DNA from: Faecalibacterium prausnitzii
GTDB lineage: Bacteria; Bacillota; Clostridia; Oscillospirales; Ruminococcaceae
Direction of reading: 5' to 3'
NCBI RefSeq assembly: GCF_003287495.1
Contig: NZ_PRLE01000007.1
Location: 62,001 to 126,000 of the forward strand
DNA length: 64,000 nt
Part shown: one piece after another, positions 1-64,000 of the stretch
Numbering within the stretch: the first letter of the stretch is position 1
Layout of the letters: the number at the start of each line of letters is the position of its first letter
Notes under the pieces: model-generated
Database searches by the model: none
What the model was told of the DNA's origin: nothing
Seen by the model: only the letters and a program-made list of their open reading frames with translations
Translations under genes and position numbers: made by a program

Positions 1-1
1 C

Positions 2-1033
2 GTGGACAAACAGTTCAACTATCCGGCAGGCAAGCTGGTGGCCATCACCGTGGATGAAAACGGTGAGAGCATCCAGAGCCTTGAGACCAAATCCACCAGC
101 GGCACCGTCAACGCCGAGGGCACCGCCCTGGACAATACGGCCCTGGCCAGTAACGTGGAAATTCTGGACACGACTTCGGAGGGTTTGGCTGGGGCAGTTC
201 GCCCCAGCCGCCTATCGGGGGTCACTCTGAGCGGCACGGACGTCAAATATTATACCACCAATGAAAAAGGCGAGATCGACCGCCTCATCCTCAGCGACGT
301 GACGGGCGATCTGTGGGAGTACGCGGCACTGGATGGCATCCAGGCAGCCACCGATTATGCGGGCAGCAAGATCGACGAGAAAATCAACGAGAAAGTTTCC
401 TCTTCCTCTTCGACAAGCTCGTCTCTGGCAGGCATGACCACGACCACCGAGGATGACGACCAGAAAGCCAAGCAGACCGCGCTGGATGTGCGCAACATCC
501 TGCTGCCCAGCACCAGCGATGTGCTGTATGGTCTGGTGGATGGCAGCATCGTCAGCACCACCTGGAACCAGCTCACCGGCAGCACCGACCGGCTGGCTGC
601 CTACGTGCTGAAAAAGGTGGGCGACAATGTAGGCGGCGTGGCAGGCAATATCATTGATTACTTTGCCTCCGGTGCCAACTATGTCTGCTATGTCAACGGC
701 AAGCAGGTCACCTATACCACTTCGGTCAAGTACCCGGTCATCGCGGGCGGCGTGGCCATTGGCAAATCCGCCGACGGCAAAAAAGTCAACGCGATGGTCC
801 AGCTTTCCCCGGTGGTGGTGGATAAGCTGGGCGCCGGCTGGGTCATGAAAGGTGATACCCGCTATGAGACCGCCGACGACATCCAGGTCTATCTGTGGAA
901 CCAGGGAACTTATTACAAAGTTTCTCTGGCCGACCTCAATACCCAGGATTACAAACTGATCGGCTGGTACGATAACCAGGGCCATTCCGCAGGCAATAAG
1001 ATCCGCCTGCTGGTAGCCGTGCGCACCAACTAA
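2..1033 (+). CDS. C-terminal part of a probable secreted or surface protein (partial)
   Basis: The frame is open from the first bases of the window, and the GTG at base 2 has no visible ribosome site, so I treat the gene as cut by the window edge. The visible 343 residues are rich in Ser, Thr, Asp and Gly. They include a serine-rich stretch around residues 134-143 and beta-strand-like segments, with no clear membrane helix or catalytic motif. The composition suggests the C-terminal domain of an exported or S-layer-like protein, but the signal peptide or anchor would lie outside the window. I do not recognise the family. A strong hairpin terminator follows 17 bases after the stop codon, so this is the last gene of its transcript. 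Confidence 0.6.
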   Translation: MDKQFNYPAGKLVAITVDENGESIQSLETKSTSGTVNAEGTALDNTALASNVEILDTTSEGLAGAVRPSRLSGVTLSGTDVKYYTTNEKGEIDRLILSDVTGDLWEYAALDGIQAATDYAGSKIDEKINEKVSSSSSTSSSLAGMTTTTEDDDQKAKQTALDVRNILLPSTSDVLYGLVDGSIVSTTWNQLTGSTDRLAAYVLKKVGDNVGGVAGNIIDYFASGANYVCYVNGKQVTYTTSVKYPVIAGGVAIGKSADGKKVNAMVQLSPVVVDKLGAGWVMKGDTRYETADDIQVYLWNQGTYYKVSLADLNTQDYKLIGWYDNQGHSAGNKIRLLVAVRTN

Positions 1034-1049
1034 AAGCGAAACAGAACCA

Positions 1050-1089
1050 AAGCCCCTGCGCAGGAGTTTCTCTTGCGCAGGGGCTTTTT
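1050..1089 (+). terminator. Rho-independent terminator
   Basis: A 12-bp perfect stem (AGCCCCTGCGCA at 1051-1062 with its complement at 1074-1085) is followed by a short T run. It ends the transcript of the partial surface-protein gene. Confidence 0.9.
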
Positions 1090-1095
1090 GGCATT

Positions 1096-1330
1096 GGGGA
1101 GCTTGAGCGAGCGACAACCACCAGCTCCGCTGGTGGAATAAAAACGGCTTTAGCGCTCGACAAAGAGAAACCTCCCCGTAGAATAGAGTGTGGGCTTGCC
1201 AACCACATTCTAGGAACAGGGAGGTTTCTCTTTGAAATCTTTACTTTGCCGCTGACGATCTCGGAGGCCGGCAGATCGTTCAGGATGCGGAGCGCAAGGA
1301 GAGCCGAAAATCCGCATGACACGGACGGTT
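1096..1330. repeat. Palindrome-rich intergenic element
   Basis: This gene-free stretch contains several nested inverted repeats. One is an 8-bp hairpin (1118-1125 with 1129-1136). Another is a perfect 16-bp inverted repeat with arms at 1161-1176 and 1219-1234, whose loop holds two further short pairings (1179-1184 with 1207-1212, and 1189-1193 with 1203-1207), giving a folded structure of about 74 nt. A third small inverted repeat lies near 1285-1318. No protein is supported here. The layout resembles a non-coding palindromic repeat (MITE-like or processed RNA), but I see no second copy in the window. Confidence 0.5.
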
Positions 1331-1410
1331 AGTAGCAGCTAATGTGCAACAAGCACAAAAATAATTCAATAACATTGGTAAGTAGTAGATTAAAAAATGA
1401 TGTTAAAGTA

Positions 1411-1440
1411 TTGACAATTTGCTCCGCACGGCGCTATAAT
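1411..1440 (+). promoter_or_regulatory. Promoter of the sulfoquinovose operon
   Basis: A perfect TTGACA at 1411-1416 and a perfect TATAAT at 1435-1440 are separated by 18 bases. The promoter lies about 160 bases upstream of the first gene, leaving a long leader with operator-like palindromes. Confidence 0.88.
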
Positions 1441-1451
1441 GCAGGTACAGT

Positions 1452-1476
1452 AATTGATTAACACTTTTAATCAATT
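1452..1476. promoter_or_regulatory. Palindromic operator candidate just downstream of the promoter
   Basis: There is a perfect inverted repeat, AATTGATTAA-N5-TTAATCAATT, starting 12 bases after the -10 box. That position suits a repressor road-block. The left arm plus spacer recurs at 1560-1578, just before the ribosome site of the first gene. The likely ligand is the ROK repressor encoded at 11669, whose own upstream repeats also contain TTGATT...AA patterns. That pairing is an inference. Confidence 0.65.
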
Positions 1477-1559
1477 AAAGATTTTTTACCGGATGAGATT
1501 TGAAGCTTGATAAAAAATGACGAATCTCAAACAAAAAACGATTGCTTGCTTGAAGAACG

Positions 1560-1578
1560 AATTGATTAACACTTTTAA
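1560..1578. promoter_or_regulatory. Second copy of the operator half-site
   Basis: The 19 bases repeat exactly the left arm and the spacer of the palindrome at 1452-1476, and stop 5 bases before the AGGAG ribosome site of the first gene. It may be a second repressor contact. Confidence 0.45.
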
Positions 1579-1597
1579 CTAAAAGGAGAAAATGATT

Positions 1598-2284
1598 ATG
1601 AAGTACTTCCTGGACAGCGCAAAACTCGATGAGATCAAGCTCGCTTACAACACCTTTGGCATTGACGGCGTTACCACCAACCCCCGCCACATCATGCTGA
1701 GCGGCAAGCCGTTCCTGACGGCCATTACCGACATCGCCAACTGGATCAAGGAAGAGGGCCTGGAGGGCTACGAGAAGTTCCCCGTCTCCGTGGAGATCAA
1801 CCCCCATCTGGACGACACTGAAGAGATGATCGCCGCCGCAAAGAAAGTCTCCGCCATCAGCGAGAACTTCGTCATCAAGATCCCCTGCACCGAGGCTGGT
1901 GTGGCTGCTGCCCGCCGCCTGGAGAAAGAGGGCATCCGCACCAACGTGACGCTGGTGTTCAGCCCGGCACAGGCCATCTGGCCCGCAAAGAACGGCTCCC
2001 TCTTCGTTTCTCCGTTCCTGGGCTGGAAAGAGGCCAACGGTGAGGACTGCAAGCAGTACATCAAGGACATCGTGGATATCTATAAGAACTACGGCTTCTA
2101 CGGCAAGACCCAGATCATCTGCGCAGCCATCCGCACCCCCAAGCAGATCGTGGACTGCGCGGTGGCAGGTGCCGACATCGTTACCACCGGCCTGGCCGTC
2201 TATCAGGACGCCATCAAGCACGCTTACACCCGCCAGGGCATTGAGACGTTCATCAATGCATGGGATAACACCGTGACGGAGTAA
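1598..2284 (+). CDS. sftT: Small transaldolase, probable 6-deoxy-6-sulfofructose transaldolase
   Basis: A 228-residue protein of the short transaldolase/fructose-6-phosphate aldolase class I family (TIM barrel). The start 'MKYFLDSAK' and the motif 'DGVTTNP' are typical, and Lys94 in 'FVIKIPCT' fits the Schiff-base lysine. ATG 1598 is preferred because AGGAG at 1584-1588 is 9 bases away; an ATG at 1592 is only 3 bases from it. Alone this could be any aldolase of the family. Next to a DUF4867 isomerase and a GH31 sulfoquinovosidase, it is best read as the sulfo-transaldolase that splits sulfofructose to sulfolactaldehyde and moves the C3 unit to glyceraldehyde 3-phosphate, giving fructose 6-phosphate (also called SqvA in bacilli). 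It is the first gene of the operon. Confidence 0.85.
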   Translation: MKYFLDSAKLDEIKLAYNTFGIDGVTTNPRHIMLSGKPFLTAITDIANWIKEEGLEGYEKFPVSVEINPHLDDTEEMIAAAKKVSAISENFVIKIPCTEAGVAAARRLEKEGIRTNVTLVFSPAQAIWPAKNGSLFVSPFLGWKEANGEDCKQYIKDIVDIYKNYGFYGKTQIICAAIRTPKQIVDCAVAGADIVTTGLAVYQDAIKHAYTRQGIETFINAWDNTVTE

Positions 2285-2330
2285 GCGGAACACAAAGCAG
2301 CGAGTGAGCAGGAGCAAAAGGAGAAGCACT

Positions 2331-3188
2331 ATGAAAATCGGCTTTATCGGTCTGGGCATCATGGGCGAGTCCATGTGCGAAAACATTGTCAAGAAGCATG
2401 ACGACACCGTCTACTGCTTCGATTTCATCCCCGCAAAAGTGGAGCTGCTGGCCTCCAAGGGCGCGGTTCCCTGCAAGGACTCGGTGGAGCTGGCCGAGAA
2501 GTCCGACGTCATCATCTCGATGGTGCCCAAATCCGAGCACTCCATGAGCGTGTACAAGACCATCCTCCCGGTGCTGGGCGCGGGAAAGACCTGCATTGAT
2601 ATGTCCACCATCGATCCCAGCGTCTCGGTGGAGATCAGCAAGATGGTCAAGGCCACGGGCGCTGCATTCATGGACGCTCCTGTCGTCAAGAGCAAGCCCG
2701 CCGCCATTGCCGGCAAGCTGGGCATCTACATGGGCGGCGACGAAGCCACCTGCGAGGCCATGCGCCCCATCCTCGCTTACATGGGCGAGAACATCATCCG
2801 GATGGGTGATAACGGCAAGGGCCTGGTCATGAAGATCTGCCACAACGCACTGGTCACGCAGATCCAGAACGGCGTCAACGAGACCCTTTCTCTGGCACAG
2901 CTCAACGGTATTTCGGTGGAAGACTATGCAACGGCTATCTCCTACGGCGGCGGCCAGAACTTCTATCTGGACGGCCAGTGGCAGAAGCTGCGGGATGAGG
3001 ACTATACCACCGCGTTCTCTCTGGCCAACGCCGCCAAAGATGTGGGCATCTGCATGAACCTGGCGAAAGAGTGCGGCCTGGACATGCCCGGTGAGGCAAA
3101 CGTCAAGAAAGTTTACGACAAGGGCATGGAAGCCGGAATGGGCGGCGACGACTGGCGCTCGACCTTTAAACTGGTCCGGGGCCACTGA
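2331..3188 (+). CDS. Beta-hydroxyacid dehydrogenase, probable sulfolactaldehyde reductase
   Basis: A 285-residue protein of the 3-hydroxyisobutyrate/tartronate semialdehyde reductase family. The N-terminal Rossmann motif 'GFIGLGIMG' (residues 4-12) binds NAD(P)H, and Lys168 in 'GLVMKICHNAL' is at the catalytic lysine position. The family includes E. coli YihU, which reduces sulfolactaldehyde to dihydroxypropanesulfonate. The operon makes that the likely reaction here and would regenerate NAD+ during fermentation. I recall Arg123 as a sulfonate contact in YihU; the equivalent place in the 'DAPVVKSKP' segment holds Lys120, still a positive charge. ATG 2331 is chosen for its AAAGGAG ribosome site; an upstream GTG at 2304 lacks one. 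A carboxylate substrate such as tartronate semialdehyde is the alternative. Confidence 0.8.
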   Translation: MKIGFIGLGIMGESMCENIVKKHDDTVYCFDFIPAKVELLASKGAVPCKDSVELAEKSDVIISMVPKSEHSMSVYKTILPVLGAGKTCIDMSTIDPSVSVEISKMVKATGAAFMDAPVVKSKPAAIAGKLGIYMGGDEATCEAMRPILAYMGENIIRMGDNGKGLVMKICHNALVTQIQNGVNETLSLAQLNGISVEDYATAISYGGGQNFYLDGQWQKLRDEDYTTAFSLANAAKDVGICMNLAKECGLDMPGEANVKKVYDKGMEAGMGGDDWRSTFKLVRGH

Positions 3189-3206
3189 TAAAAGGGGAGT
3201 GCAGTG

Positions 3207-3881
3207 ATGGAAAATCGGTTAGAGCATCTGAATCAGGTCAACGATGTCCCGGTGCACAGCGTGCTGGATCCGGAATTCGTCTCCTATGGCCGGGTGGTCA
3301 CGGGCTATGATTTCAGTGAGATGATCGCCTACATGGAGCAGAACACCCCCATCCCGGAAAATGGCAACACCTATGTTGCAAGCGTGCCCGAGATGGAAGC
3401 CCTGGCCGTGAGTGCCGAGGTGCAGAAAAAATTCTACGGCGACATGCCCATTGAAGTGGGCTACTGCAATGGCCGCAATACCACCTGGAACGGCTTTGAG
3501 TATCACAAGGGCAGCGAGATCAATGTGGCTGTCACGGATTTCATGCTGATTTTGGGCCATGTGTGGCAGATCGAGGACAACACCTACCGGTTTGAGAACG
3601 CAAAAGTCTTCTTTGTGCCCAAGGGCACGGCGGTGGAGATGTACCAGACCACGCTGCATCTCTCGCCCTGCCGGGTCTGCGATGCAGGCTTCAAGGGCGT
3701 GGTCATCCTGCCGCGGGGCACGAACACCCCGCTGGACGAGAAGACCCCTAACGGCGACCCGGAGAGCAAGCTGCTGCTCCAGCGAAATAAGTGGGTCATT
3801 GCACACCCGGAGCGGGAGCCGCTCATCAAGCAGGGCGCTTACCCCGGCCTGCTGGGCGAGAACAAGGAGCTCCACTATTAA
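3207..3881 (+). CDS. sftI: DUF4867 protein, probable sulfoquinovose isomerase
   Basis: A 224-residue protein that I recognise as the DUF4867 type, shown in bacilli and gut Firmicutes to interconvert sulfoquinovose and sulfofructose (SftI, also called SqvD). The region 'YHKGSEINVAVTDF' followed by 'LGHVWQIEDN' and 'TLHLSPC' gives the spaced His and Glu residues expected of a cupin-like metal site; that metal role is inferred. The ribosome site GGGGA at 3195-3199 suits ATG 3207; a GTG just before it is less likely. The gene sits between the dehydrogenase and the glycosidase with short gaps, so it is almost certainly co-transcribed. This family is the most specific marker that the operon uses the transaldolase route rather than the Entner-Doudoroff route. 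Confidence 0.85.
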   Translation: MENRLEHLNQVNDVPVHSVLDPEFVSYGRVVTGYDFSEMIAYMEQNTPIPENGNTYVASVPEMEALAVSAEVQKKFYGDMPIEVGYCNGRNTTWNGFEYHKGSEINVAVTDFMLILGHVWQIEDNTYRFENAKVFFVPKGTAVEMYQTTLHLSPCRVCDAGFKGVVILPRGTNTPLDEKTPNGDPESKLLLQRNKWVIAHPEREPLIKQGAYPGLLGENKELHY

Positions 3882-3909
3882 AGGGCCGAATGGCTGAGAA
3901 AGGGCAACC

Positions 3910-5919
3910 ATGGAGATCATTTGCAAAGACCGGGTCTTTACCCTGAAAAACGGCGGCGATGTGCTGCTGCATACCGACGCCAACACCCCGATGGTTTATG
4001 TCGGCTACGGCGAAGAGCGTGTGGAGATGTACCGCGGCAACTTCAAGCTGGAAGATCACCTGCTGGAGCGCCGCCCCCTGACCCTGACTTCTGCCCGGGT
4101 GACAGAGCAGGGAATAGAGCTGGATCTTGAGGGCCAGCTCAAGCTGCTGGTCACCGAGAAAGAGGGCGCTGTCACCCTGACGGTGGCGGAAAAAGCCGAG
4201 GGCATCAACCGCTTTTGGCTGCATGTGGAAGCGGCCGAGGACGAGCATGTCTACGGCTGCGGCGAGCAGATGAGTTACTTTGATCTGCGGGGCCGCCACT
4301 TCCCGCTGTGGTCCAGCGAGCCGGGTGTTGGCCGCGACAAAACGACCTACGTTACCTGGCGCAGCGACGTGGAAAACGGCGGTGCGGGCGGTGATTATTA
4401 CAACACCAATTACCCGCAGCCGACCTACGTTTCCAGCCGCCATTATTACCTCCACATGGATACCACGGCTTACGGGGATTTCGATTTCCGCAACCCGCGC
4501 TACCATGAGCTGCAGTGCTGGAATGTGCCGGGCTTTATCCGCATCGAAGCCGCCCCCACATTCGTGGAGCTGCTGGAAAAGCTGACCGCGTTCCTGGGCC
4601 GCCAGCCGGAGCTGCCGGAGTGGATCTACAACGGCCTCATCATCGGTGCCCAGGGCGGCAACGAGCGTAGCTTTGGCATCGTGGACAAGAGCCTGGAGCA
4701 CGGAATCAAGGTCTCCGGCCTGTGGTGCCAGGACTGGTGCGGCAAGCGGGTGACGAGCTTTGGCAAGCGCCTGCAGTGGGACTGGCATTTCCACAAGGAA
4801 ATGTACCCCGACCTGCCCAAACACATTGAAGAACTCCACGCCCGGGGCATCAAGTTCCTGGGTTACGTCAACCCCTACCTCGTCAACGATGGCGAGCTCT
4901 ACGCCGAGGGCAAAAAGCGGGGCGTCTTCGCCAAAAAGGCGGATGGCTCCGATTACCTGGTGGACTTTGGCGAGTTCTACTGCGGCGTGGTGGATTTCAC
5001 CAACCCCGAGGCCTACAACTGGTTCAAAGATGAGGTCATCAAAAAGTATACGCTGGACATTGGCATCGACGGCTGGATGGCAGACTTTGGCGAGTATCTC
5101 CCCACCGACGATCTGGTGCTGGCAAACGGCGTCAGCCCGATGATCGAGCACAACCACTGGCCGGTGCTGTGGGCAAAATGCAACTACGACGCCGTCAAAG
5201 AGAGCGGCAAGCTGGGGCAGGTGGTCTACTTCATGCGGGCCGGCGGCACGGGCAGCCAGAAATACTGCACCCTGCTGTGGGCCGGTGACCAGAGCGTGGA
5301 TTTCAGCCGCCACGACGGCCTGTGCACCGTCATCTGCGCGGCACTGAGCTCCGGCATGGTCGGCTGCGGCCTCAACCACTGCGACATCGGCGGCTACACC
5401 TCGCTGTTTGACAACTGCCGCACCAAGGAGGTCTTCCTCCGGTGGGCGGAGATGGCAGCCTTTATGCCCGTGATGCGCACCCACGAAGGCAACCGCCCCG
5501 ACACCAATTTCCAGTATTACGACGATGACGACTGCATGAAGCAGCTGGCACGTCTGGTGGATATCTACACCATGCTGGCACCCTACACCAAAACGCTGGT
5601 GGCGGAAAACGCCGCCAAGGGCACCCCGGTCATGCGGCCCCTCTTCCTCCAGTACGAGGACGACCCCCGCAGCTATACCGAGCAGTTCGAGTACCTCTAC
5701 GGTCCGGACCTGCTGGTGGCTCCGGTGTGGCAGAGCGGCAAGACGGAGTGGGAGGTCTACCTGCCCAGCGACGAGTGGACCCATCTGTGGACGGGCGAAC
5801 ACTACGCCAAGGGGACCCATATCGTTCCGGCGGAACTGGGCGATACCCCGGTGTTCTGCCGCAAGGGTTCCCAGTGGGCGGAGCTGTTTGACAGCATCCG
5901 TGCAAAGTACGGGAAGTAA
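3910..5919 (+). CDS. yihQ: GH31 sulfoquinovosidase (cytoplasmic)
   Basis: A 669-residue GH31 glycosidase, close in length and sequence to E. coli YihQ. The diagnostic block 'TSFGKRLQW' supplies Arg287 and Trp290, matching YihQ Arg301/Trp304, which bind the sulfonate. Tyr496 in 'CDIGGYTSLF' matches Tyr508. The catalytic nucleophile is Asp392 in 'GWMADFGEYLP' and the acid/base is Asp460 in 'WAGDQSVDF'. Spacings between these residues agree with YihQ to within one position. There is no signal peptide, so the enzyme works inside the cell on imported sulfoquinovosides, releasing SQ and, from the plant lipid headgroup, glycerol. It lies 28 bases after the isomerase gene. I regard the sulfoquinovosidase assignment as very secure because ordinary alpha-glucosidases lack this motif. 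Confidence 0.96.
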   Translation: MEIICKDRVFTLKNGGDVLLHTDANTPMVYVGYGEERVEMYRGNFKLEDHLLERRPLTLTSARVTEQGIELDLEGQLKLLVTEKEGAVTLTVAEKAEGINRFWLHVEAAEDEHVYGCGEQMSYFDLRGRHFPLWSSEPGVGRDKTTYVTWRSDVENGGAGGDYYNTNYPQPTYVSSRHYYLHMDTTAYGDFDFRNPRYHELQCWNVPGFIRIEAAPTFVELLEKLTAFLGRQPELPEWIYNGLIIGAQGGNERSFGIVDKSLEHGIKVSGLWCQDWCGKRVTSFGKRLQWDWHFHKEMYPDLPKHIEELHARGIKFLGYVNPYLVNDGELYAEGKKRGVFAKKADGSDYLVDFGEFYCGVVDFTNPEAYNWFKDEVIKKYTLDIGIDGWMADFGEYLPTDDLVLANGVSPMIEHNHWPVLWAKCNYDAVKESGKLGQVVYFMRAGGTGSQKYCTLLWAGDQSVDFSRHDGLCTVICAALSSGMVGCGLNHCDIGGYTSLFDNCRTKEVFLRWAEMAAFMPVMRTHEGNRPDTNFQYYDDDDCMKQLARLVDIYTMLAPYTKTLVAENAAKGTPVMRPLFLQYEDDPRSYTEQFEYLYGPDLLVAPVWQSGKTEWEVYLPSDEWTHLWTGEHYAKGTHIVPAELGDTPVFCRKGSQWAELFDSIRAKYGK

Positions 5920-5922
5920 GCT

Positions 5923-6681
5923 ATGCGGAATCAGATCCTGTTTTACATCGTCATTCTGCTGACGAACATCATCCACGGCATCACGGGCTTCGCGGGCACC
6001 ATCTTAGCCATGCCGCCCAGCCTGATGCTGGTGGGCTACGATATCGCAAAGCCAATTTTAAATGTGCTGGCCATCTTCTCCGGCGTGTATGTTTTTGTGG
6101 GCAACTACAAAAAGATCGCCTGGAAAGAGCTGGCCAAGATCGTGGTGGTCATGGCACTGGGCATCTTTGGTGCCGTGTTCATCAAAGGGCTGTTCGTTGG
6201 CAAAGAGCACCTGCTCTACAAACTGCTGGGCCTGCTGGTCATCGGGCTTTCGGTACAGGGCTTTTACAAGCTCGTACACAAGCCGGACGCCAAAACAGAA
6301 CCGCCTGCGGAGGAGCAGGGAAGCAAAGGCAATGTCGGCACCTATGCACTGCTGGTGCTGGCCGGTATCATCCACGGGCTGTTCGTCAGCGGCGGCCCGC
6401 TGCTCACCGGTTACATGACCAAGCGCATCAAAGACAAAACCGTCTTCCGCGCTACCATTTCCACAGTGTGGGTCTTCCTCAACACCCTCGTCTTCCTGGA
6501 GGATGTCCAGGCGGGGCTGTGGGTACCCTCCACGGTGAAAATGCTGGCCATCTCGGTGCCGTTCCTGCTGGCGGGCATGTTCATCGGCAGCAAGCTGGTG
6601 GCCCGCATGAGCCAGCTGGTCTTTATGAAGCTGACCTATATTCTGTTGTTTATTTCGGGGCTTTCGCTTCTGGTGAAGTGA
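5923..6681 (+). CDS. TauE/SafE family exporter, probable sulfonate exporter
   Basis: A 252-residue, very hydrophobic protein with about eight membrane segments and the duplicated TauE/SafE architecture: 'HGITGFAGT' in the first half and 'HGLFVSGGPLL' in the second. This family exports sulfite, sulfoacetate and related C2-C3 sulfonates. It starts 3 bases after the sulfoquinovosidase stop codon, so translation is probably coupled. In sulfo-transaldolase operons a TauE-like protein commonly carries out the end product, here DHPS or a derivative of it. The charged loop around residues 125-140 separates the halves. The substrate is inferred from context only. Confidence 0.85.
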   Translation: MRNQILFYIVILLTNIIHGITGFAGTILAMPPSLMLVGYDIAKPILNVLAIFSGVYVFVGNYKKIAWKELAKIVVVMALGIFGAVFIKGLFVGKEHLLYKLLGLLVIGLSVQGFYKLVHKPDAKTEPPAEEQGSKGNVGTYALLVLAGIIHGLFVSGGPLLTGYMTKRIKDKTVFRATISTVWVFLNTLVFLEDVQAGLWVPSTVKMLAISVPFLLAGMFIGSKLVARMSQLVFMKLTYILLFISGLSLLVK

Positions 6682-6750
6682 CCCCCCGTGAAAAGCGCAA
6701 ACCGAACATCTACAAACAAGAAAAAGAGAAATGTGAAGGAGAACACTACT

Positions 6751-7833
6751 ATGAAACGTCGTGAATTTCTGTCCATGAGCGCTGTTCTGGCTGCTTCCGG
6801 TATCCTGGCAGGCTGTGCCGCTTCCAATGCAGGCAGCACCAGCACCGCGGCTTCCACGGCTGGCTCTACCGCGGCTTCCGAGGAGCCCAGCAACGGCGGC
6901 GAGACCATTAAGATCATCTGCCCCTACGGCGTCGGCGGCACCGCTGATATCGTGGCCCGCAAATATGGACAGGTGGCAAACCAGACCCAGAAGAAGTACA
7001 ACTTCATCGTGGAGAACATGACCGGCGGCGACGGTTTCGCCGCAGCCACCTACTTTGCTGATGACAGTACCTCCGTGGCAAAAGAGCTGCTGGTCTTTGG
7101 CTATGGCGTCTGCTACCGCCATGATCTGGGCAAAGAGTTCGGCACCGAGGAAGTGGATTTTGACCGTGATGCCATGTATCCCATCGGCACCATTGATGAC
7201 CGTACCTGGATCGTGTACACCACGCCCGACCAGACGCTGGCTTCCATTCTGGAAAAGGCCAAGAACGGCGGCATCAAGATGTCCGGCGGCAACCCCCTGT
7301 CCGACTGCCATCTGTCCTGGGGTTCCCTGATCGCCATGGAGGGCGGCAAGGTATCCGTGGTTCCGTATGACGGCGGTGCAAACCAGAAAAAGGGCCTGAC
7401 CGACGGCGAGGTCGATGTCTTCGTCGGCACCACCCAGGCTGCCAAGGACGAGGTCGAGGCTGGTACCCTGATCCCCATTCTGGCCATGAACGACCGCGCG
7501 TTCGAGGGCTTCGTCACGCCGTCCGGCCCCATTACCGTCCCCACCTGCGCAGGCGATTCCAAGGCTCCGGAACTGAACCCGGCCAACGATTATGAGTCCT
7601 GCATCCTGCCCGCTGGCGGCGTGCTGGCAGCCCACAAGGGCGCCGACCAGACATTCATCGACGAGATGATTGAGATCACCAAGGATGTCTGGAATGAACC
7701 CGAGTTCAATGAGTGGATCGCTTCCATCCTGTTGAACCGCTTTGAAGTTTATGGCGACGAGGCAGAGGCTTTTATCAATGAGGCTTGCGAGAAAGCCATC
7801 AATGCTTACAAGAACCTGAGCGGTCAGGCCTAA
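6751..7833 (+). CDS. tctC: TctC-type solute-binding lipoprotein of a tripartite transporter
   Basis: A 360-residue lipoprotein. The N-terminus 'MKRREFLSMSAVLAASG' is followed by a lipobox ending 'LAGC' (Cys22), then a Ser/Thr/Ala-rich linker to about residue 50 and a Bug/TctC-type periplasmic-binding fold. The twin Arg could also make it a Tat substrate. It captures the ligand outside the cell for the TctB/TctA permease encoded downstream. Family members usually bind carboxylates, but a related system imports 3-sulfolactate. Inside this operon an anionic sulfosugar or its glyceryl glycoside is the likely ligand, and no other SQ importer is visible. ATG 6751 follows an AAGGAG site; the frame extends further up without one. 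Confidence 0.88.
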   Translation: MKRREFLSMSAVLAASGILAGCAASNAGSTSTAASTAGSTAASEEPSNGGETIKIICPYGVGGTADIVARKYGQVANQTQKKYNFIVENMTGGDGFAAATYFADDSTSVAKELLVFGYGVCYRHDLGKEFGTEEVDFDRDAMYPIGTIDDRTWIVYTTPDQTLASILEKAKNGGIKMSGGNPLSDCHLSWGSLIAMEGGKVSVVPYDGGANQKKGLTDGEVDVFVGTTQAAKDEVEAGTLIPILAMNDRAFEGFVTPSGPITVPTCAGDSKAPELNPANDYESCILPAGGVLAAHKGADQTFIDEMIEITKDVWNEPEFNEWIASILLNRFEVYGDEAEAFINEACEKAINAYKNLSGQA

Positions 7834-7850
7834 ACCTGAAGCATAGAAAT

Positions 7851-7924
7851 AAGTGCCGCATCGGTCACGTTTCGCATGAACCTTGTGCTGACGGGCTGCC
7901 GGTGCAGCTCGTCGGCACTTTTTA
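7851..7924 (+). terminator. Intercistronic hairpin between tctC and tctB
   Basis: AAGTGCCG (7851-7858) pairs with CGGCACTT (7913-7920), followed by TTTATT. The loop is long (54 nt) and may fold further. It sits inside the operon, so it probably acts as a partial terminator or 3'-end protector that keeps the binding protein more abundant than the permease. Confidence 0.6.
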
Positions 7925-7988
7925 TTAATTGGCAAAGAAACTTGGGAAACCGATGTCGGTTTACCGTACGAAAGGAGAACGAATTTCG

Positions 7989-8465
7989 ATGAAGAAATTC
8001 AAGATCAAGACCAATCTGGTCTCGGGCGTTATTATGGGAGTGGCCGCACTGCTCCTCATTATCCTGCTGCCCAGTCAGGTCCGCGTGCCGGCCTTTGATT
8101 CCGGTGCCCCCAGTCCCCGCATCATCCCCGGTATCTGCCTGGCGATTATGCTGGTTTCGTCCATCGCCCTCATCATCCAGAGCCTTGTCCTCAAGCAGGA
8201 AAAGATCGTGGAATTCGACTGGGCAAAAGAAAAGCCCGCCATCCTCCTCATTCTTGGCATGTGCGTGTATATCGGCCTGATGCTCTGCATTGGCTATGTG
8301 CTGGCGTCTCTGATCGTTTTCCCACTGGCGCTGTTCTACGTGGGCGAGCGCAAGCCCGGCCCCTACATCGTGGTTTTGGTTTCGGCCTTTGCCATCTTCC
8401 TGCTGTTCAAGAACGTCTTTAACATTTCGCTGCCCGCTCTGGGCCTGTTGGGAGGGATCATCTGA
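7989..8465 (+). CDS. tctB: TctB-type small membrane subunit
   Basis: A 158-residue protein with about four membrane helices, the usual size and shape of the small permease subunit of tripartite tricarboxylate transporters. Its first helix is 'VSGVIMGVAALLLIILL', and further hydrophobic blocks start near residues 47, 77 and 90. The start at 7989 is set by AAAGGAG at 7971-7977. The stop codon TGA shares its A with the ATG of tctA, so the two permease subunits are translationally coupled. The gene follows an intercistronic hairpin, which suggests lower expression than tctC. Confidence 0.88.
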   Translation: MKKFKIKTNLVSGVIMGVAALLLIILLPSQVRVPAFDSGAPSPRIIPGICLAIMLVSSIALIIQSLVLKQEKIVEFDWAKEKPAILLILGMCVYIGLMLCIGYVLASLIVFPLALFYVGERKPGPYIVVLVSAFAIFLLFKNVFNISLPALGLLGGII

Positions 8466-10015
8466 TGTCGGATTTTGCATTGATTTCGCAGGCTATCCCG
8501 CAGGTGTTCACTGTTTACAACATGCTGCTCATCTTCGGCGGCCTGATCCTGGGCATGGTCATTGGCTGTGTGCCCGGCCTGAGCGTTACCCTGGGCATCA
8601 TCCTGATGCTGCCCCTGACCTATACGTTCGATGACCCGGCTTCCGCCATCATCCTGCTGCTGGCCGTTTACGTCGGCGGCATGTACGGCGGCTCCATTTC
8701 CGCCATTACCCTGAACACCCCGGGCACCAACTCCGCCATCGCCACCACCTTCGATGGCTACCCTCTGGCGAAAAAGGGCAAGGTCAAAAAAGCTCTGGAT
8801 ACCTCGCTGTTCGCTTCCGTGTTCGGCGGCCTGTTCTCGGCAGTGTTGCTGCTGCTTTGCGCTTCCCTTATCACCAAGCTGGTGGCAAACTTCACCTCCG
8901 TGGAGTACTTCTCCCTGGGCATCATGGGCATCAGCCTGATCGCCGGTGTTTCCGGCAGCAGCCTGCCCAAGAGCCTCATCTCTGGTATGATCGGCCTGCT
9001 GATGGCCTGCATCGGTATGGATGCCGTCACCGGCGTCACCCGCTTCTCCTTTGGCTCGGCAACTCTGAAATACGGCATTGATATGCTGCCCGCCATGATC
9101 GCTCTTATCGCTCTGACCCAGGTGGTGCAGAAACTGCGTGATTTCAAAGTCGCCGGCGGCAAGCTGGACGACGCCCGCAAGATCGACAAGCAGGGCATCA
9201 CCAAGAAAGAAATGGTCAGCATCCTGCCCGCCTGCCTGCGTTCTTCCACGATCGCAAGCGTTCTGGGCGCAATGCCCGGTGTCGGCGGCGGTGTGGCACA
9301 GTTCCTCTGCTACAACGAGGTTCGCCGCACTTCCAAGCACCCCGAAGAGTTCGGCAAAGGCTGCCTGGAGGGCATCGCTGCCGCCGAATCTTCCAACAAC
9401 GCGGTCGTTGGCTCCGCTATGATCCCTCTGCTGACGCTGGGCATCCCCGGTGATGGCGTTACCGCTCTGCTGCTGGGCGCGTTCGTGCTCCACGGCATCC
9501 AGCCCGGCCCCACCATGTTCACCAAGCAGGGCGTCATGGCCTATACCATTATCATCGGCTGCCTGGTCGCTAATGTGTTGCTGGCTCCTCTGGGCCTTGG
9601 CATGACCCGTCTGGTGGCCAAAATCGTGCAGGTGCGCTACACCTATCTGGCTCCCGTCATCATCATGTTCTGCTTTGCAGGTGCATTTGCAGCCACCGGC
9701 AACACCAAAGAGCTGATCATCTGCGCAGGCATCCTGATCTTCAGCTACATCCTGACGGTTCTGGACATTGATAACACCCCGCTGATGCTGGGCATGATCC
9801 TGGAAGACATCATGGAGCAGAACTTTGTCACCGCTTCCATGAGCTATGACCGCAACTACAGCATCTTCATTACCCGCCCCATCTCCGCAGTCATCCTCAT
9901 CATCACCGTGGTACTGCTGGTCTCCATGATCCGGGTCAACCGCCGTGTGGCCAAGCTGAACGAGCAGCAGGAGGCCCAGATGGCCGCCGAGCACGCAAAG
10001 ATGGAGAACGCATAA
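8465..10015 (+). CDS. tctA: TctA-type large membrane subunit
   Basis: A 516-residue polytopic protein with the family's characteristic N-terminal region: 'GLILGMVIGCVPGLS', then 'MYGGSISAITLNTPGT', a motif typical of TctA. About eleven to twelve membrane helices are visible. It forms the transport channel with TctB and takes ligand from the TctC lipoprotein, driven by an ion gradient. It is the last gene of the sulfoquinovose operon and is followed by a strong terminator at 10056. Because the glycosidase is cytoplasmic, this transporter is the best candidate to import intact sulfoquinovosyl glycerol or SQ. Confidence 0.92.
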   Translation: MSDFALISQAIPQVFTVYNMLLIFGGLILGMVIGCVPGLSVTLGIILMLPLTYTFDDPASAIILLLAVYVGGMYGGSISAITLNTPGTNSAIATTFDGYPLAKKGKVKKALDTSLFASVFGGLFSAVLLLLCASLITKLVANFTSVEYFSLGIMGISLIAGVSGSSLPKSLISGMIGLLMACIGMDAVTGVTRFSFGSATLKYGIDMLPAMIALIALTQVVQKLRDFKVAGGKLDDARKIDKQGITKKEMVSILPACLRSSTIASVLGAMPGVGGGVAQFLCYNEVRRTSKHPEEFGKGCLEGIAAAESSNNAVVGSAMIPLLTLGIPGDGVTALLLGAFVLHGIQPGPTMFTKQGVMAYTIIIGCLVANVLLAPLGLGMTRLVAKIVQVRYTYLAPVIIMFCFAGAFAATGNTKELIICAGILIFSYILTVLDIDNTPLMLGMILEDIMEQNFVTASMSYDRNYSIFITRPISAVILIITVVLLVSMIRVNRRVAKLNEQQEAQMAAEHAKMENA

Positions 10016-10055
10016 GCAAATCTTAACATACGACAATTTCTCTCTCCTTCCATTG

Positions 10056-10090
10056 GCGGGGCCGGGAACGCGCCCGGTCCCGCATTTTTT
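10056..10090 (+). terminator. Rho-independent terminator after tctA
   Basis: An 11-bp GC-rich stem (10056-10066 with 10073-10083, one wobble pair) is followed by six T bases. It closes the first operon, so the next gene depends on read-through or on an unrecognised promoter. Confidence 0.85.
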
Positions 10091-10157
10091 GGGAGAGAAC
10101 ATCAAAAACAAAACCAGAAATTAAGAGAGTAAAAAGCAATAAAAGGAGTAATTGATT

Positions 10158-11498
10158 ATGAGTTTTCAGGTAGCTTATGTGCCCATCGGTGTTGGTACGT
10201 TCCATCTGGAGAGTGCACAGGATCAGTTTGAAAAATCCATTGCCATGCTCAAGGGCCTGAATGCGGACTGCACCGTGCCCGAGAAAATGCTGCTGACCAT
10301 CAACGATCTAGACGCATACCTCGATACCCTCAACCCCGACCTCATCGTGCTGCAGAACATCACCTTTGCCAACGCCGCTTACGCCAGCGAGGTGCTCAAG
10401 CGCTTTGCCTGCCCCATTGTGCTGTGGACCCTGCGGGAGCCGGTCATCGACGGTACCCGCCTGCGCCTCAACAGCCTGACGGGCGCTTACTCCGCCGGCA
10501 ACGCCATCACGGCGTTCCGGGGCGAGGGCAAGTTTGAGTATATCTTTGGTGCCCCCGGCGAGGCCGAAGTGGATCGGGAAGTGGGCGCTGCCATCCGTGC
10601 CGCCAAGGTCAAGTACGACCTGCGCCGCCTCAAGATGATCTCCATTGGCCACACGCCCCAGGGCTTCGGCTTTGGCCGCGCGCTGGACGCTGAGATGATG
10701 AGCACCTTTGGCACCACGCTGGATTCCATCGAGGCCCGTGAGCTCATCAACAAGGCCAAGGGTTACACCGAGGAGGAGCTGGCCGACGAGCTGGCTGAGG
10801 CCCGCAAGACCATTGTTGGCCTGGAGGCCATCCCGGAAAACAACGTGGTCAACTTTGCCCGCCTCTATAAGGCTTATAAGAGCTATGTGGGCGAGAACCA
10901 CATCGGGGCCCTCTGCTCCCGCTGCTGGCCGGATTTCTTCACCGAGTTTGGTACCCCCGTGTGCAGTGTGCTCTCCCTGCTCAACGCCAACGGCGTTTCC
11001 GCCAGCTGCGAGTCCGACGCCTACGGCGCCCTCTCCATGTTCATTGGCAGCGACCTGACCAGCCGTTCCTGCTTCTTCGGCGACCCCGTCTCCATGAACG
11101 AGAAAGAGGGGACCATCACGTTCTGGCACTGCGGCATGGCTGCCTGTGACCTGGCCCGCAAGGATACCGGCGCGCAGGTGGGTGTCCACCCCAACCGCAA
11201 GATCGGCCCCGTTATGGACTTTGGCTGTGAGGCCTGTGAGCATGTCACCATCTTCCGTGTGGGCCGCAAGCCGGACGGCAGTTTCCGCTTCTTCATCGCG
11301 GAGGGTTCCGCACTGGACAAGCCCAAGCAGTTCAACGGTACCTCCGTGGTCGTCAAGACCGTGGAAAGCGCCAAGGATGTCGTCTATGGCACCGTCAAGG
11401 GCGGCTGGGAGCCCCACTTTGTGGTGGTGTACGGCCAGGTGGCCAACGAGCTGGAAAAGCTGGGCAACATGCTGGGCGTGGAAGTCTGCAAATTCTGA
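10158..11498 (+). CDS. L-fucose/L-arabinose isomerase-like protein
   Basis: A 446-residue protein with the two-domain fold of the fucose isomerase superfamily. The N-terminal domain has 'LIVLQNITFANAAYASEVL' and 'CPIVLWTLREP'. The C-terminal half has the catalytic-type elements 'CSRCWPDF', 'CESDAYGALSMF' and 'TFWHCGMAA', where Glu, Asp and His would hold the metal. AGGAG at 10144-10148 sets ATG 10158. The bases TAATTGATTA just before the start match part of the operator at 1452. It lies inside the sulfoquinovose island but apart from the first operon. It may isomerise a second sugar or act on an SQ analogue; the exact substrate is unknown. True L-fucose isomerases are longer, so I do not call it FucI. 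Confidence 0.75.
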   Translation: MSFQVAYVPIGVGTFHLESAQDQFEKSIAMLKGLNADCTVPEKMLLTINDLDAYLDTLNPDLIVLQNITFANAAYASEVLKRFACPIVLWTLREPVIDGTRLRLNSLTGAYSAGNAITAFRGEGKFEYIFGAPGEAEVDREVGAAIRAAKVKYDLRRLKMISIGHTPQGFGFGRALDAEMMSTFGTTLDSIEARELINKAKGYTEEELADELAEARKTIVGLEAIPENNVVNFARLYKAYKSYVGENHIGALCSRCWPDFFTEFGTPVCSVLSLLNANGVSASCESDAYGALSMFIGSDLTSRSCFFGDPVSMNEKEGTITFWHCGMAACDLARKDTGAQVGVHPNRKIGPVMDFGCEACEHVTIFRVGRKPDGSFRFFIAEGSALDKPKQFNGTSVVVKTVESAKDVVYGTVKGGWEPHFVVVYGQVANELEKLGNMLGVEVCKF

Positions 11499-11543
11499 AA
11501 TCCTAAAACAGAAAACAATCGCCTTGAAATAAGCAACTTTCTC

Positions 11544-11572
11544 TTGCTACTATGAAAAACACGGAGTATACT
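11544..11572 (+). promoter_or_regulatory. Promoter of the ROK regulator
   Basis: TTGCTA at 11544-11549 and TATACT at 11567-11572 are 17 bases apart. The tandem repeat begins at the end of the -10 box, a position suited to autorepression. Confidence 0.6.
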
Positions 11573-11636
11573 TGATTTAAGTAAATTTAAGCAACTGAGA
11601 ATGCTTGATTTAAGTGAATTTAAGGAACGGAGAATG
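11571..11636. repeat. Tandem 33-bp direct repeats, likely operators of the ROK repressor
   Basis: Units 11571-11603 and 11604-11636 differ at only a few bases. Each carries CTTGATTTAAGT, then a TTTAAG arm, so each unit is itself partly palindromic. They lie between the -10 box and the start codon of the ROK gene. The TTGATT...AA theme resembles the operator palindrome at 1452-1476, which links the repressor to the sulfoquinovose operon. Confidence 0.7.
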
Positions 11637-11668
11637 CTTGCCAGATGTACAGGGAAAGAGGTGTGGAG

Positions 11669-12877
11669 ATGGCATACAGCGGCCTGAACCTCGGAAACGT
11701 CAAAAACCAGAACCGCAGCTCCATTTTAAAGCTGCTGAACGACCACGGCCCCATGCCGCGCAAGGATCTTTCGGCCCGGCTGGGCCTGACCCCGGCTAGC
11801 CTGACTACCCTGTGCGGAGAGCTGCTGGCCCAGAACATTCTGTTTGAGCTGGGCGAGGTACAGCAGGAGGATAAACGCGCCGGGCGGCGCAAGATCCTGC
11901 TGGGCATCAATTACGCCTACCGCCATGTCCTCTCCATCAGCATCGAGGCCCCCGCCACCAGTGTCACCCTGTGTGACCTGCGGGGAGAGCACTGCATCAC
12001 CCGCCGTATCCCCACGGATACCAGCGTGGAGCCGGAGTTGTTTTTAAAGCGGGTGGCCAATGTGGGCAAAGCCCTGCTCTGGGAAAACAGCATCGGCAGG
12101 GAAGAGCTGCTGGGGGCGGGCGTTTCGGTGCCCGGCCCGGTGGACCGGGAAAAGGGCGTCAGCACCCACGCTTACCGCGTCTGGGATCAGCCCGTGCAGG
12201 TAACTGCCCCGCTGGCTGAGGCACTGGAGTGTACCGTGCTGCTGGAAAACAACGTCAAGGCCTTTGCCCAGGCCGAGCTGACTTATGGCCTGGGGCGGAC
12301 GGAGGAAAACCTGCTGCTGCTCAAATGGGGCCCCGGCGTGGGCTCCGCCATCATTGCGCAGGGCCGTATCTATGAGAGCCGGATGTACAAATCGGCGGAG
12401 ATCGGCCATGTGCGGGTGGAAAAGAACGGCAGGCTCTGCCGCTGCGGGCGGCACGGCTGCCTGGAAACGCGGGTGGCCAGCCACCCCATTGCCCGCCATC
12501 TGCGGCAGGTGTGCAGCCCGGAAACGACCCCGCTGCTGTGGGCTGCCGTGGGCGGCAGGCCCGAGAACATTACCGTGCACAATCTGGACACCCTCGCCGC
12601 GCTGGACGAACCGGCCATGTGGGAGGCGCTGGATGCGGACATTGAGGTGCTGGCCGATGTGGTGGGCGGCTGCCTGACCATGCTCACGCCGGATCATCTG
12701 ATCCTGTACGGGTATATGTTCAAGCTGCCGCACTTCCGGGAAAAATTCCTCGCCGCCTGCAAGCGGTACGACCCCGCCTACGACGAAAATTATATCCGTG
12801 TCTCAGAACTGGCTGAAAAGCTGGAATACATCGGGCCGCTGGCGGTTGTGACCAACGAGCTGTTTTATCAGGGCTGA
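11669..12877 (+). CDS. ROK-family transcriptional repressor
   Basis: A 402-residue protein with an N-terminal winged helix-turn-helix (residues about 10-65, including 'NRSSILKLLN' and 'PMPRKDLSARLGLTPASL') and a C-terminal sugar-kinase-like ROK domain. The ROK zinc site is visible as 'EIGHVRV' followed by 'CRCGRHGCLE'. Such proteins release DNA on binding a sugar or sugar phosphate. The gene is preceded by tandem operator-like repeats and lies in the middle of the sulfoquinovose genes, so it is the likely specific repressor. I place the start at ATG 11669, after GAGG at 11659-11662; an in-frame ATG at 11645 would add eight residues. The inducer (SQ, sulfofructose or another sugar) cannot be read from sequence. 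Confidence 0.88.
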   Translation: MAYSGLNLGNVKNQNRSSILKLLNDHGPMPRKDLSARLGLTPASLTTLCGELLAQNILFELGEVQQEDKRAGRRKILLGINYAYRHVLSISIEAPATSVTLCDLRGEHCITRRIPTDTSVEPELFLKRVANVGKALLWENSIGREELLGAGVSVPGPVDREKGVSTHAYRVWDQPVQVTAPLAEALECTVLLENNVKAFAQAELTYGLGRTEENLLLLKWGPGVGSAIIAQGRIYESRMYKSAEIGHVRVEKNGRLCRCGRHGCLETRVASHPIARHLRQVCSPETTPLLWAAVGGRPENITVHNLDTLAALDEPAMWEALDADIEVLADVVGGCLTMLTPDHLILYGYMFKLPHFREKFLAACKRYDPAYDENYIRVSELAEKLEYIGPLAVVTNELFYQG

Positions 12878-14503
<1,626 letters not shown>

Positions 14504-14504
14504 C

Positions 14505-15632
14505 ATGGACCGTGCAGAAGACGGACGCCTCCGGTTTTTCTCGGAGCTGTCGGAGCACCAGATCTCAGCCGATGAGTTTTTCAACGTGGTCCTGCTGGAC
14601 TCGCTGGCCCGGAATTTCGGGCTGCAAAATGTGCTCATCTCCTACTTTGATCCGCAGGGCAATTTCCTCTCCTGGACCCACCGCAACGGGGTGCTGGCCG
14701 ATTGCGAGGAGCACCCTTACCGCCGCTGCCAGCCGGCCGACGTGGTGCGCCAGACGCTGTACCGGGAGGCCGTGCAGGATAAACTGACCTACAACAACGT
14801 CACGCCCCGGCTCTACCACTCCACCAAACTCATCCCGCCGGAGGATTATGAGCAGAGCAGCTATGTGCGTTTTCTCGAAGAAAATTTTGGGGCCCTCTAC
14901 AGCGTGACCATGGCCTTTGGCATCAACGCGTATATTCAGGTGGCGTTTTTCAAGAGCCGGGAAGAGGGCGATTTCACGCCCGAGGAGCTGAGCCAGCTGG
15001 AACAGATTTACGTTTACATCGCCAACGATTACAAAAACTTCAAGAAATACGAGCAGGCCAAGATCATCTCCAACATCCAGAGCGAGATCATCCTCTCGGG
15101 GGAAAAAGCCTATCTCGTCACGGACGATTTCATGCACATCATGAGCTGCAACCACGCGGCAAAGGTCTGCCTGGATGATATCCTGGGCGGGGCTGCCGAT
15201 GGGTTGGATGGAAGCAGGCCCTGCAGCTGGCTCCCGTTTTTGCTGGGCAGTGAGCTGGGCCACGCCGAAAACCGGGTGCAGACCCGGGTCATCCGGGACT
15301 ATATTTTCAAAATTTACACCTACGACCAGCGCTATTCCAACGGCATTGTGGACCGCTACCACTGGATCACCATTGCCCGGGCGGAGCAGCCTGCGGCAGC
15401 TGGCAAAAACAGCGAGGCCCTGCCCGCGGGCACCGGACAGCCCCTGACCAAAGCGGAGCTGCGGGTGGCCCGCCTGCTGGCCAAGGGCCTGACCTATCAG
15501 GCGGTGGCGGATAAGCTGGTGGTGAGCTACCACACCGTGAAGAAACATGTGCAGAATATCTACCTCAAGTGCGGGGTGAACTCCCGGTTCCAGCTCTACC
15601 GCTGGATGGAACAGAACGATCCGAAAAAGTGA
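14505..15632 (+). CDS. LuxR-type transcriptional regulator with an N-terminal sensor region
   Basis: A 375-residue protein. The C-terminal 65 residues form a LuxR/GerE helix-turn-helix ('LTKAELRVARLLAKGLTY' followed by 'VSYHTVKKHVQNIY'). The preceding 300 residues have no receiver phosphorylation site. They look like a GAF/PAS-like sensor that I cannot place. The start codon is one base after the glpK stop, so the regulator is translated with the kinase. The next transcript begins with a palindrome at 15722 and contains the glycyl radical enzymes, so this regulator may control that operon in response to glycerol or a sulfonate. It could also be a repressor or act on glpK itself. Confidence 0.82.
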   Translation: MDRAEDGRLRFFSELSEHQISADEFFNVVLLDSLARNFGLQNVLISYFDPQGNFLSWTHRNGVLADCEEHPYRRCQPADVVRQTLYREAVQDKLTYNNVTPRLYHSTKLIPPEDYEQSSYVRFLEENFGALYSVTMAFGINAYIQVAFFKSREEGDFTPEELSQLEQIYVYIANDYKNFKKYEQAKIISNIQSEIILSGEKAYLVTDDFMHIMSCNHAAKVCLDDILGGAADGLDGSRPCSWLPFLLGSELGHAENRVQTRVIRDYIFKIYTYDQRYSNGIVDRYHWITIARAEQPAAAGKNSEALPAGTGQPLTKAELRVARLLAKGLTYQAVADKLVVSYHTVKKHVQNIYLKCGVNSRFQLYRWMEQNDPKK

Positions 15633-15661
15633 CTCCTGAGACAGAAAAGAAGATCTCCCGT

Positions 15662-15710
15662 AAAATGCTGGGTGGAGCGCCGGAAACGGCTGCTCTGCCC
15701 GGCATTTTTT
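15662..15710 (+). terminator. Rho-independent terminator after the LuxR-type gene
   Basis: AAATGCTGGG... (from 15663) pairs, with wobble pairs, with ...CCCGGCATT, ending at 15706. The hairpin is long, has an inner stem, and is followed by a run of T. It ends the glpK-regulator transcript. Confidence 0.85.
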
Positions 15711-15721
15711 GTGCCATAAAA

Positions 15722-15739
15722 ATAGGGAATGTTCCCTAT
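15722..15739. promoter_or_regulatory. Perfect 18-bp palindrome upstream of the glycyl radical operon
   Basis: ATAGGGAA-TG-TTCCCTAT is a perfect palindrome overlapping a TATATAAAA stretch that could be the -10 region (TATAAA at 15739-15744). No good -35 box is visible, so the promoter may need an activator, or the palindrome may be a repressor site over the core promoter. The LuxR-type protein encoded just upstream is the natural candidate to bind it. Confidence 0.6.
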
Positions 15740-15838
15740 ATAAAATCAGCCTGTTGTCCACTGTTTCTGAGAGGCGGCATCTGTTAGAATCAAGCCAGAA
15801 ACGATCAGAGAAATAAACTGGGAAAGGAGGCTGGCAAT

Positions 15839-16804
15839 GTGACGGAAACGGGCATCGTGTTCAACGTCCAGCGTTTTACCATTCACGACGGCCCCGGGAT
15901 GCGGACGGAGTTCTTTTTAAAGGGCTGCCCGCTGCGGTGCCAGTGGTGCTCCAACCCCGAAAGCTGGGCCCCGCAGCCCCAGGTGGGGGTTTACCGGACC
16001 AAATGCATCGGCCGCAAAGTCTGCGGCGGGTGTGAGGACAGCTGCCCGGAGGGAGACATCTTCCGCTTTACGGCGGGCAAGCTGGCGGGCATTGACCGGA
16101 CAAAATGCACGGACTGCCTGGCCTGCTACGAGGAATGCCCCTCCGACGCGCTCAAGCAGTGGGGCAGGCAGATGACGGTGGAGGAGTGCATGGAACTCAT
16201 CCGCCGGGATCAAGGCTACTACGAGCGCTCGGGCGGCGGCGTGACCGTCTCGGGCGGGGACCCGCTGGTCCAGAGCGATTTTGTGGAGGCCCTCTTCCGC
16301 GCCTGCAAGGCGGAGGGCTACCACACCTGCTGTGAGTCCACGTTCTGTGCCAGCTGGTCGGAGGTGGAAAAGGTTCTGCCCTATACCGACCTCATCATCT
16401 CGGACCTCAAGCTGATGGATTCTGCCCTCCACCGCCAGTATACCGGGGTGGGCAACGAACTCATTCTGCAAAACCTCCGCCGCCTGGCACAGGAGGGGCG
16501 GGAGCTCATCCTCCGCATCCCGGTCATCCCGGGGGTCAACGATGGGCGGCAGAACATCGAGGCCAGTGCGGATTTTATCCTCAGACAGCTGGGCGGGCAG
16601 GTGCGAACCCTGCAGCTTTTGAGTTTTATGCGGCTGGGCGAGGAAAAATACAAATCACTGGGGATCCCGTATCAGATGGAAGCTGTGCGCCTGCAGCGCC
16701 GGGCGTTCCAGCGGCGGGTAGAAGAAATTGCAAGGTATTTCAACAGCCGGGGCATCCACTGCCTCGTAGGCACCAAAGAAAAAGAAGAGAGTCAACCGGA
16801 ATAA
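15839..16804 (+). CDS. Glycyl radical enzyme activating enzyme (radical SAM)
   Basis: A 321-residue radical SAM activase. 'CPLRCQWC' near residue 31 is the CxxxCxxC site for the SAM cluster. Two further four-cysteine ferredoxin-type clusters follow ('CIGRKVCGGCEDSCPEG' and 'CTDCLACYEECPSD'), as in activases of dehydratase-type glycyl radical enzymes and not in the pyruvate formate-lyase activase. 'GGGVTVSGGDPL' is the SAM-binding Gly motif. It installs the glycyl radical on the enzyme encoded next. The start is GTG 15839, 8 bases after AAAGGAGG; the overlapping ATG at 15837 is followed directly by a stop codon. Oxygen sensitivity is expected. Confidence 0.95.
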   Translation: MTETGIVFNVQRFTIHDGPGMRTEFFLKGCPLRCQWCSNPESWAPQPQVGVYRTKCIGRKVCGGCEDSCPEGDIFRFTAGKLAGIDRTKCTDCLACYEECPSDALKQWGRQMTVEECMELIRRDQGYYERSGGGVTVSGGDPLVQSDFVEALFRACKAEGYHTCCESTFCASWSEVEKVLPYTDLIISDLKLMDSALHRQYTGVGNELILQNLRRLAQEGRELILRIPVIPGVNDGRQNIEASADFILRQLGGQVRTLQLLSFMRLGEEKYKSLGIPYQMEAVRLQRRAFQRRVEEIARYFNSRGIHCLVGTKEKEESQPE

Positions 16805-16829
16805 ATCATCACACCAAGGAGGAACATCC

Positions 16830-19340
16830 ATGGCAACTGTCCACACCACCGCACGCGGCACCGAGCCGTACGATAAAGTTTACTGCCTGGGCTATCAGGT
16901 CCACCACGAGGACTGGTCGCCCTACCCCCGCATCAACAAGCTGCGCCAGACTTTTCTGGACCGTGGTTATGATGTGGATGTAGAGCGCCTGCGCCTCGTC
17001 ACCGAGAGCTATCAGCAGCACGAGCACCTGCCCGAAAAGCTCAAAGTGGCCTATGCCTTTGAGAATGTGCTGCTGCACTGCGGCATTGAAATTTACGACG
17101 ATGACCTCATTGTGGGCGAGATCGCTTCGCCCGTCAAATCCGCGCCCATCTACCCGGAATTTTCCGTCAACTGGATCCTGGACGAGGTGCAGAACCACCC
17201 CTTTGAAGAGCGGGAGCATGACCAGTTCTATATCCGCAACGAGAAAGAAAAGCAGGAGATTTTAGACCTGTGCAGCTGGTGGAAAGGCCGCACGCTGGAC
17301 GATTACATCAACGTCCGGCTGGACGATGACCAGCTCAAGGGCTCCGAGGCGGGCAAGAAGATCTACCAGACCAACCTCTATCACTATGCGGGTACCGGCC
17401 ACCTGGCCGTGGATTACGCCCGCCTGATGCGGCTGGGCTTTGACGGTCTGCTGGAGCGGGCCAAACAGAAGCTGGCCGCGCTGGATATGCACGACCCCGA
17501 GTTCTGCACCAAGCGGGAATTCTATCAGGCGGTCATCATCATGCACAGCGCCGTGAAGAAGTACATTGAGCGGTATGCCGTGCTGGCCGAGGAAATGGCC
17601 GCCAAGGAGCCGAACGCCAAGCGGAAAGCAGAGCTGGAGCAGATCGCCGTCAACTGCCATGCCGTGGCAGGCGGCACGCCCAAGACATTCTGGCAGGCGC
17701 TGCAGCTGTTCAACTTTGCCACCATGCTCATCTGCGTGGAGTCCAACGGCCACTCCATCTCCTATGGCCGGATGGACCAGTGGCTTTACCCCTACTACGA
17801 AGCCGACAAGAGCATCTCCAAAGACTTTGCGCTGGAGCTGCTGGAAGTGGAGTACGTCAAGCTCAACAACCCCACCAAGCTCAAAGACCGGGGCAGCATG
17901 GCCCTGCGCAATGGCCGCGGCTTTGGCGGCGAGAGCCTGACCATTGGCGGTGTGAAGCGGGACGGCACCGATGCCACCAACGACCTGACCATGCTGATGC
18001 TGGAAGCCTCCGCCCACACCCGGATGATGAACCCCTGGGTCTGCGTCCGGATGCATGAGGGCACCCCCGAAGAGCTGCGCGTCAAAGCCGTGGAGTGCAT
18101 CCGGGCGGGCTATGGCCACCCCAAGCTCTTCAACGATGGCCCGGCCATCAAAGGCATGATGCGCAAGGGGATGACGCTGGAAGAAGCCCGGGATTACTGC
18201 GTGGTGGGCTGCGTGGAGATCAGCCTGCCCGGCAAGGAGTATGGCTGGCACGATGCCGCCTATGTCAACACCGCCAAGATGATGGAGATGGTGCTCAACG
18301 GCGGCCGCTGCATCGACTGCGGCCCCCACTGCCCCCGCTGGAGCCAGTGCGGCGCGCTGGGCAAGCATCTGGGCCCCGACACGGGCAGTCTGGACCGCTA
18401 CGCCAGCTTTGAGGAAGTCAAACAGAGCGTGGACACCCAGTTTGAGTACTGGACCAACCAGATGTGCTCCAGCCTCTGCGTCATCGAGAACGCCCACCGT
18501 GCCCTCAAACCGCTGCCCTATGTCTCAGCTCTGTTTGAGGACTGCATGGAGTCCGGCCACGACCTGACCGAGGGCGGTGCCAAGTACAACGGCATCGGCC
18601 CCCAGGCCAGCGGCATGGCCACCTGTGCGGACTCCTTGGCCGCCATCAAGCAGCTGGTCTTTGACGAGAAACGCTGCACGGGTGCCGAGCTGCTGGAAGC
18701 CGTCAAGCACAACTGGAAAGGCTACGAGAAGCTGTATGCCCTCGTCAACAGCTCCAAAGTTCACCACTACGGCAATGATGACGATTACGCCGACGAGCTG
18801 TTCAAGTTCATGTTTGAGACGTACTGCAAGCACATTGCAGGCCGCAAGACGCCGCGCGGCGGCATCTTCAGCCCCGGTGTCTACTCCGTCAACGCCAACG
18901 TTGCCATGGGCCTGAACACCAATGCCTCGGTGGACGGCCGCAAGGCAGGGGAGGCCATCTCCGATAATATGGGCCCGGTCCACACGGATTTTGGCTCCCA
19001 CGATATCAACGGCCCCACGGCCATCGTCAACTCGCTGACCAAAGTGGATCACAGTCTCGCCACCAATGGCACCCTGATGAACCTCCGCTTCCCGCAGGAA
19101 GCTGTGGCGGGCATTGAGGGCCGGGACAATCTGGCAAGCTTTATTGAGGAGTATATCCACAAGGGCGCCATGCATGTCCAGTTCAACATCATGAGCGCCG
19201 CCACCATGCGGGCCGCCCAGAAAAAGCCCGAGGATTACAAGGACATGCTGGTCCGCGTGGCAGGTTACAGCGCCTACTTTGTGGAGCTGGGCAAGCCCCT
19301 GCAGAAAGACCTGATCCAGAGAACCGAACTCCATTTTTAA
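16830..19340 (+). CDS. Glycyl radical diol dehydratase (glycerol- or DHPS-dehydratase type)
   Basis: An 836-residue glycyl radical enzyme. The glycyl site is Gly812 in 'RVAGYSAYF' and the thiyl radical residue is Cys461 in 'GCVEIS'. Residues that bind the diol in B12-independent glycerol dehydratase are kept: the His in 'GTGHLAVDY', His-Ser in 'ESNGHSISYGR', Glu463, and the Asp in 'YGWHDAAY'. It should therefore remove water from a vicinal diol to give an aldehyde. Glycerol (to 3-hydroxypropanal) and DHPS (to 3-sulfopropanal) are both plausible, and sequence alone does not decide. Oddities are Ile in place of the usual Pro after 'GCVE', and four cysteines at 494, 497, 501 and 507. It lies between the activase and an alcohol dehydrogenase. 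Confidence 0.88.
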   Translation: MATVHTTARGTEPYDKVYCLGYQVHHEDWSPYPRINKLRQTFLDRGYDVDVERLRLVTESYQQHEHLPEKLKVAYAFENVLLHCGIEIYDDDLIVGEIASPVKSAPIYPEFSVNWILDEVQNHPFEEREHDQFYIRNEKEKQEILDLCSWWKGRTLDDYINVRLDDDQLKGSEAGKKIYQTNLYHYAGTGHLAVDYARLMRLGFDGLLERAKQKLAALDMHDPEFCTKREFYQAVIIMHSAVKKYIERYAVLAEEMAAKEPNAKRKAELEQIAVNCHAVAGGTPKTFWQALQLFNFATMLICVESNGHSISYGRMDQWLYPYYEADKSISKDFALELLEVEYVKLNNPTKLKDRGSMALRNGRGFGGESLTIGGVKRDGTDATNDLTMLMLEASAHTRMMNPWVCVRMHEGTPEELRVKAVECIRAGYGHPKLFNDGPAIKGMMRKGMTLEEARDYCVVGCVEISLPGKEYGWHDAAYVNTAKMMEMVLNGGRCIDCGPHCPRWSQCGALGKHLGPDTGSLDRYASFEEVKQSVDTQFEYWTNQMCSSLCVIENAHRALKPLPYVSALFEDCMESGHDLTEGGAKYNGIGPQASGMATCADSLAAIKQLVFDEKRCTGAELLEAVKHNWKGYEKLYALVNSSKVHHYGNDDDYADELFKFMFETYCKHIAGRKTPRGGIFSPGVYSVNANVAMGLNTNASVDGRKAGEAISDNMGPVHTDFGSHDINGPTAIVNSLTKVDHSLATNGTLMNLRFPQEAVAGIEGRDNLASFIEEYIHKGAMHVQFNIMSAATMRAAQKKPEDYKDMLVRVAGYSAYFVELGKPLQKDLIQRTELHF

Positions 19341-19368
19341 CGGGTAACGATAGAAAGGAAGAGCAGCC

Positions 19369-20517
19369 ATGAAAGACTTCAACTTCAAAATTCCGCAGAA
19401 CATCCAGTTTGGCATGGGCAGCCTGAAAAAGCTGCCGGAGATCCTGGCCGAGAACCACTCTGACAACATCCTGCTGGTGTCGGACCGCGGGCTGGAAAAG
19501 ATCGGTGTCGTCAAAAAAGTACAGGATATCATTGAGGCGGCCGGACTCAAGTGCACCAGTTATCTGGACGTGGTGCCCAACCCCACCGTGGCCGTGGTCA
19601 ATGAGGCAACAGCCCTGTACAAGGAGTGTGGTGCTACCAGCATCGTGGCCCTGGGCGGCGGCAGCTCCATGGATGTGGGCAAGGCCGTGGGTGTGCTGGT
19701 CAACTATGGCGGCAAGATCACCGATTACGAGGGCAACCACAAGGTGCCCGGCCCCATCGTGCCCATGATCGCCATTCCCACCACGGCAGGTACCGGCAGT
19801 GAGGTGACCGCCTCTGCCGTCATCACGGACACGGAGCGCAACTACAAGCTCTCGGTCTTCAGCTATGAGATCCTGCCCAAGTACGCCGTGCTGGACCCGG
19901 AGCTCATCATGACGGCCCCGGCTTCCATTGCCGCTTCCTGCGGTGTGGATGCCCTCATCCACGCCATGGAGGCTTATGTTTCCCGCAACGCCACCCCGTT
20001 TTCCGATGCCATGGCGGAAAAGGCCATGGAGCTGATTGGCGGCAACCTGCGCCGCTTTGTGGCAAACCGCCAGGATGAAGAGGCAGCCTGTGCCATGATG
20101 CTGGGCTCCAACTTTGCGGGCATCTCCTTTGCCTGGGCCCGTCTGGGCAATGTCCACGCCATGAGCCACCCGGTGAGCGCCTACTTCAACGTGCCCCACG
20201 GTGTGGCAAACTCCATCCTGCTGCCCAATGTGGTGGAGTACAACGCTCTGGCCGACCATGGCCGCTATGAGGTCATCTACAACTACATCCGGGAGGGCAA
20301 TGGCCCCATCGAAAACTTTACCCCGGATATGCTGGTGGAGGAGCTGCGCCATCTGAACGAACAACTGGGCATCCCGGCTACCCTGTCGGAAGTGGGCGTG
20401 ACGGCGGATAAGATCCCCGCCATGGCCGAGGACGCCATGAAGAGCGGCAACATTCCCGCCAACCCCCGCCAGAGCACGGTGAAGGATATCATCAAGCTGT
20501 ACGAGAAGACCATGTAA
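19369..20517 (+). CDS. Iron-dependent alcohol dehydrogenase (1,3-propanediol or sulfopropanal reductase type)
   Basis: A 382-residue group III alcohol dehydrogenase. 'ALGGGSSMDVGKAVG' binds NAD(P), 'IPTTAGTGSEVT' is a family signature, and the metal ligands are the Asp and His in 'GVDALIHAMEAY' plus the His residues in 'NVHAMSHPVSAY' and 'VPHGVANS'. It is 28 bases downstream of the glycyl radical dehydratase and would reduce the aldehyde made by that enzyme to a primary alcohol, oxidising NADH. The product would be 1,3-propanediol if the dehydratase uses glycerol, or 3-hydroxypropanesulfonate if it uses DHPS. Either way it is an electron sink. Confidence 0.9.
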   Translation: MKDFNFKIPQNIQFGMGSLKKLPEILAENHSDNILLVSDRGLEKIGVVKKVQDIIEAAGLKCTSYLDVVPNPTVAVVNEATALYKECGATSIVALGGGSSMDVGKAVGVLVNYGGKITDYEGNHKVPGPIVPMIAIPTTAGTGSEVTASAVITDTERNYKLSVFSYEILPKYAVLDPELIMTAPASIAASCGVDALIHAMEAYVSRNATPFSDAMAEKAMELIGGNLRRFVANRQDEEAACAMMLGSNFAGISFAWARLGNVHAMSHPVSAYFNVPHGVANSILLPNVVEYNALADHGRYEVIYNYIREGNGPIENFTPDMLVEELRHLNEQLGIPATLSEVGVTADKIPAMAEDAMKSGNIPANPRQSTVKDIIKLYEKTM

Positions 20518-20532
20518 AAGGAGGCGTTTTCC

Positions 20533-21414
20533 ATGCAGGCAGTGCTTCGGAACGAATTCTTTACCCTGACGGTGGACACCCTTGGTGCAGAAGCGGTCAG
20601 CCTGAAAAACGCAGCCGGGGAGGAAGTGCTCTGGCAGGCTGACCCGGAGGTCTGGCCCCGTCACGCGCCCATCCTCTTCCCCTGGACGGGGGAACTGCCC
20701 CAGAGCTCCTACTCTCACAAGGGCAAAACCTATCATGTGGTCAAGCAGGGCTTTGCCCGGGATGTGGAGCACACATTGGTGCGGGTGGATGAGCACGAGA
20801 TCGTCATGGAACTGCGGTCCAGCCCGGAGTTGAAAGAAACGTGGTTCCCGTTTGAGTTTGTTCTGACCAGCATGTTCCGGCTGGAGGGCAAGACCATCCA
20901 CCATACCCTGACCGTGGAAAACCCTGGGCAGGAGGAACTGCGTTTTGGCATCGGCTTCCACCCGGCATTCAACATCCCATTTGACGATTGCCATACCACA
21001 GAGGACTATGAATTCCGGTTCGACCAGCCGGAGAGCCCCGTTATCATCGATGCGCGGCCCCATGGTCTGCTCAGCGGGCGGTGCTATTACCAGTGGAAGA
21101 ACACGGAAAAGATCCAGCTGACAGATGAGTTGTTCTCCAACGACAGCTTCTGCATGGCAGGTCTGCGCACCAAAACGCTGGGGATCTATGAAAAAGATAC
21201 CGGGCGGCACATCGTCTGCAATGTGGAGGGCTTCCCGTACAAACTGATCTGGAGTGCCCTGGCAAAACCAGTCCGTTTTGTCTGCATTGAACCGTGGCAC
21301 TCTCTGCCCAGTGCAGAAAACGATCCCCAGGAGTGGAACGAGCGGGCAGCAGCCGTCTGCCTGGCGCCCGGCAAGCGTTGGAGCACCACCCTTTCTACTA
21401 CCGTGGAGCGATAA
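20533..21414 (+). CDS. Aldose 1-epimerase family protein, possible sulfoquinovose mutarotase
   Basis: A 293-residue galactose-mutarotase-like protein of the LacX/YihR branch. 'HAPILFPWTGELP' and 'FGIGFHPAFNIPF' hold the usual Arg/His active-site positions, and 'CIEPWHSLP' carries the C-terminal Glu. It is 15 bases after the alcohol dehydrogenase and ends the operon. E. coli has an epimerase gene (yihR) next to its sulfoquinovosidase; retaining cleavage by the glycosidase gives alpha-SQ, so an SQ mutarotase makes sense here. Its presence at the end of the glycyl radical operon ties that operon to the sugar operon 10 kb upstream. Action on an ordinary hexose cannot be excluded. Confidence 0.85.
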   Translation: MQAVLRNEFFTLTVDTLGAEAVSLKNAAGEEVLWQADPEVWPRHAPILFPWTGELPQSSYSHKGKTYHVVKQGFARDVEHTLVRVDEHEIVMELRSSPELKETWFPFEFVLTSMFRLEGKTIHHTLTVENPGQEELRFGIGFHPAFNIPFDDCHTTEDYEFRFDQPESPVIIDARPHGLLSGRCYYQWKNTEKIQLTDELFSNDSFCMAGLRTKTLGIYEKDTGRHIVCNVEGFPYKLIWSALAKPVRFVCIEPWHSLPSAENDPQEWNERAAAVCLAPGKRWSTTLSTTVER

Positions 21415-21428
21415 AGTTCCGACACAAG

Positions 21429-21470
21429 AAAACCCCGGACAGCAAGCGTTTGCCTGTTGTCCGGGGTTTT
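21429..21470. terminator. Bidirectional terminator between converging genes
   Basis: AAAACCCCGGACA (21429-21441) pairs perfectly with its complement at 21458-21470. A-run and T-run flanks make it work on both strands. It closes the sulfoquinovose island and the ABC transporter gene coming from the other side. Confidence 0.9.
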
Positions 21471-21492
21471 GCGCGTATCGGGAAGAGCGGTT

Positions 21493-24400
21493 TTATTCCG
21501 ACCGCAGGGCCTTGACCGGGTTGCTCTTGGCGGCACCCATGGCCGGGATGAGGCCCGCCAGAATGGTGAGGAGGGTGGCCAGCACAATGAGGAACGCGGC
21601 GGCATCCAGCGGCAGGATGGCTGTCAGGGTGTCGCTGCCAGAGACCTGCCGGATGAGCATGTTGCCCGGGATGAGCAGGATCTCGCTCAGCACGATGCCC
21701 ATGACGCCCGAGCACAGGCCGATGATGAACGTCTCGGCGTTGAACACCTCGGAAACGTTCATCTTGGAAGCGCCAATGGCGCGCAGAATGCCGATCTCTT
21801 TCCGGCGCTCCAGCACGCTGATATAGGTGATGACGCCGATCATGATGGAGGAGACCACCAGCGAGATGGAGACGAATGCCACCAGCATACTGCTGATCAT
21901 ATTGATGATCTCCGTCACGGAGGTCATCAGGGTGCCCACCAGGTCGGTGTAGCGGATGGTCTTGTCTTCCAGACCCTGTGCTTCCATGGAGGCGTTGTAG
22001 GCGTCCAGCTTTTCCAGGATCACGGCCTTGCTGTCGAAATCGTGGGGGTAAATTTTGATCTGGCTCGGGGAGGCAAGGTCTGCATAGCCAAAGGCGGAGA
22101 GGTTGCCCTCATAACTGGATTTGGAAGAGCGCAGTGTGGATTTCATCAGCTCCGTGAGGTCGTCGGTGCTCATGTTGAGCTGGATGGCACTCTGGAACGT
22201 CTTGGTGTCGATCTTGATGGCGTTTTCCATCTGGCTGCCAAGCTGGGCCAGATTCTTTTCCAGCATCGTTTGCAGGTTCTGCTGGAACGACTGCATCAGC
22301 GGGCCCATGGCGGACTGGATGGAGGACTCCAGTGCGGCAGAGATCTGTGTCTGGAGCGCGTCGGTGATCTGGTCGGAGTAGCTTTCCAGTACAGTCCGCA
22401 GCACGCCGGAAACGGCCTCGGTCAGCTGGCCCTGAATGGCGTCGGTGTCCACCAGATCCGGCAGGGATTCGGCCAGCAGCTGCTGGAACTGCTCCGACTT
22501 CAGGTAGGCGGAAAAACTCCACTTTTTAAAGTTGAGGATGCCGTTGCCGATGATATAGTTTTTGTATCCCTTGAACACTTTCTGCACAAAGGCCTGCAGG
22601 GCGTCCGGGGAGATGGAGAGGTCCAGCCCGGCAAAGGCCTCGCTCAGGTCAATGTCCGGCAGGTTCTCCATCCCGCCCAGGCTGTCGGCCAGAGCGTCCA
22701 GATCAAGCTTGAAATTGGATGCGTCTATGAGAGAGGAGAGGTCGAACGCCCCGCCGCTCAGGTCAAAAGCACCGTCCAGATCAAAGTTCAGGGCGCTGGA
22801 ATCAATGGAGAACGCGTGTTTGAGCGCGTCGGTATCCACAGAGAAAATCGTGGAAAGGTCCAGCGAATTGACCAGACCCTTGGAATCGCCAAAGGGTTCC
22901 CCGGTCAGCACATTGGTGGTGGGGTCGGCCATCTGCTGCTGAACGATGGCGCTGGTCTTGGCCTCCTCGATGACATGCTGCGTCAGGGCAGCAGGGTAGG
23001 CGATGCCGGAGGAGAGCATGGCGGCGGAAGCATCCGCCTTGGGCTGAACGATGCCCACGATGGTCAGGTCTTCGCCGCCTGCCACCAGCTGCTTCATATA
23101 ATCGCTGTCCTCGGATTTGTCTTTCCAGATGTTGTACGTCTCATCGTACTCGTAGCAGTCCGCGCCGCGCACCACCTTGAAATTCAGGCCCAGGAAATCC
23201 TCGTAGGAATAGGTGCGGAAATCCTGCGGCAGATCGACGTTCTGGTTCTGCGCAAACTGCTGGATCATCTTGTCCAGCTCGGCGCTGTCCCGCAGGCCCA
23301 TGGCGTAAAGCACATAGTCAATGATACTTCCGTCCTTGCCCAGCACCGCCACGCACTCGTTGGCGGTCTCGGGCCAGCGGCCTACTTTGACATCGTACTG
23401 GGAGCTGTAGAGATCACTGCTCTCGGGCAGCTGGTAGAAGACGCTGGTGTCCATCATGCTGGACATGAGGCTGTTAGTGGAGGACGAAGAGCTGATGCCC
23501 AGTGCTGAGAGCGTGGAATCCGGGTTCACTTTGCGGATGCTGCCGTCCGCGTCCTGCCGGTAAATTTGGGGTGACACATTATAGGAATACTCAATGGAAG
23601 TGGCGTCGCCCCGGATGGTGCACTCGTCGCTCTCGAGATATTTTTTGAGAGAGGTCAGGTCGTTGGAACTGATGCCGGACACCATCTTGGTCACAAGCTG
23701 CTTGACCGGGATCTTGCCCTCTTCGGCTACGGTCATGGAGGTGTACTGGGTGCCCGTCAGGGTGGTGAACGCGTTGCTGGACGAGAGCAGGGAGGTGATG
23801 TCCATGCCGCTGCTCAGAATTTGCAGCGGGTACTCGCTCAGGGTGGAGCGCTCCATATCGTCGATGTAATCGTTGACACCCTGGGACAGGGAGATAATAA
23901 GAGCAATGCCAATGATGCCGATGGACCCTGCAAAGGCAGTGAGCAGGGTGCGGGCTTTCTTGGTGCGCAGGTTGTTGAAGCTGAGAGCCAGCGAGGTCCA
24001 GAGCGACATGGAGGCCCGGCCCATGTTCTTGTAGACGGGCGGGGCCAGTTGGGCATCGTCCGGGGCGTAGGGCTGGGTGTCCGAGATGATGACACCATCC
24101 CGCAGCTTGACGATGCGGGTGGCGTACTGCTCAGCCAGTTCCGGGTTGTGGGTGACCATGACCACCAGCCGGTCCTTGGCCACTTCTTTTAAAAGCTCCA
24201 TGACCTGGAGGCTGGTCTCGCTGTCCAGCGCGCCGGTGGGCTCGTCCGCCAGCAGGATGTCGGGGTTGTTGACCAGCGCGCGGGCAATGGCTACCCGCTG
24301 CATCTGGCCGCCGGACATCTCGGTGGGGTGCTTGTGCAGCTGGTCGCCCAGACCCACCTGTTTGAGGGCTTCCACGGCCCGGCGGCGACGCTCGGCCCCG

Positions 24401-24741
24401 GACACGCCAGAGATGGTCAGTGCCAGCTCCACGTTGGAGAGCACCGTCTGGTGGGGGATCAGGTTATAGCTCTGGAACACGAAACCAATGGTGTGGTTGC
24501 GGTAGGAGTCCCAGTCGCGGTCGGTGTACTGCCTGGTGGAGATGCCGTTGATGATCAGGTCACCGCCATCATAGCGGTCAAGGCCGCCAATGATGTTGAG
24601 CAGTGTGGTTTTGCCGGAGCCGCTGGGGCCCAGGATGGCGACAAATTCATTGTCACGGAGGTTCAGGCTGACATCGTTGAGGGCGACTTGTTCCAAATCG
24701 CCTGTTTTGTATTCCTTGCGGATTTCTTTAAGCTGAAGCAT
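21493..24741 (-). CDS. Fused ABC transporter, ATPase plus FtsX-like permease with a very large ectodomain
   Basis: A 1082-residue MacB-like fusion. Residues 1-230 are the ATPase (Walker A 'GPSGSGKTTLL', signature 'MSGGQMQRVAIARAL', Walker B 'ILLADEPTGALD'). A membrane helix starts near residue 270 ('GSIGIIGIALIISLSQG'). Then come about 600 extracellular residues, with amphipathic, Gln/Leu-rich stretches that could be coiled coils. Three C-terminal helices carry the FtsX motif 'ERRKEIGILRAIGASK'. Substrates of such exporters are peptides, lipids or toxic amphiphiles; here it is unknown. The start is ATG 24741, preceded by AAAGGCAGG on its strand; the longer frame upstream has no homology. Most MacB ectodomains are much smaller, so this one may reach across the wall. 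Confidence 0.88.
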   Translation of the reverse strand: MLQLKEIRKEYKTGDLEQVALNDVSLNLRDNEFVAILGPSGSGKTTLLNIIGGLDRYDGGDLIINGISTRQYTDRDWDSYRNHTIGFVFQSYNLIPHQTVLSNVELALTISGVSGAERRRRAVEALKQVGLGDQLHKHPTEMSGGQMQRVAIARALVNNPDILLADEPTGALDSETSLQVMELLKEVAKDRLVVMVTHNPELAEQYATRIVKLRDGVIISDTQPYAPDDAQLAPPVYKNMGRASMSLWTSLALSFNNLRTKKARTLLTAFAGSIGIIGIALIISLSQGVNDYIDDMERSTLSEYPLQILSSGMDITSLLSSSNAFTTLTGTQYTSMTVAEEGKIPVKQLVTKMVSGISSNDLTSLKKYLESDECTIRGDATSIEYSYNVSPQIYRQDADGSIRKVNPDSTLSALGISSSSSTNSLMSSMMDTSVFYQLPESSDLYSSQYDVKVGRWPETANECVAVLGKDGSIIDYVLYAMGLRDSAELDKMIQQFAQNQNVDLPQDFRTYSYEDFLGLNFKVVRGADCYEYDETYNIWKDKSEDSDYMKQLVAGGEDLTIVGIVQPKADASAAMLSSGIAYPAALTQHVIEEAKTSAIVQQQMADPTTNVLTGEPFGDSKGLVNSLDLSTIFSVDTDALKHAFSIDSSALNFDLDGAFDLSGGAFDLSSLIDASNFKLDLDALADSLGGMENLPDIDLSEAFAGLDLSISPDALQAFVQKVFKGYKNYIIGNGILNFKKWSFSAYLKSEQFQQLLAESLPDLVDTDAIQGQLTEAVSGVLRTVLESYSDQITDALQTQISAALESSIQSAMGPLMQSFQQNLQTMLEKNLAQLGSQMENAIKIDTKTFQSAIQLNMSTDDLTELMKSTLRSSKSSYEGNLSAFGYADLASPSQIKIYPHDFDSKAVILEKLDAYNASMEAQGLEDKTIRYTDLVGTLMTSVTEIINMISSMLVAFVSISLVVSSIMIGVITYISVLERRKEIGILRAIGASKMNVSEVFNAETFIIGLCSGVMGIVLSEILLIPGNMLIRQVSGSDTLTAILPLDAAAFLIVLATLLTILAGLIPAMGAAKSNPVKALRSE

Positions 24742-25266
24742 ATACCTGCCTTTCTGGGCAACGGCCCGGAGCCGGATGCGTGTTTCCGGCCCTGCAAACC
24801 GGGCTGCCCGGAGGTCTGCCGGACGCGCGCCGACAGAAAAATAACAAGATAACCGTCTTATTTTATCAAATGAATGTGAACAAACCATGGATTTATCACA
24901 GGAAAGTTTTGCGCGGCTGAAATTTGACAACAAAAGTTTGAAAACTGCGAAGAAGCGCTTGCTTTTGCGGGTGGGTAATGTTATTCTTGGTGTAGAGGCG
25001 GGGCATTATACCCGCTGACGGAAAACACCGGACACGCCCCAAACTGCATTGTTGCGATTCACAAAGCGTCGATATGCGTCAACAAATGCGGAGTTTCGAC
25101 ACTTTTTGACGCTTTTTTGGGATTGAATCTTCTCCCCCTGCTTTATAGAATTATAAAATGTAGAGACACATTTCGACGCAAACCGCAAGCAGGGAGGAAT
25201 GGAATATGAGATCGACAAAAACGGCGGAAACGCGGTATTTTTGGCGGCCGGAGGGAGGCGCGGCGG
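24742..25266. other. Long divergent intergenic region
   Basis: This 525-base AT-richer spacer separates the ABC gene (- strand) from the Spo0A-like gene (+ strand). It must hold promoters for both. The right half contains the GAC-box cluster listed separately and a possible leader ORF. In the left half I see AT-rich stretches but no convincing promoter pair. Confidence 0.5.
25066..25179. promoter_or_regulatory. Cluster of 0A-box-like sites upstream of the Spo0A-like gene
   Basis: Five copies of a short motif T(T/C)GAC(A/G)C lie here. Two are in reverse orientation (GCGTCGA at 25066-25072, GCGTCAA at 25076-25082). Three are forward (TTCGACA at 25095-25101, TTGACGC at 25106-25112, TTCGACGC at 25172-25179). 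TTCGACA is an exact match to the classical Spo0A box (TGTCGAA on the other strand). The next gene encodes a Spo0A relative, so autoregulation is likely. A weak promoter, TTGAAT (25123) and TATAGA (25144), lies among them. Confidence 0.65.
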
Positions 25267-25277
25267 GTGAGCAGTGA
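25206..25277 (+). CDS. Possible 23-residue leader peptide overlapping the next gene
   Basis: ATG 25206 has an excellent ribosome site (GGGAGG at 25192-25197) and a frame of 23 codons ending in a TGA 8 bases inside the following gene. It is rich in Arg, Thr and Gly, with no known motif. It may simply be an upstream ORF coupling translation of the Spo0A-like protein. Whether it is made is unknown. Confidence 0.35.
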   Translation: MRSTKTAETRYFWRPEGGAAGEQ

Positions 25278-26001
25278 GCGGAAGAACACCGGGCTGCGCG
25301 TTGCACTGGCCAGCTATGATGTACATCAGCTGCGGGTGTGGCACCAGTATATCGCGGAGCAAAGTGCGGAGATCCTGTGCAGCGAGTACCGCAGCGGCGA
25401 AGAACTGCTGCAGAGCCTGAAACAGGGCCGGAACACGGAGGTCGTGGTGCTGGGCGGCCCGCTGGAAGATATGGACAGCCGGGAATTTCTGGAGCGGATG
25501 AGCCGCCTGCAGCAAAAGCCGCTGCTTCTGCTGCAGGACAATGCCCGGCGGGAAAGAACCGCTGTGTCCAGCCTCTCGCCGGACGGCCCCTGCTACCTCA
25601 TCCGCCAGAGCAGCCTGAAAGAGCTGCTGGCAAGTTTGCTGACGGCGGCCGGGCAGGAGTCTGGAACCCTGGAGCAGCGCTTTGGCCGGATGTATCAGGA
25701 GTGGGGCATCATCCAGCCGGACAGCAACTGTGATTACCTCACCGAGGCGGTGCTCATTGCCAGCCAGTCCAAAGGCAAGCTGGCCATCCGCAAGGAGATC
25801 CTGCAGGGGGTGGCCGAGCACCACAATGTGACCGTCGCGGCGGTGGACAGCGGCCTGCGCCGTTTGATCGACGCGCTGGAAACGCGGCAGATGCCCGCGT
25901 GGAAAGCATTCAAGGGGAAAACGCATCTGGCAGGGCAGAAAGTGACCGCAGGTAAGCTGATCTATACCCTGCGGGCAATCAGCCAGGAATACGGATACTG
26001 A
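25267..26001 (+). CDS. Spo0A-like DNA-binding protein with a degenerate receiver domain
   Basis: A 244-residue protein. Residues 10-130 follow a response-regulator receiver layout but lack its chemistry: the phospho-acceptor Asp position reads 'VVVLGGPLEDMD' (Gly), the acidic pair near the N-terminus is 'ASYD', and the switch Lys is missing ('LIRQSS'). Residues 145-244 resemble the Spo0A effector domain: 'GIIQPDSNCDYLTEAV', 'VAEHHNVTVAAVDSGLRRLI' and 'KVTAGKLIYTLRAI' align with its helices. It probably binds 0A-like boxes without needing phosphorylation. The GTG start has GAGGGAGG 8 bases before it. A kinase-like gene follows 22 bases downstream. Sporulation itself cannot be inferred from this gene. 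Confidence 0.72.
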   Translation: MSSERKNTGLRVALASYDVHQLRVWHQYIAEQSAEILCSEYRSGEELLQSLKQGRNTEVVVLGGPLEDMDSREFLERMSRLQQKPLLLLQDNARRERTAVSSLSPDGPCYLIRQSSLKELLASLLTAAGQESGTLEQRFGRMYQEWGIIQPDSNCDYLTEAVLIASQSKGKLAIRKEILQGVAEHHNVTVAAVDSGLRRLIDALETRQMPAWKAFKGKTHLAGQKVTAGKLIYTLRAISQEYGY

Positions 26002-26023
26002 CACAAAGGCAGGAGGCGATGGG

Positions 26024-26818
26024 ATGCGCCAGACACCACAAGAGCAGCCGGAGAGCATGGAGTTCCCGCGCAGGGAGTTTGAGTCTGTCTGCTTTCATGC
26101 GATTGGGCTCGTGGACCAGAACCGGGAATATCTGCAGATGCACCTGCGGGAGAGCGGCGATGCGCCCACCCGGCAGGCGCTGGCCGATATGGAGCTGCAG
26201 ACCGTCCGGCTGGAGCGCACCCTGAGCGAGATGATGGACCTGATGGCGCTGGAAGAGGACCCGGTGCCGTCCCGCCGCGGTTTTGATCTGTGCAGTGTTC
26301 TGCGGCAGGCAGCGTCCCTGCGGGAGGAAATGGCCCGGCAGGCAAAAGTGCACCTGACCGTATCCTGCGAGCCGGACACCTGCCCGGTTTTGGGCAGTCC
26401 GGAAGAAGCCGAGCTGATGGTCTTCCATCTGCTCTCCAATGCGCTGCGGGCTTCTGCCCCGGGCGGAAAGATCGTTCTGCGTCTGTGCCGGGCAGAGGAC
26501 GCCTGGCAGCTGACGGTCACGGACCATGGCTGCGGCCTGCCAGGCCCGGCCAACTGGCAGGAGAACCGCCGCCGTTTCCTGGGCGGTGCGGGCGCTGGCC
26601 TGAAGATCTGCCGGGCGGTCTGCCGCCGGGCGGGCTGGGGCTTTGCGCTGGAAGCCGGCTCCGGCGGCGGCGCCGAGGCGGTTGTGACCCTCCCCGTGGA
26701 GCCGGAAACAGCAGCTTCCGGCGATACCATCGCCCTGCACGCGGCAGGGGAGGTGCTGCCCTCCCGGCTGCGCTGGCAGCTGGAACGGGAGTTGCATCTG
26801 CTGGCTGGGAATGCCTGA
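26024..26818 (+). CDS. Histidine-kinase-like ATPase, partner of the Spo0A-like protein
   Basis: A 264-residue soluble protein with a C-terminal HATPase domain: an N-box-like 'HLLSNALRAS', G1 box 'TDHGCGLPGP' and G2-like 'GAGAGLKICRAV'. The N-terminal 80 residues form two helices with a dimerisation-like pattern ('RLERTLSEMMDLMALEED'). The only candidate phospho-His is in 'CFHAIGLVDQ', which does not match the usual H-box. There is no membrane segment or sensor domain. With its upstream partner lacking the phospho-Asp, this pair may signal by binding instead of phosphotransfer, or the kinase may have another target. About 35 residues follow the ATPase core and look like an extra helix. Confidence 0.7.
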   Translation: MRQTPQEQPESMEFPRREFESVCFHAIGLVDQNREYLQMHLRESGDAPTRQALADMELQTVRLERTLSEMMDLMALEEDPVPSRRGFDLCSVLRQAASLREEMARQAKVHLTVSCEPDTCPVLGSPEEAELMVFHLLSNALRASAPGGKIVLRLCRAEDAWQLTVTDHGCGLPGPANWQENRRRFLGGAGAGLKICRAVCRRAGWGFALEAGSGGGAEAVVTLPVEPETAASGDTIALHAAGEVLPSRLRWQLERELHLLAGNA

Positions 26819-26919
26819 AAGCGGGATTTTCAGAATGCTGGAGAATCTCTTGAGCAGAATCAACAGTTTTTTGCGCGGCAGACTGTGAATGTTGTACCGG
26901 GGAATCTTTGCAAAACCTC

Positions 26920-26948
26920 TTGCAAAAAAATGGCCCCCTGATTATAAT
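26920..26948 (+). promoter_or_regulatory. Promoter of the MATE gene
   Basis: TTGCAA at 26920-26925 and TATAAT at 26943-26948 are separated by 17 bases. Transcription would start near 26955, only about 15 bases before a terminator-like hairpin. Confidence 0.75.
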
Positions 26949-26968
26949 ACCACTCATGGAAACCGAGA

Positions 26969-27001
26969 CGTCCTGCCCTTTTTCTGCGGCAGGGCGTTTT
27001 T
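26969..27001 (+). terminator. Promoter-proximal terminator or attenuator in the MATE leader
   Basis: CGTCCTGCC (26969-26977) pairs with GGCAGGGCG (26988-26996), with one wobble pair, followed by five T. It lies between the promoter and the MATE start codon, so full-length transcription needs read-through. It could instead terminate the kinase-like gene upstream. Confidence 0.7.
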
Positions 27002-27049
27002 ATCGGCAAAAATTTAGCAAAGAAAACCGCCCATGGGAGGGGCTATGGT

Positions 27050-28420
27050 ATGACAAAAGATATGACGCAGGGCAGCCCGCTCAAGCTGATCCTTGCCTTT
27101 GCGGTGCCGCTGATGCTGGGCAGCCTGTTCCAGCAGTTTTACAACCTGGCCGATACCATCATTGTCGGCCGCTTTGTTGGCGTGGAAGCGCTGGCGGCGG
27201 TGGGCAGCGTGGGCGGCCTGAACTACCTGGTGCTGGGCTTTGTCAATGGCATTGCCTGCGGCTTCTCCATCCCCGTCTCCTGGACGTTTGGCGCGAAAGA
27301 TTACAGCCAGATGCGCCGTTACACGGCCAACACGGTCTGGCTGAGCATCATCTTTGCGGTGGTGCTCACCATCGTGACCGTGGCACTCACCCGGCCCATC
27401 CTGGTCTGGACGAATACCCCGGCCAATATCATCGACCTGGCGGACATCTACGTCCGCACCATCTTCTGGGGCATCCCGTTCACCCTGCTTTATAATGTTA
27501 CCAGCGCTCTCATGCGCGCTCTGGGCGACAGCAAGCGCCCGCTGTATTTCCTGCTGATGGCAAGCTTTCTGAACATCGGCCTCGACCTGCTCTGCATCAT
27601 CGTCTTCAAAATGGGCGTGTTCGGCGCTTCGTTTGCCACGGTGTTCAGCCAGGCCGTGGCAGGCTTTGGCAGCCTGTGGTACATTGCCCGGCATTACCAT
27701 GAGCTGCGCTGGTCCAAAGAAGAGGGAAAACTCAGCCGTGATCACTGCCTCAAGCTCTGCAATATGGGCATCCCCATGGGCCTGCAGTGCAGCATTACGG
27801 CCATTGGCAGCGTGGTGCTGCAGGGTGCCGTCAACGGTCTGGGCAGTGATATCGTGGCCGCCCAGACGGCCGGCGGCAAGGCCGCACAGTTCCTGTCTGT
27901 CCCGCTGGAGAGCATCGGCACGGCCATGACCACCTATGCCAGCCAGAACCTGGGTGCCCACGACCTCAAGCGAGTGAACCGCGGCGTCAACACGGCGCTG
28001 GGCATCGGCTGTGTGTACAGCATTGCTTCCTTTATCATCCTCCGCTTTGCGGATAAGCTGCTCATTGGCCTCTTCCTGGACGCCGGCGAGGTGGAGATCA
28101 TGGCAAACGCCCAGAGCTTCATCTTCTGGAACAGCGTCTTCTACATCCCGCTGGCGGTGCTCATCATCTACCGCTACACCATCCAGGGCCTGGGTTATTC
28201 GGGTCTTGCCATGTTTGCGGGCGTTGCTGAGATGGTGGCCCGTGCCATGGTGGGCTTCCTCTTTGTGCCGCTGTGGGGTTACTTTGCTGCCTGCATCGCC
28301 AACCCGGTGGCCTGGTTCTTTGCCTGCTTTTTCCTCATCCCGGCGTACTTTGTGGTGCGCAAAAAGCTGATGAATGAAAAAGAAAATCAGCAGGGACACG
28401 CGGTGCGGAACAATCTGTAA
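27050..28420 (+). CDS. MATE-family efflux transporter
   Basis: A 456-residue, twelve-helix protein. The N-terminus 'LAFAVPLMLGSLFQQFYNL' followed by 'ADTIIVGRFVGVEALAAVG' is the classic MATE signature, and the second half repeats the fold ('GIPMGLQCSITAIGSVVLQ'). It exports cationic drugs, dyes or metabolites by Na+ or H+ antiport across the inner membrane. The substrate is not predictable. It is a single-gene transcript with its own promoter, a leader attenuator candidate and its own terminator at 28432. The ribosome site GGGAGG at 27034-27039 lies about 10 bases before ATG 27050. Confidence 0.93.
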   Translation: MTKDMTQGSPLKLILAFAVPLMLGSLFQQFYNLADTIIVGRFVGVEALAAVGSVGGLNYLVLGFVNGIACGFSIPVSWTFGAKDYSQMRRYTANTVWLSIIFAVVLTIVTVALTRPILVWTNTPANIIDLADIYVRTIFWGIPFTLLYNVTSALMRALGDSKRPLYFLLMASFLNIGLDLLCIIVFKMGVFGASFATVFSQAVAGFGSLWYIARHYHELRWSKEEGKLSRDHCLKLCNMGIPMGLQCSITAIGSVVLQGAVNGLGSDIVAAQTAGGKAAQFLSVPLESIGTAMTTYASQNLGAHDLKRVNRGVNTALGIGCVYSIASFIILRFADKLLIGLFLDAGEVEIMANAQSFIFWNSVFYIPLAVLIIYRYTIQGLGYSGLAMFAGVAEMVARAMVGFLFVPLWGYFAACIANPVAWFFACFFLIPAYFVVRKKLMNEKENQQGHAVRNNL

Positions 28421-28431
28421 ACCATAAAATC

Positions 28432-28465
28432 AAGCCGTTCATCCTCCGGGGTGAGCGGCTTTTTG
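28432..28465 (+). terminator. Rho-independent terminator after the MATE gene
   Basis: AAGCCGTTCATCC pairs with GGGTGAGCGGCTT (two wobble pairs) around a short loop, followed by T residues. Confidence 0.85.
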
Positions 28466-28475
28466 CTGTGCCGGA

Positions 28476-28504
28476 TTTACAAATCGCCTCAAAAACGTTA
28501 TACT
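28476..28504 (+). promoter_or_regulatory. Promoter of recD2
   Basis: TTTACA at 28476-28481 and TATACT at 28499-28504 are 17 bases apart. The -10 lies in a TTATACTATA block that recurs before the mreB-like gene (30771) and pcrA (33743). Confidence 0.7.
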
Positions 28505-28539
28505 ATAAATAATTATGCCAGAAACAGGGAGGTGAGCCA

Positions 28540-30765
28540 ATGGAGCAGGAGCTGGAACAACTGGAAGGCACCGTGGAGGACATCATTTATGAAAACACGG
28601 ACAACGGCTATACGGTGTTCGAGGTATCCGGCGGCGGTGTCATGACCGTGGTCTGCGGCGTGGTAGGTGAGCTGCACGCGGGCGAGACGGTCATCTGCCG
28701 GGGCAAATATGAGAACCATGCCACCTATGGCCGCCAGTTCCATGCGCAGGAGTGCGAGACGGACATGCCCAAGGATCTGGAAGCCGTGTATGCGTTCCTG
28801 GCCAGCCGCTCACTGCCTTATATCGGTGCCCGGACGGCGGACAAGATCCTTGATAAATTCGGTGCCCAGGCGCTGGAAATCATCGCCAATGACCCGGCCC
28901 AGCTCACCACGATCCCAGGCATCTCGGCGGATAAGGCCGACCGCATCCAGCAGGAATTCAAGCGGATGTTCGGGATGCGAGAGCTCATCGCCTATCTGGC
29001 TCAGTTTGAGATCAGCCCCCGGCGGGCTATGGAGGTCTTCCGCACCTTTGGCCCCGGTGCCATGAACGCCATTGCCCAGAACCCCTATCTGCTCTGCGGG
29101 GAGCCGCTGCAGCTGGATTTCCGCCATGCGGACAGCATTGCTCAGTATTACCACATGGCAGGGGACTGCGCCCAGCGGCTGGAAGCTGCCCTCCTGCGCA
29201 CCCTGCGCCACAACGCGGGCAACGGCCATACCTGCCTGCCTCGGAGCCAGCTGCTGGACACTGCCTCCAATTTCATCCACCAGCCGCCGGAAAAGCTGGC
29301 GTCTGCTCTGGACCGCTGCTTGCAGACCGAAGAGCTGCGGGTGAAACTGTACGAGGGCGTGCCCTATATCTACCTGCCAGACCTGCTGGACGCCGAGCAG
29401 GACATTGCCGACCGGCTGGCCATGCTGACCCGGCGGGGGAAGAATACCGCCCGTGATCTGGATAAAAACATCCAGATTTTGGAGCTGACACAGGGCTTTG
29501 CCTATGCACCGCTCCAGAAAGAGGCCATCCGCAAGGCCATGACCGAAAACTGTCTGGTGCTGACAGGCGGCCCCGGCACCGGCAAGACCACCACCGTGAA
29601 CGCTATTTTGCAGCTGCTGGAAAATCAGGCCGAGCGGGTGGCCCTCTGCGCCCCTACCGGCCGTGCCGCCAAGCGGCTGAGTGAGCTGACGGGCCGCAAG
29701 GCTTCCACCATCCACCGCCTGCTGGAGGTGGACTACACAGGCGGCGTGGTCAGCTTTATCCACAACGATAAAAACCTCCTCAAGTGTGACGTGGTCATTC
29801 TGGATGAGATGAGCATGGTGGATGTCAAGCTGTTTCAGGCCCTTATTGCGGCGCTGCGGTACAGCTGCCGCGTCATCATGGTGGGCGACGCCGACCAGCT
29901 GCCCAGCGTGGGCCCGGGCAACATTCTGGGGGAGGTGGTCCGCTCCGGGCTGGTGCCCACCGTCTGCCTGAACGAGATCTTCCGGCAGGCCAGGCGGAGC
30001 CTCATTGTGGAGAACGCCCACCACATCATCTCCAACGAGCCGCTCCAAAAGGGCGGCAAGACGGACGATTTCTTCTTTCTGGAGGCGGACGGCGATGCCG
30101 CCCAGAAGCTGGTGTGTGATCTGGTCACCACCCGGCTGCCCCGCAGCTACGGGTTTGACCCCATCCGGGATATCCAGGTGCTCTGCCCTACCAAGCTGGG
30201 CCCCACCGGCACCCAGGCGCTGAATGTGGAGCTGCAGAACCTGCTCAACCCGGCCCAGAAAGGAAAGCCCCAGCTGCAGAGCGCGGCCCGGGTGTTCCGG
30301 GTAGGGGACAAAGTGATGCAGGTGCGCAACAATTATGAGATCGTCTGGCAGAGAGTCGGCGGGGAACAGGGTGTGGGTGCCTACAATGGCGATATCGGCA
30401 TTGTGGAATCCATCAACACCCGTGACCGCTCGATGGTGGTTCGGATGGATGACCGCCGTCTGGTCTACCCGGCGGAGAACCTCAATGAGCTGGAGATCGC
30501 CTACGCGATCACGGTGCACAAGAGCCAGGGCAGTGAGTTCCCGGCTGTCATCCTGCCGGTGGCGCAGGTGCCGCCAAGGCTGTGTTACCGCAACCTGTTC
30601 TACACCGGTGTTACCCGCGCCCGCAAATTGTGCATCGTGGCCGGGCGGCGGGATGTCGTCAACCGGATGATGAGCAATGTGCGCCAGAACCTGCGGTACA
30701 GCGGCCTTGCCAAACTGTTGGAGGAAGCCCTGCCGCCGGAGCAAGTTACAGTGGAAAAAGCGTAA
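28540..30765 (+). CDS. recD2: RecD2-type 5'-3' DNA helicase
   Basis: A 741-residue SF1B helicase of the RecD2 (RecD/TraA) type found without RecBC. The N-terminal 100 residues are an OB-like domain. Tandem helix-hairpin-helix motifs follow ('IPGISADKADRIQQEF'). Motor motifs are Walker A 'GGPGTGKTTTV', motif II 'DEMSMVD' and the C-terminal UvrD-like 'AITVHKSQGSEFPAV'. It unwinds DNA during repair of stalled forks or mismatches. ATG 28540 follows GGGAGGTGAG by a few bases. It has its own promoter and lies upstream of the mreB-like gene without a visible terminator between them. Confidence 0.95.
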   Translation: MEQELEQLEGTVEDIIYENTDNGYTVFEVSGGGVMTVVCGVVGELHAGETVICRGKYENHATYGRQFHAQECETDMPKDLEAVYAFLASRSLPYIGARTADKILDKFGAQALEIIANDPAQLTTIPGISADKADRIQQEFKRMFGMRELIAYLAQFEISPRRAMEVFRTFGPGAMNAIAQNPYLLCGEPLQLDFRHADSIAQYYHMAGDCAQRLEAALLRTLRHNAGNGHTCLPRSQLLDTASNFIHQPPEKLASALDRCLQTEELRVKLYEGVPYIYLPDLLDAEQDIADRLAMLTRRGKNTARDLDKNIQILELTQGFAYAPLQKEAIRKAMTENCLVLTGGPGTGKTTTVNAILQLLENQAERVALCAPTGRAAKRLSELTGRKASTIHRLLEVDYTGGVVSFIHNDKNLLKCDVVILDEMSMVDVKLFQALIAALRYSCRVIMVGDADQLPSVGPGNILGEVVRSGLVPTVCLNEIFRQARRSLIVENAHHIISNEPLQKGGKTDDFFFLEADGDAAQKLVCDLVTTRLPRSYGFDPIRDIQVLCPTKLGPTGTQALNVELQNLLNPAQKGKPQLQSAARVFRVGDKVMQVRNNYEIVWQRVGGEQGVGAYNGDIGIVESINTRDRSMVVRMDDRRLVYPAENLNELEIAYAITVHKSQGSEFPAVILPVAQVPPRLCYRNLFYTGVTRARKLCIVAGRRDVVNRMMSNVRQNLRYSGLAKLLEEALPPEQVTVEKA

Positions 30766-30865
30766 GCACTATGTTATACTATAAGATGATTTGATTTCCC
30801 GGCCCGCGAGGGCGTTTTGATACAGAAAAAGGATTTTTGGGGACGAGAGAAAGGACTTTTGGATT

Positions 30866-31891
30866 ATGGCACAGACAGATATCGGCATTGACCTTGGTAC
30901 TACCACCATCATCATTGCGCAGGCAGGGCAGGGCGTTGTGCTCAACCAGCCCAGCGTGGTGGCCGTGGATACCCGCAAGAACTCCGTGTTGGAGGTGGGC
31001 GACAAGGCACTGGCTATGGTGGGCCGCACGCCCAACTATATTTCCGCGATTTTCCCGCTGAAAGACGGCGTCATCAGTGACCACACCATGACCCGTGAGC
31101 TCATCTGCCGCTTCGTCAATCAGGTGTACAGCTCCCACATGGTCAAGCCCCGGGTGGCGGTCTGCGTGCCGGCGGCCATCACCGGCATTGAGAGCGACGC
31201 CGTGGTGGAGGCGGTCGTGGCCGCCGGTGCCCGGCAGGTCTACCTCATTGATGAGCCCATTGCCGCGGCCCTCGGCTCCGGCATCGACATTACCGTGCCC
31301 GATGGCCGGATGATCATTGATATCGGCGGAGGGACCACGGATATCGCGGTGCTGTCGCTGGGCGGCAAGGTCAAGGCCACCAGTGTCCGGGTGGCGGGCA
31401 ACCACTACGACGACGAGATCCTGAAGCATGTCCGCAGCAAGTTCAGCATTGCCATTGGCCAGCGCACGGCTGAGGAACTGAAAAAGCATGTGGCCTGCTG
31501 CCCCCAGAAAGCGGATTTCAACGAGACGATGGAGGTCAAGGGCCGCAGCCTGCTCACCGGCCTGCCCGTCCGTGTCAACGTTTCCACCAGCGACCTGTAC
31601 GAGCCGGTCATGATGCTGAGCGAGCAGATCGGCACGGCAGCCCATCAGGTGCTGGAGAAGACCCCGCCCGAGCTGGCCGGTGATATCTACCGCAACGGTG
31701 TGGTGCTGACAGGCGGCGGTGCCCAGCTGCACGGCCTGACCGAGTACCTGAGCCAGGAGCTGAAAGTGGAAGTGACCGTCTCGCCCGACCCCGTCAACTG
31801 CGTGGCACTGGGCACGGCCATGAGCCTTGGCATCGGCGATAAACTGGAGACCGGTTTTACCGATGCAACGCCCCGGATCGGCCGCCGCTGA
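30866..31891 (+). CDS. mreB: MreB/Mbl-type bacterial actin
   Basis: A 341-residue actin-fold protein of normal MreB length. Phosphate loop 1 is 'GIDLGTTTIIIA', phosphate loop 2 is 'IDIGGGTTDIAVLSLGG', and the adenosine motif is 'VLTGGGAQLHGL'. It forms membrane-bound filaments that guide cell-wall synthesis and cell shape. The usual partners mreC and mreD do not follow, so this is a stand-alone copy, more like Mbl or MreBH; the main mreBCD locus may be elsewhere. A -10-like TTATACTATA block lies at 30771-30780, about 90 bases upstream. Confidence 0.92.
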   Translation: MAQTDIGIDLGTTTIIIAQAGQGVVLNQPSVVAVDTRKNSVLEVGDKALAMVGRTPNYISAIFPLKDGVISDHTMTRELICRFVNQVYSSHMVKPRVAVCVPAAITGIESDAVVEAVVAAGARQVYLIDEPIAAALGSGIDITVPDGRMIIDIGGGTTDIAVLSLGGKVKATSVRVAGNHYDDEILKHVRSKFSIAIGQRTAEELKKHVACCPQKADFNETMEVKGRSLLTGLPVRVNVSTSDLYEPVMMLSEQIGTAAHQVLEKTPPELAGDIYRNGVVLTGGGAQLHGLTEYLSQELKVEVTVSPDPVNCVALGTAMSLGIGDKLETGFTDATPRIGRR

Positions 31892-31958
31892 GAGCCGCTG
31901 AGATTGGACAAGATCTTAACAATCCCTTAATATTGAGCATGATTTTTGTTCATAGTTG

Positions 31959-31987
31959 TTGAATCGGCCCGGAAAATAATGTATAAT
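31959..31987 (+). promoter_or_regulatory. Promoter of the decarboxylase gamma/beta operon
   Basis: TTGAAT at 31959-31964 and a perfect TATAAT at 31982-31987 are 17 bases apart, 70 bases before the first gene of the pair. Confidence 0.82.
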
Positions 31988-32057
31988 AAGTTCAAATCGC
32001 TTTTGTGATCCGGTTGGCTCCGGAGGACAAAAATACAAACAAAATAGGAGGAAGACC

Positions 32058-32423
32058 ATGGATTTAGGTTTTGATGTGGTCGTGACTATCACCGGTATCG
32101 TTCTGGTGTTCGCGATCCTCGTGCTGCTAATGGCCATCATCACGCTGGAGGGCAAGATCTTTGACGCCATGAATGGCAAAAAGGCTGCTGCCAAGGCCGC
32201 TCCCAAGGCAGCTGCAAAGCCTGCAGCGCCTGCCGCAAAGCCCGCTGCCGCACAGGCTCCTGCTGCACCCCAGGTGGAGCAGGGCATCCCCGCCGATGTT
32301 GTGGCCGCCATTATGGCTGCCATCTACTCGATGGGCAACGGCAAGTATGTGCTCAAGGCAGTGCGCCGCGGCAAAAACGGCTGGGGCAAGGCTGGTGTCA
32401 ACGACACCACCGCACCTTTTTAA
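32058..32423 (+). CDS. OadG/MmdD-type small subunit of a Na+-pumping decarboxylase
   Basis: A 121-residue protein. One N-terminal membrane helix (about residues 6-28, 'ITGIVLVFAILVLLMAII') is followed by an Ala/Pro/Lys-rich linker (residues 41-75) and a short C-terminal domain ending 'GKNGWGKAGVNDTTAPF', as in methylmalonyl-CoA decarboxylase delta subunits. This subunit holds the complex together and anchors the carboxyltransferase. The beta subunit is 15 bases downstream, but neither the alpha (carboxyltransferase) nor a biotin carrier gene is nearby, so the acid substrate (oxaloacetate, methylmalonyl-CoA or glutaconyl-CoA) is not defined. AGGAGG at 32047-32052 sets the start. Confidence 0.87.
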   Translation: MDLGFDVVVTITGIVLVFAILVLLMAIITLEGKIFDAMNGKKAAAKAAPKAAAKPAAPAAKPAAAQAPAAPQVEQGIPADVVAAIMAAIYSMGNGKYVLKAVRRGKNGWGKAGVNDTTAPF

Positions 32424-32438
32424 CACGGGAGGAAAAAT

Positions 32439-33647
32439 ATGACACAGTTTATCAATACTCTGGTCGGTATTTTCCAGAGCTCCGGTTTCGCGCGGTTCGG
32501 CGAGCCGGGCGGCTGGCTGTACGCGGTGATGATCTGCGTGGGCTGCTTTTTGCTCTACCTGGCCATTGTCAAAGAGTTTGAGCCTCTGATCCTGCTGCCC
32601 ATGGCATTTGGCATGATCCTGGCAAACCTGCCCGGCAGCGGCGTGATCCACATGCAGTATTTCGTCGGTGACGGCCTCGAGCACCCGATGTGGGTCGAGA
32701 TCCTGAACAACGGCGGCCTGGCCGATATGCTCTACATGGGCGTCAAGCTGGGCATCTACCCGCCGCTGATCTTCCTGGGCATCGGCACCATGACCGACTT
32801 TGCCCCGCTGATCTCCAACCCCAAGAGCCTGCTGCTGGGCGCTGCCGCTCAGTTCGGTATCTTTGGTACTTACATGGGCGCCCGCCTGCTGGCTGCTACC
32901 GGCCTGGTGGACTTCACCCAGAAGCAGTCCGCTGCCATCGCCATCATCGGCGGTGCAGACGGCCCTACCGCCATCTTCGTCACCTCCCGTCTGGCTCCGG
33001 AGCTGCTGGGCTCCATCGCCGTGGCAGCGTACAGCTACATGGCTCTGGTGCCCGTGATCCAGCCGCCCATCATGAAAGCGCTGACCACCAAGAAAGAGCG
33101 TACTGTCGTGATGAAGCAGCTGCGCTCCGTGACCAAGACCGAGAGAATCATCTTCCCCATCATGGTCGCCATCATCGTTTCCCTCATCGTGCCGGATGCC
33201 GCCGTTCTGGTCGGTATGCTGATGCTGGGCAACCTGATGAAAGAGTGCGGCGTTGTCGATCGTATCCAGAAGACCGCTGGTAATGAGCTGATGAACATTA
33301 TCACCATCTTCCTGGCACTGTCTGTCGGCTGCACCACCTCCGCCAACACGTTCCTCAACTCCCGCACCCTGTTCATCATCGTGCTGGGCCTGATTGCTTT
33401 CTCGTTTGGTACCGCTGCAGGTGTCCTGTGCGGCAAGGTGATGTACGCCCTCACCGGCGGCCAGGTCAACCCGCTGATCGGTTCCGCAGGCGTTTCCGCC
33501 GTGCCTATGGCTGCCCGCGTTTCTCAGAAAGTGGGCCAGAGCGAGAACCCCTCCAACTTCCTGCTGATGCACGCCATGGGCCCCAACGTGGCCGGCGTGA
33601 TCGGCTCTGCCGTTGCTGCTGGTATCCTCATCAACATCTTCGGTTAA
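32439..33647 (+). CDS. Beta subunit of a Na+-pumping biotin-dependent decarboxylase
   Basis: A 402-residue membrane protein of the OadB/GcdB/MmdB family with about ten hydrophobic segments. The conserved 'GGADGPTAIF' contains the Asp that binds Na+ and takes part in carboxybiotin decarboxylation, and 'QPPIMKALTT' follows. It couples decarboxylation of carboxybiotin to outward Na+ pumping, giving the cell energy from a decarboxylation. It forms a two-gene operon with the small subunit and is followed by a terminator. The missing catalytic subunits must come from elsewhere in the genome. Confidence 0.95.
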   Translation: MTQFINTLVGIFQSSGFARFGEPGGWLYAVMICVGCFLLYLAIVKEFEPLILLPMAFGMILANLPGSGVIHMQYFVGDGLEHPMWVEILNNGGLADMLYMGVKLGIYPPLIFLGIGTMTDFAPLISNPKSLLLGAAAQFGIFGTYMGARLLAATGLVDFTQKQSAAIAIIGGADGPTAIFVTSRLAPELLGSIAVAAYSYMALVPVIQPPIMKALTTKKERTVVMKQLRSVTKTERIIFPIMVAIIVSLIVPDAAVLVGMLMLGNLMKECGVVDRIQKTAGNELMNIITIFLALSVGCTTSANTFLNSRTLFIIVLGLIAFSFGTAAGVLCGKVMYALTGGQVNPLIGSAGVSAVPMAARVSQKVGQSENPSNFLLMHAMGPNVAGVIGSAVAAGILINIFG

Positions 33648-33670
33648 GAGCTTCCTGAAAAAATATTTTC

Positions 33671-33707
33671 CGCCTACCCATGGCAGCGCTGTGGGTGGGC
33701 GTTTTTT
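33671..33707 (+). terminator. Rho-independent terminator after the decarboxylase pair
   Basis: CGCCTACCCA (33671-33680) pairs with TGGGTGGGCG (33692-33701), followed by six T. Confidence 0.9.
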
Positions 33708-33743
33708 GTGCCCAAAGCACTGTCAAACCAGGCACTTTTGTGT

Positions 33744-33749
33744 TATACT
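33744..33749 (+). promoter_or_regulatory. Extended -10 box of the pcrA operon
   Basis: TATACT at 33744-33749 within GTGTTATACTATA, 40 bases before pcrA. The matching -35 (TGTCAA at 33721-33726, 17-base spacing) is poor. Confidence 0.5.
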
Positions 33750-33788
33750 ATATCTTGTATGATTCTGATGAAATGAACAGGTGAAACC

Positions 33789-36464
33789 ATGGCAACCAAT
33801 CTTCAACAGGAATTTTGTAAACTGCGCGATACCTACATTGAAAAGCAGTTTGGCCGCCTGAACGAGATGCAGCGCGCGGCGGTGTTTACCACCAGCGGCC
33901 CGCTGCTGATCCTGGCAGGCGCAGGCAGCGGCAAGACCACGGTGCTGGTCAACCGCATTGCAAACCTCATCCGGTTTGGCTCGGCCCACGGCTCCAGCTG
34001 GACGCCCCGTGAGGTAACGGAGGATGATGTAAAAGCCCTGCGCACCGCCCTTATGACGGGCACGGATGCCCCCGGCTGGCTGGACGGGATGCTCCGCAAG
34101 GACGCGGTCCACAGCTGGAACGTGATGGCCATTACCTTTACCAACAAGGCGGCAGGCGAGCTGAAAGAGCGCCTGCGCAATATGCTGGGCGGGGAAGAGG
34201 GCGATGAGGTGTTTGCCTCCACGTTCCACTCCGCCTGTGTCCGCATCCTCCGCCGCTGGGCCGAGGAGATCGGCTATCCCCGCAGTTTTACCATTTACGA
34301 CACGGACGACTCCCAGCGGGTGATGAAGACCGTGTACAAAGAGCTGAGCGTGGACGATAAGTTCTTCCCGGTCAAGAGCGCCATCAACCAGATGAGCCGC
34401 TGGAAAGACCAGCTCGTCAGCCCGGCCGAAGCACTGCAGACCCCGGCAAAGGACACCAAAGGCACTCTGGCGGCCCGCGTTTATGCCGCCTATGAAAAGA
34501 AACTGAAAGAGGCCGGCGCGTTCGACTTTGACGATCTGATTTATCAGACCGTCCAGCTGCTGGCCGAGCACAAAGAGGTGCGGGACTTCTACCAGAACAA
34601 ATACCGTTACCTGCTGGTGGACGAGTATCAGGACACCAGTGTGGCACAGTTCCGCCTTGTCAGCCTGCTCACCGGCCCGGAGAAGAACATCTGCGTTGTC
34701 GGCGACGATGACCAGAGCATTTACCGTTTCCGGGGGGCTACCATTGAGAACATCCTCAACTTTGAGCGCGTTTACCCGGGCACCAAGACCATCCGGCTGG
34801 AGCAGAATTACCGCTCCACTTCCAACATCCTCAACGCCGCCAACTGCGTCATCCAGCACAACACGGAGCGCAAGGGGAAGACCCTTTGGACCCAAAACGG
34901 TGAGGGCGACAAAGTGCAGGTCTACACGGCAGAGAACGAGCAGGACGAGGCCAGCCACATCGCGGACATCATCGGCCAGCACCTGCGGGCGGGCGGCCAT
35001 CTGGCCGACCACGCCGTGCTCTACCGGATGAACGCCCAGTCGGCCCCGCTGGAAAGCTACTTCACCCGCGCGGGCATCCCGCACAAGATCGTGGGAGGCC
35101 AGCGGTTCAACGACCGCAAAGAGGTCAAGGACATCCACTCCTACATGTCCATTGTGGCCAATCCTCGGGATGATGTGCGTCTCCGCCGCATTATCAACGA
35201 GCCTGCCCGTAAAATTGGTGCGACCACCATTGACGTCATCGCTGACCTGGCCGGGCAGGAGGGCGTGAGCATGTTGGAGATCATCCGCCATGCGGACCAG
35301 TACGCGAAGCTCAGCCGGGCCATTGCACCACTGTATAAGTTCTATCAGATCTATGAGCGGTTACAGGACTCGCTGGAGAATAAGACGCTGGACGAGTTTG
35401 CCAGCGACGTGATTGAGATCACCGGCTACAAGGCGATGCTGGAAGCCGATGCCGCCAAGGGCCACGAGGACGCGGCAGACCGCCTGCAGAACCTGGGCCA
35501 GCTGGTCAACAACGTGAAAAACTACTGTGACCAGCAGGGCGAGGAGGCCTCGCTGGAGGGCTATCTGGAAGATATCGCCCTCATCAGCGACATTGACAAC
35601 TACAACGAGAGTGCCGACCAGGTGGTGCTGATGACCATTCACTCGGCCAAGGGCCTGGAGTTTCCGTATGTATTCCTGATCGGCATGGAAGAGGGCGTCT
35701 TCCCCAGTGAGATGAGTAAATACTCGGAGGCTGATCTGGAAGAGGAACGCCGCCTGGCCTACGTCGGCATCACCCGTGCCAAGAAAGAGCTGTACATCTC
35801 CAACAGCGTCACCCGGATGTTGTATGGTCGCACCCAGCGCAATGAGCCCAGCCGCTTTTTGCGGGAGATCGAGCCGGAGTATCTGGAAGAGACCCGCAGC
35901 CCGGTGCTGGAACAGCGCAGCCGTCTGGGCGGCTGGGGCAGCAGCTACAGCGACACGGTGCCCGGCGGTGCCTCCGGTTATTCCGGGGCTTCGGGCTGGG
36001 GCCGCGGTTCGTCTTCTTACGGCAGCTACGGTGGCAGTACAGGCTATGGAAACCGTTCCGGCTACCTGAACCGGGAGTACAACGCCGGGGAGAGCCGGGG
36101 CTTTGGTTCCGGCTACGCCGGGCGGGGGAGTTCTTCAAGCGGTTACGGCAGCAGTTATGGCTCCCATAGCGGCAGCGTGGGCGGTCCGGGCGGCTTTGGC
36201 AGCGGCTACAGCCGCCCGGCAGTACCCAAAACACCTGCAAAGCAAATCAACTTTACAGGCACGCCTACTGCAAAAATAAACGCAAACACGAAAAAACACT
36301 ACGAGCCCGGCGATGTGGTGGAGCACAAAGTCTTCGGGCGAGGCACGGTGGTGGCGGTCAAGCCTGCTGCCGGGGACCAGATCGTGGAGATTCGTTTTGA
36401 AAAGGTCGGCATCAAAAAGACCATGGCAAACTTTGCGCCGCTGACCAAGATTACGGAGGAATGA
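33789..36464 (+). CDS. pcrA: UvrD/PcrA-type 3'-5' DNA helicase with a Gly/Ser-rich tail
   Basis: An 891-residue SF1A helicase. Motif I is 'LAGAGSGKTTVLVNRI', motif II 'DEYQDTSVAQ', motif IV region 'LEQNYRSTSNIL', and motifs V-VI 'MTIHSAKGLEFPYV' and 'AYVGITRAKKELYI'. It unwinds DNA in repair and clears replication obstacles. It is about 150 residues longer than typical PcrA. An insertion of some 45 residues separates motif I from 'WNVMAITFTNKAA'. A low-complexity region rich in Gly, Ser and Tyr (about residues 718-815) precedes the usual C-terminal tudor-like domain ('YEPGDVVEHKVFGRG'), which binds RNA polymerase. It heads a cluster with thyX and a thymidylate kinase. Confidence 0.95.
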   Translation: MATNLQQEFCKLRDTYIEKQFGRLNEMQRAAVFTTSGPLLILAGAGSGKTTVLVNRIANLIRFGSAHGSSWTPREVTEDDVKALRTALMTGTDAPGWLDGMLRKDAVHSWNVMAITFTNKAAGELKERLRNMLGGEEGDEVFASTFHSACVRILRRWAEEIGYPRSFTIYDTDDSQRVMKTVYKELSVDDKFFPVKSAINQMSRWKDQLVSPAEALQTPAKDTKGTLAARVYAAYEKKLKEAGAFDFDDLIYQTVQLLAEHKEVRDFYQNKYRYLLVDEYQDTSVAQFRLVSLLTGPEKNICVVGDDDQSIYRFRGATIENILNFERVYPGTKTIRLEQNYRSTSNILNAANCVIQHNTERKGKTLWTQNGEGDKVQVYTAENEQDEASHIADIIGQHLRAGGHLADHAVLYRMNAQSAPLESYFTRAGIPHKIVGGQRFNDRKEVKDIHSYMSIVANPRDDVRLRRIINEPARKIGATTIDVIADLAGQEGVSMLEIIRHADQYAKLSRAIAPLYKFYQIYERLQDSLENKTLDEFASDVIEITGYKAMLEADAAKGHEDAADRLQNLGQLVNNVKNYCDQQGEEASLEGYLEDIALISDIDNYNESADQVVLMTIHSAKGLEFPYVFLIGMEEGVFPSEMSKYSEADLEEERRLAYVGITRAKKELYISNSVTRMLYGRTQRNEPSRFLREIEPEYLEETRSPVLEQRSRLGGWGSSYSDTVPGGASGYSGASGWGRGSSSYGSYGGSTGYGNRSGYLNREYNAGESRGFGSGYAGRGSSSSGYGSSYGSHSGSVGGPGGFGSGYSRPAVPKTPAKQINFTGTPTAKINANTKKHYEPGDVVEHKVFGRGTVVAVKPAAGDQIVEIRFEKVGIKKTMANFAPLTKITEE

Positions 36465-36468
36465 GAGT

Positions 36469-37251
36469 ATGATGACCGTTCGATTGATCGCCCACACCCC
36501 GGAGCCGGAAAAGGTGGTGGCCGCAGCGGCCAAGCTCTGCTACTCTGATGCCCATATCACCGACCTGCTGGACGGGCTGGACGAGGAAAAGACCGCCCGT
36601 TTCCTGACCATGCTCAGTGACTTGGGCCACGCAAGCCCCATTGAGCACGCCAGCTTTACCTTTGGCATTGAGGGAGTCAGCCGCACCCTGCTGGCACAGA
36701 TCACCCGGCACCGCATTGCGTCGTTCAGCGTCCAGAGCCAGCGGTATGTCCGGCTGGACGATTTCCGCTATGTCATCCCGCCCGAGATCGAGGCCATCCC
36801 CGAGGCAAAGGCAGCGTTCATCGAGAGTATGAACGAGGACGCCCAGCGGTATCTTGATCTCGTGCAGAAGCTGGAGGACGGCCACACCGCCCGCCTCATG
36901 GCCGAGGGAATGCCTGAGAAGCAGGCCCGTGCTAAGGCCTCCAAGCAGGCCAACGAGGACGCCCGCTTTGTGCTGCCCAACGCCTGCGAGACGAAAATGG
37001 TAGTAACGATGAACGCCCGCAGCTTGCAGAACTTCTTCCACCTGCGGTGTTGCAGCCGTGCCCAGTGGGAGATCCGGGCACTGGCCGAAGAGATGCTCCG
37101 GCTGGTCTACCCGGTGGCACCCCATATCTTTGCCAAGGCGGGCCCGGCCTGCGTTTCCGGCCCCTGCCCGGAGGGAAAAATGTGCTGTGGCCGCACGGCG
37201 GAAGTCCGTGCCCGGTATGCCGCGCTGAAAGGGGAACCGCAGAATGGTTGA
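36469..37251 (+). CDS. thyX: Flavin-dependent thymidylate synthase
   Basis: A 260-residue ThyX. The signature RHRx7S is present as 'RHRIASFSVQSQRY', and 'DARFVLPNACETKMVVTMN' and 'RCCSRAQWEIR' are the further substrate and flavin contacts. It methylates dUMP to dTMP using methylenetetrahydrofolate and reduced FAD, and so replaces ThyA without needing dihydrofolate reductase. The stretch 'CVSGPCPEGKMCCG' near the C-terminus is Cys-rich, as in many clostridial ThyX. It starts 4 bases after pcrA and overlaps the thymidylate kinase start by 8 bases. ATG at 36469 or 36472 are both possible. Confidence 0.95.
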   Translation: MMTVRLIAHTPEPEKVVAAAAKLCYSDAHITDLLDGLDEEKTARFLTMLSDLGHASPIEHASFTFGIEGVSRTLLAQITRHRIASFSVQSQRYVRLDDFRYVIPPEIEAIPEAKAAFIESMNEDAQRYLDLVQKLEDGHTARLMAEGMPEKQARAKASKQANEDARFVLPNACETKMVVTMNARSLQNFFHLRCCSRAQWEIRALAEEMLRLVYPVAPHIFAKAGPACVSGPCPEGKMCCGRTAEVRARYAALKGEPQNG

Positions 37252-37921
37252 TGCAAAAAAAGGCACCCTCATCGTGCTGGAAGGACTGGACGGCAGCGGC
37301 AAGGCGACTCAGGCTAAACTGCTGGCCCAACACCTGAAAGAAGCAGGCAAAAATGTCCAGGAGATCACATTCCCGGATTATGCCAGCGATTCCAGCGCCC
37401 TGGTCAAGATGTATCTGGCCGGACAATTTGGGGACAAGCCCGATGATGTGAACGCCTACGCGGCGTCAAGCTTCTATGCAGTAGACCGCTACGCCAGTTA
37501 CAAAACCAGCTGGGGCAGCTTTTACGAGGCGGGCGGCGTCATCATTGCGGACCGCTACACCACATCGAATGCCGTACACCAGTGCTCCAAGCTCCCGCCG
37601 GAGCAGTGGGAGAGTTTTTTGCAGTGGCTGTTTGATTATGAGTTCCGGCTGCTGGGACTGCCTGCCCCGGATGAAGTCATCTACCTGCAGGTAGACCCCG
37701 CCGTGAGCCAGAAGCTGATGACGGGCCGCTACCATGGCGACGAGAGCAAAAAAGACGTCCACGAAAAAGACGTGGAGTACCTGGCCCGGAGCCGGAACGC
37801 GGCGGAATTCTGCGCGGCCCATCTGGGCTGGGAGACTGTCCACTGCACCCAGGGCGATGCCATGCGGAGCATCGAGGACATCCAGAGCGAAGTGCGGAAA
37901 TTGGCCCAGCGGGTTATTTGA
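37244..37921 (+). CDS. tmk: Thymidylate kinase family protein
   Basis: A 225-residue P-loop kinase with 'VLEGLDGSGKATQAKLLAQH' at the N-terminus (Walker A; Ala replaces the usual Ser or Thr after the Lys), the DR motif in 'IIADRYTTSNAVHQ', and a lid region near 'TGRYHGDESKKDVHEKD'. It phosphorylates dTMP to dTDP. The start overlaps thyX by 8 bases, so dTMP synthesis and its next step are co-translated. The sequence belongs to the longer thymidylate-kinase-like branch seen in clostridia, with bulky insertions after the DR motif. A second canonical tmk may exist elsewhere in the genome. Confidence 0.88.
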   Translation: MVDAKKGTLIVLEGLDGSGKATQAKLLAQHLKEAGKNVQEITFPDYASDSSALVKMYLAGQFGDKPDDVNAYAASSFYAVDRYASYKTSWGSFYEAGGVIIADRYTTSNAVHQCSKLPPEQWESFLQWLFDYEFRLLGLPAPDEVIYLQVDPAVSQKLMTGRYHGDESKKDVHEKDVEYLARSRNAAEFCAAHLGWETVHCTQGDAMRSIEDIQSEVRKLAQRVI

Positions 37922-37943
37922 GAATAAAGGAGGCATCCTATTC

Positions 37944-38762
37944 ATGTATCGTTTGATGCAGCCGTCGGATCGTGCGGCGGTGGTGGCACTCTGGCAGAAA
38001 GAGCGGGGGGATACGGCGGAGTTTATCAACACCGCCATGGACCGTTTTGCCGGGGAACAGAATGTTTACGTGGCCGAAGAAAACGGCCAGATCGAGGCTG
38101 CGGCATTGGCGGTGCCGGTCACGCTGCAGGGCCGCCCGGGCAATTACCTGTTTGGCCTGTGCGGGCAGGGCAACCTGATTTTGGCGGGTTTGGTGGATAC
38201 TCTCTGCGCCCAGCAGAAGCTGCGGGGCGCGGGCTTTACGGTGGCCGCGCCCACCAGCCCGGAGCGGGCAGCGCTGCTGCAGGATAAGGGGTTCCAGAAA
38301 GCTTTTGCCCTCCGCTGCCTGCCCCGGGAAGTGGAGCGCAACCTGTGGAGCCAGGCTGAGTTTGACTCGGTGACCGCCAAAAAGCTCTGCGAGCTGCGGG
38401 AGCGCTTCTGGCCGGATACGGTCATGCTGACGCCGGAGAAGATGGCCGTGGTGCTGGGAGACCTGTACTCCCGCGGTGCCACCATCGTGTCCAGTGAGCA
38501 GGGCTACGGCATCTATTTCCGCAAGGAGGATACTCTCTATTTTGTGGAGCTGATGGCCGAGGATGACCGCTCTGCCGAGAAACTGATGGAAGCGGCCCGG
38601 GAGAAAGAGGTCATCGTGGAAAAAGCTGTTATCACGGTGGGTGCTGCCCAGAACCTGTTCCTGGGCGAGGGCACCCGGCAGGACTACGGCATGATCCGCT
38701 TTGAGGGCGAACCCTTTGATGTGAGCGAGAGCTACATGCGGTTGATGCTGGAAAACGGTTAA
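37944..38762 (+). CDS. GNAT-type N-acetyltransferase, substrate unknown
   Basis: A 272-residue protein that begins like a GNAT acyltransferase ('MYRLMQPSDRAAVVALWQKE'). The middle strand-loop 'VYVAEENGQIEAAALAVPV' fits the central sheet, while the acetyl-CoA loop near 'FGLCGQGNLILAGLVDTL' is weaker than usual. The C-terminal half may be a second, diverged GNAT-like domain. AAAGGAGG at 37926-37933 lies 10 bases before ATG 37944. It sits between thymidylate kinase and mltG in a tight + strand run. I cannot name the substrate. Confidence 0.7.
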   Translation: MYRLMQPSDRAAVVALWQKERGDTAEFINTAMDRFAGEQNVYVAEENGQIEAAALAVPVTLQGRPGNYLFGLCGQGNLILAGLVDTLCAQQKLRGAGFTVAAPTSPERAALLQDKGFQKAFALRCLPREVERNLWSQAEFDSVTAKKLCELRERFWPDTVMLTPEKMAVVLGDLYSRGATIVSSEQGYGIYFRKEDTLYFVELMAEDDRSAEKLMEAAREKEVIVEKAVITVGAAQNLFLGEGTRQDYGMIRFEGEPFDVSESYMRLMLENG

Positions 38763-38772
38763 AGGAGTGGGT

Positions 38773-39906
38773 ATGGCACACAAAAATTCCCACAGTGCTC
38801 CCCGCAAAAAGGGCGGGGCACTGAAAATAGTTCTGGTGCTGCTGGTACTGCTGCTCGTGGTCGCGGGCGGCGGTGTCTGGATGGCAAAGCGGGAGATCGA
38901 CGGCGGCACGCCGGGCGAGAAAGTCCCCGTGAGCATCCAGCAGGGCAGCGGCGTGGGTACCATTGCCAACGCGCTGAAAGAGGCGGGGGTGATCAAATTC
39001 CCGCGCCTGTTCCGCTGGTATGTGGGCAAACAGGGAGCTGCCGCAAAATTGCAGTACGGCGAGTTTACGCTTGCACCCGGCAGCTCCTACAACGACCTGA
39101 TCGAGGTGTTGTCGGAGTATGCCAAGGCCGAGAGCGTCCGCCTGACGTTCCCCGAGGGTACCACCGCCATCGCCATGGCCCGGAAGATGGAGGATGCCGG
39201 CCTCTGCACGGCTGAGGAATTCCTGAAAGAGGCCAACAACGGCGATTTCAGTGAATATAAGTTCTGGCAGTATGTCCCGGACGACAAGGACGCCCCGGAC
39301 CGCTTTTTGAAGTGCGAGGGCTATCTCTTCCCGGATACCTACGAGTTTTTGAAAGATGACACCGTCCACCATTATGTGGCCACGTTCTACGCCCACTTTG
39401 ACAAGCAGATCACCGACGCCATGTACAAGCAGCTGGACGAGCAGGGGATGACCCTGCCGGAGCTGATCACGCTGGCATCGTTCGTGCAGGAGGAAGCGGG
39501 CAACGACCAGGACGATAATGTGGCCCAGGTGTTCCGCAACCGGCTGGCGGAGGGTTCGCCCTACCCCAAGCTGCAGAGCAACGCCTCCAGCCATGTCCAG
39601 AGCGATGCCGACAACAACTATCTGTGGAACTGGGTGGCCCCCTATTACGGCGGGTGGGACAGCATCCCGGCCAATATCCGGGACGCCTACGACACCTACA
39701 ACTGCACCGGCCTCCCGGCGGGCCCCATCTCCAACCCCGGCCTTGCGGCCATCCGGGCGGCGCTGAACCCTCAGTGTGACCCGGAAGTCAAGGACTGCTA
39801 TTTCTTTGTGACAGACCAGAGCGGTCATTATTACTACGCCAAGACCTACGCGGACCACCAGAAAAACTGCGCCGAGGCCGACAGCGTGAATCAAAGCCTG
39901 AAGTAA
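38773..39906 (+). CDS. mltG: Endolytic murein transglycosylase MltG
   Basis: A 377-residue protein with a cytoplasmic tail, one membrane helix (residues about 16-37, 'IVLVLLVLLLVVAGGGVW'), a LysM-like region ('PVSIQQGSGVGTIANAL') and the YceG domain. The catalytic Glu is in 'LASFVQEEAGN', with 'GYLFPDTYEF' and 'YNCTGLPAGPISNPG' as family signatures. It cuts nascent glycan strands outside the membrane and so limits their length. AAGGAG at 38762-38767 sets ATG 38773; a GTG at 38767 overlaps the ribosome site and is rejected. As in Bacillus (yrrL-yrrO), a U32 peptidase-like gene follows. Confidence 0.93.
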   Translation: MAHKNSHSAPRKKGGALKIVLVLLVLLLVVAGGGVWMAKREIDGGTPGEKVPVSIQQGSGVGTIANALKEAGVIKFPRLFRWYVGKQGAAAKLQYGEFTLAPGSSYNDLIEVLSEYAKAESVRLTFPEGTTAIAMARKMEDAGLCTAEEFLKEANNGDFSEYKFWQYVPDDKDAPDRFLKCEGYLFPDTYEFLKDDTVHHYVATFYAHFDKQITDAMYKQLDEQGMTLPELITLASFVQEEAGNDQDDNVAQVFRNRLAEGSPYPKLQSNASSHVQSDADNNYLWNWVAPYYGGWDSIPANIRDAYDTYNCTGLPAGPISNPGLAAIRAALNPQCDPEVKDCYFFVTDQSGHYYYAKTYADHQKNCAEADSVNQSLK

Positions 39907-39909
39907 ATG

Positions 39910-39940
39910 CAATAAGCTCCCCGGCAAGGGGAGCTTATTG
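39910..39940. terminator. Hairpin after mltG
   Basis: CAATAAGCTCCCC (39910-39922) pairs perfectly with its complement at 39928-39940 around a 5-base loop. The T run is poor, so it may be a weak terminator or an RNA stabiliser before the next gene. Confidence 0.6.
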
Positions 39941-39975
39941 TGTGAACCAGAACGATAAAAAGAGAGGATAACGTT

Positions 39976-41196
39976 ATGTTGCAGATCCCGGAACTGCTGG
40001 CCCCGGCGGGCGATTTGGAGCGCCTGCGGTACGCCATCAACTACGGCGCGGACGCTGTGTATTGCAGCCTGCCTGAATTTGGAATGCGCTCGGCTCCGGC
40101 CAACTTTACGCCGGAGCAGCTGGCGGAGGGCGTCATCTATGCCCACGCCCGCGGTCGCAAGGTCTACCTGACCATGAACACCCTGCCCACCAATGAGGAG
40201 GCCGACCGCCTGCCCGAGGCCATCAAGTCCGCCGCGGAGGCGGGCGTGGATGCCTTTATTGTGGCTGACCTGGGTGTGCTGGACGCCTGCAAGCACTTTG
40301 CCCCGGACATTGATGTCCACATGTCCACCCAGACGGGCATCACCAACTGGGCTGCTGCCCGCGCTGCCTACAACATGGGTGCCAAGCGGGTGGTGCTGGC
40401 CCGGGAGATGACCCTGCAGGACATTGCTACCCTGCGGGACAAGACCCCGCCGGAACTGGAAATTGAGGCCTTTGTCCATGGTGCCATGTGCATGAGCGTC
40501 TCGGGCCGGTGCCTGCTCTCTAATTACATGGCAGGCCGTGACGCCAACCGAGGGCAGTGTGCCCAGCCCTGCCGCTGGAAGTACTATCTCAGCGAGGAGA
40601 CCCGCCCCGGCCAGCTGTATGAGATCGGCGAGAACGAGAACGGCAGCTACATCCTCAACGCCAATGATCTGTGCACCGCCCCGTTCCTGGACCTTATCTG
40701 CAAGGCGGGTGTGGACAGCCTGAAGATCGAAGGCCGCGCCAAGACGTTCTACTATGTGGCCAGCGTGACCGCTGCTTACCGCAAGGCGCTGGACCAGTAC
40801 CTTGCCGACCCGCTCAACGATGATTTCGCTCTGCCGGAGCAGGTGCTGGAGGAGCTGACCCGCACCAGCCACCGCCACTATTCGCCCGGCTTCTATTTTG
40901 GCCGGGAGCAGGCCCGTCAGGCCACCGACAGCGCCACCTACATCCGCGAGTGGGAGTTTGTGGGCACGGTGGACGGCTGGGAGAATGGCATTGCCAGCTG
41001 CCAACAGCGGGGCAAGTGGAGCCTGGGAGATACGCTGGAAGCCCTCTGCCCGGATGGCCGGAGCATTCCGCTGACCCCGGAGTGGATCAAAAACGAGGCC
41101 GGGGAGGCCATGGAGTCCACCCCGCACGCGATGGAAAAATACACCATCCCCACCCCGCAGCTGCCTCCCATGAGCCTGCTTCGCCGGAAAGTCTGA
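39976..41196 (+). CDS. Peptidase U32 family protein, TrhP-like tRNA hydroxylation factor
   Basis: A 406-residue U32 family protein. 'LLAPAGDLERLRYAINYGAD' is the N-terminal signature. The segment 'CMSVSGRCLLSNYMAG', followed by 'RGQCAQPCRW', supplies four Cys expected to bind an Fe-S cluster. The family was first annotated as collagenase-like protease, but close members (E. coli TrhP, B. subtilis YrrN/YrrO) make 5-hydroxyuridine at the tRNA wobble position from prephenate-dependent chemistry. The position after mltG matches the Bacillus yrr cluster and favours the tRNA role. AGAGAGG at 39961-39967 is the ribosome site. Confidence 0.82.
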   Translation: MLQIPELLAPAGDLERLRYAINYGADAVYCSLPEFGMRSAPANFTPEQLAEGVIYAHARGRKVYLTMNTLPTNEEADRLPEAIKSAAEAGVDAFIVADLGVLDACKHFAPDIDVHMSTQTGITNWAAARAAYNMGAKRVVLAREMTLQDIATLRDKTPPELEIEAFVHGAMCMSVSGRCLLSNYMAGRDANRGQCAQPCRWKYYLSEETRPGQLYEIGENENGSYILNANDLCTAPFLDLICKAGVDSLKIEGRAKTFYYVASVTAAYRKALDQYLADPLNDDFALPEQVLEELTRTSHRHYSPGFYFGREQARQATDSATYIREWEFVGTVDGWENGIASCQQRGKWSLGDTLEALCPDGRSIPLTPEWIKNEAGEAMESTPHAMEKYTIPTPQLPPMSLLRRKV

Positions 41197-41218
41197 GATT
41201 ATTATACGGATCTACACA

Positions 41219-41252
41219 AAAAGAAGCTCTCCTGCACGGAGAGCTTCTTTTC
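41219..41252. terminator. Bidirectional terminator between converging genes
   Basis: AAGAAGCTCTCC (41221-41232) pairs perfectly with GGAGAGCTTCTT (41238-41249), flanked by A and T runs. It serves the U32 gene on + and cutC on -. Confidence 0.88.
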
Positions 41253-42017
41253 TTATGCAATCGTATCCAAAATCGTTCGTACTTCCCGGATGGTGGCTTC
41301 ATCGGTCTGCCAGATGTCAAACTCGGAGAAGCCGGGCAGGCCCATGGGCACGCCCTCGCGGCGGAATATCATCCGGCTGTCAAGGACTTTTTTGCCCGAG
41401 AGATGGAACGCCCTGGCACCCGTCTGGGCGGCAAGGTCCGGGAGGTTGGCGGGGCCGACGCCAGCACCCACCAGGATCTCAATGTCATTCCCGGCGGCCT
41501 GCACCAGCTGGTGGAGCAGGGACGCTCCCTGCGGGGCACTGGCTGCCTGCCCACTGGTCAGGATGGTGGCAAGCTGCAGCTCTTTGGCAGCTTCCAGCGC
41601 CGCAAACGGGGCCCGGCAGACATCAAAGGCGCGGTGCAGCGTGCAAGCTGCCGGGCGTCCGGCCTCCCGCGCGGCACGGCGGGCAGCGGCATAGATGGGC
41701 CGCAGCGCCGCTGTATCCAAATCTCCCTCCGGTGTCAGGGCACCGGTCACGATGCCGTCAGCCCCGGCGGCAACCAGCTCTGCGGCCAGCTGCTCCATCT
41801 GGGCCAGCTCATAGCGGTCGTAACAGAAATCGCCAAAACGGGGGCGGAGCAGTGCCCGCACGGGGAGGCCGGTTTCGGCCTTGACCTGCCGCACCAGCGC
41901 AAGGCTGGGGGTGGTGCCGCCCACAATGAGGTCGGCACAGAGTTCCAGCCGGTCCGCCCCGCCGCGTTTGGCTGCAAGGGCGCTGGCCGTGCTGTCAACA
42001 CAGACTTCCAGGATCAT
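41253..42017 (-). CDS. cutC: CutC family protein
   Basis: A 254-residue TIM-barrel protein of the CutC family. 'MILEVCVDS', then 'GADRLELCADLIVGGTTPS', is the family start, and 'GADGIVTGALTPEGDLD' and 'TLHRAFDV' are core signatures. CutC was linked to copper tolerance, but its chemistry is not well established. Here it is the last gene of a galactose operon, 1 base after galT, so a link to sugar metabolism is as likely as one to copper. I chose the start at 42017; the frame continues upstream into galT but without family similarity. Confidence 0.9.
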   Translation of the reverse strand: MILEVCVDSTASALAAKRGGADRLELCADLIVGGTTPSLALVRQVKAETGLPVRALLRPRFGDFCYDRYELAQMEQLAAELVAAGADGIVTGALTPEGDLDTAALRPIYAAARRAAREAGRPAACTLHRAFDVCRAPFAALEAAKELQLATILTSGQAASAPQGASLLHQLVQAAGNDIEILVGAGVGPANLPDLAAQTGARAFHLSGKKVLDSRMIFRREGVPMGLPGFSEFDIWQTDEATIREVRTILDTIA

Positions 42018-42018
42018 C

Positions 42019-43521
42019 TTACACACTCTCCAGGAAGCGCACAAAGCCTGCACGGCCTGCCTCGTCCAGCTTGTAGACACCGGCATCGGCCAGCACCTGT
42101 GCGAACACATGGCCTACCTCGTCCTGCAAAATCAGGTGCACATTGTCGGCGTTCAACTCCGGGTGCTTTGCAAGGATCTCCTCTGCCCACGCAGCGTGCT
42201 TTTGCAGGGCTTCGGGGTACTCTGCGATGGGCAGGTGTGCCATCAGCACATCAGCAAGGTCGAACAGCTCCTGCTTCAGGCGGCTGGGCAGCACGGCCAG
42301 ACCCATGACCTCGATCAGGCCGATGTTCTCTTTTTTGATGTGGTGGAGCTTGGCGTGGGGGTGGTAAACGCCCAGCGGATGCTCCGGGGTGGTGATGTTG
42401 TTGCGCAGCACCAAATCGAACTGGAACTTGCCGTCCCGCATCCGGGCAATGGGGGTGATGGTGTTGTGGGGTTCGCCGTCAGTCTCGGCGTAAACGAAGC
42501 ACTGTTCGTCCGTGTAGCCGCGCCATGCTGTCAGAATTTTATCTGCCAGCTCCACCAGCCGGGCATCATCGGCGCAGGTGAGGCGGATGCAGCTCATGGG
42601 CCAGTGGACGATGCCCGCTTCCACATCCTCAAAGCCGGGGAAGACCCAGGGTTTCTCGATGGGGGCTTTGGCCATGGCGAATTCATAATGGCCGCCCTGG
42701 AAATGGTCGTGGCTCAGGATGCTGCCACCCACAATGGGCAGATCGGCGTTGCTGCCCACGAAATAGTGGGGGAAGAGGGCCACAAAGTCCAGCAGCTTGC
42801 GGAACGTGGCCCGCTCGATCTTCATGGGGGTGTGGTTGTTGTTGAAGACGATGCAGTGCTCATTGTAATAGACATAAGGGCTGTATTGCAGATTCCACGC
42901 ACTGTCGTTGATGGTCAGCGGGATGATGCGGTGATTCTCGCGGGCGGGGTGGTTCATCCGGCCCGCGTAGCCCTCGTTCTCCACGCAGAGCTGGCACTTG
43001 GGGTAGGAGCTCTGGGGGGCCAGCTTGGCTGCTGCAATGGCTTTGGGGTCTTTTTCGGGCTTGGAGAGATTGATGGTGATATCCAGATCGCCGTAGGGGG
43101 TCTTGGTCACCCACTTGAGGTCCCGCTTGATGCGGTAACGGCGGATGTAGTCCGTATCCTGGCTGAACTGGTAGAACCAGTCGGTGGCGGCCTGCGGGCC
43201 CTCATTTTCGTACCGCTCCTCAAAGTTGGCGCGGACGATGCTGGGCCGGGGGGTGAGCACGCCCATGAGTTTGGTGTCAAACAGGTCGCGGGCCGTGGAG
43301 TTGTCCGCGCAGACACCGCGGGCGACGGCGTCGTCCAGCAGTGTTTTCAGGATGGATTCCAGGTCGGTGTAGCACACTTCGCCCTCAGGCGCGGTGAAGC
43401 TGTCCAGCTGCATGGTCATGAGCAGCTGGTTGCGGATGTAAATTTCATCGTCCGGCAGAATCAGGCCGGTGTCCAGGCCGTAGTTGACGAGCTGCTGGAT
43501 GGCAGTAGAGATATCGCTCAC
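42019..43521 (-). CDS. galT: Galactose-1-phosphate uridylyltransferase (class II)
   Basis: A 500-residue protein of the long Firmicutes GalT type, about 150 residues longer than the E. coli enzyme. 'SHDHFQGGHYEFAM' is the active-site region, with the nucleophilic His held in a HxHxQ-like setting, and 'NEHCIVFNNNHTPM' lies upstream. It swaps UMP between UDP-glucose and galactose 1-phosphate in the Leloir pathway. The start is GTG 43521, whose GTGA overlaps the galK stop codon, so the two are translationally coupled. No galE is in the window. Confidence 0.95.
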   Translation of the reverse strand: MSDISTAIQQLVNYGLDTGLILPDDEIYIRNQLLMTMQLDSFTAPEGEVCYTDLESILKTLLDDAVARGVCADNSTARDLFDTKLMGVLTPRPSIVRANFEERYENEGPQAATDWFYQFSQDTDYIRRYRIKRDLKWVTKTPYGDLDITINLSKPEKDPKAIAAAKLAPQSSYPKCQLCVENEGYAGRMNHPARENHRIIPLTINDSAWNLQYSPYVYYNEHCIVFNNNHTPMKIERATFRKLLDFVALFPHYFVGSNADLPIVGGSILSHDHFQGGHYEFAMAKAPIEKPWVFPGFEDVEAGIVHWPMSCIRLTCADDARLVELADKILTAWRGYTDEQCFVYAETDGEPHNTITPIARMRDGKFQFDLVLRNNITTPEHPLGVYHPHAKLHHIKKENIGLIEVMGLAVLPSRLKQELFDLADVLMAHLPIAEYPEALQKHAAWAEEILAKHPELNADNVHLILQDEVGHVFAQVLADAGVYKLDEAGRAGFVRFLESV

Positions 43522-44804
43522 AGGACTGCGCCTCCCTCCGGGCGGATGGAGAGGACATGGCAGCGGCCCTCACCCAAAATGGCCTCCATGTTGGCTTTGA
43601 ACCCCGCCAGAAGCTCCACGGGCACAAAGGCCTGTACGGTGCCGGCAAAGCCGCCGCCGTGGACGCGGACAGCGCCCTTGCCGCCCAGGAAATGTTTGGC
43701 CGCCGCAATGGTCACGGCCACCTCCTGGTGCTCCTTGTAACCGGCGGGGATCACGTTCTGCAGGTACTCCCAGCTGCTCTGGCCGGATTCGCCCACCAGA
43801 TTGAGGAATGTGGTAAAATCGCCCTCCCGCAGGGCAGTGACCTGTTTTGCCACCCGGTCATTGTCCGCATAGATATGGAACGCGCGGAGGACAGCCCGGT
43901 CGCCGCACTGTTTACGGCACTCCGGCAGCTTGGCGATAAACGTCTCAAAGGGAACATCCCGCAGCACCTCGCCGCCGCAGACAGCGGCCACGGCGCGGCA
44001 CTCATTGGGGATGGCGGCATATTCGTCGGTCAGGTCGGCGTGGTCGGCACCGGAATCCAGGATGCAGAGGGCGAGGCCCGCCTGAGAGAAGTCCACGGGC
44101 ACAGGTTCCACGATGGGCTTGGCGGGGTCGGCAAAATCAATGGTGATGATGTTGCCCACGCTGGAAGCCATCTGGTCCATCAGGCCGCAGGGCTTGCCAA
44201 AGTAGACATTCTCTGCCCACTGGCCGATCTGTGCAATGGCGATGGGGGAGACTTTCTCGGCCAGGAACAGATCGTTGAGGATGACACCGATCAGCACCTC
44301 AAAGGCGGCAGAGGACGAAACGCCGCTGCCCTTGGGCACGTTGGAAGAGATGTAGACGTCCAGGCCGGAGAGCTTGGCCCCCCGCTGGCGGAACGCCTCG
44401 CACTCGCCGCGCAGGATGGCGGCACTGGTGTTCTCCTCTTCCTTGCGGGCGGCCAGATCATTCAGGTCGATGACGCACAGGTCATAGCCCTCGCTCTGGA
44501 CACGGAGCTGGCCCAGCGTGTTGGGACCTGCGGCGGCGATCATATCAATGTTGACGCTGCCCGCCAGCACTCGGCCATGCTGGTGGTCGGTGTGGTTGCC
44601 GCCGATCTCGGTACGGCCGGGGGCGCTGTACAGCCCTGCCTCAGCATGGGGACCAAACGTTGCTTCCAGCCCGTCCAGCACGGCCTCGTACCGGGCAGCC
44701 TGTGCGGGGGTCTGCTCGGGAGCGCAGCAGTAGAGCGCTGCCAGCCGGGCAGCGTGAGCCCCACCGGACAGCTCCTGCTTCCAAACGGAAATAGGCTTCA
44801 TCAT
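43518..44804 (-). CDS. galK: Galactokinase
   Basis: A 428-residue GHMP kinase. The galactokinase signature appears as 'GRTEIGGNHTDHQHG', the ATP loop is 'VPKGSGVSSSAAFEV', and the C-terminal GHMP motif is 'VRVHGGGFAGTVQAF'. It phosphorylates galactose at C1 and feeds galT. It is the first gene of galK-galT-cutC on the - strand. The start at 44804 (or the next codon) is supported by GAGGAGGA a few bases upstream on that strand. A palindrome at 44925 is a candidate operator. Confidence 0.95.
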   Translation of the reverse strand: MMKPISVWKQELSGGAHAARLAALYCCAPEQTPAQAARYEAVLDGLEATFGPHAEAGLYSAPGRTEIGGNHTDHQHGRVLAGSVNIDMIAAAGPNTLGQLRVQSEGYDLCVIDLNDLAARKEEENTSAAILRGECEAFRQRGAKLSGLDVYISSNVPKGSGVSSSAAFEVLIGVILNDLFLAEKVSPIAIAQIGQWAENVYFGKPCGLMDQMASSVGNIITIDFADPAKPIVEPVPVDFSQAGLALCILDSGADHADLTDEYAAIPNECRAVAAVCGGEVLRDVPFETFIAKLPECRKQCGDRAVLRAFHIYADNDRVAKQVTALREGDFTTFLNLVGESGQSSWEYLQNVIPAGYKEHQEVAVTIAAAKHFLGGKGAVRVHGGGFAGTVQAFVPVELLAGFKANMEAILGEGRCHVLSIRPEGGAVL

Positions 44805-44924
44805 GGCGTGTTCCTCCTCTGAACAAATGGTGCAAATTGCAGCCGCAGCCCACAGAGCGGGCCGCGTGGAAATCTTTCTGACTCTATAATAAAGAATCCG
44901 CGCCCAAAAGACCATGCGTTATTG

Positions 44925-44940
44925 TTGCATCTGAATGCAA
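44925..44940. promoter_or_regulatory. Palindrome upstream of galK
   Basis: TTGCAT-CTGA-ATGCAA is a perfect 6-bp inverted repeat, 120 bases before galK on its coding strand. A TATTATAG element lies between it and the gene (near 44884-44892), so the palindrome is placed like an operator or activator site over the -35 region. The binding protein is not identified. Confidence 0.45.
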
Positions 44941-45122
44941 AGTTGCCAAAAATTTGCGGCGGATTTTTGTGCATAAATTCCTGCAAGTGGGCCAAAAAAA
45001 TCCTCCAAACCGGAAAAGCACTGGGCACAAACCACAAAGAACCGTTCTTTGCGGTGACACGGCGCAGGGCCTGCTGATATGGAGGATTGGATTTTATACG
45101 GTCGTGTGGAGAACACGGGGAC
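44941..45122. other. Intergenic stretch without a recognised gene
   Basis: This AT-rich segment lies between the galK promoter region and the htpG terminator. It has short A and T runs and small hairpins (for example around 44996-45012) but no supported coding frame with a good start. Confidence 0.5.
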
Positions 45123-45168
45123 AAAAAAAGCCGCGTTCCGCTTTCTGAGAGCGGAGCACGGCCTTTTT
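45123..45168 (-). terminator. Terminator of htpG
   Basis: On the - strand a GC-rich hairpin (GGCCGTGCTCCGCTCTC with its partner) is followed by a run of T (A run at 45123-45129 on +). It lies about 100 bases after the htpG stop. Confidence 0.8.
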
Positions 45169-45270
45169 GGAAAAGGAAATCGTTCTTTTGTTGGGAGTAC
45201 CAGTATGAGTATGAGGGGGAACGGGGAAGAGCGCAAGGGAGCAGCACTCTTCCCCGGAAATTCAGGGGGA

Positions 45271-47199
45271 TTACTTCATCAGGCTGCAGACGGCCTCCGC
45301 GTAAGCGGCGGGGTCATCCACGGGCAGGCCCTCAATGAGCTGTGCCTGTGCGTAGAGCAGGGCACTGTACTTGCTGACCTTGTCGGCATCGCCAGCCTCC
45401 TGGGCGGCTTTCAGCACCGCGAAGACAGGGTGGTTGACGTTCAGCTCCAGGACTTTATCGCTCTTGACGTCCTCGCTGCCGGGCTGCTTGGAGAGCACTT
45501 TCTCCATCTCGATGGAGAGGGGACCCTCGGCGGACAGGCAGACGGGGTGATCTTTCAGGCGGGTAGAGACTTTGACCTCCTTGACCTTGCCGTTCAGGGC
45601 GTCTTTCATGGCGTCGAACAGAGGCTTGTTCTCGGCGGTAGCATCTTCCGCGGCTTTCTTCTCTTCCTCGGTCTCAAGGCCCAGGTCGCCGCTGTTGACG
45701 TTCTTGAACTCCACGGTGCCGTCCTTGCCTTCGGCATCCTTGCGGGGATAGGTGCGGAGGATCTGCAGGCAGAACTCATCCACATCCTCGGTCAGGAGCA
45801 GGACATCATAGCCCTTGTCCAGTACCAGCTCGGCAGCAGGCAGCTTGGCCAGACGGTCGGTGGAGTCACCGGCGGCAAAGTAGATGTACTTCTGCTCGGC
45901 AGGCATCTTGTCGATGTACTCCTGGATGGTGACCATCTTCTGCTCTTTTGCAGACCAGAACAGCAGCAGGTCGCGCAGGAGCTCGGCGTGCATCCCGTAA
46001 TCCGAGTAAGCGCCAAACTTGATCTGGCGGCCAAACTCTTTCCAGAATGCCTCGTACTTCTCACGGTCATTGGCCAGCATGGCGTGCAGCTCGTTCTTGA
46101 TCTTCTTCTCCAGAGCGTTGTGGATAAGCTTGAGCTGGTTGTCTTTCTGCAGCATCTCACGGCTGATGTTCAGGCTCAGGTCCTGGCTGTCCACGATGCC
46201 CTTGACGAAGCTGAAGTAATCGGGCAGCAGGTCCGCGCACTTCTCCATGATAAGCACGCCGGAAGCATACAGAGCCAGGCCCTTTTCGTAGTCCTTGGTG
46301 TAGAAATCATAGGGGCGGTGGCTGGGCACGAAGAGCAGGGCGTTGTAGTTGGCGGTGCCCTCGGTGCGGCTCACGATGACGCGGGCGGGGTCGGAGTAAT
46401 CGTTGAACTTATCCTTATAGAAGCTTGCGTACTCTTCATCGGTCACTTCGCTCTTCTGCTTCTTCCAGATGGGCACCATGCTGTTCAGCGTTTCCAGCTC
46501 GGTGTAAGTTTCCCACTCGGGTTTGTAGTCGTCCGGCTTGGGATCGGGTTCGGGCTTCTGGCGGCTCTTCTCCCGCTCCATCTGGATGGGATAGCGGACG
46601 TAATCGCTGTACTTCTTCACGATGGCCACGATGCCGTACTCATCGAGGTAGTTCTCGTAGTTGTCGGTATCGGTGTTGTCCTTGATGTGCAGGATGATGT
46701 CGGTGCCCACAGTGTCTTTCTCGGTGGGCTCCAGCTCATAGCCGTCCGCGCCAGAGGAAGTCCACTGCCAGGCCTCATCGGAGCCGTAGGCCCTGGAGAT
46801 GACAGTGACCTTATCGGCTACCATGAACGCGGAGTAGAAACCCACGCCGAACTGGCCGATGATATCGATGCTCTCGTCCTGATTGTCTTTCTTGAAATCA
46901 AGAGAACCGGAGTGGGCGATGGTGCCCAGGTTCTTTTCCAGCTCGTCTTTCGTCATGCCAATGCCGTTATCGGAGATAGTCAGCAGACGGTTCTCCTTAT
47001 CACGGGTGATCAGAATGCGGAAATCGCCCTTGTTCATCCCGACAGAAGTGTCGGTCAGGCTCTTATAGTAAAGCTTGTCGATGGCGTCCGAAGCATTGGA
47101 GATGAGCTCACGCAGGAAGATCTCCTTGTTGGTGTAGATGGAGTTGATCATCATGTCCATCAGCTTTTTGCTTTCGGCCTGAAATTCTTTTTTCGCCAT
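45271..47199 (-). CDS. htpG: Hsp90-family chaperone HtpG
   Basis: A 642-residue Hsp90. The N-terminal ATPase has 'ELISNASDAIDKL' and 'DNGIGMTKDEL' with the lid 'GTIAHSGSLDF'. The middle domain has the ATP-contact Arg in 'SLNISREMLQ', and the C-terminal dimerisation domain ends without the eukaryotic MEEVD, as expected. It assists late folding and assembly of client proteins under stress. It is a single-gene unit with a perfect CIRCE element between the promoter and the start codon, so HrcA should control it. Confidence 0.97.
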   Translation of the reverse strand: MAKKEFQAESKKLMDMMINSIYTNKEIFLRELISNASDAIDKLYYKSLTDTSVGMNKGDFRILITRDKENRLLTISDNGIGMTKDELEKNLGTIAHSGSLDFKKDNQDESIDIIGQFGVGFYSAFMVADKVTVISRAYGSDEAWQWTSSGADGYELEPTEKDTVGTDIILHIKDNTDTDNYENYLDEYGIVAIVKKYSDYVRYPIQMEREKSRQKPEPDPKPDDYKPEWETYTELETLNSMVPIWKKQKSEVTDEEYASFYKDKFNDYSDPARVIVSRTEGTANYNALLFVPSHRPYDFYTKDYEKGLALYASGVLIMEKCADLLPDYFSFVKGIVDSQDLSLNISREMLQKDNQLKLIHNALEKKIKNELHAMLANDREKYEAFWKEFGRQIKFGAYSDYGMHAELLRDLLLFWSAKEQKMVTIQEYIDKMPAEQKYIYFAAGDSTDRLAKLPAAELVLDKGYDVLLLTEDVDEFCLQILRTYPRKDAEGKDGTVEFKNVNSGDLGLETEEEKKAAEDATAENKPLFDAMKDALNGKVKEVKVSTRLKDHPVCLSAEGPLSIEMEKVLSKQPGSEDVKSDKVLELNVNHPVFAVLKAAQEAGDADKVSKYSALLYAQAQLIEGLPVDDPAAYAEAVCSLMK

Positions 47200-47259
47200 A
47201 ATCCAAAACCTCTTTTATATCAGATTAAGCACTGCGGGCAACAAATTGCTTTTGAAACC

Positions 47260-47286
47260 TTAGCACTCATAACTTTCGAGTGCTAA
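47260..47286. promoter_or_regulatory. CIRCE element (HrcA operator) of htpG
   Basis: TTAGCACTC-N9-GAGTGCTAA is an exact match to the CIRCE consensus and lies directly downstream of the -10 box on the - strand. Confidence 0.97.
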
Positions 47287-47313
47287 TATACACCGCGGCG
47301 GCCCAAAAATCAA
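47285..47313 (-). promoter_or_regulatory. Promoter of htpG
   Basis: On the - strand, TTGATT (47313-47308) and TATATT (47290-47285) are 17 bases apart. The -10 overlaps the edge of the CIRCE element. Confidence 0.85.
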
Positions 47314-47351
47314 GGGGTTTCATAAAATGTTCAGAATTATTTGAGGCTGGC

Positions 47352-47380
47352 TTTACTTCTCTTTGTTAAAGCGCTATAAT
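47352..47380 (+). promoter_or_regulatory. Promoter of the alpha/beta hydrolase gene
   Basis: TTTACT at 47352-47357 and a perfect TATAAT at 47375-47380, with 17-base spacing. It diverges from the htpG promoter. Confidence 0.78.
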
Positions 47381-47440
47381 GAGCAGGTGCAAACCACATC
47401 CGCTCTGCAAGGAGCAGAGGAAAGACAAGGAGGAACCGCC

Positions 47441-48298
47441 ATGCGTCTGGAACAATGCTCGCTCCCCGGCGGCGGGAGTCTGACCGTCTATCTGCGGGAC
47501 GCTGCCCAGGCCATGCCCAATGCGCTGCGCCGCCCGGTGGTGGTCGTGGTGCCCGGCGGGGGCTATAACCATGTCAGCGCCCGGGAGGCGGACCCGGTGG
47601 CCCTGCAGTTCGCTGCGGCGGGATACCACACGGCCATCCTTACTTATCGTGTAGGGGAGGGCGCGCGGCATTACCAGCCCCTGCGCCAGCTCAACGCGGC
47701 CATTGGCCTGCTCCGTTCCCGTGCGGAAGCATGGAACCTGCTGCCGGAGAAGATCGCGGTCTGCGGCTTTTCCGCGGGCGGACACCTGGCTCTTTCCGGC
47801 GCGGTGCTCGATTTGCCAGATGGCACCCCGATGCACCGCCCCAATGCGGTGCTGCTGGCCTACCCGGTCATCACGGCAGGAAAATATGCCCACCGGGGCA
47901 GTTTTGTCCAGCTGGCGGGCAGCGAAGACCCTGCCGCCCAACAGCCGTTCACGCTGGAGGACAAGATCACACCCGCCACACCGCCGGTCTTCGTCTGGCA
48001 TACCATGGAGGACCAGACCGTGCCCATGGAAAATACCCTCCTGCTGCTGACCGCTCTGCGCCGGGCAGGCGTGCCCTGTGAGGCCCATCTGTTTGAGAAA
48101 GGGCGGCACGGCACCAGCATCAGCACGGCTGAGGTGGATGCTGCCAGCGCGCACCGGCATCACTGGGTGGAGCTGGCGCTGGAATGGCTGGGAGAAACCT
48201 TTGATTTCGATTTGAAGGATAACCTCTCACCGTTCCATCCCGCGGATGCGGGCGTGTCGCGGAGCTCCCCTCAGCAGGGGGCTAAAGATTGGCTCTGA
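47441..48298 (+). CDS. Cytoplasmic alpha/beta hydrolase (BD-FAE/acetyl esterase type)
   Basis: A 285-residue esterase. 'VVVVPGGGYNHVSAREAD' carries the oxyanion HGGG-like motif (PGGG), and 'CGFSAGGHLALSGA' contains the nucleophilic Ser. The Asp and His are expected near 'MEDQTVPMEN' and 'GRHGTS'. Similar enzymes remove acetyl or acyl groups from plant cell-wall sugars. There is no signal peptide. AAGGAGG at 47427-47433 sets ATG 47441. The last 20 or so residues are encoded by a palindrome-rich stretch (48230-48290) and look like a late extension. Confidence 0.85.
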   Translation: MRLEQCSLPGGGSLTVYLRDAAQAMPNALRRPVVVVVPGGGYNHVSAREADPVALQFAAAGYHTAILTYRVGEGARHYQPLRQLNAAIGLLRSRAEAWNLLPEKIAVCGFSAGGHLALSGAVLDLPDGTPMHRPNAVLLAYPVITAGKYAHRGSFVQLAGSEDPAAQQPFTLEDKITPATPPVFVWHTMEDQTVPMENTLLLLTALRRAGVPCEAHLFEKGRHGTSISTAEVDAASAHRHHWVELALEWLGETFDFDLKDNLSPFHPADAGVSRSSPQQGAKDWL

Positions 48299-48319
48299 TA
48301 AAAATTCACAAAGAAACCG

Positions 48320-48348
48320 TTGATTTGTCACGGCGGCTGCCGTATACT
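48320..48348 (+). promoter_or_regulatory. Promoter of the small hypothetical gene
   Basis: TTGATT at 48320-48325 and TATACT at 48343-48348, with 17-base spacing, 30 bases before the start codon. Confidence 0.72.
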
Positions 48349-48377
48349 GGTCAGCGGAGACAAACAGGAATGAGGGA

Positions 48378-48812
48378 ATGAATATGGAAACCAAAATCTC
48401 GGTCAAAGATTTGATGATGCAGGCGTTTCTCACCGGCTGGGAGCTCTCGGATAAGAGCATCTCCCAGGACGAGTATCTGCAGAGCTCCATTGATGTGATC
48501 GAAGTGCTGCAGGTGGAACCGGAGAATGTCTACGCCGAGGAGGGCCTTGGCCTGCCGGACGGCGAAGAAGTGGACCATCTGGACGACCTGCTCCGTGCCG
48601 ACGGCCAGTGGCTGTACTACGGCGTGGAGGAAGAAAACTTCTTCCTCATCCAGTGGTACCCGGATGTGGAGTCCGCCAACGCAAAGCTGGCAGAGCTGGA
48701 AGCCATGGGCGACGGCAGCAAGCAGTATCTGGTGGATTTCAGCCTCAAGCGGGAGAACCCCACGCGGGCCGAGAACTTTGGAAACTCCAACCCTGTGCAG
48801 CTCCGGTCCTGA
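48378..48812 (+). CDS. Hypothetical acidic protein
   Basis: A 144-residue soluble protein (142 if the second Met at 48384 is used, which is better spaced from GAGG). It is rich in Glu and Asp, with the segments 'DLMMQAFLTGWELSDKSI', 'WLYYGVEEENFFLIQWYP' and 'DVESANAKLAELEAMGDG'. There is no signal, membrane helix or catalytic motif. It has its own promoter and precedes an HD-domain gene by about 40 bases. I do not recognise the family. Confidence 0.65.
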   Translation: MNMETKISVKDLMMQAFLTGWELSDKSISQDEYLQSSIDVIEVLQVEPENVYAEEGLGLPDGEEVDHLDDLLRADGQWLYYGVEEENFFLIQWYPDVESANAKLAELEAMGDGSKQYLVDFSLKRENPTRAENFGNSNPVQLRS

Positions 48813-48853
48813 TTTGATTTTTTTTGGCTTTACAGCGAAAGGGAATTTGCCAC

Positions 48854-49369
48854 ATGCAGCTTTCTGAATTGGAACGGGAACGGCTTGCCGCCATCCTGGA
48901 AAAATACGACCGGCACCCGGAAGTGCAGCGGATGCGGGAGTTTATCCAGCATGGCGATGTGACGACCTACCAGCACTGCAAAAACGTGGTGCTGGTCAGC
49001 TTCTGGCTCAACCGCCGCTTTCATCTGGGGGCCGATGAGACCTCTCTGGCGGTGGGAGCTTTCCTGCACGATTTTTATTTGTACGATTGGCACAAGCGCA
49101 AAAGTTTCCAGGGGCTGCGCCGTCTGTTTGAGATGCACGGCTTCTCCCACCCGGGGTCTGCCTGCGTGAATGCCCGTAATTATTTCCAGATCACCAAAAA
49201 GGAGCAGAACATCATCCGGAGCCACATGTGGCCGTTGACGTTCCGCCACATGCCAACCTGCCGCGAGGCGGTCATCGTCTGTCTGGCCGACAAATACTGT
49301 GCTGTGGTGGAGAGCATGTTCCAGCGCGCCCGGGTGGCCGACGCGGAAGCTCCGGACAATGAGTGGTAA
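48854..49369 (+). CDS. HD-domain phosphohydrolase-like protein
   Basis: A 171-residue protein with the HD layout: His in 'TYQHCKNVVLVSFW', the HD pair in 'GAFLHDFYLYDW', then 'HGFSHPGSACVNARNYF' and a C-terminal Asp in 'VCLADKYCAVVES'. This matches small HD proteins thought to hydrolyse nucleotides or phosphoesters with a divalent metal. The substrate is unknown. The ribosome site AAAGGGA is 10 bases before ATG 48854. An in-frame upstream ATG (48824) would add ten poorly conserved residues. Confidence 0.8.
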   Translation: MQLSELERERLAAILEKYDRHPEVQRMREFIQHGDVTTYQHCKNVVLVSFWLNRRFHLGADETSLAVGAFLHDFYLYDWHKRKSFQGLRRLFEMHGFSHPGSACVNARNYFQITKKEQNIIRSHMWPLTFRHMPTCREAVIVCLADKYCAVVESMFQRARVADAEAPDNEW

Positions 49370-49386
49370 GAAAGGACGTAAAACCA

Positions 49387-50730
49387 ATGTCTCAGGAAAT
49401 TACAAAAGAACAGATCGCAGCCTTTGACGCCGATTTCAGCGCCCAGCGCGCCAACCGCGTGGCCATGAACGCCGTGACGAACAACGGCCTGCTGGCTTCC
49501 GCCATCCGCCGCGAGGCTGTGGAGCAGGATGTCCATGAATACTCCATCAGCCTGGAGCAGGGCGAGATCTGCAACCAGAAGCAGAGTGGTCGCTGCTGGA
49601 TGTTTGCGGCCCTCAACACCCTGCGCTATCAGGTGATGAAGAAGTACAACCTCAAGACCTTTGAGCTCTCGCAGGCCTACCTCTTCTTCTGGGATAAGCT
49701 GGAAAAATCCAACTACTTCCTCGAGAGCATCCTCGACACGCTGGACGAGCCCGCCAATGGCCGTCTGGTGTCCTATCTGCTGATGGCCCCTGTGAACGAT
49801 GGTGGCCAGTGGGATATGCTCTGTAATCTGATCGAGAAGTACGGCGTGGTGCCCAAGACCGCTTACCCAGAGTCCAAGGCTTCTTCCGGCAGCCGCGAGA
49901 TGGATATGACGCTGACCGAGAAGCTGCGGGAGGATGCCTGCATCCTGCGCAAGCTGCACAAGGAGGGCAAGGGCCTGGACGAGCTGCGCGCCCGCAAGAC
50001 CCGGATGCTGGGCGAGATCTACCGCCTGCTCTGCATCTGCCTGGGCGAGCCTCCCAAGACCTTTACCTTTGAGTACCGCGATAAGGACAACAACTTCCAC
50101 CGTGAAGAGGGCCTGACCCCCAAGAGCTTCTTTGAAAAGTATGTGGGCGTTGACCTGAGCGACTATGTCAGCCTCATCAATGCTCCCACCGAGGATAAGC
50201 CCTACGGCCGCAGTTACACCGTGCAGTACCTGGGCAACGTGAAAGAGGGCAACGCCGTGCGCTACCTCAACCTGCCCATCGAAGAGCTGAAGAAGGCTGC
50301 CATCGCCCAGATGAAAGACGGCCAGCCCGTCTGGTTCGGCTGCGACGTGGGCAAGTACTCCGAGCGGGATTCCGGTATCATGGATCTCGACATCCGTGGT
50401 CTGGAAGATCTGTTGGATACCCGGTTCACCATGACCAAAGCCGAGCGCCTGGACTATGGCCAGAGCCTGATGACCCATGCCATGGTCTTCCAGGGCGTCA
50501 ATCTGGATGAGAACGGCAAGCCCAACCGCTGGCGTGTGGAGAACAGCTGGGGTAAGGAGCCGGGCAAGGACGGTTACTACCTGATGACCGACCGCTGGTT
50601 CGATGAGTACATGTATCAGGTCGTGGTCAACAAGAAGTACCTGACCGCCGAGCAGATCGCGGCCTACGAGGCAGAACCCATCGCTCTGGAGCCCTGGGAC
50701 CCCATGGGCTCTCTGGCTGTGGTGCGATAA
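49387..50730 (+). CDS. pepC: Aminopeptidase C (bleomycin hydrolase family)
   Basis: A 447-residue C1B cysteine peptidase of normal PepC length. The catalytic triad is visible: Cys in 'QKQSGRCWMFAALN' (with the oxyanion Gln), His in 'SLMTHAMVFQG' and Asn in 'RVENSWGKEPG'. It works in the cytoplasm as a hexamer, trimming peptides from the N-terminus. It starts 17 bases after the HD-domain gene and is followed by a bidirectional terminator. Confidence 0.96.
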   Translation: MSQEITKEQIAAFDADFSAQRANRVAMNAVTNNGLLASAIRREAVEQDVHEYSISLEQGEICNQKQSGRCWMFAALNTLRYQVMKKYNLKTFELSQAYLFFWDKLEKSNYFLESILDTLDEPANGRLVSYLLMAPVNDGGQWDMLCNLIEKYGVVPKTAYPESKASSGSREMDMTLTEKLREDACILRKLHKEGKGLDELRARKTRMLGEIYRLLCICLGEPPKTFTFEYRDKDNNFHREEGLTPKSFFEKYVGVDLSDYVSLINAPTEDKPYGRSYTVQYLGNVKEGNAVRYLNLPIEELKKAAIAQMKDGQPVWFGCDVGKYSERDSGIMDLDIRGLEDLLDTRFTMTKAERLDYGQSLMTHAMVFQGVNLDENGKPNRWRVENSWGKEPGKDGYYLMTDRWFDEYMYQVVVNKKYLTAEQIAAYEAEPIALEPWDPMGSLAVVR

Positions 50731-50771
50731 ATGCGGGAAATGACCTGTAAAGTAAAAATACAGTACAGATA

Positions 50772-50813
50772 AAAAATACCACTGTGCGTCAAAATGTGCA
50801 CAGTGGTATTTTT
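50772..50813. terminator. Bidirectional terminator
   Basis: AAAAATACCACTGTGC (50772-50787) pairs perfectly with its complement (50798-50813). It ends pepC on + and the acetyltransferase on -. Confidence 0.9.
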
Positions 50814-50824
50814 GCTTGTGTGGC

Positions 50825-51343
50825 TTATAATTTTTTGTATCCCGTCGGCTCGTCCTCTTTGCAGCGGTGCTCCATCAAAAATGTATCCAGCCAGCGGCCA
50901 TGGCAGTCGCGGGCAATGCGTTCCCGCCGCCCCACCAGACGGAAGCCGCACTTGGCGTGCAGGCGGCGGCTGGCCTCGTTGTCCTGCAATACGGTGGATT
51001 GCAGGGTCCAGTAGCCAGACGCATCGGCAGCGTTGCACAGAGCCGTGAGCAGGTGGAAGCCGACGCCCCGGCCCCGGAACTGCTCGCCCACATAGATGCT
51101 CACTTCCACCACGCCCCGGTAGCACCAGCGGGGGTCTACCCGGTGCAGGGCGGCCCAACCGGCTACCACGCCGTCGTCCAGCACCACCAGACGGCAGTCC
51201 TTGGTGTGGGAGGCGTCCCATGCGGTATAAGGCGGGCAGGTGGTCTGGAACGTGGCATGTTCCGTGGCGATCCCCTCTAAATAGATTTTGGATACATCCG
51301 GCCAGTCTTCCGCAGTCATGGGCCGTGTCGTGATCTCACTCAT
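50825..51343 (-). CDS. GNAT acetyltransferase of the phosphinothricin/methionine sulfoximine type
   Basis: A 172-residue GNAT protein. 'RPMTAEDWPDVSKIYLEGI' at the N-terminus, 'EVSIYVGEQFRGRGVGFHLL' (the acetyl-CoA pyrophosphate loop, RGRGVG) and 'HAKCGFRLVGRRERI' match the Pat/MnaT branch, which acetylates the alpha-amino group of methionine sulfoximine, phosphinothricin or tryptophan-like amines. It stands alone on the - strand between two + strand genes. Confidence 0.88.
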   Translation of the reverse strand: MSEITTRPMTAEDWPDVSKIYLEGIATEHATFQTTCPPYTAWDASHTKDCRLVVLDDGVVAGWAALHRVDPRWCYRGVVEVSIYVGEQFRGRGVGFHLLTALCNAADASGYWTLQSTVLQDNEASRRLHAKCGFRLVGRRERIARDCHGRWLDTFLMEHRCKEDEPTGYKKL

Positions 51344-51642
51344 ACTTCTTTCCCTGATTTCTCACGCAATTCCAAAAGAGCTCTCCTGCCATGGAGAGAT
51401 GCTTTTTCGATATGGCAAGTATAGCAAATTTCGCCTCAAAGCACAACACTCAGACAAGGCCGGGGCGTGGGCATCGCAGCCCAGGATGCAGATTTATTTT
51501 GACAATACAGACGGTTGTGATACAATAGAAGAAATCAACCGCTGTCGGACAGGCTCTTATTATAGACCTCTTTGGCAAAAAACGCAATCACTGTGGGGCT
51601 TGTCGGCTCCGGTATCATACCGGAAAAGGAGAACACACGGGA
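51344..51642. other. Intergenic region between divergent genes
   Basis: About 300 bases without a supported gene. An imperfect hairpin with a T run (about 51371-51408) and A/T-rich stretches are visible. The sequence TTGACA-ATACAGACGG at 51498 with TACAAT at 51521-51526 (17 bases apart) is a plausible + strand promoter for the secreted hydrolases. Confidence 0.55.
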
Positions 51643-52752
51643 ATGAAACTGAAACGGGTCCTTGCGAGCGCACTGTTACTGGCCACCCTGCTCACCCTGC
51701 CGGCACGGGCAGCCCAGGCATCTGGAGCAAAAGGGGAGGCCAACATCACACCGGACACTCCCATGGCCAAGATCCGGTCGAACCCCAGCGTCATGGGAGC
51801 GGGACTGTATACGTACAATCAGGAGCAGGACACCCCCCGGGATATCCGCAAGTGGAAAGATACCACCCTGCGGGAGTATGTCAACGATTGCACCGCTGAG
51901 GACTGCGCCAAGGGCCTGAACCGGATGATCGAAAACTACAACTCCGGCATCCAGATCACCTATAAGCTCTACACGGACGAGGAGATCGCCGCCGTGCCCA
52001 CCCGCCAGAAAGCGGAGATCTATTATTTCCCGGGCAGTGATCCTGGCGGCAAGTTCGTGCTGGTCATCGGCGGCAACGCCATCCACACCAGCGCCGAGAT
52101 GCGTGAGGGTGTTTCCACGGCGGAGTGGCTCAACGAGCTGGGCTATACCTGCTTTGTGCTGCGGTACCGCATTGGCGACCAGGCGGCAGACAACGCCCCG
52201 CTGGAAGATGTGAGCCGGGCCGTGCGGTACATCACCGAGCACGCGGAACAGTTCCATGTTCAGCCCGAGGACTACGCGGTGCTGGCCTATTCCTCCGGCG
52301 GGCAGATCGCCGGCCTGTTTGCTTCCGATTCCGACACGCTGGGCTACAAGGCCTATGGCGTGAGCAAGCCGGGCGCTCTGCTGCTGGGCTACCCCGTCAA
52401 CAACTTCTTTGAGCTGAAACCCGTCTGGGGCCTCCTCATTGACCCTTACGCCGACGGCCCCCGCTATTTCGACTACAATGTTTCCGATTACATCACACCG
52501 GATTACCCGCCCGTCTACCATTGGTACGGCAAAAACGATGTGACCCTGGCTAAGATGTACACCCCGGCGCAGGGCCGTGTCATTGAGAAAGCACTGGTGA
52601 AAAACGGCGTGCCCCACATCTTCCATCACTATCATAATGCACCTCACAAGATCGGCCCGGGCCGCGGCACCGACGCGGAGGGCTGGATCACCGAGGCGGT
52701 CGCGTTCTGGGAGAGCCAGACCGCTGCCAAAGCGGCGGACACAGCCGCGTAA
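51643..52752 (+). CDS. Secreted alpha/beta hydrolase, first of a tandem pair
   Basis: A 369-residue protein with a Sec signal peptide (about residues 1-26, 'LASALLLATLLTLPARAAQA'). The hydrolase core has 'VLVIGGNAIHTSAEMREGVS', the Ser in 'AVLAYSSGGQIAGLF' (Ala replaces the first Gly of GxSxG), the Asp near 'YGKNDVTLAK' and the His near 'HNAPHKIGPGRG'. It probably deacylates an external substrate. The next gene encodes a paralogue, and both share an N-terminal segment ending 'QITYKLY', followed by 'EEIAA'. It has no lipobox or wall anchor. Confidence 0.85.
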   Translation: MKLKRVLASALLLATLLTLPARAAQASGAKGEANITPDTPMAKIRSNPSVMGAGLYTYNQEQDTPRDIRKWKDTTLREYVNDCTAEDCAKGLNRMIENYNSGIQITYKLYTDEEIAAVPTRQKAEIYYFPGSDPGGKFVLVIGGNAIHTSAEMREGVSTAEWLNELGYTCFVLRYRIGDQAADNAPLEDVSRAVRYITEHAEQFHVQPEDYAVLAYSSGGQIAGLFASDSDTLGYKAYGVSKPGALLLGYPVNNFFELKPVWGLLIDPYADGPRYFDYNVSDYITPDYPPVYHWYGKNDVTLAKMYTPAQGRVIEKALVKNGVPHIFHHYHNAPHKIGPGRGTDAEGWITEAVAFWESQTAAKAADTAA

Positions 52753-52787
52753 CTCCCGGCAAATTTTTGAAAAAGGGCGTGAACTCT

Positions 52788-53846
52788 GTGAAACCAAGCG
52801 CATGTCTTGCCAGCCTGGCGCTGGCCGCAATGCTGGCGCTCCCGGCTATGGCGCAGGAGCCCATCACCCCACAGACCACCATGCGGGAGATCCGCCAGAA
52901 CCCCGCCGTTCAGGCGTCCGGCCTCTATACCGACATCCACACCTGGGAGCGGGACCTGGCCTGGTTTAAGAATACCCACAACAATGAGACGCTGGAAGAG
53001 GTGGTGGGCAGCGGCTCTGCCGCCAGCTGCGCGGCGGGGCTGAACCTGCTGATCCAGAACTACGAGTCTGGCACCCAGATCACCTATAAGCTCTACTCGC
53101 CGGAGGAGATCGCCGCCCAGCCCAGCCGGGACCACGCCGAGCTGTATTATTTCCCGGCGGATCCCCCCAACGCCCGGTATGCCGTGGTGCTCTCGGGCAA
53201 CGCGCTCTACTACAGCGGCGAGCTTCGGGGCGGCGTGTCCACAGCCTGGGAGCTGCACGAGCAGGGTTACGCGGTGTTTGTTCTGCGGTATCGCATTGGC
53301 ACGGAGGCGGGCAACAACGCTCCCATGGACGACTTGGGCCGGGCCATCCAGTTCATCACGGCCAACGCCGAGACGTTCGGCGTCCAGCCGGAGGACTACG
53401 CACTGCTGGGGTATTCCTCCGGCGGGCAGATCGCCGGGGTGTTTGGCGATGCGGAAAAGGGCTGGCAGAAGTACAACGTGCCCAAACCCGGGGCGCTGCT
53501 GCTGGCGTACCCCATCAACAACTTCTGGCTGGCAAAGCCCGCATACACGGCCCTGCTGGACGTGGACGACTGGATGCAGAAACACTATTATGATTACACG
53601 CTCTCCAAGCTCATTGCACCGGATTACCCGCCGGTGTTCCTGTGGTACGGTAAGAGCGACCGCATTTTGAAGCTGTTCGGGTTCGATCAGCAGGGGCCTG
53701 CCCTCCAGAGTGCTCTGGAGAGCGACGGTGTGCCCCACGAGGAAAAGGTATATGAAGACGCAGGCCACGGCATTGGCATTGGGCTTGGCACCGACGCAGA
53801 GGGCTGGCTGAACGCTGCCGTGGCATTCTGGAAGAAAGTAACCTGA
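52788..53846 (+). CDS. Secreted alpha/beta hydrolase, second of the tandem pair
   Basis: A 352-residue paralogue of the preceding protein, with the same domain order and the canonical 'LLGYSSGGQIAG' nucleophile motif. The signal peptide is 'ACLASLALAAMLALPAMA', ending before 'QEP'. The start is uncertain: GTG 52788 fits a ribosome-site-like AAAAAGGG about 10 bases upstream, but GTG 52779 and TTG 52767 are in frame. Catalytic His lies in 'EDAGHGIGIGLG'. The pair arose by duplication and has clearly diverged, so the two may have different substrates. Confidence 0.83.
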   Translation: MKPSACLASLALAAMLALPAMAQEPITPQTTMREIRQNPAVQASGLYTDIHTWERDLAWFKNTHNNETLEEVVGSGSAASCAAGLNLLIQNYESGTQITYKLYSPEEIAAQPSRDHAELYYFPADPPNARYAVVLSGNALYYSGELRGGVSTAWELHEQGYAVFVLRYRIGTEAGNNAPMDDLGRAIQFITANAETFGVQPEDYALLGYSSGGQIAGVFGDAEKGWQKYNVPKPGALLLAYPINNFWLAKPAYTALLDVDDWMQKHYYDYTLSKLIAPDYPPVFLWYGKSDRILKLFGFDQQGPALQSALESDGVPHEEKVYEDAGHGIGIGLGTDAEGWLNAAVAFWKKVT

Positions 53847-53872
53847 GATTTTTAGGAGAGGGGAAAGAAAAT

Positions 53873-55360
53873 ATGAACACAAGAGATTGGAACGAAACGC
53901 TCCGCAGCCTGAACGTGGGCCTGCCCGACGATGTGGAGCGGCTGAAAGCGGCCGGGTACTACGAGGAGGCCATTGCCCGCATCGACGCCTACCTTGCCGA
54001 GGACTGGACTAAGACCCAGAACAGCCCCTACAGCCAGGGCCTGTGCCCCCACATGGATGTCCAGCCCGAGAACCCCACCCCCCACGGGGTGGACGTTCTG
54101 CGGGACGCGATGATCGCCCAGCGGGAGATCATGCGGCGGATCCCGGCGGAGTACACCTGGAGCAAGGCGGACGCCATTGCCGAGATGCAGCGCCGGGTGA
54201 AAGATTTTACGCCGGAAGAGTTTGAGATGCTGGACCGGGAAAACCGGATGGACTGGCGCTTTGTGGAGGGGGAGAAGCGGTATCAGAACCGTTTTGCTTC
54301 CACGCTGATCGCCACCCATGCGGACCTTGCCCGGCGGCAGATCGACCCGCCCGCCCAGCCGGACAGCGAGAAAGAGCGCTGCCGCCGTCTGCATGAGAAG
54401 ATGGCGGAGCAGGGCAGCGCCAGCGCCCGCATCACCCTGAAAGCCAGTGTTGGCATGTCGGACGAGGCCTTTGCCGCCGCCCTTGCCAAGGCCAAGGCTG
54501 AGGGCCGGGACGCGGTGCATGTCCGCGCCTGGCTGCCGCTGCCCGCTGCCTGCCTCTCCCAGAGTGACATCGAGCTGGAGGAGTTCACCGAGGAACCGAC
54601 GGTCATTGCCCCGGAAAACGCTCCTCAGCGCACCGTCTGCTGGGAGGCAGACCTCACCGAGAACCGCAGTTTCGGCGTCCAGTACAGCTACCGCAACACG
54701 GCAGTTTACACGGACCCCTTTGATACGCCCTCTGCCCCGGAGCAGCCGGATTTTGACACCGAGGAGCAGCCCTCCCACATCGTCTTCACGCCTTACATCA
54801 AGGCGCTGGCGGCCCAGCTCACGGCAGGCATCACCGACCCCATGGAAAAGGCAAAGCGCATCTACGATTACGTCACGCTGAATGTGCGCTACCATTACCA
54901 GCCGAGCTACTTTATCCACGAGTCCCTGCCGGAACACTGCGCCCGGGACCGCCGGGGCGACTGCGGCATCATGTCGGTCACGTTCATCACCCTCTGCCGC
55001 GCGGCAGGCATCCCGGCCCGCTGGCAGAGCGGCCTCTATGTCACCCCCGATGAAGTGGGCTGCCACGACTGGGCCATGTTCTATGTTGCCCCCAAGGGCT
55101 GGCTGTATGCGGATTGCTCTTTCGGTGCCTCCATGGCCCGCCGGGGCGACGAAACGCTCCGCCAGCACTATTTTGGCAATCTGGACCCCGACCGCATGGT
55201 GGCCAACAGCGTGTTTGCAGCGCCGTTCACGCCGCCCATGCTGGGCTTCCGGGCTGACCCCTGTGATAACCAGACCGGTGAGGTGGAAGCGGACGGCGTA
55301 GGCCTCTACGGCGACGAGACCGTCTCCTCCAAAGAGCTGGTCCAGTATATTGAAGAGTAA
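53873..55360 (+). CDS. Transglutaminase-like domain protein
   Basis: A 495-residue cytoplasmic protein. The C-terminal third is a transglutaminase-like (papain-fold) domain with its catalytic triad: Cys in 'RRGDCGIMSVTFITLCRAAG', His in 'VGCHDWAMFYV' and Asp in 'WLYADCSFGAS'. The first 230 residues are alpha-helical and charged and I do not recognise them. Such enzymes are often peptidases or amidases, not crosslinkers. GAGAGGGGAAAG, 4-15 bases before ATG 53873, is the ribosome site. It follows the two secreted hydrolases by 26 bases and may be co-transcribed. Confidence 0.82.
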   Translation: MNTRDWNETLRSLNVGLPDDVERLKAAGYYEEAIARIDAYLAEDWTKTQNSPYSQGLCPHMDVQPENPTPHGVDVLRDAMIAQREIMRRIPAEYTWSKADAIAEMQRRVKDFTPEEFEMLDRENRMDWRFVEGEKRYQNRFASTLIATHADLARRQIDPPAQPDSEKERCRRLHEKMAEQGSASARITLKASVGMSDEAFAAALAKAKAEGRDAVHVRAWLPLPAACLSQSDIELEEFTEEPTVIAPENAPQRTVCWEADLTENRSFGVQYSYRNTAVYTDPFDTPSAPEQPDFDTEEQPSHIVFTPYIKALAAQLTAGITDPMEKAKRIYDYVTLNVRYHYQPSYFIHESLPEHCARDRRGDCGIMSVTFITLCRAAGIPARWQSGLYVTPDEVGCHDWAMFYVAPKGWLYADCSFGASMARRGDETLRQHYFGNLDPDRMVANSVFAAPFTPPMLGFRADPCDNQTGEVEADGVGLYGDETVSSKELVQYIEE

Positions 55361-55444
55361 AAATAAGAGCAAAAAGCTCTCTCTCTGGGAGCGCGGACAC
55401 GGTAGCGCCTGAGAGGGCGAGGCCGCTGAAATAAATCCCGAAAC

Positions 55445-55497
55445 ACAGCGATACGATGTCTTTGGCAAAACAGAGCGCTCGTATCGCTGTCTGTTTT
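55445..55497 (+). promoter_or_regulatory. Two overlapping hairpins in the rmuC leader
   Basis: A perfect 12-bp inverted repeat (ACAGCGATACGA at 55445-55456 with 55479-55490) encloses the left arm of a second one (AAAACAGA at 55467-55474 with TCTGTTTT at 55490-55497). The two pairings share a base and interleave, so they are alternatives or form a pseudoknot. The second looks like a short terminator. Confidence 0.5.
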
Positions 55498-55522
55498 GAG
55501 GGGATACTACAGGAGAATATCA

Positions 55523-56869
55523 ATGGAATTTCTGGCAATGTTATATACCGTGCTTCTGGTGGCCATCTGCCTGATGCTGGCCCTGTTGCTCTACCGCGGC
55601 AACAAGCCCCGGCGGGGCGGGGGAGACACCGAGGAGCTCAAGCAGTGGCTTACCCAGCAGCTGGAAGCCCAGGCCAAATCCTTTGAGCAGAAGCAGGCTG
55701 CTATGGCGGAGCAGAACTATACCGCCATCCGCAGCGTGAGCGAAACGCTGCAGACCGCCGTGCAGAACATGAGCAGCACCCTGGCCCAGGGCCAGAGCGG
55801 CCAGCAGCAGATCTTGACCCAGCGGCTCCAGAGTCTGGAAGCGGCCAACACCCAGAAGCTGGAAGAGCTGCGCAAGACCCTGGCCGACAGCATGACCGCC
55901 CTGCAGGCGGAGAACACCCGCAAGCTGGATGAAATTCGCCATACGGTGGACGAGCAATTGCAGGACGCGCTGCAAAAGCGGGTGAGCGAGAGCTTCAAGG
56001 CGGTCAACGAGCAGCTGGAGCAGGTGTACAAGGGCTTGGGCGAAATGCAATCGCTGGCGGCGGACGTCGGCGGGCTGAAGCAGGTGCTCTCGGGCGTCAA
56101 GACCCGCGGCATCCTGGGCGAGATCCAGCTGGGGGCCATCCTGGAGGAGATTCTGGCCCCGGAGCAGTATGATACCAACGTGGCCACCATCCCGGGCAGC
56201 ACCCAGCGGGTGGAGTACGCCATCAAGATGCCCGGCGTGGACGGCAGCACCGTCTGGCTCCCCATTGACTCCAAGTTCCCCGGGGATACTTACGCCCACT
56301 TACAGGACGCCCAGGCTTCCGGCGATGCCGCTGCCGTGGAGAACGCCCGCCACGCGCTGGAGCTCGTTCTCCGCAGCGAGGCAAAAGACATCCGCGAGAA
56401 ATACGTGGAACCGCCCTACACCACGGCATTCGGCATCCTGTTCCTGCCCTTTGAGGGCCTGTATGCCGAGGTGGTCAATGCCGGGCTTTTGGAAGTGTTG
56501 CAGCGGGATTATCAGGTCAACGTGGCAGGCCCCAGCACCATGGCGGCGCTGCTCAACAGTCTGCAGATGGGCTTCAAGACCCTTGCCATCCAGAAGCGCT
56601 CCGGCGAGGTCTGGCAGCTGTTGGGTGCGGTGAAGACCGAGTTTGACAAGTTCGGGCAGGGGCTTTCCAAGATGCAGCAGCGCCTCCGCCAGACAGATGA
56701 AGAGCTGGACAATCTCATTGGCGTGCGGACCCGGGCCATCAGCCGGAAGCTGCGCGGCGTCCAGAGCCTGGATGAAGCCAGCGCGGCCACCCTGTTGGAA
56801 CTGGATACCGAGCCGGGCCGCCCGGTGACCGCTCGTTTGCCGGGAGATCATGAGGAGGATGCACGTTGA
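55523..56869 (+). CDS. rmuC: DNA recombination protein RmuC
   Basis: A 448-residue RmuC. An N-terminal membrane helix (residues 3-23, 'LAMLYTVLLVAICLMLALLL') is followed by about 150 residues of coiled coil ('LQSLEAANTQKLEELRKTLA') and the RmuC nuclease-like domain ('GILGEIQLGAILEEILAP', 'LPIDSKFPGDTY', 'ILFLPFEGLYAEV'). It limits inversions between inverted repeats and is thought to process DNA ends. CAGGAGA at 55511-55517 sets ATG 55523. A large palindromic element lies immediately downstream of the stop. Confidence 0.95.
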   Translation: MEFLAMLYTVLLVAICLMLALLLYRGNKPRRGGGDTEELKQWLTQQLEAQAKSFEQKQAAMAEQNYTAIRSVSETLQTAVQNMSSTLAQGQSGQQQILTQRLQSLEAANTQKLEELRKTLADSMTALQAENTRKLDEIRHTVDEQLQDALQKRVSESFKAVNEQLEQVYKGLGEMQSLAADVGGLKQVLSGVKTRGILGEIQLGAILEEILAPEQYDTNVATIPGSTQRVEYAIKMPGVDGSTVWLPIDSKFPGDTYAHLQDAQASGDAAAVENARHALELVLRSEAKDIREKYVEPPYTTAFGILFLPFEGLYAEVVNAGLLEVLQRDYQVNVAGPSTMAALLNSLQMGFKTLAIQKRSGEVWQLLGAVKTEFDKFGQGLSKMQQRLRQTDEELDNLIGVRTRAISRKLRGVQSLDEASAATLLELDTEPGRPVTARLPGDHEEDAR

Positions 56870-56872
56870 GGA

Positions 56873-56998
56873 GGGCGGCTCGCGGGGAGCTTTCTCCTCG
56901 GACACGAGACGGGCCATTCCATCGCCCGCCCTATTGCCTACGGCAACAGGGTCCCACCCCAGCGGACGGTCCTCGGAGAAGCTCCCCGCGAGCCGCCC
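56873..56998. repeat. 126-bp palindromic element after rmuC
   Basis: A perfect 20-bp inverted repeat (56873-56892 with 56979-56998) bounds a GC-rich core with further partial pairings, for example TCCTCGGA (56895-56902) near its mirror region at 56970-56978. It starts 3 bases after the rmuC stop codon. It resembles a non-autonomous palindromic mobile repeat or a large RNA hairpin. It has no T run, so it is not a classical terminator. Confidence 0.65.
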
Positions 56999-57012
56999 GA
57001 AAAAGCTGCCTC

Positions 57013-57041
57013 TTGCGAAAATTTTAACGTTATGTTATACT
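57013..57041 (+). promoter_or_regulatory. Promoter of the flavodiiron gene
   Basis: TTGCGA at 57013-57018 and TATACT at 57036-57041, with 17-base spacing, 70 bases before the gene. Confidence 0.72.
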
Positions 57042-57109
57042 GAGAACGGTTCCTAAAAGCAATGGCCAAACGGCCCCTGAATAAAACAAAATCAAAGGAG
57101 AAACTTGCC

Positions 57110-58291
57110 ATGAGCGTGAAACATATCAGCAGTGCGATTCTCGGTGTGGGTGTGGATGATACCACCATTGATCTGTTCGAGAGCCAGTACCCGGTCCCCA
57201 CCGGCGTCAGCTATAACTCTTATGTCATTCTGGATGAGAAGACCACGATCTTGGATACCGTGGATAACCGTGCTACCGACGAGTGGCTGGCAAACGTCAC
57301 CGAGGCACTGGACGGCCGCAAGCCGGAGTATCTTATTGTCTCCCACATGGAGCCGGACCACGGTGCCAACATTGCAAAGCTGGCGGCCCTTTACCCGGAG
57401 ATGAACGTGGTGGGCAACGCCAAGACCTTCCAGTATATGGATCAGTTCTTCGGCCCGGAGGCGGTTGCCAAAGACCGCCGCGTGACCGTAAAGGACGGCG
57501 AAAGCCTGAATCTGGGCGCTCACACCCTGACTTTCGTGTTCGCGCCCATGGTCCACTGGCCGGAGGTCATGGTCAGCTATGAGTCCAGCGAGAAAGTCCT
57601 CTTCTCCGCCGATGGCTTTGGCCGTTTTGGCGCTGTGGCGAAGTTTGACGAGAAAGCCGACTGGGCCAGCGAGGCCCGCCGCTACTACCTGAACATCGTG
57701 GGCAAGTACGGCCCGCAGGTGCAGGCTCTGCTGAAAAAGGCTGCCGCGCTGGACATCAAGACCATCTGCCCGCTCCACGGCCCCGTCCTCACCGGCGACC
57801 TTGGGAAGTACCTGAACTATTACGATATGTGGTCCAGCTACAAGCCGGAGGAGCCGGAGAAGATTCTGGTCGCCAGTGCCTCCATCCACGGCCACACCCG
57901 CTCCGCTGCCCACATCCTGGCCGAGAAGCTCCGCGCCAAGGGTGCCAAGGTGGTGGAGATGGATTTGACCCGCACCGATGTCTCCTACGCCGTCACCGAA
58001 GCTTTCCGCTGCGGCAAGACCGTTCTGGCCTGCGCCACCTATGACGGCTTCCTCTTCCCGCCGATGGAGGCTCTGCTGACCCACCTCAAGACCAAGAACT
58101 TCCAGAACCGCACCATCGGCCTGATGGAGAACGGCACCTGGGCTCCCATGGCGGCCAAACTCATGCGGGCCGAGCTGGACGGCATGAAAAACATGACCGT
58201 CTGTGATACCGTCGTTACCATCCGCTCTGCTGTCAATGCCGCTGCGGAGGCGCAGATGGACGCTCTGGCGGAAGAGATCGTCCGCAAATAA
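57110..58291 (+). CDS. Flavodiiron protein (A-type flavoprotein)
   Basis: A 393-residue protein. The metallo-beta-lactamase-like domain carries the diiron ligands in 'SHMEPDHGANI' (H-x-E-x-D-H), the bridging region 'MVHWPEVMVSYE' with 'FSADGFGRFG', and 'CPLHGPVL'. The C-terminal flavodoxin domain begins at 'ILVASASIHGHTRSAA' (FMN phosphate loop). It reduces O2 to water, or NO to N2O, with electrons from rubredoxin or an NADH route, protecting an anaerobe with oxygen-sensitive enzymes such as the glycyl radical dehydratase here. AAAGGAG at 57095-57101 sets the start. It is a single-gene unit ended by a terminator. Confidence 0.95.
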   Translation: MSVKHISSAILGVGVDDTTIDLFESQYPVPTGVSYNSYVILDEKTTILDTVDNRATDEWLANVTEALDGRKPEYLIVSHMEPDHGANIAKLAALYPEMNVVGNAKTFQYMDQFFGPEAVAKDRRVTVKDGESLNLGAHTLTFVFAPMVHWPEVMVSYESSEKVLFSADGFGRFGAVAKFDEKADWASEARRYYLNIVGKYGPQVQALLKKAAALDIKTICPLHGPVLTGDLGKYLNYYDMWSSYKPEEPEKILVASASIHGHTRSAAHILAEKLRAKGAKVVEMDLTRTDVSYAVTEAFRCGKTVLACATYDGFLFPPMEALLTHLKTKNFQNRTIGLMENGTWAPMAAKLMRAELDGMKNMTVCDTVVTIRSAVNAAAEAQMDALAEEIVRK

Positions 58292-58311
58292 ATCGGAGCA
58301 ACAAGAAACAC

Positions 58312-58346
58312 AAAGGCTCCCGTCATTTCTGGCGGGAGCCTTTTGC
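58312..58346. terminator. Bidirectional terminator
   Basis: AAAGGCTCCCG (58312-58322) pairs perfectly with CGGGAGCCTTT (58333-58343). It ends the flavodiiron gene on + and the MFS gene on -. Confidence 0.9.
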
Positions 58347-58371
58347 TGTATGTTTCTGTGTTATGAGAAAA

Positions 58372-59553
58372 TTACTGCTTTTTGTAAATCAGGATTCCAC
58401 TTGCAGCCACCAGCAGCCCCAGCACCACGAGCCCGGCACCGGCCTGCCCAAAGGCATCGCCCACGGCACCCACCAGCGGGCTGGCAGGAATCATGAGCAG
58501 ACTGTAGGCCATGCCGTCCACACTGATGAGGGTGGCGCGCTGGTCACTGGGGATGTTGTCGTTGAGTTTCTGGCCCTCGTGCAGGAGCCAGACGTCAAGA
58601 ATCCCCTGCACGAGCATACAGCCGAAGATGGCGGCCAGTGCAGGGGCCGCACCCACCAGCATACAGCCGGTGCCGCAGAGCAGGGCGCAGACAGCATAGA
58701 ACCGCCGTAGGCTCTGCGGGTGGATCCGGCGGGCAATCTCAATGCCCAGCATGGAGGCGAGGCCGCTGAGCAGCAGAGGCAGAAAGAGCAGAGTCGTGGG
58801 CCAGCCCAGTTCCACCAGGCGCTGCTGGACGAACATCTTGGTCAGGTAGCTGGGGATACAGACCACAGCGCTGGAGACAATGAGCTTTGCCGCCAGCGGG
58901 CAGGAGCGCAGGACTTTGATGCTGTCCTTTACCAGTTGGACGAGCTGGCCGGGTAGATCGCGGAGCGCCTGCTTTTCCCGGCTGGCCTGTGCTTCGGTGA
59001 CGATAGGCTCTTCCATCAGGGCAGTGGCGAGGGTTCCGGTACACTCAAAGGCGGCACTCAGCAGGTAGAAACCGGAAAAGCGCAAAAAGCGTTCCAGTGT
59101 GCTGAAGAGGGAGCCCAGAGCGGTGGTCAGATTCGTGATCTGAGAGCAGGTGGCGGAGACCTTGAGGTAATCGTCGGTTTTGCCGCACTGCTTGAGGCTG
59201 TCGTAGGTCAGCGCCGAAGTGGTGCCGGAGAACATGGTGCTTGCAAACGCGTTCAGGCCCATAGCCACGCAGATGAAGAACAGGTTGGGGGCAAAGGCCA
59301 TCAGCAGGTTATAGAGCACGACGCACACGCCGCCGAACACGAGGGCCTTTTTGCGGCCAAGCAGATCGGCCGCCATGCCGCTGGGCACCTCGCACAGGAG
59401 GCTGATGATGTGGAACACACTCTCGGCAAAGCCGATCTCCCAGAGGGAAAAGCCCCGGGCCGCCAGCAGTGCCACCCACACGGCATCAGTGATGCGCAGG
59501 CCGGTAAAGAAATAATTGGTATATAAACAGGCAAGCTGCTTTTTTAAATTCAT
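58372..59553 (-). CDS. MFS transporter, substrate unknown
   Basis: A 393-residue membrane protein with about twelve helices. 'EVPSGMAADLLGRKKALVFG' is the MFS loop 2-3 motif. 'MFVQQRLVELGWPTTLLFLP' starts the second half. It belongs to the group of short drug- or metabolite-type MFS carriers. AGGAAAGG on the - strand lies 8 bases before ATG 59553; the frame runs further upstream but without hydrophobic or conserved sequence. The substrate is not predictable. Confidence 0.86.
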   Translation of the reverse strand: MNLKKQLACLYTNYFFTGLRITDAVWVALLAARGFSLWEIGFAESVFHIISLLCEVPSGMAADLLGRKKALVFGGVCVVLYNLLMAFAPNLFFICVAMGLNAFASTMFSGTTSALTYDSLKQCGKTDDYLKVSATCSQITNLTTALGSLFSTLERFLRFSGFYLLSAAFECTGTLATALMEEPIVTEAQASREKQALRDLPGQLVQLVKDSIKVLRSCPLAAKLIVSSAVVCIPSYLTKMFVQQRLVELGWPTTLLFLPLLLSGLASMLGIEIARRIHPQSLRRFYAVCALLCGTGCMLVGAAPALAAIFGCMLVQGILDVWLLHEGQKLNDNIPSDQRATLISVDGMAYSLLMIPASPLVGAVGDAFGQAGAGLVVLGLLVAASGILIYKKQ

Positions 59554-59855
59554 GGGGAACACCTTTCCTATCATAACAAAGAAATGTGCGCCCTTTTTCC
59601 GATTTTCAGGCAAAACAAAAACGCCCCATAGCAAAGCTACGCGGCGCTGAAAATCATGCTCCACACTTTGCTGAAAGAGAGAAAAGGGTACACTTCGAGC
59701 CGGAACTGCATAAAATCTGCTTAAAAATTAAAAAGCAAACGCATTCCGGGCCATACCGTGTACCTCTCTTTCTGCAAACTGTATGTTAAGACTACCATAG
59801 ACGGAGCCAAAAGGCAAGCAAAAACGCCAATTTCCCGGAAAATAGCCGCCCGCAC
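59554..59855. other. Intergenic stretch between the MFS gene and the T-box
   Basis: No gene is supported here. An imperfect inverted repeat joins GAAAGAGAG...GTACAC (59673-59692) with GTGTAC...CTCTCTTTC (59759-59772), lying about 120-220 bases upstream of the MFS start on its strand. It may be part of the MFS leader. Runs of A surround it. Confidence 0.4.
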
Positions 59856-59884
59856 TTGCAAATGGGGCAAAAGTGTGCTAAGAT
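59856..59884 (+). promoter_or_regulatory. Promoter of the pheST operon
   Basis: TTGCAA at 59856-59861 and TAAGAT at 59879-59884 with 17-base spacing. Transcription from here produces the T-box leader. Confidence 0.7.
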
Positions 59885-59890
59885 AACTCA

Positions 59891-60235
59891 TGGTTATCAA
59901 CACCAACAAACCTGAATACCTCGAAACGCAGCGACGGAGAAAGTACGCACGCAGTTCCACAGCAAAGAGAGAAGCTTCACCGGCTGAAAGGGCTTCCGCG
60001 TGGGTGTGTGCCGAAGTTCGCTCCTGAGCGGCCTGTGCAAACGGTCTGGATTTTGAAAGGCTTATTAGCACAGGACGGCGCGCCCCGTTACGGCGTTTGA
60101 GAGCCGCTGAGAGCTTTTGTGCTTTCGGGCGGAAACCGGGTGGTACCGCGGAGTGAAATTACAGCGCTTCGTCCCTTTTGCTTGGAGCTTGGCTCTGAGC
60201 AGGGGACGGGGCGCTTTTGCTTTGCCCCGTTTTGA
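59891..60235 (+). promoter_or_regulatory. T-box riboswitch (phenylalanine) controlling pheST
   Basis: The conserved T-box core GGGTGGTACCGCGG is at 60138-60151. Upstream, the AGTA motif (59942-59945), the AGAGAG element (59967-59972) and the specifier loop 'GAAG-TTC-GCTCC' are in the expected order; the specifier codon TTC (60017-60019) is phenylalanine. Uncharged tRNA-Phe binding favours the antiterminator. Without it a terminator forms (60164-60214, pairing GCGCTTCGTCCC with its wobble complement, then TTTT). A second hairpin (CGGGGC at 60207-60212 with 60224-60229, then TTTT) overlaps the first and could act as a back-up or alternative terminator. Confidence 0.95.
60164..60233 (+). terminator. 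Overlapping terminators of the T-box leader
   Basis: The first stem is 60164-60175 with 60202-60214. The second is 60207-60212 with 60224-60229. Each is followed by TTTT. They share bases, so only one can form at a time. Confidence 0.8.
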
Positions 60236-60265
60236 CAACACGAACACGAGAAGGAGAGAACATCC

Positions 60266-61288
60266 ATGCAAGCAATGATCGACGAGCTGGCAAAACAGGC
60301 CGAAGCTGCCTTGAGCCAGGTCTCTTCCAAGGAAACGCTGGCAACTTTCTGGCAGGAGTACCTCAGCAAAAACGGTAAGATCCCTGCCCTGATGAAAAAT
60401 CTGCGCTCTGTCGCGCCCGAAGAGCGTCCTGCCATGGGCAAGATCATCAACGAGCTCAAGCAGAAAGTGCAGGCGGACTATGACGCCGCCGCCGAAAAAG
60501 TCAAGCAGGCAGAACTGGCAGCCCGCAACGCGGCCGAGACGGTGGACATCACCCTGCCCGCCAAGACCCGCACCGTGGGCGGCCTGCACCCCCTGACGCT
60601 GGTCACCAACCAGATCATTGATGTCTTCTCCGGCATGGGCTTTGCCGTGGCCGATGCCCCGGAGATCGAGGATGATGACCACAACTTCACCCGCCTGAAT
60701 GTCCCCAAGGATCACCCCGCCCGCGATATGCAGGATACGTTCTATCTGTCCGATGAGTTCCTGCTCCGCACCCAGACTTCCGGCGGCCAGATCCGCACCA
60801 TGGACAGCCAGAAGCCTCCCATCAAGGTCCTGATCCCGGGCCGCGTCTTCCGTTCCGACTCCGACGCCACCCACAGCCCCATGTTCCATCAGATGGAAGG
60901 TCTGGTCGTGGACAAGGGCATCACTCTGGGCGACCTGCAGGGCGCGCTGAACACCTTTGTGCAGAAGCTGTTCGGCAAGGATACCCGCACCCGTCTGCGC
61001 CCCTCTTACTTCCCGTTCACCGAGCCCAGCGTTGAGGTCGATGTCAGCTGCTTTGAGTGTGGCGGCAAGGGCTGCCCCCTGTGCAAGCACACCGGCTGGA
61101 TCGAAGTCCTGGGCGGCGGTGTTGTCAACCGCAAGGTGCTGGAAAACTGCAACATTGACCCGGACGAGTACTCCGGCTTTGCATTTGGCATCGGCATCGA
61201 GCGTATCGCCATGCTGAAGTACGGCATCAACAACATCGGCTTGATGTTTGAGAATAACCTGCAGTTCCTCAAGCAGTTCCACGAATAA
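60266..61288 (+). CDS. pheS: Phenylalanyl-tRNA synthetase alpha subunit
   Basis: A 340-residue PheS of standard length. An N-terminal coiled-coil arm (to about residue 90) is followed by the class II catalytic domain with motif 2 'PGRVFRSDSDATHSPMFHQ' and motif 3 'GFAFGIGIERIAMLKYGI'. A four-Cys knuckle 'CFECGGKGCPLC' (C-x2-C-x4-C-x2-C) before 'KHTGWIEVLGGG' may bind zinc. It is found in many bacterial PheS proteins but not in the E. coli enzyme. It charges tRNA-Phe with PheT. GAAGGAGAG at 60249-60257 sets the start. Expression is under the phenylalanine T-box upstream. Confidence 0.97.
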   Translation: MQAMIDELAKQAEAALSQVSSKETLATFWQEYLSKNGKIPALMKNLRSVAPEERPAMGKIINELKQKVQADYDAAAEKVKQAELAARNAAETVDITLPAKTRTVGGLHPLTLVTNQIIDVFSGMGFAVADAPEIEDDDHNFTRLNVPKDHPARDMQDTFYLSDEFLLRTQTSGGQIRTMDSQKPPIKVLIPGRVFRSDSDATHSPMFHQMEGLVVDKGITLGDLQGALNTFVQKLFGKDTRTRLRPSYFPFTEPSVEVDVSCFECGGKGCPLCKHTGWIEVLGGGVVNRKVLENCNIDPDEYSGFAFGIGIERIAMLKYGINNIGLMFENNLQFLKQFHE

Positions 61289-61306
61289 GAGGGGAGAGAG
61301 CAAACA

Positions 61307-63718
61307 ATGAAAGTACCTTTCAGTTGGTTAAAAGAACTTGTCGATATCGACGTCACCGCCCAGGAATTGGAAGAACGCCTCTTCTCCTGCGGCTTTGAGG
61401 TCGAGGAGCTGATCCCGCTGGATGCAGGCATCAGCAAGGTCGTGGTCGGTAAGATCACCTCCATGGAAAAGCAGGAGGGCACTCACCTGACCAAGTGCGT
61501 GGTGGACTGCGGCGAGTATGGCCACGAGATCCACATCAGCACCGGCGCCGCAAACATGAAAGTGGGCGACTGCGTCCCCGCCGCCCTGGATGGCTCCACC
61601 CTGCCCGGCGGCATCAAGATCAAGGCCCGCAAGATGCAGGGTGTGGAGTCCAACGGCATGCTCTGCTCCGGTGAGGAGTTGGGCCTGAACGATGATCTGT
61701 TCCCGGGCGCTGAGGTCTACGGCCTGCTCATCCTGCCGGAGGATTCCGTTCCCGGCACGGACATTGCTCCGGTCGTCGGCCTGGATGATTACATTTTTGA
61801 TATCTCCATTACCGCAAACCGCCCGGATTGCCAGTCCGTTCTGGGCATTGCCCGCGAAGTAGCGGCCATCCTCGGCAAGCCCCTCCACATGCCCGCCATG
61901 GATTACAAAGCTGTCTGCGAGCCGGACGAGCCCATCACCGTCAAGGTGGAAGCGCCGGACCTGTGCCCCCGCTACATGGCACACTATGTCCGCAACATCC
62001 GAATGGGTGAGTCTCCCCGCTGGATGAGACGTCACCTGGCTCTGTGTGGTCTGCGCTCCATCAGCAATGTGGTCGATATCACCAACCACACCCTGCTGGA
62101 AATGGGTCAGCCCATGCACGCCTTTGACCTGAACAAGGTCGGTGGCCGTACGATTGATGTCCGCCGCGCTCACGATGGCGAGAAGATCGTTACCCTGGAC
62201 GAGAAAGAGTTTACCCTGAACCCCAACAACCTCGTCATCTGCGATGCGGAGAAGCCCGTCTGCCTGGCTGGCATCATGGGCGGTGCAAACTCCGGGATGG
62301 ATGAGAATACCACCAACCTGCTGTTCGAGTGCGCTACCTTTGCGCGCGATTCTGTCCGTAAGACCAGCCGCGCTCTGGGCCAGAACAGCGATTCTTCCGC
62401 CCGCTACGAAAAGGGCGTGGACCGCCATTCTCCGGAGCTGGGCCTTGCCCGTGCTCTGCACCTGATCCAGGAGCTGGACTGCGGCGATATCACCACGCTG
62501 GAATTTGACCTGACCGATGGCCGTCCCATTGAGCGGAAGCACATCGTCACCACTCCGGCCAAGATCTGCGGCGTGCTGGGCATCACCGTCCCGGACCAGA
62601 CCATGATCGATATTCTCCGGCGTCTGGAGTTCACGGTGGACGTGCAGGCGGATGGCAGCTGGGACGTCTCTGCACCTCTGTACCGTGAGGACGTGGACGG
62701 CTTCCCCGATCTGGCGGAGGAGGTCATCCGTGAGTATGGCTACGACCACATTGTGCCCACATTCCTGAACACCGCTGCTGTTACCAACGGCGGTCTGAAC
62801 TACGAGCAGAAGCAGCAGCTCAAGACCAAGCGCCTGCTGGCTGCCCAGGGCTTCTATGAGGCGTCCACCCTGGCATTCTACTCCAACGCGGAGCTGGATA
62901 TGCTCCACATTCCGGAGGATGATGCTGCCCGTAAGGCGATCCGCATCCTCAACCCCATCAGCGAGAACCTCTCCATCATGCGCACCCTGCTCACGCCGTC
63001 CATGCTGAATGTCATCGTGGACAACCTGAAAAAAGGCAACAATGAGGGCCGCCTGTTTGAGATGGCACCGGTCTATCTGGCTAAAGAACTGCCCATCAAC
63101 GAGCATCCCCACGAGCGCCAGACTCTCTGCATCGGCGCATTCGGCCCGGAGGAGGATTTCTTCACGGTCAAGGGCGCCATGGAGGCACTGGCAGCAGGCT
63201 TTGGTCTGAGCTTTGAGTATAAGCGCGAGAGCACTCCATGGCTGCATCCCGGCATCAGCGCCGCTGTGTACTGCAACGGCAAGCGTCTGGGCGTGTTCGG
63301 TAAGCTCTCCAATGAGATCAATGGTGAGCTGGAGATCGCAAAGGAGCAGAAGGACAGCCAGAACATCTATCTGGGTGAGCTGGACTATGAGGCCCTGATG
63401 TCCTGCGTGGATGGTGAACTGCGCTATCAGCCCCTCAGCCCCTATGCATCGGTCAAGCGCGATCTGGCACTGGTCTGCGATGAGGCTGTTACCTGTGGCG
63501 AGATCGAGGAGACCATCAAGAAAGCCAGCCCGCTCATCACGGAAGTCAAGCTGTTCGATATTTACCGCGGTGCAAACCTCGGCGAGGGCAAGAAGAGCAT
63601 GGCATTCTCTCTGACCTTGTCTGACCCTGCTGCGGAAGTTTCTGCGGAGCAGGTGGAGCGCACCGTCAAGAAAGTGCTGGGCAACCTGAAATTCAAGCTG
63701 GGCATTGAGATCCGTTAA
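61307..63718 (+). CDS. pheT: Phenylalanyl-tRNA synthetase beta subunit
   Basis: An 803-residue PheT. The order is: an N-terminal tRNA-binding OB domain ('VVGKITSMEKQEGTHLTKC'), B3/B4 editing domain ('IFDISITANRPDCQSVLGIA' and 'HAFDLNKVGG'), B5 ('ILRRLEFTV'), catalytic-like core, and the C-terminal ferredoxin-like anticodon-binding domain ('YASVKRDLALVCDE'). It pairs with PheS as an (alpha-beta)2 enzyme. It begins 19 bases after pheS with a GAGGGGAGAG ribosome site and ends 35 bases before the terminator hairpin. Confidence 0.97.
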   Translation: MKVPFSWLKELVDIDVTAQELEERLFSCGFEVEELIPLDAGISKVVVGKITSMEKQEGTHLTKCVVDCGEYGHEIHISTGAANMKVGDCVPAALDGSTLPGGIKIKARKMQGVESNGMLCSGEELGLNDDLFPGAEVYGLLILPEDSVPGTDIAPVVGLDDYIFDISITANRPDCQSVLGIAREVAAILGKPLHMPAMDYKAVCEPDEPITVKVEAPDLCPRYMAHYVRNIRMGESPRWMRRHLALCGLRSISNVVDITNHTLLEMGQPMHAFDLNKVGGRTIDVRRAHDGEKIVTLDEKEFTLNPNNLVICDAEKPVCLAGIMGGANSGMDENTTNLLFECATFARDSVRKTSRALGQNSDSSARYEKGVDRHSPELGLARALHLIQELDCGDITTLEFDLTDGRPIERKHIVTTPAKICGVLGITVPDQTMIDILRRLEFTVDVQADGSWDVSAPLYREDVDGFPDLAEEVIREYGYDHIVPTFLNTAAVTNGGLNYEQKQQLKTKRLLAAQGFYEASTLAFYSNAELDMLHIPEDDAARKAIRILNPISENLSIMRTLLTPSMLNVIVDNLKKGNNEGRLFEMAPVYLAKELPINEHPHERQTLCIGAFGPEEDFFTVKGAMEALAAGFGLSFEYKRESTPWLHPGISAAVYCNGKRLGVFGKLSNEINGELEIAKEQKDSQNIYLGELDYEALMSCVDGELRYQPLSPYASVKRDLALVCDEAVTCGEIEETIKKASPLITEVKLFDIYRGANLGEGKKSMAFSLTLSDPAAEVSAEQVERTVKKVLGNLKFKLGIEIR

Positions 63719-63753
63719 GGATAAACTGTCTTATCCTATAAAGTAATATAAGC

Positions 63754-63789
63754 AAAAGACCGTCTGTGCATTGCATGGGCGGTCTTTTT
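63754..63789 (+). terminator. Rho-independent terminator of pheST
   Basis: AAAAGACCG (63754-63762) pairs with CGGTCTTTT (63780-63788) with extra inner pairing, followed by T residues. Confidence 0.9.
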
Positions 63790-63907
63790 GCGTGAAAAGA
63801 TGGAACCACGGCGGAGGGTATTCCATTGAAAAAACGCTCTTGGAGACATTTAGGTGAGTACATTTCAGATGAATGCAAAAAAACTTGAAAAAAGCAGCAG
63901 AAAAGTG

Positions 63908-63936
63908 TTGACAAAGGTGCGGGTGTGTGGTATTAT
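63908..63936 (+). promoter_or_regulatory. Strong promoter near the window end
   Basis: A perfect TTGACA (63908-63913) and TATTAT (63931-63936) with 17-base spacing. TATACT at 63934 is a less well spaced alternative. It is followed by a GC hairpin leader. The transcript continues beyond the window; its content is unknown. Confidence 0.8.
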
Positions 63937-63949
63937 ACTTGAGCGCCAA

Positions 63950-63986
63950 GCGCTGAGGCAAAAGAATGACTTCCAAAGCCTCAGCG
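63950..63986 (+). other. Leader hairpin, possible rRNA operon leader
   Basis: CGCTGAGGC (63950-63958) pairs perfectly with GCCTCAGCG (63978-63986). The final bases, CCCTTGAAA, resemble the CTTGAAAA box common in the leaders and spacers of Firmicutes rRNA operons. The window ends before any 16S sequence, so this is only a suggestion. Confidence 0.35.
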
Positions 63987-64000
63987 AGAAGCCCTTGAAA

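Follow-up and report, generated by a model that had tools for sequence, protein, structure and literature searches.

Which compound does the tripartite transporter TctCBA, encoded among sulfoquinovose (SQ) genes of Faecalibacterium prausnitzii, carry across the membrane? SQ is the sulfonated sugar of green leaves and among the most abundant organic sulfur compounds; it has no carboxylate, and in the gut it is a selective nutrient that feeds hydrogen sulfide production. The locus was analyzed in a 64,000-nucleotide stretch of contig NZ_PRLE01000007.1 (the window), in which the open reading frames tctC (6751-7833), tctB (7989-8465) and tctA (8465-10015) agree exactly with the coordinates of the initial annotation. 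From the sequence, that annotation had proposed that this transporter of the tripartite tricarboxylate (TTT) type imports SQ or SQ-glycerol.

All genes and signals of the cluster are on the plus strand. The operon begins with sftT (1592-2284; PF00923), encoding a sulfofructose transaldolase whose best PDB match is BmSF-TAL 8bc3 (E = 1.5e-86). It is followed by sftR (2331-3188), whose product is of the sulfolactaldehyde (SLA) reductase type (PF03446/PF14833; NCBIfam scores below the cut-offs), and by sftX (3207-3881; PF16161, 262 bits), encoding a DUF4867 protein. DUF4867 was dropped as a marker of SQ clusters because other sugar pathways have it too; a search for it gave 93 genomes within the family. 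The next gene, sftG (3910-5919), encodes a GH31 sulfoquinovosidase (NF007746, 962 bits; PDB matches 6pnr and 8r56, YihQ). It retains the QDW...KR..W stretch, which we take to be the one used for the sulfonate in YihQ. Hydropathy analysis revealed neither a signal peptide nor an N-terminal hydrophobic segment in SftG, in agreement with the cytoplasmic location that had been claimed for it. A TauE/SafE-type exporter gene in the role of sftE (5923-6681; PF01925) lies directly upstream of tctC.

Downstream of the transporter genes are sftI, encoding the SQ isomerase (10158-11498; PF02952), a name given with the caveat that its NF048012 score of 414 bits is below the equivalog cut-off (700); the gene for a ROK-family regulator (11669-12877; PF00480); and glpK, encoding a glycerol kinase (13001-14503; TIGR01311, 730 bits, above the cut-off), for which we propose a role in the use of glycerol released from SQ-glycerol. 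Further downstream, the DHPS dehydratase activating enzyme HpfH (15839-16804; NF048008, 551 bits), the glycyl radical enzyme HpfG, which is the DHPS dehydratase itself (16830-19340; NF048009, 1614 bits), and an iron-containing alcohol dehydrogenase in the role of HpfD (19369-20517; PF00465/PF25137) are encoded. The cluster thus unites sulfoquinovosidase, SQ isomerase, sulfofructose transaldolase and SLA reductase genes. Since SftT and SftG have the PDB matches given above and HpfG and HpfH score above their equivalog cut-offs, we assign the cluster, by sequence, to an extended transaldolase-type (sulfo-TAL) SQ pathway.

A sigma-70-type promoter with full consensus (TTGACA-18-TATAAT, 12/12 matches; 1411-1440) is located upstream of sftT, along with a repeat pair, AATTGATTAACACTTTTAA, present as two exact 19-bp copies (1452-1470 and 1560-1578), the first of which is palindromic. 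No further copy exists in the 2.68-Mb genome, and the pair is a probable operator; a gene for a ROK regulator is present in the cluster. Between sftT and tctA, no convincing promoter was found on the plus strand (one 9/12 match, within tctA), and a strong rho-independent-type terminator hairpin follows tctA (10056-10083; folding z = -6.5). A single transcript from sftT through tctA is likely, as supported by the 12/12 promoter and the genome-unique repeat pair. In line with the initial annotation, tctCBA sits between the exporter gene and the terminator and is the only importer of the operon, no second importer gene being found among the operon genes. The same annotation mentioned neither sftI, which is located past the terminator, nor a terminator-like hairpin inside the transporter genes, in the gap between tctC and tctB (7885-7918; folding z = -3.6), which is perhaps an attenuator favouring tctC.

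The two membrane subunits are readily recognized. TctA, the large one, matches PF01970 over the whole model (447 bits; cut-off, 28.9), and TctB, the small one, matches PF07331 (51 bits; cut-off, 29.1) and has about four hydrophobic segments according to hydropathy. TctC has a signal peptide and a LAGC lipobox with Cys22, as expected for the lipoprotein proposed to be the SQ or SQ-glycerol receptor, and it reaches 21.8 bits against PF03401, under the cut-off of 27. By sequence it is a divergent TTT member, the cut-off being a recognition threshold and not a biological definition. When a profile of TctC orthologues was compared to the PDB, the matches were all TTT binding proteins, with TphC at E = 6e-12. 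Furthermore, the top 17 Foldseek matches of an AlphaFold2 model (mean pLDDT, 82) were all TctC-family structures, with TM scores up to 0.81, and TctC contains PYGVGGTAD at the family motif PFxAGGxxD. Because of the PDB profile matches and the predicted fold, we assign TctC as a TTT binding protein despite its low Pfam score.

A pattern-based scan of 84,980 species genomes with a TctC alignment, which would miss very distant relatives, detected 13 relatives of TctC (58-75%) and none at this level outside SQ clusters. The sftI gene adjoins tctC in all 13 (one of them, L052, is a contig of genome G121). The sulfoquinovosidase gene sftG is adjacent in 11/11 loci with upstream sequence, the remaining two (L062 and L063) being cut by contig ends. 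The tctB and tctA genes follow tctC in 12 of the 13 relatives; at L062, tctC is located beside sftI, yet there is no tctBA within 10 kb downstream. Together with the window, the same-genus genome G030 and two loci from a separate class-wide sample (L072 and L074), 17 clusters were available, and a chance neighbourhood of tctCBA was rejected on account of their conservation. Among the carriers are Clostridium symbiosum ATCC 14940, Enterocloster clostridioformis AGR2157 and Oscillibacter species. In viral contigs, a single fragment (89%) and a single weak match were detected.

We also searched 391 genomes of the class for SftI, a sample whose selection did not depend on the transporter. This yielded four SftI clusters, three with tctCBA (the window, G776 and G579) and the fourth with a GPH permease gene. 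Among 398 genomes of the phylum, distant SftI relatives (31-53%) were found, and 7/8 of the fetched loci had ABC importer genes, the other a GPH permease gene. Since SftI clusters variously contain tctCBA, ABC or GPH genes, the importer is, as far as gene content tells, an interchangeable part of SQ clusters.

Such an exchange was observed within the genus. The same sft operon recurs in two genomes, G021 and G002 (SftT, 89-90% identity; SftI, 81-82%), but without tctCBA: about 30 bp are left from sftE to sftI, and a gene for a GPH:cation symporter (SftA-like) is located just upstream of sftT. In the SftI tree, both genomes group with the window and G030 (support, 98/98) inside a larger tctCBA-bearing group, so loss of tctCBA and gain of the permease would be the simplest reading. 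This swap is the closest to a natural complementation test that can be obtained from sequence. The next-best SftT match (G059, 47%) does not belong to an SQ cluster. The window cluster itself has no GPH:cation symporter gene (TIGR00792), and TctA is encoded by a single copy in the genome. In homologue searches of this genome, identity to SftA-type permeases did not exceed 32%, and identity to SQ-type ABC binding proteins peaked at 28%, too low for a close match; a hidden importer of either type was rejected.

The clusters with tctCBA differ in their downstream pathways. In four of them (L055, L059, L051 and L074), genes for a transketolase, an RpiB-type isomerase and an iron-containing alcohol dehydrogenase, recognized by Pfam in L055 and L051 and by sequence similarity in the other two, accompany tctCBA; this set marks, by gene content, the transketolase route to isethionate. 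The window, C. symbiosum and E. clostridioformis have the transaldolase route to DHPS. Common to all tctCBA clusters are sftG and sftI, whose products act before the pathways split. Since tctCBA is shared by the DHPS and the isethionate clusters, its cargo should be upstream of the split and, most simply, would be SQ or an SQ glycoside. The presence of glycerol genes (glpK in the window, gldA or dhaK in L055 and L059), together with a cytoplasmic SftG, speaks for SQ-glycerol being among the cargoes. Growth on SQ-glycerol was reported for Eubacterium rectale, which has a glycerol kinase gene in its cluster (PMC11968277). Gene neighbourhood does not separate SQ from SQ-glycerol.

Species reported to use SQ carry the system. 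C. symbiosum is described as an SQ fermenter. When grown with SQ, it reportedly expresses the SQ pathway (PMC8397734), and DHPS is formed from SQ by E. clostridioformis YL32 (PMC12330013). In the genomes of the C. symbiosum type strain ATCC 14940 and of E. clostridioformis AGR2157 (L053 and L054), which are other strains than those tested for SQ use, tctCBA is located in the SQ operon. None of the 12 tctCBA-carrier genomes searched has an SftA orthologue (best GPH matches, 31% or less), and C. symbiosum gave no GPH match at all. In the YL32 study, SftA is drawn without a gene, though the enzymes have locus tags (PMC12330013). The tags of SftI (09270) and of the sulfoquinovosidase (09300) leave a gap of five tags, which would fit tctA, tctB, tctC and tauE. 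The present analysis points to tctCBA as the candidate SQ uptake genes.

The TctC proteins of SQ clusters share a signature, YRHD (122-125), DDRT (149-152) and SGGNPLS[DE]xHL (178-188), which is present in 15/15 of them and in 0/11 other TctCs from related bacteria. In TphC, T155 holds the buried carboxylate of the ligand, and the region of the PFSAGGTAD loop holds the other one (PMC8556258). The SQ-cluster proteins keep the loop and have Asp at the position of T155, or Glu in 2/15, according to an alignment at approximately 17% identity and a ligand-free model. We predict that an acid at this position accommodates the hydroxyls of a sugar well and repels any second carboxylate.

A carboxylate is present in almost all characterized TTT ligands (PMC5812351, PMC8556258), which counts against import of SQ. 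The same prevalence, with the common fold, would speak for an ordinary di- or tricarboxylate importer present in the operon by happenstance. We consider this very improbable, since a chance neighbour would not persist at this place, with sftG on one side and sftI on the other, in 17 clusters from several families, no enzyme of the clusters acts on a di- or tricarboxylate, and the position corresponding to TphC T155 (PMC8556258) is acidic in 15/15 members. Barely more probable in our view is uptake of a short C2 or C3 sulfonate (sulfolactate, DHPS or isethionate) for reuse. The sulfolactate TTT SlcHFG is a precedent for it (PMC5812351, PMC10507020), and with HpfGHD of the window cluster, external DHPS could serve as an electron sink. 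However, tctCBA is kept in clusters with DHPS and with isethionate as the product, and it stays beside sftG and sftI rather than hpfGHD. Moreover, the operons would otherwise have no SQ importer, the tested genomes have no SftA orthologue, and in relatives it is an SftA-like permease that replaces tctCBA. Import of the pathway end product was rejected, since one system is common to clusters with differing products.

The least probable alternative, to which we give hardly any weight, is that tctCBA works outward or as an exchanger and carries the sulfonate end product out of the cell. Four clusters (L050, L060, L072 and L074) indeed have tctCBA without a TauE-type exporter gene. However, TTTs with a binding protein are importers, most clusters also have the TauE exporter gene, and the end products differ among clusters with the same TctC. 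On balance, tctCBA is very probably a TTT importer of SQ and/or SQ-glycerol. The import proposed by the initial annotation is thus strongly supported at the sequence level by four independent lines, the exclusive association with SQ genes, the replacement by a GPH permease within the genus, the retention across differing products, and the presence of the system, without an SftA orthologue, in SQ-growing species.

We infer the ligand, the roles of the pocket residues, the direction of transport and the ion coupling of the following scheme. The TctC lipoprotein would capture the sulfosugar outside the membrane, where the conserved PYGVGGTAD loop probably holds the sulfonate and polar residues, including Asp185, would hold the sugar hydroxyls. 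TctB-TctA would then carry the cargo inward at the expense of an ion gradient, like other TTTs. In the cytoplasm, SftG would cleave SQ-glycerol, SftI and SftT would process SQ, and GlpK would take the glycerol; DHPS, or 3-HPS formed by HpfGHD, would be exported.

With the known TTT family (TctCBA; TphC, AdpC, MatC and the Bug proteins), the window system shares the C-B-A gene order, the Pfam families of TctA and TctB, the fold and the PxxxGGxxD loop, but its TctC differs in the subthreshold Pfam score, the approximately 17% identity to solved members, the private signature and an inferred ligand without a carboxylate. SlcHFG is likewise a TTT tied to a sulfonate pathway; by description it is set apart, since sulfolactate has a carboxylate whereas the neighbours in the window act on a C6 sulfosugar. 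The alginate oligosaccharide TTT of Vibrio sp. C42 also links uptake of an anionic sugar to a sugar pathway (PMC13390454), but alginate is a polyuronate with carboxylates, while SQ and SQ-glycerol carry a sulfonate only. SQ permeases of the SftA/GPH type (MFS) have the same role in the same operon and are swapped for tctCBA within the genus, but they are unrelated single-subunit symporters (TIGR00792). The SmoEFGH-type ABC importer of SQ-glycerol resembles tctCBA in binding-protein-dependent uptake of an SQ glycoside, but it is ATP driven and unrelated.

Substrates recorded for TTTs include citrate, C4-C6 dicarboxylates, terephthalate, nicotinate, sulfolactate and glucarate (PMC5812351); alginate oligosaccharides were added in 2026 (PMC13390454). 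The new substrate class suggested by the initial annotation is too broad, since TTTs are on record for sugar acids and for alginate oligosaccharides (PMC5812351, PMC13390454); the novelty would lie in a carboxylate-free sugar carried by its sulfonate. A literature search, the scope of which left out the 2020 C. symbiosum pathway paper (10.1016/j.isci.2020.101510), found no report tying a TTT to SQ uptake. By family, tctCBA is a TTT; its substrate is likely of a carboxylate-free kind, which would be new. In summary, tctCBA is probably the first TTT with a carboxylate-free natural substrate. It probably represents a distinct "SQ-TTT" lineage on which many gut Clostridia, C. symbiosum and E. clostridioformis among them, mainly rely for SQ import, and which is evolutionarily interchangeable with GPH and ABC importers. 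If so, the TTT family would be extended to a carboxylate-free substrate, metagenomes could be screened for SQ uptake by a sequence marker, and several known gut SQ degraders would be assigned their uptake route.

Downstream of the predicted sigma-70 promoter, which is a perfect match, two exact copies of AATTGATTAACACTTTTAA were found within window positions 1452-1578, and no further copies were detected elsewhere in the genome. The repeat pair is a probable operator for the ROK regulator (11669-12877). Within the transporter genes, the gap between tctC and tctB holds a strong terminator-like hairpin (7885-7918), and the binding protein may thus be made in excess over the membrane subunits. 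The N-terminal start of TctC, MKRREFLSMSAVLAASGILAGC (6751-6820), resembles a twin-arginine lipoprotein signal, whereas the TctC orthologues have ordinary Sec-type signals.

In the same-genus assembly G030, frame changes at the corresponding locus split tctC, tctA, sftI, and the ROK gene, among others. They are probably sequencing errors; the alternative is that the split genes reflect gene decay.

Further clusters lie in other genomes. At L074 (3221-16036), tctCBA, transketolase-route genes, and a sulfofructose transaldolase gene (61%) lie in one cluster, a mix that would correspond to a bifurcated pathway. An Epulopiscium MAG contig (L062, 1694-5388) carries consecutive orthologues of SftI, ROK, and TctC, and TctB and TctA are absent from the 10 kb downstream of TctC. 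Furthermore, an ABC-importer cluster (L076, 9865-14847) contains two divergent SftI-like genes, with 51% and 40% identity to SftI of the window.

Downstream of the SQ operon, positions 15839-20517 encode HpfH, HpfG, and an HpfD-like alcohol dehydrogenase. Therefore, this bacterium probably ferments DHPS further to 3-hydroxypropanesulfonate.
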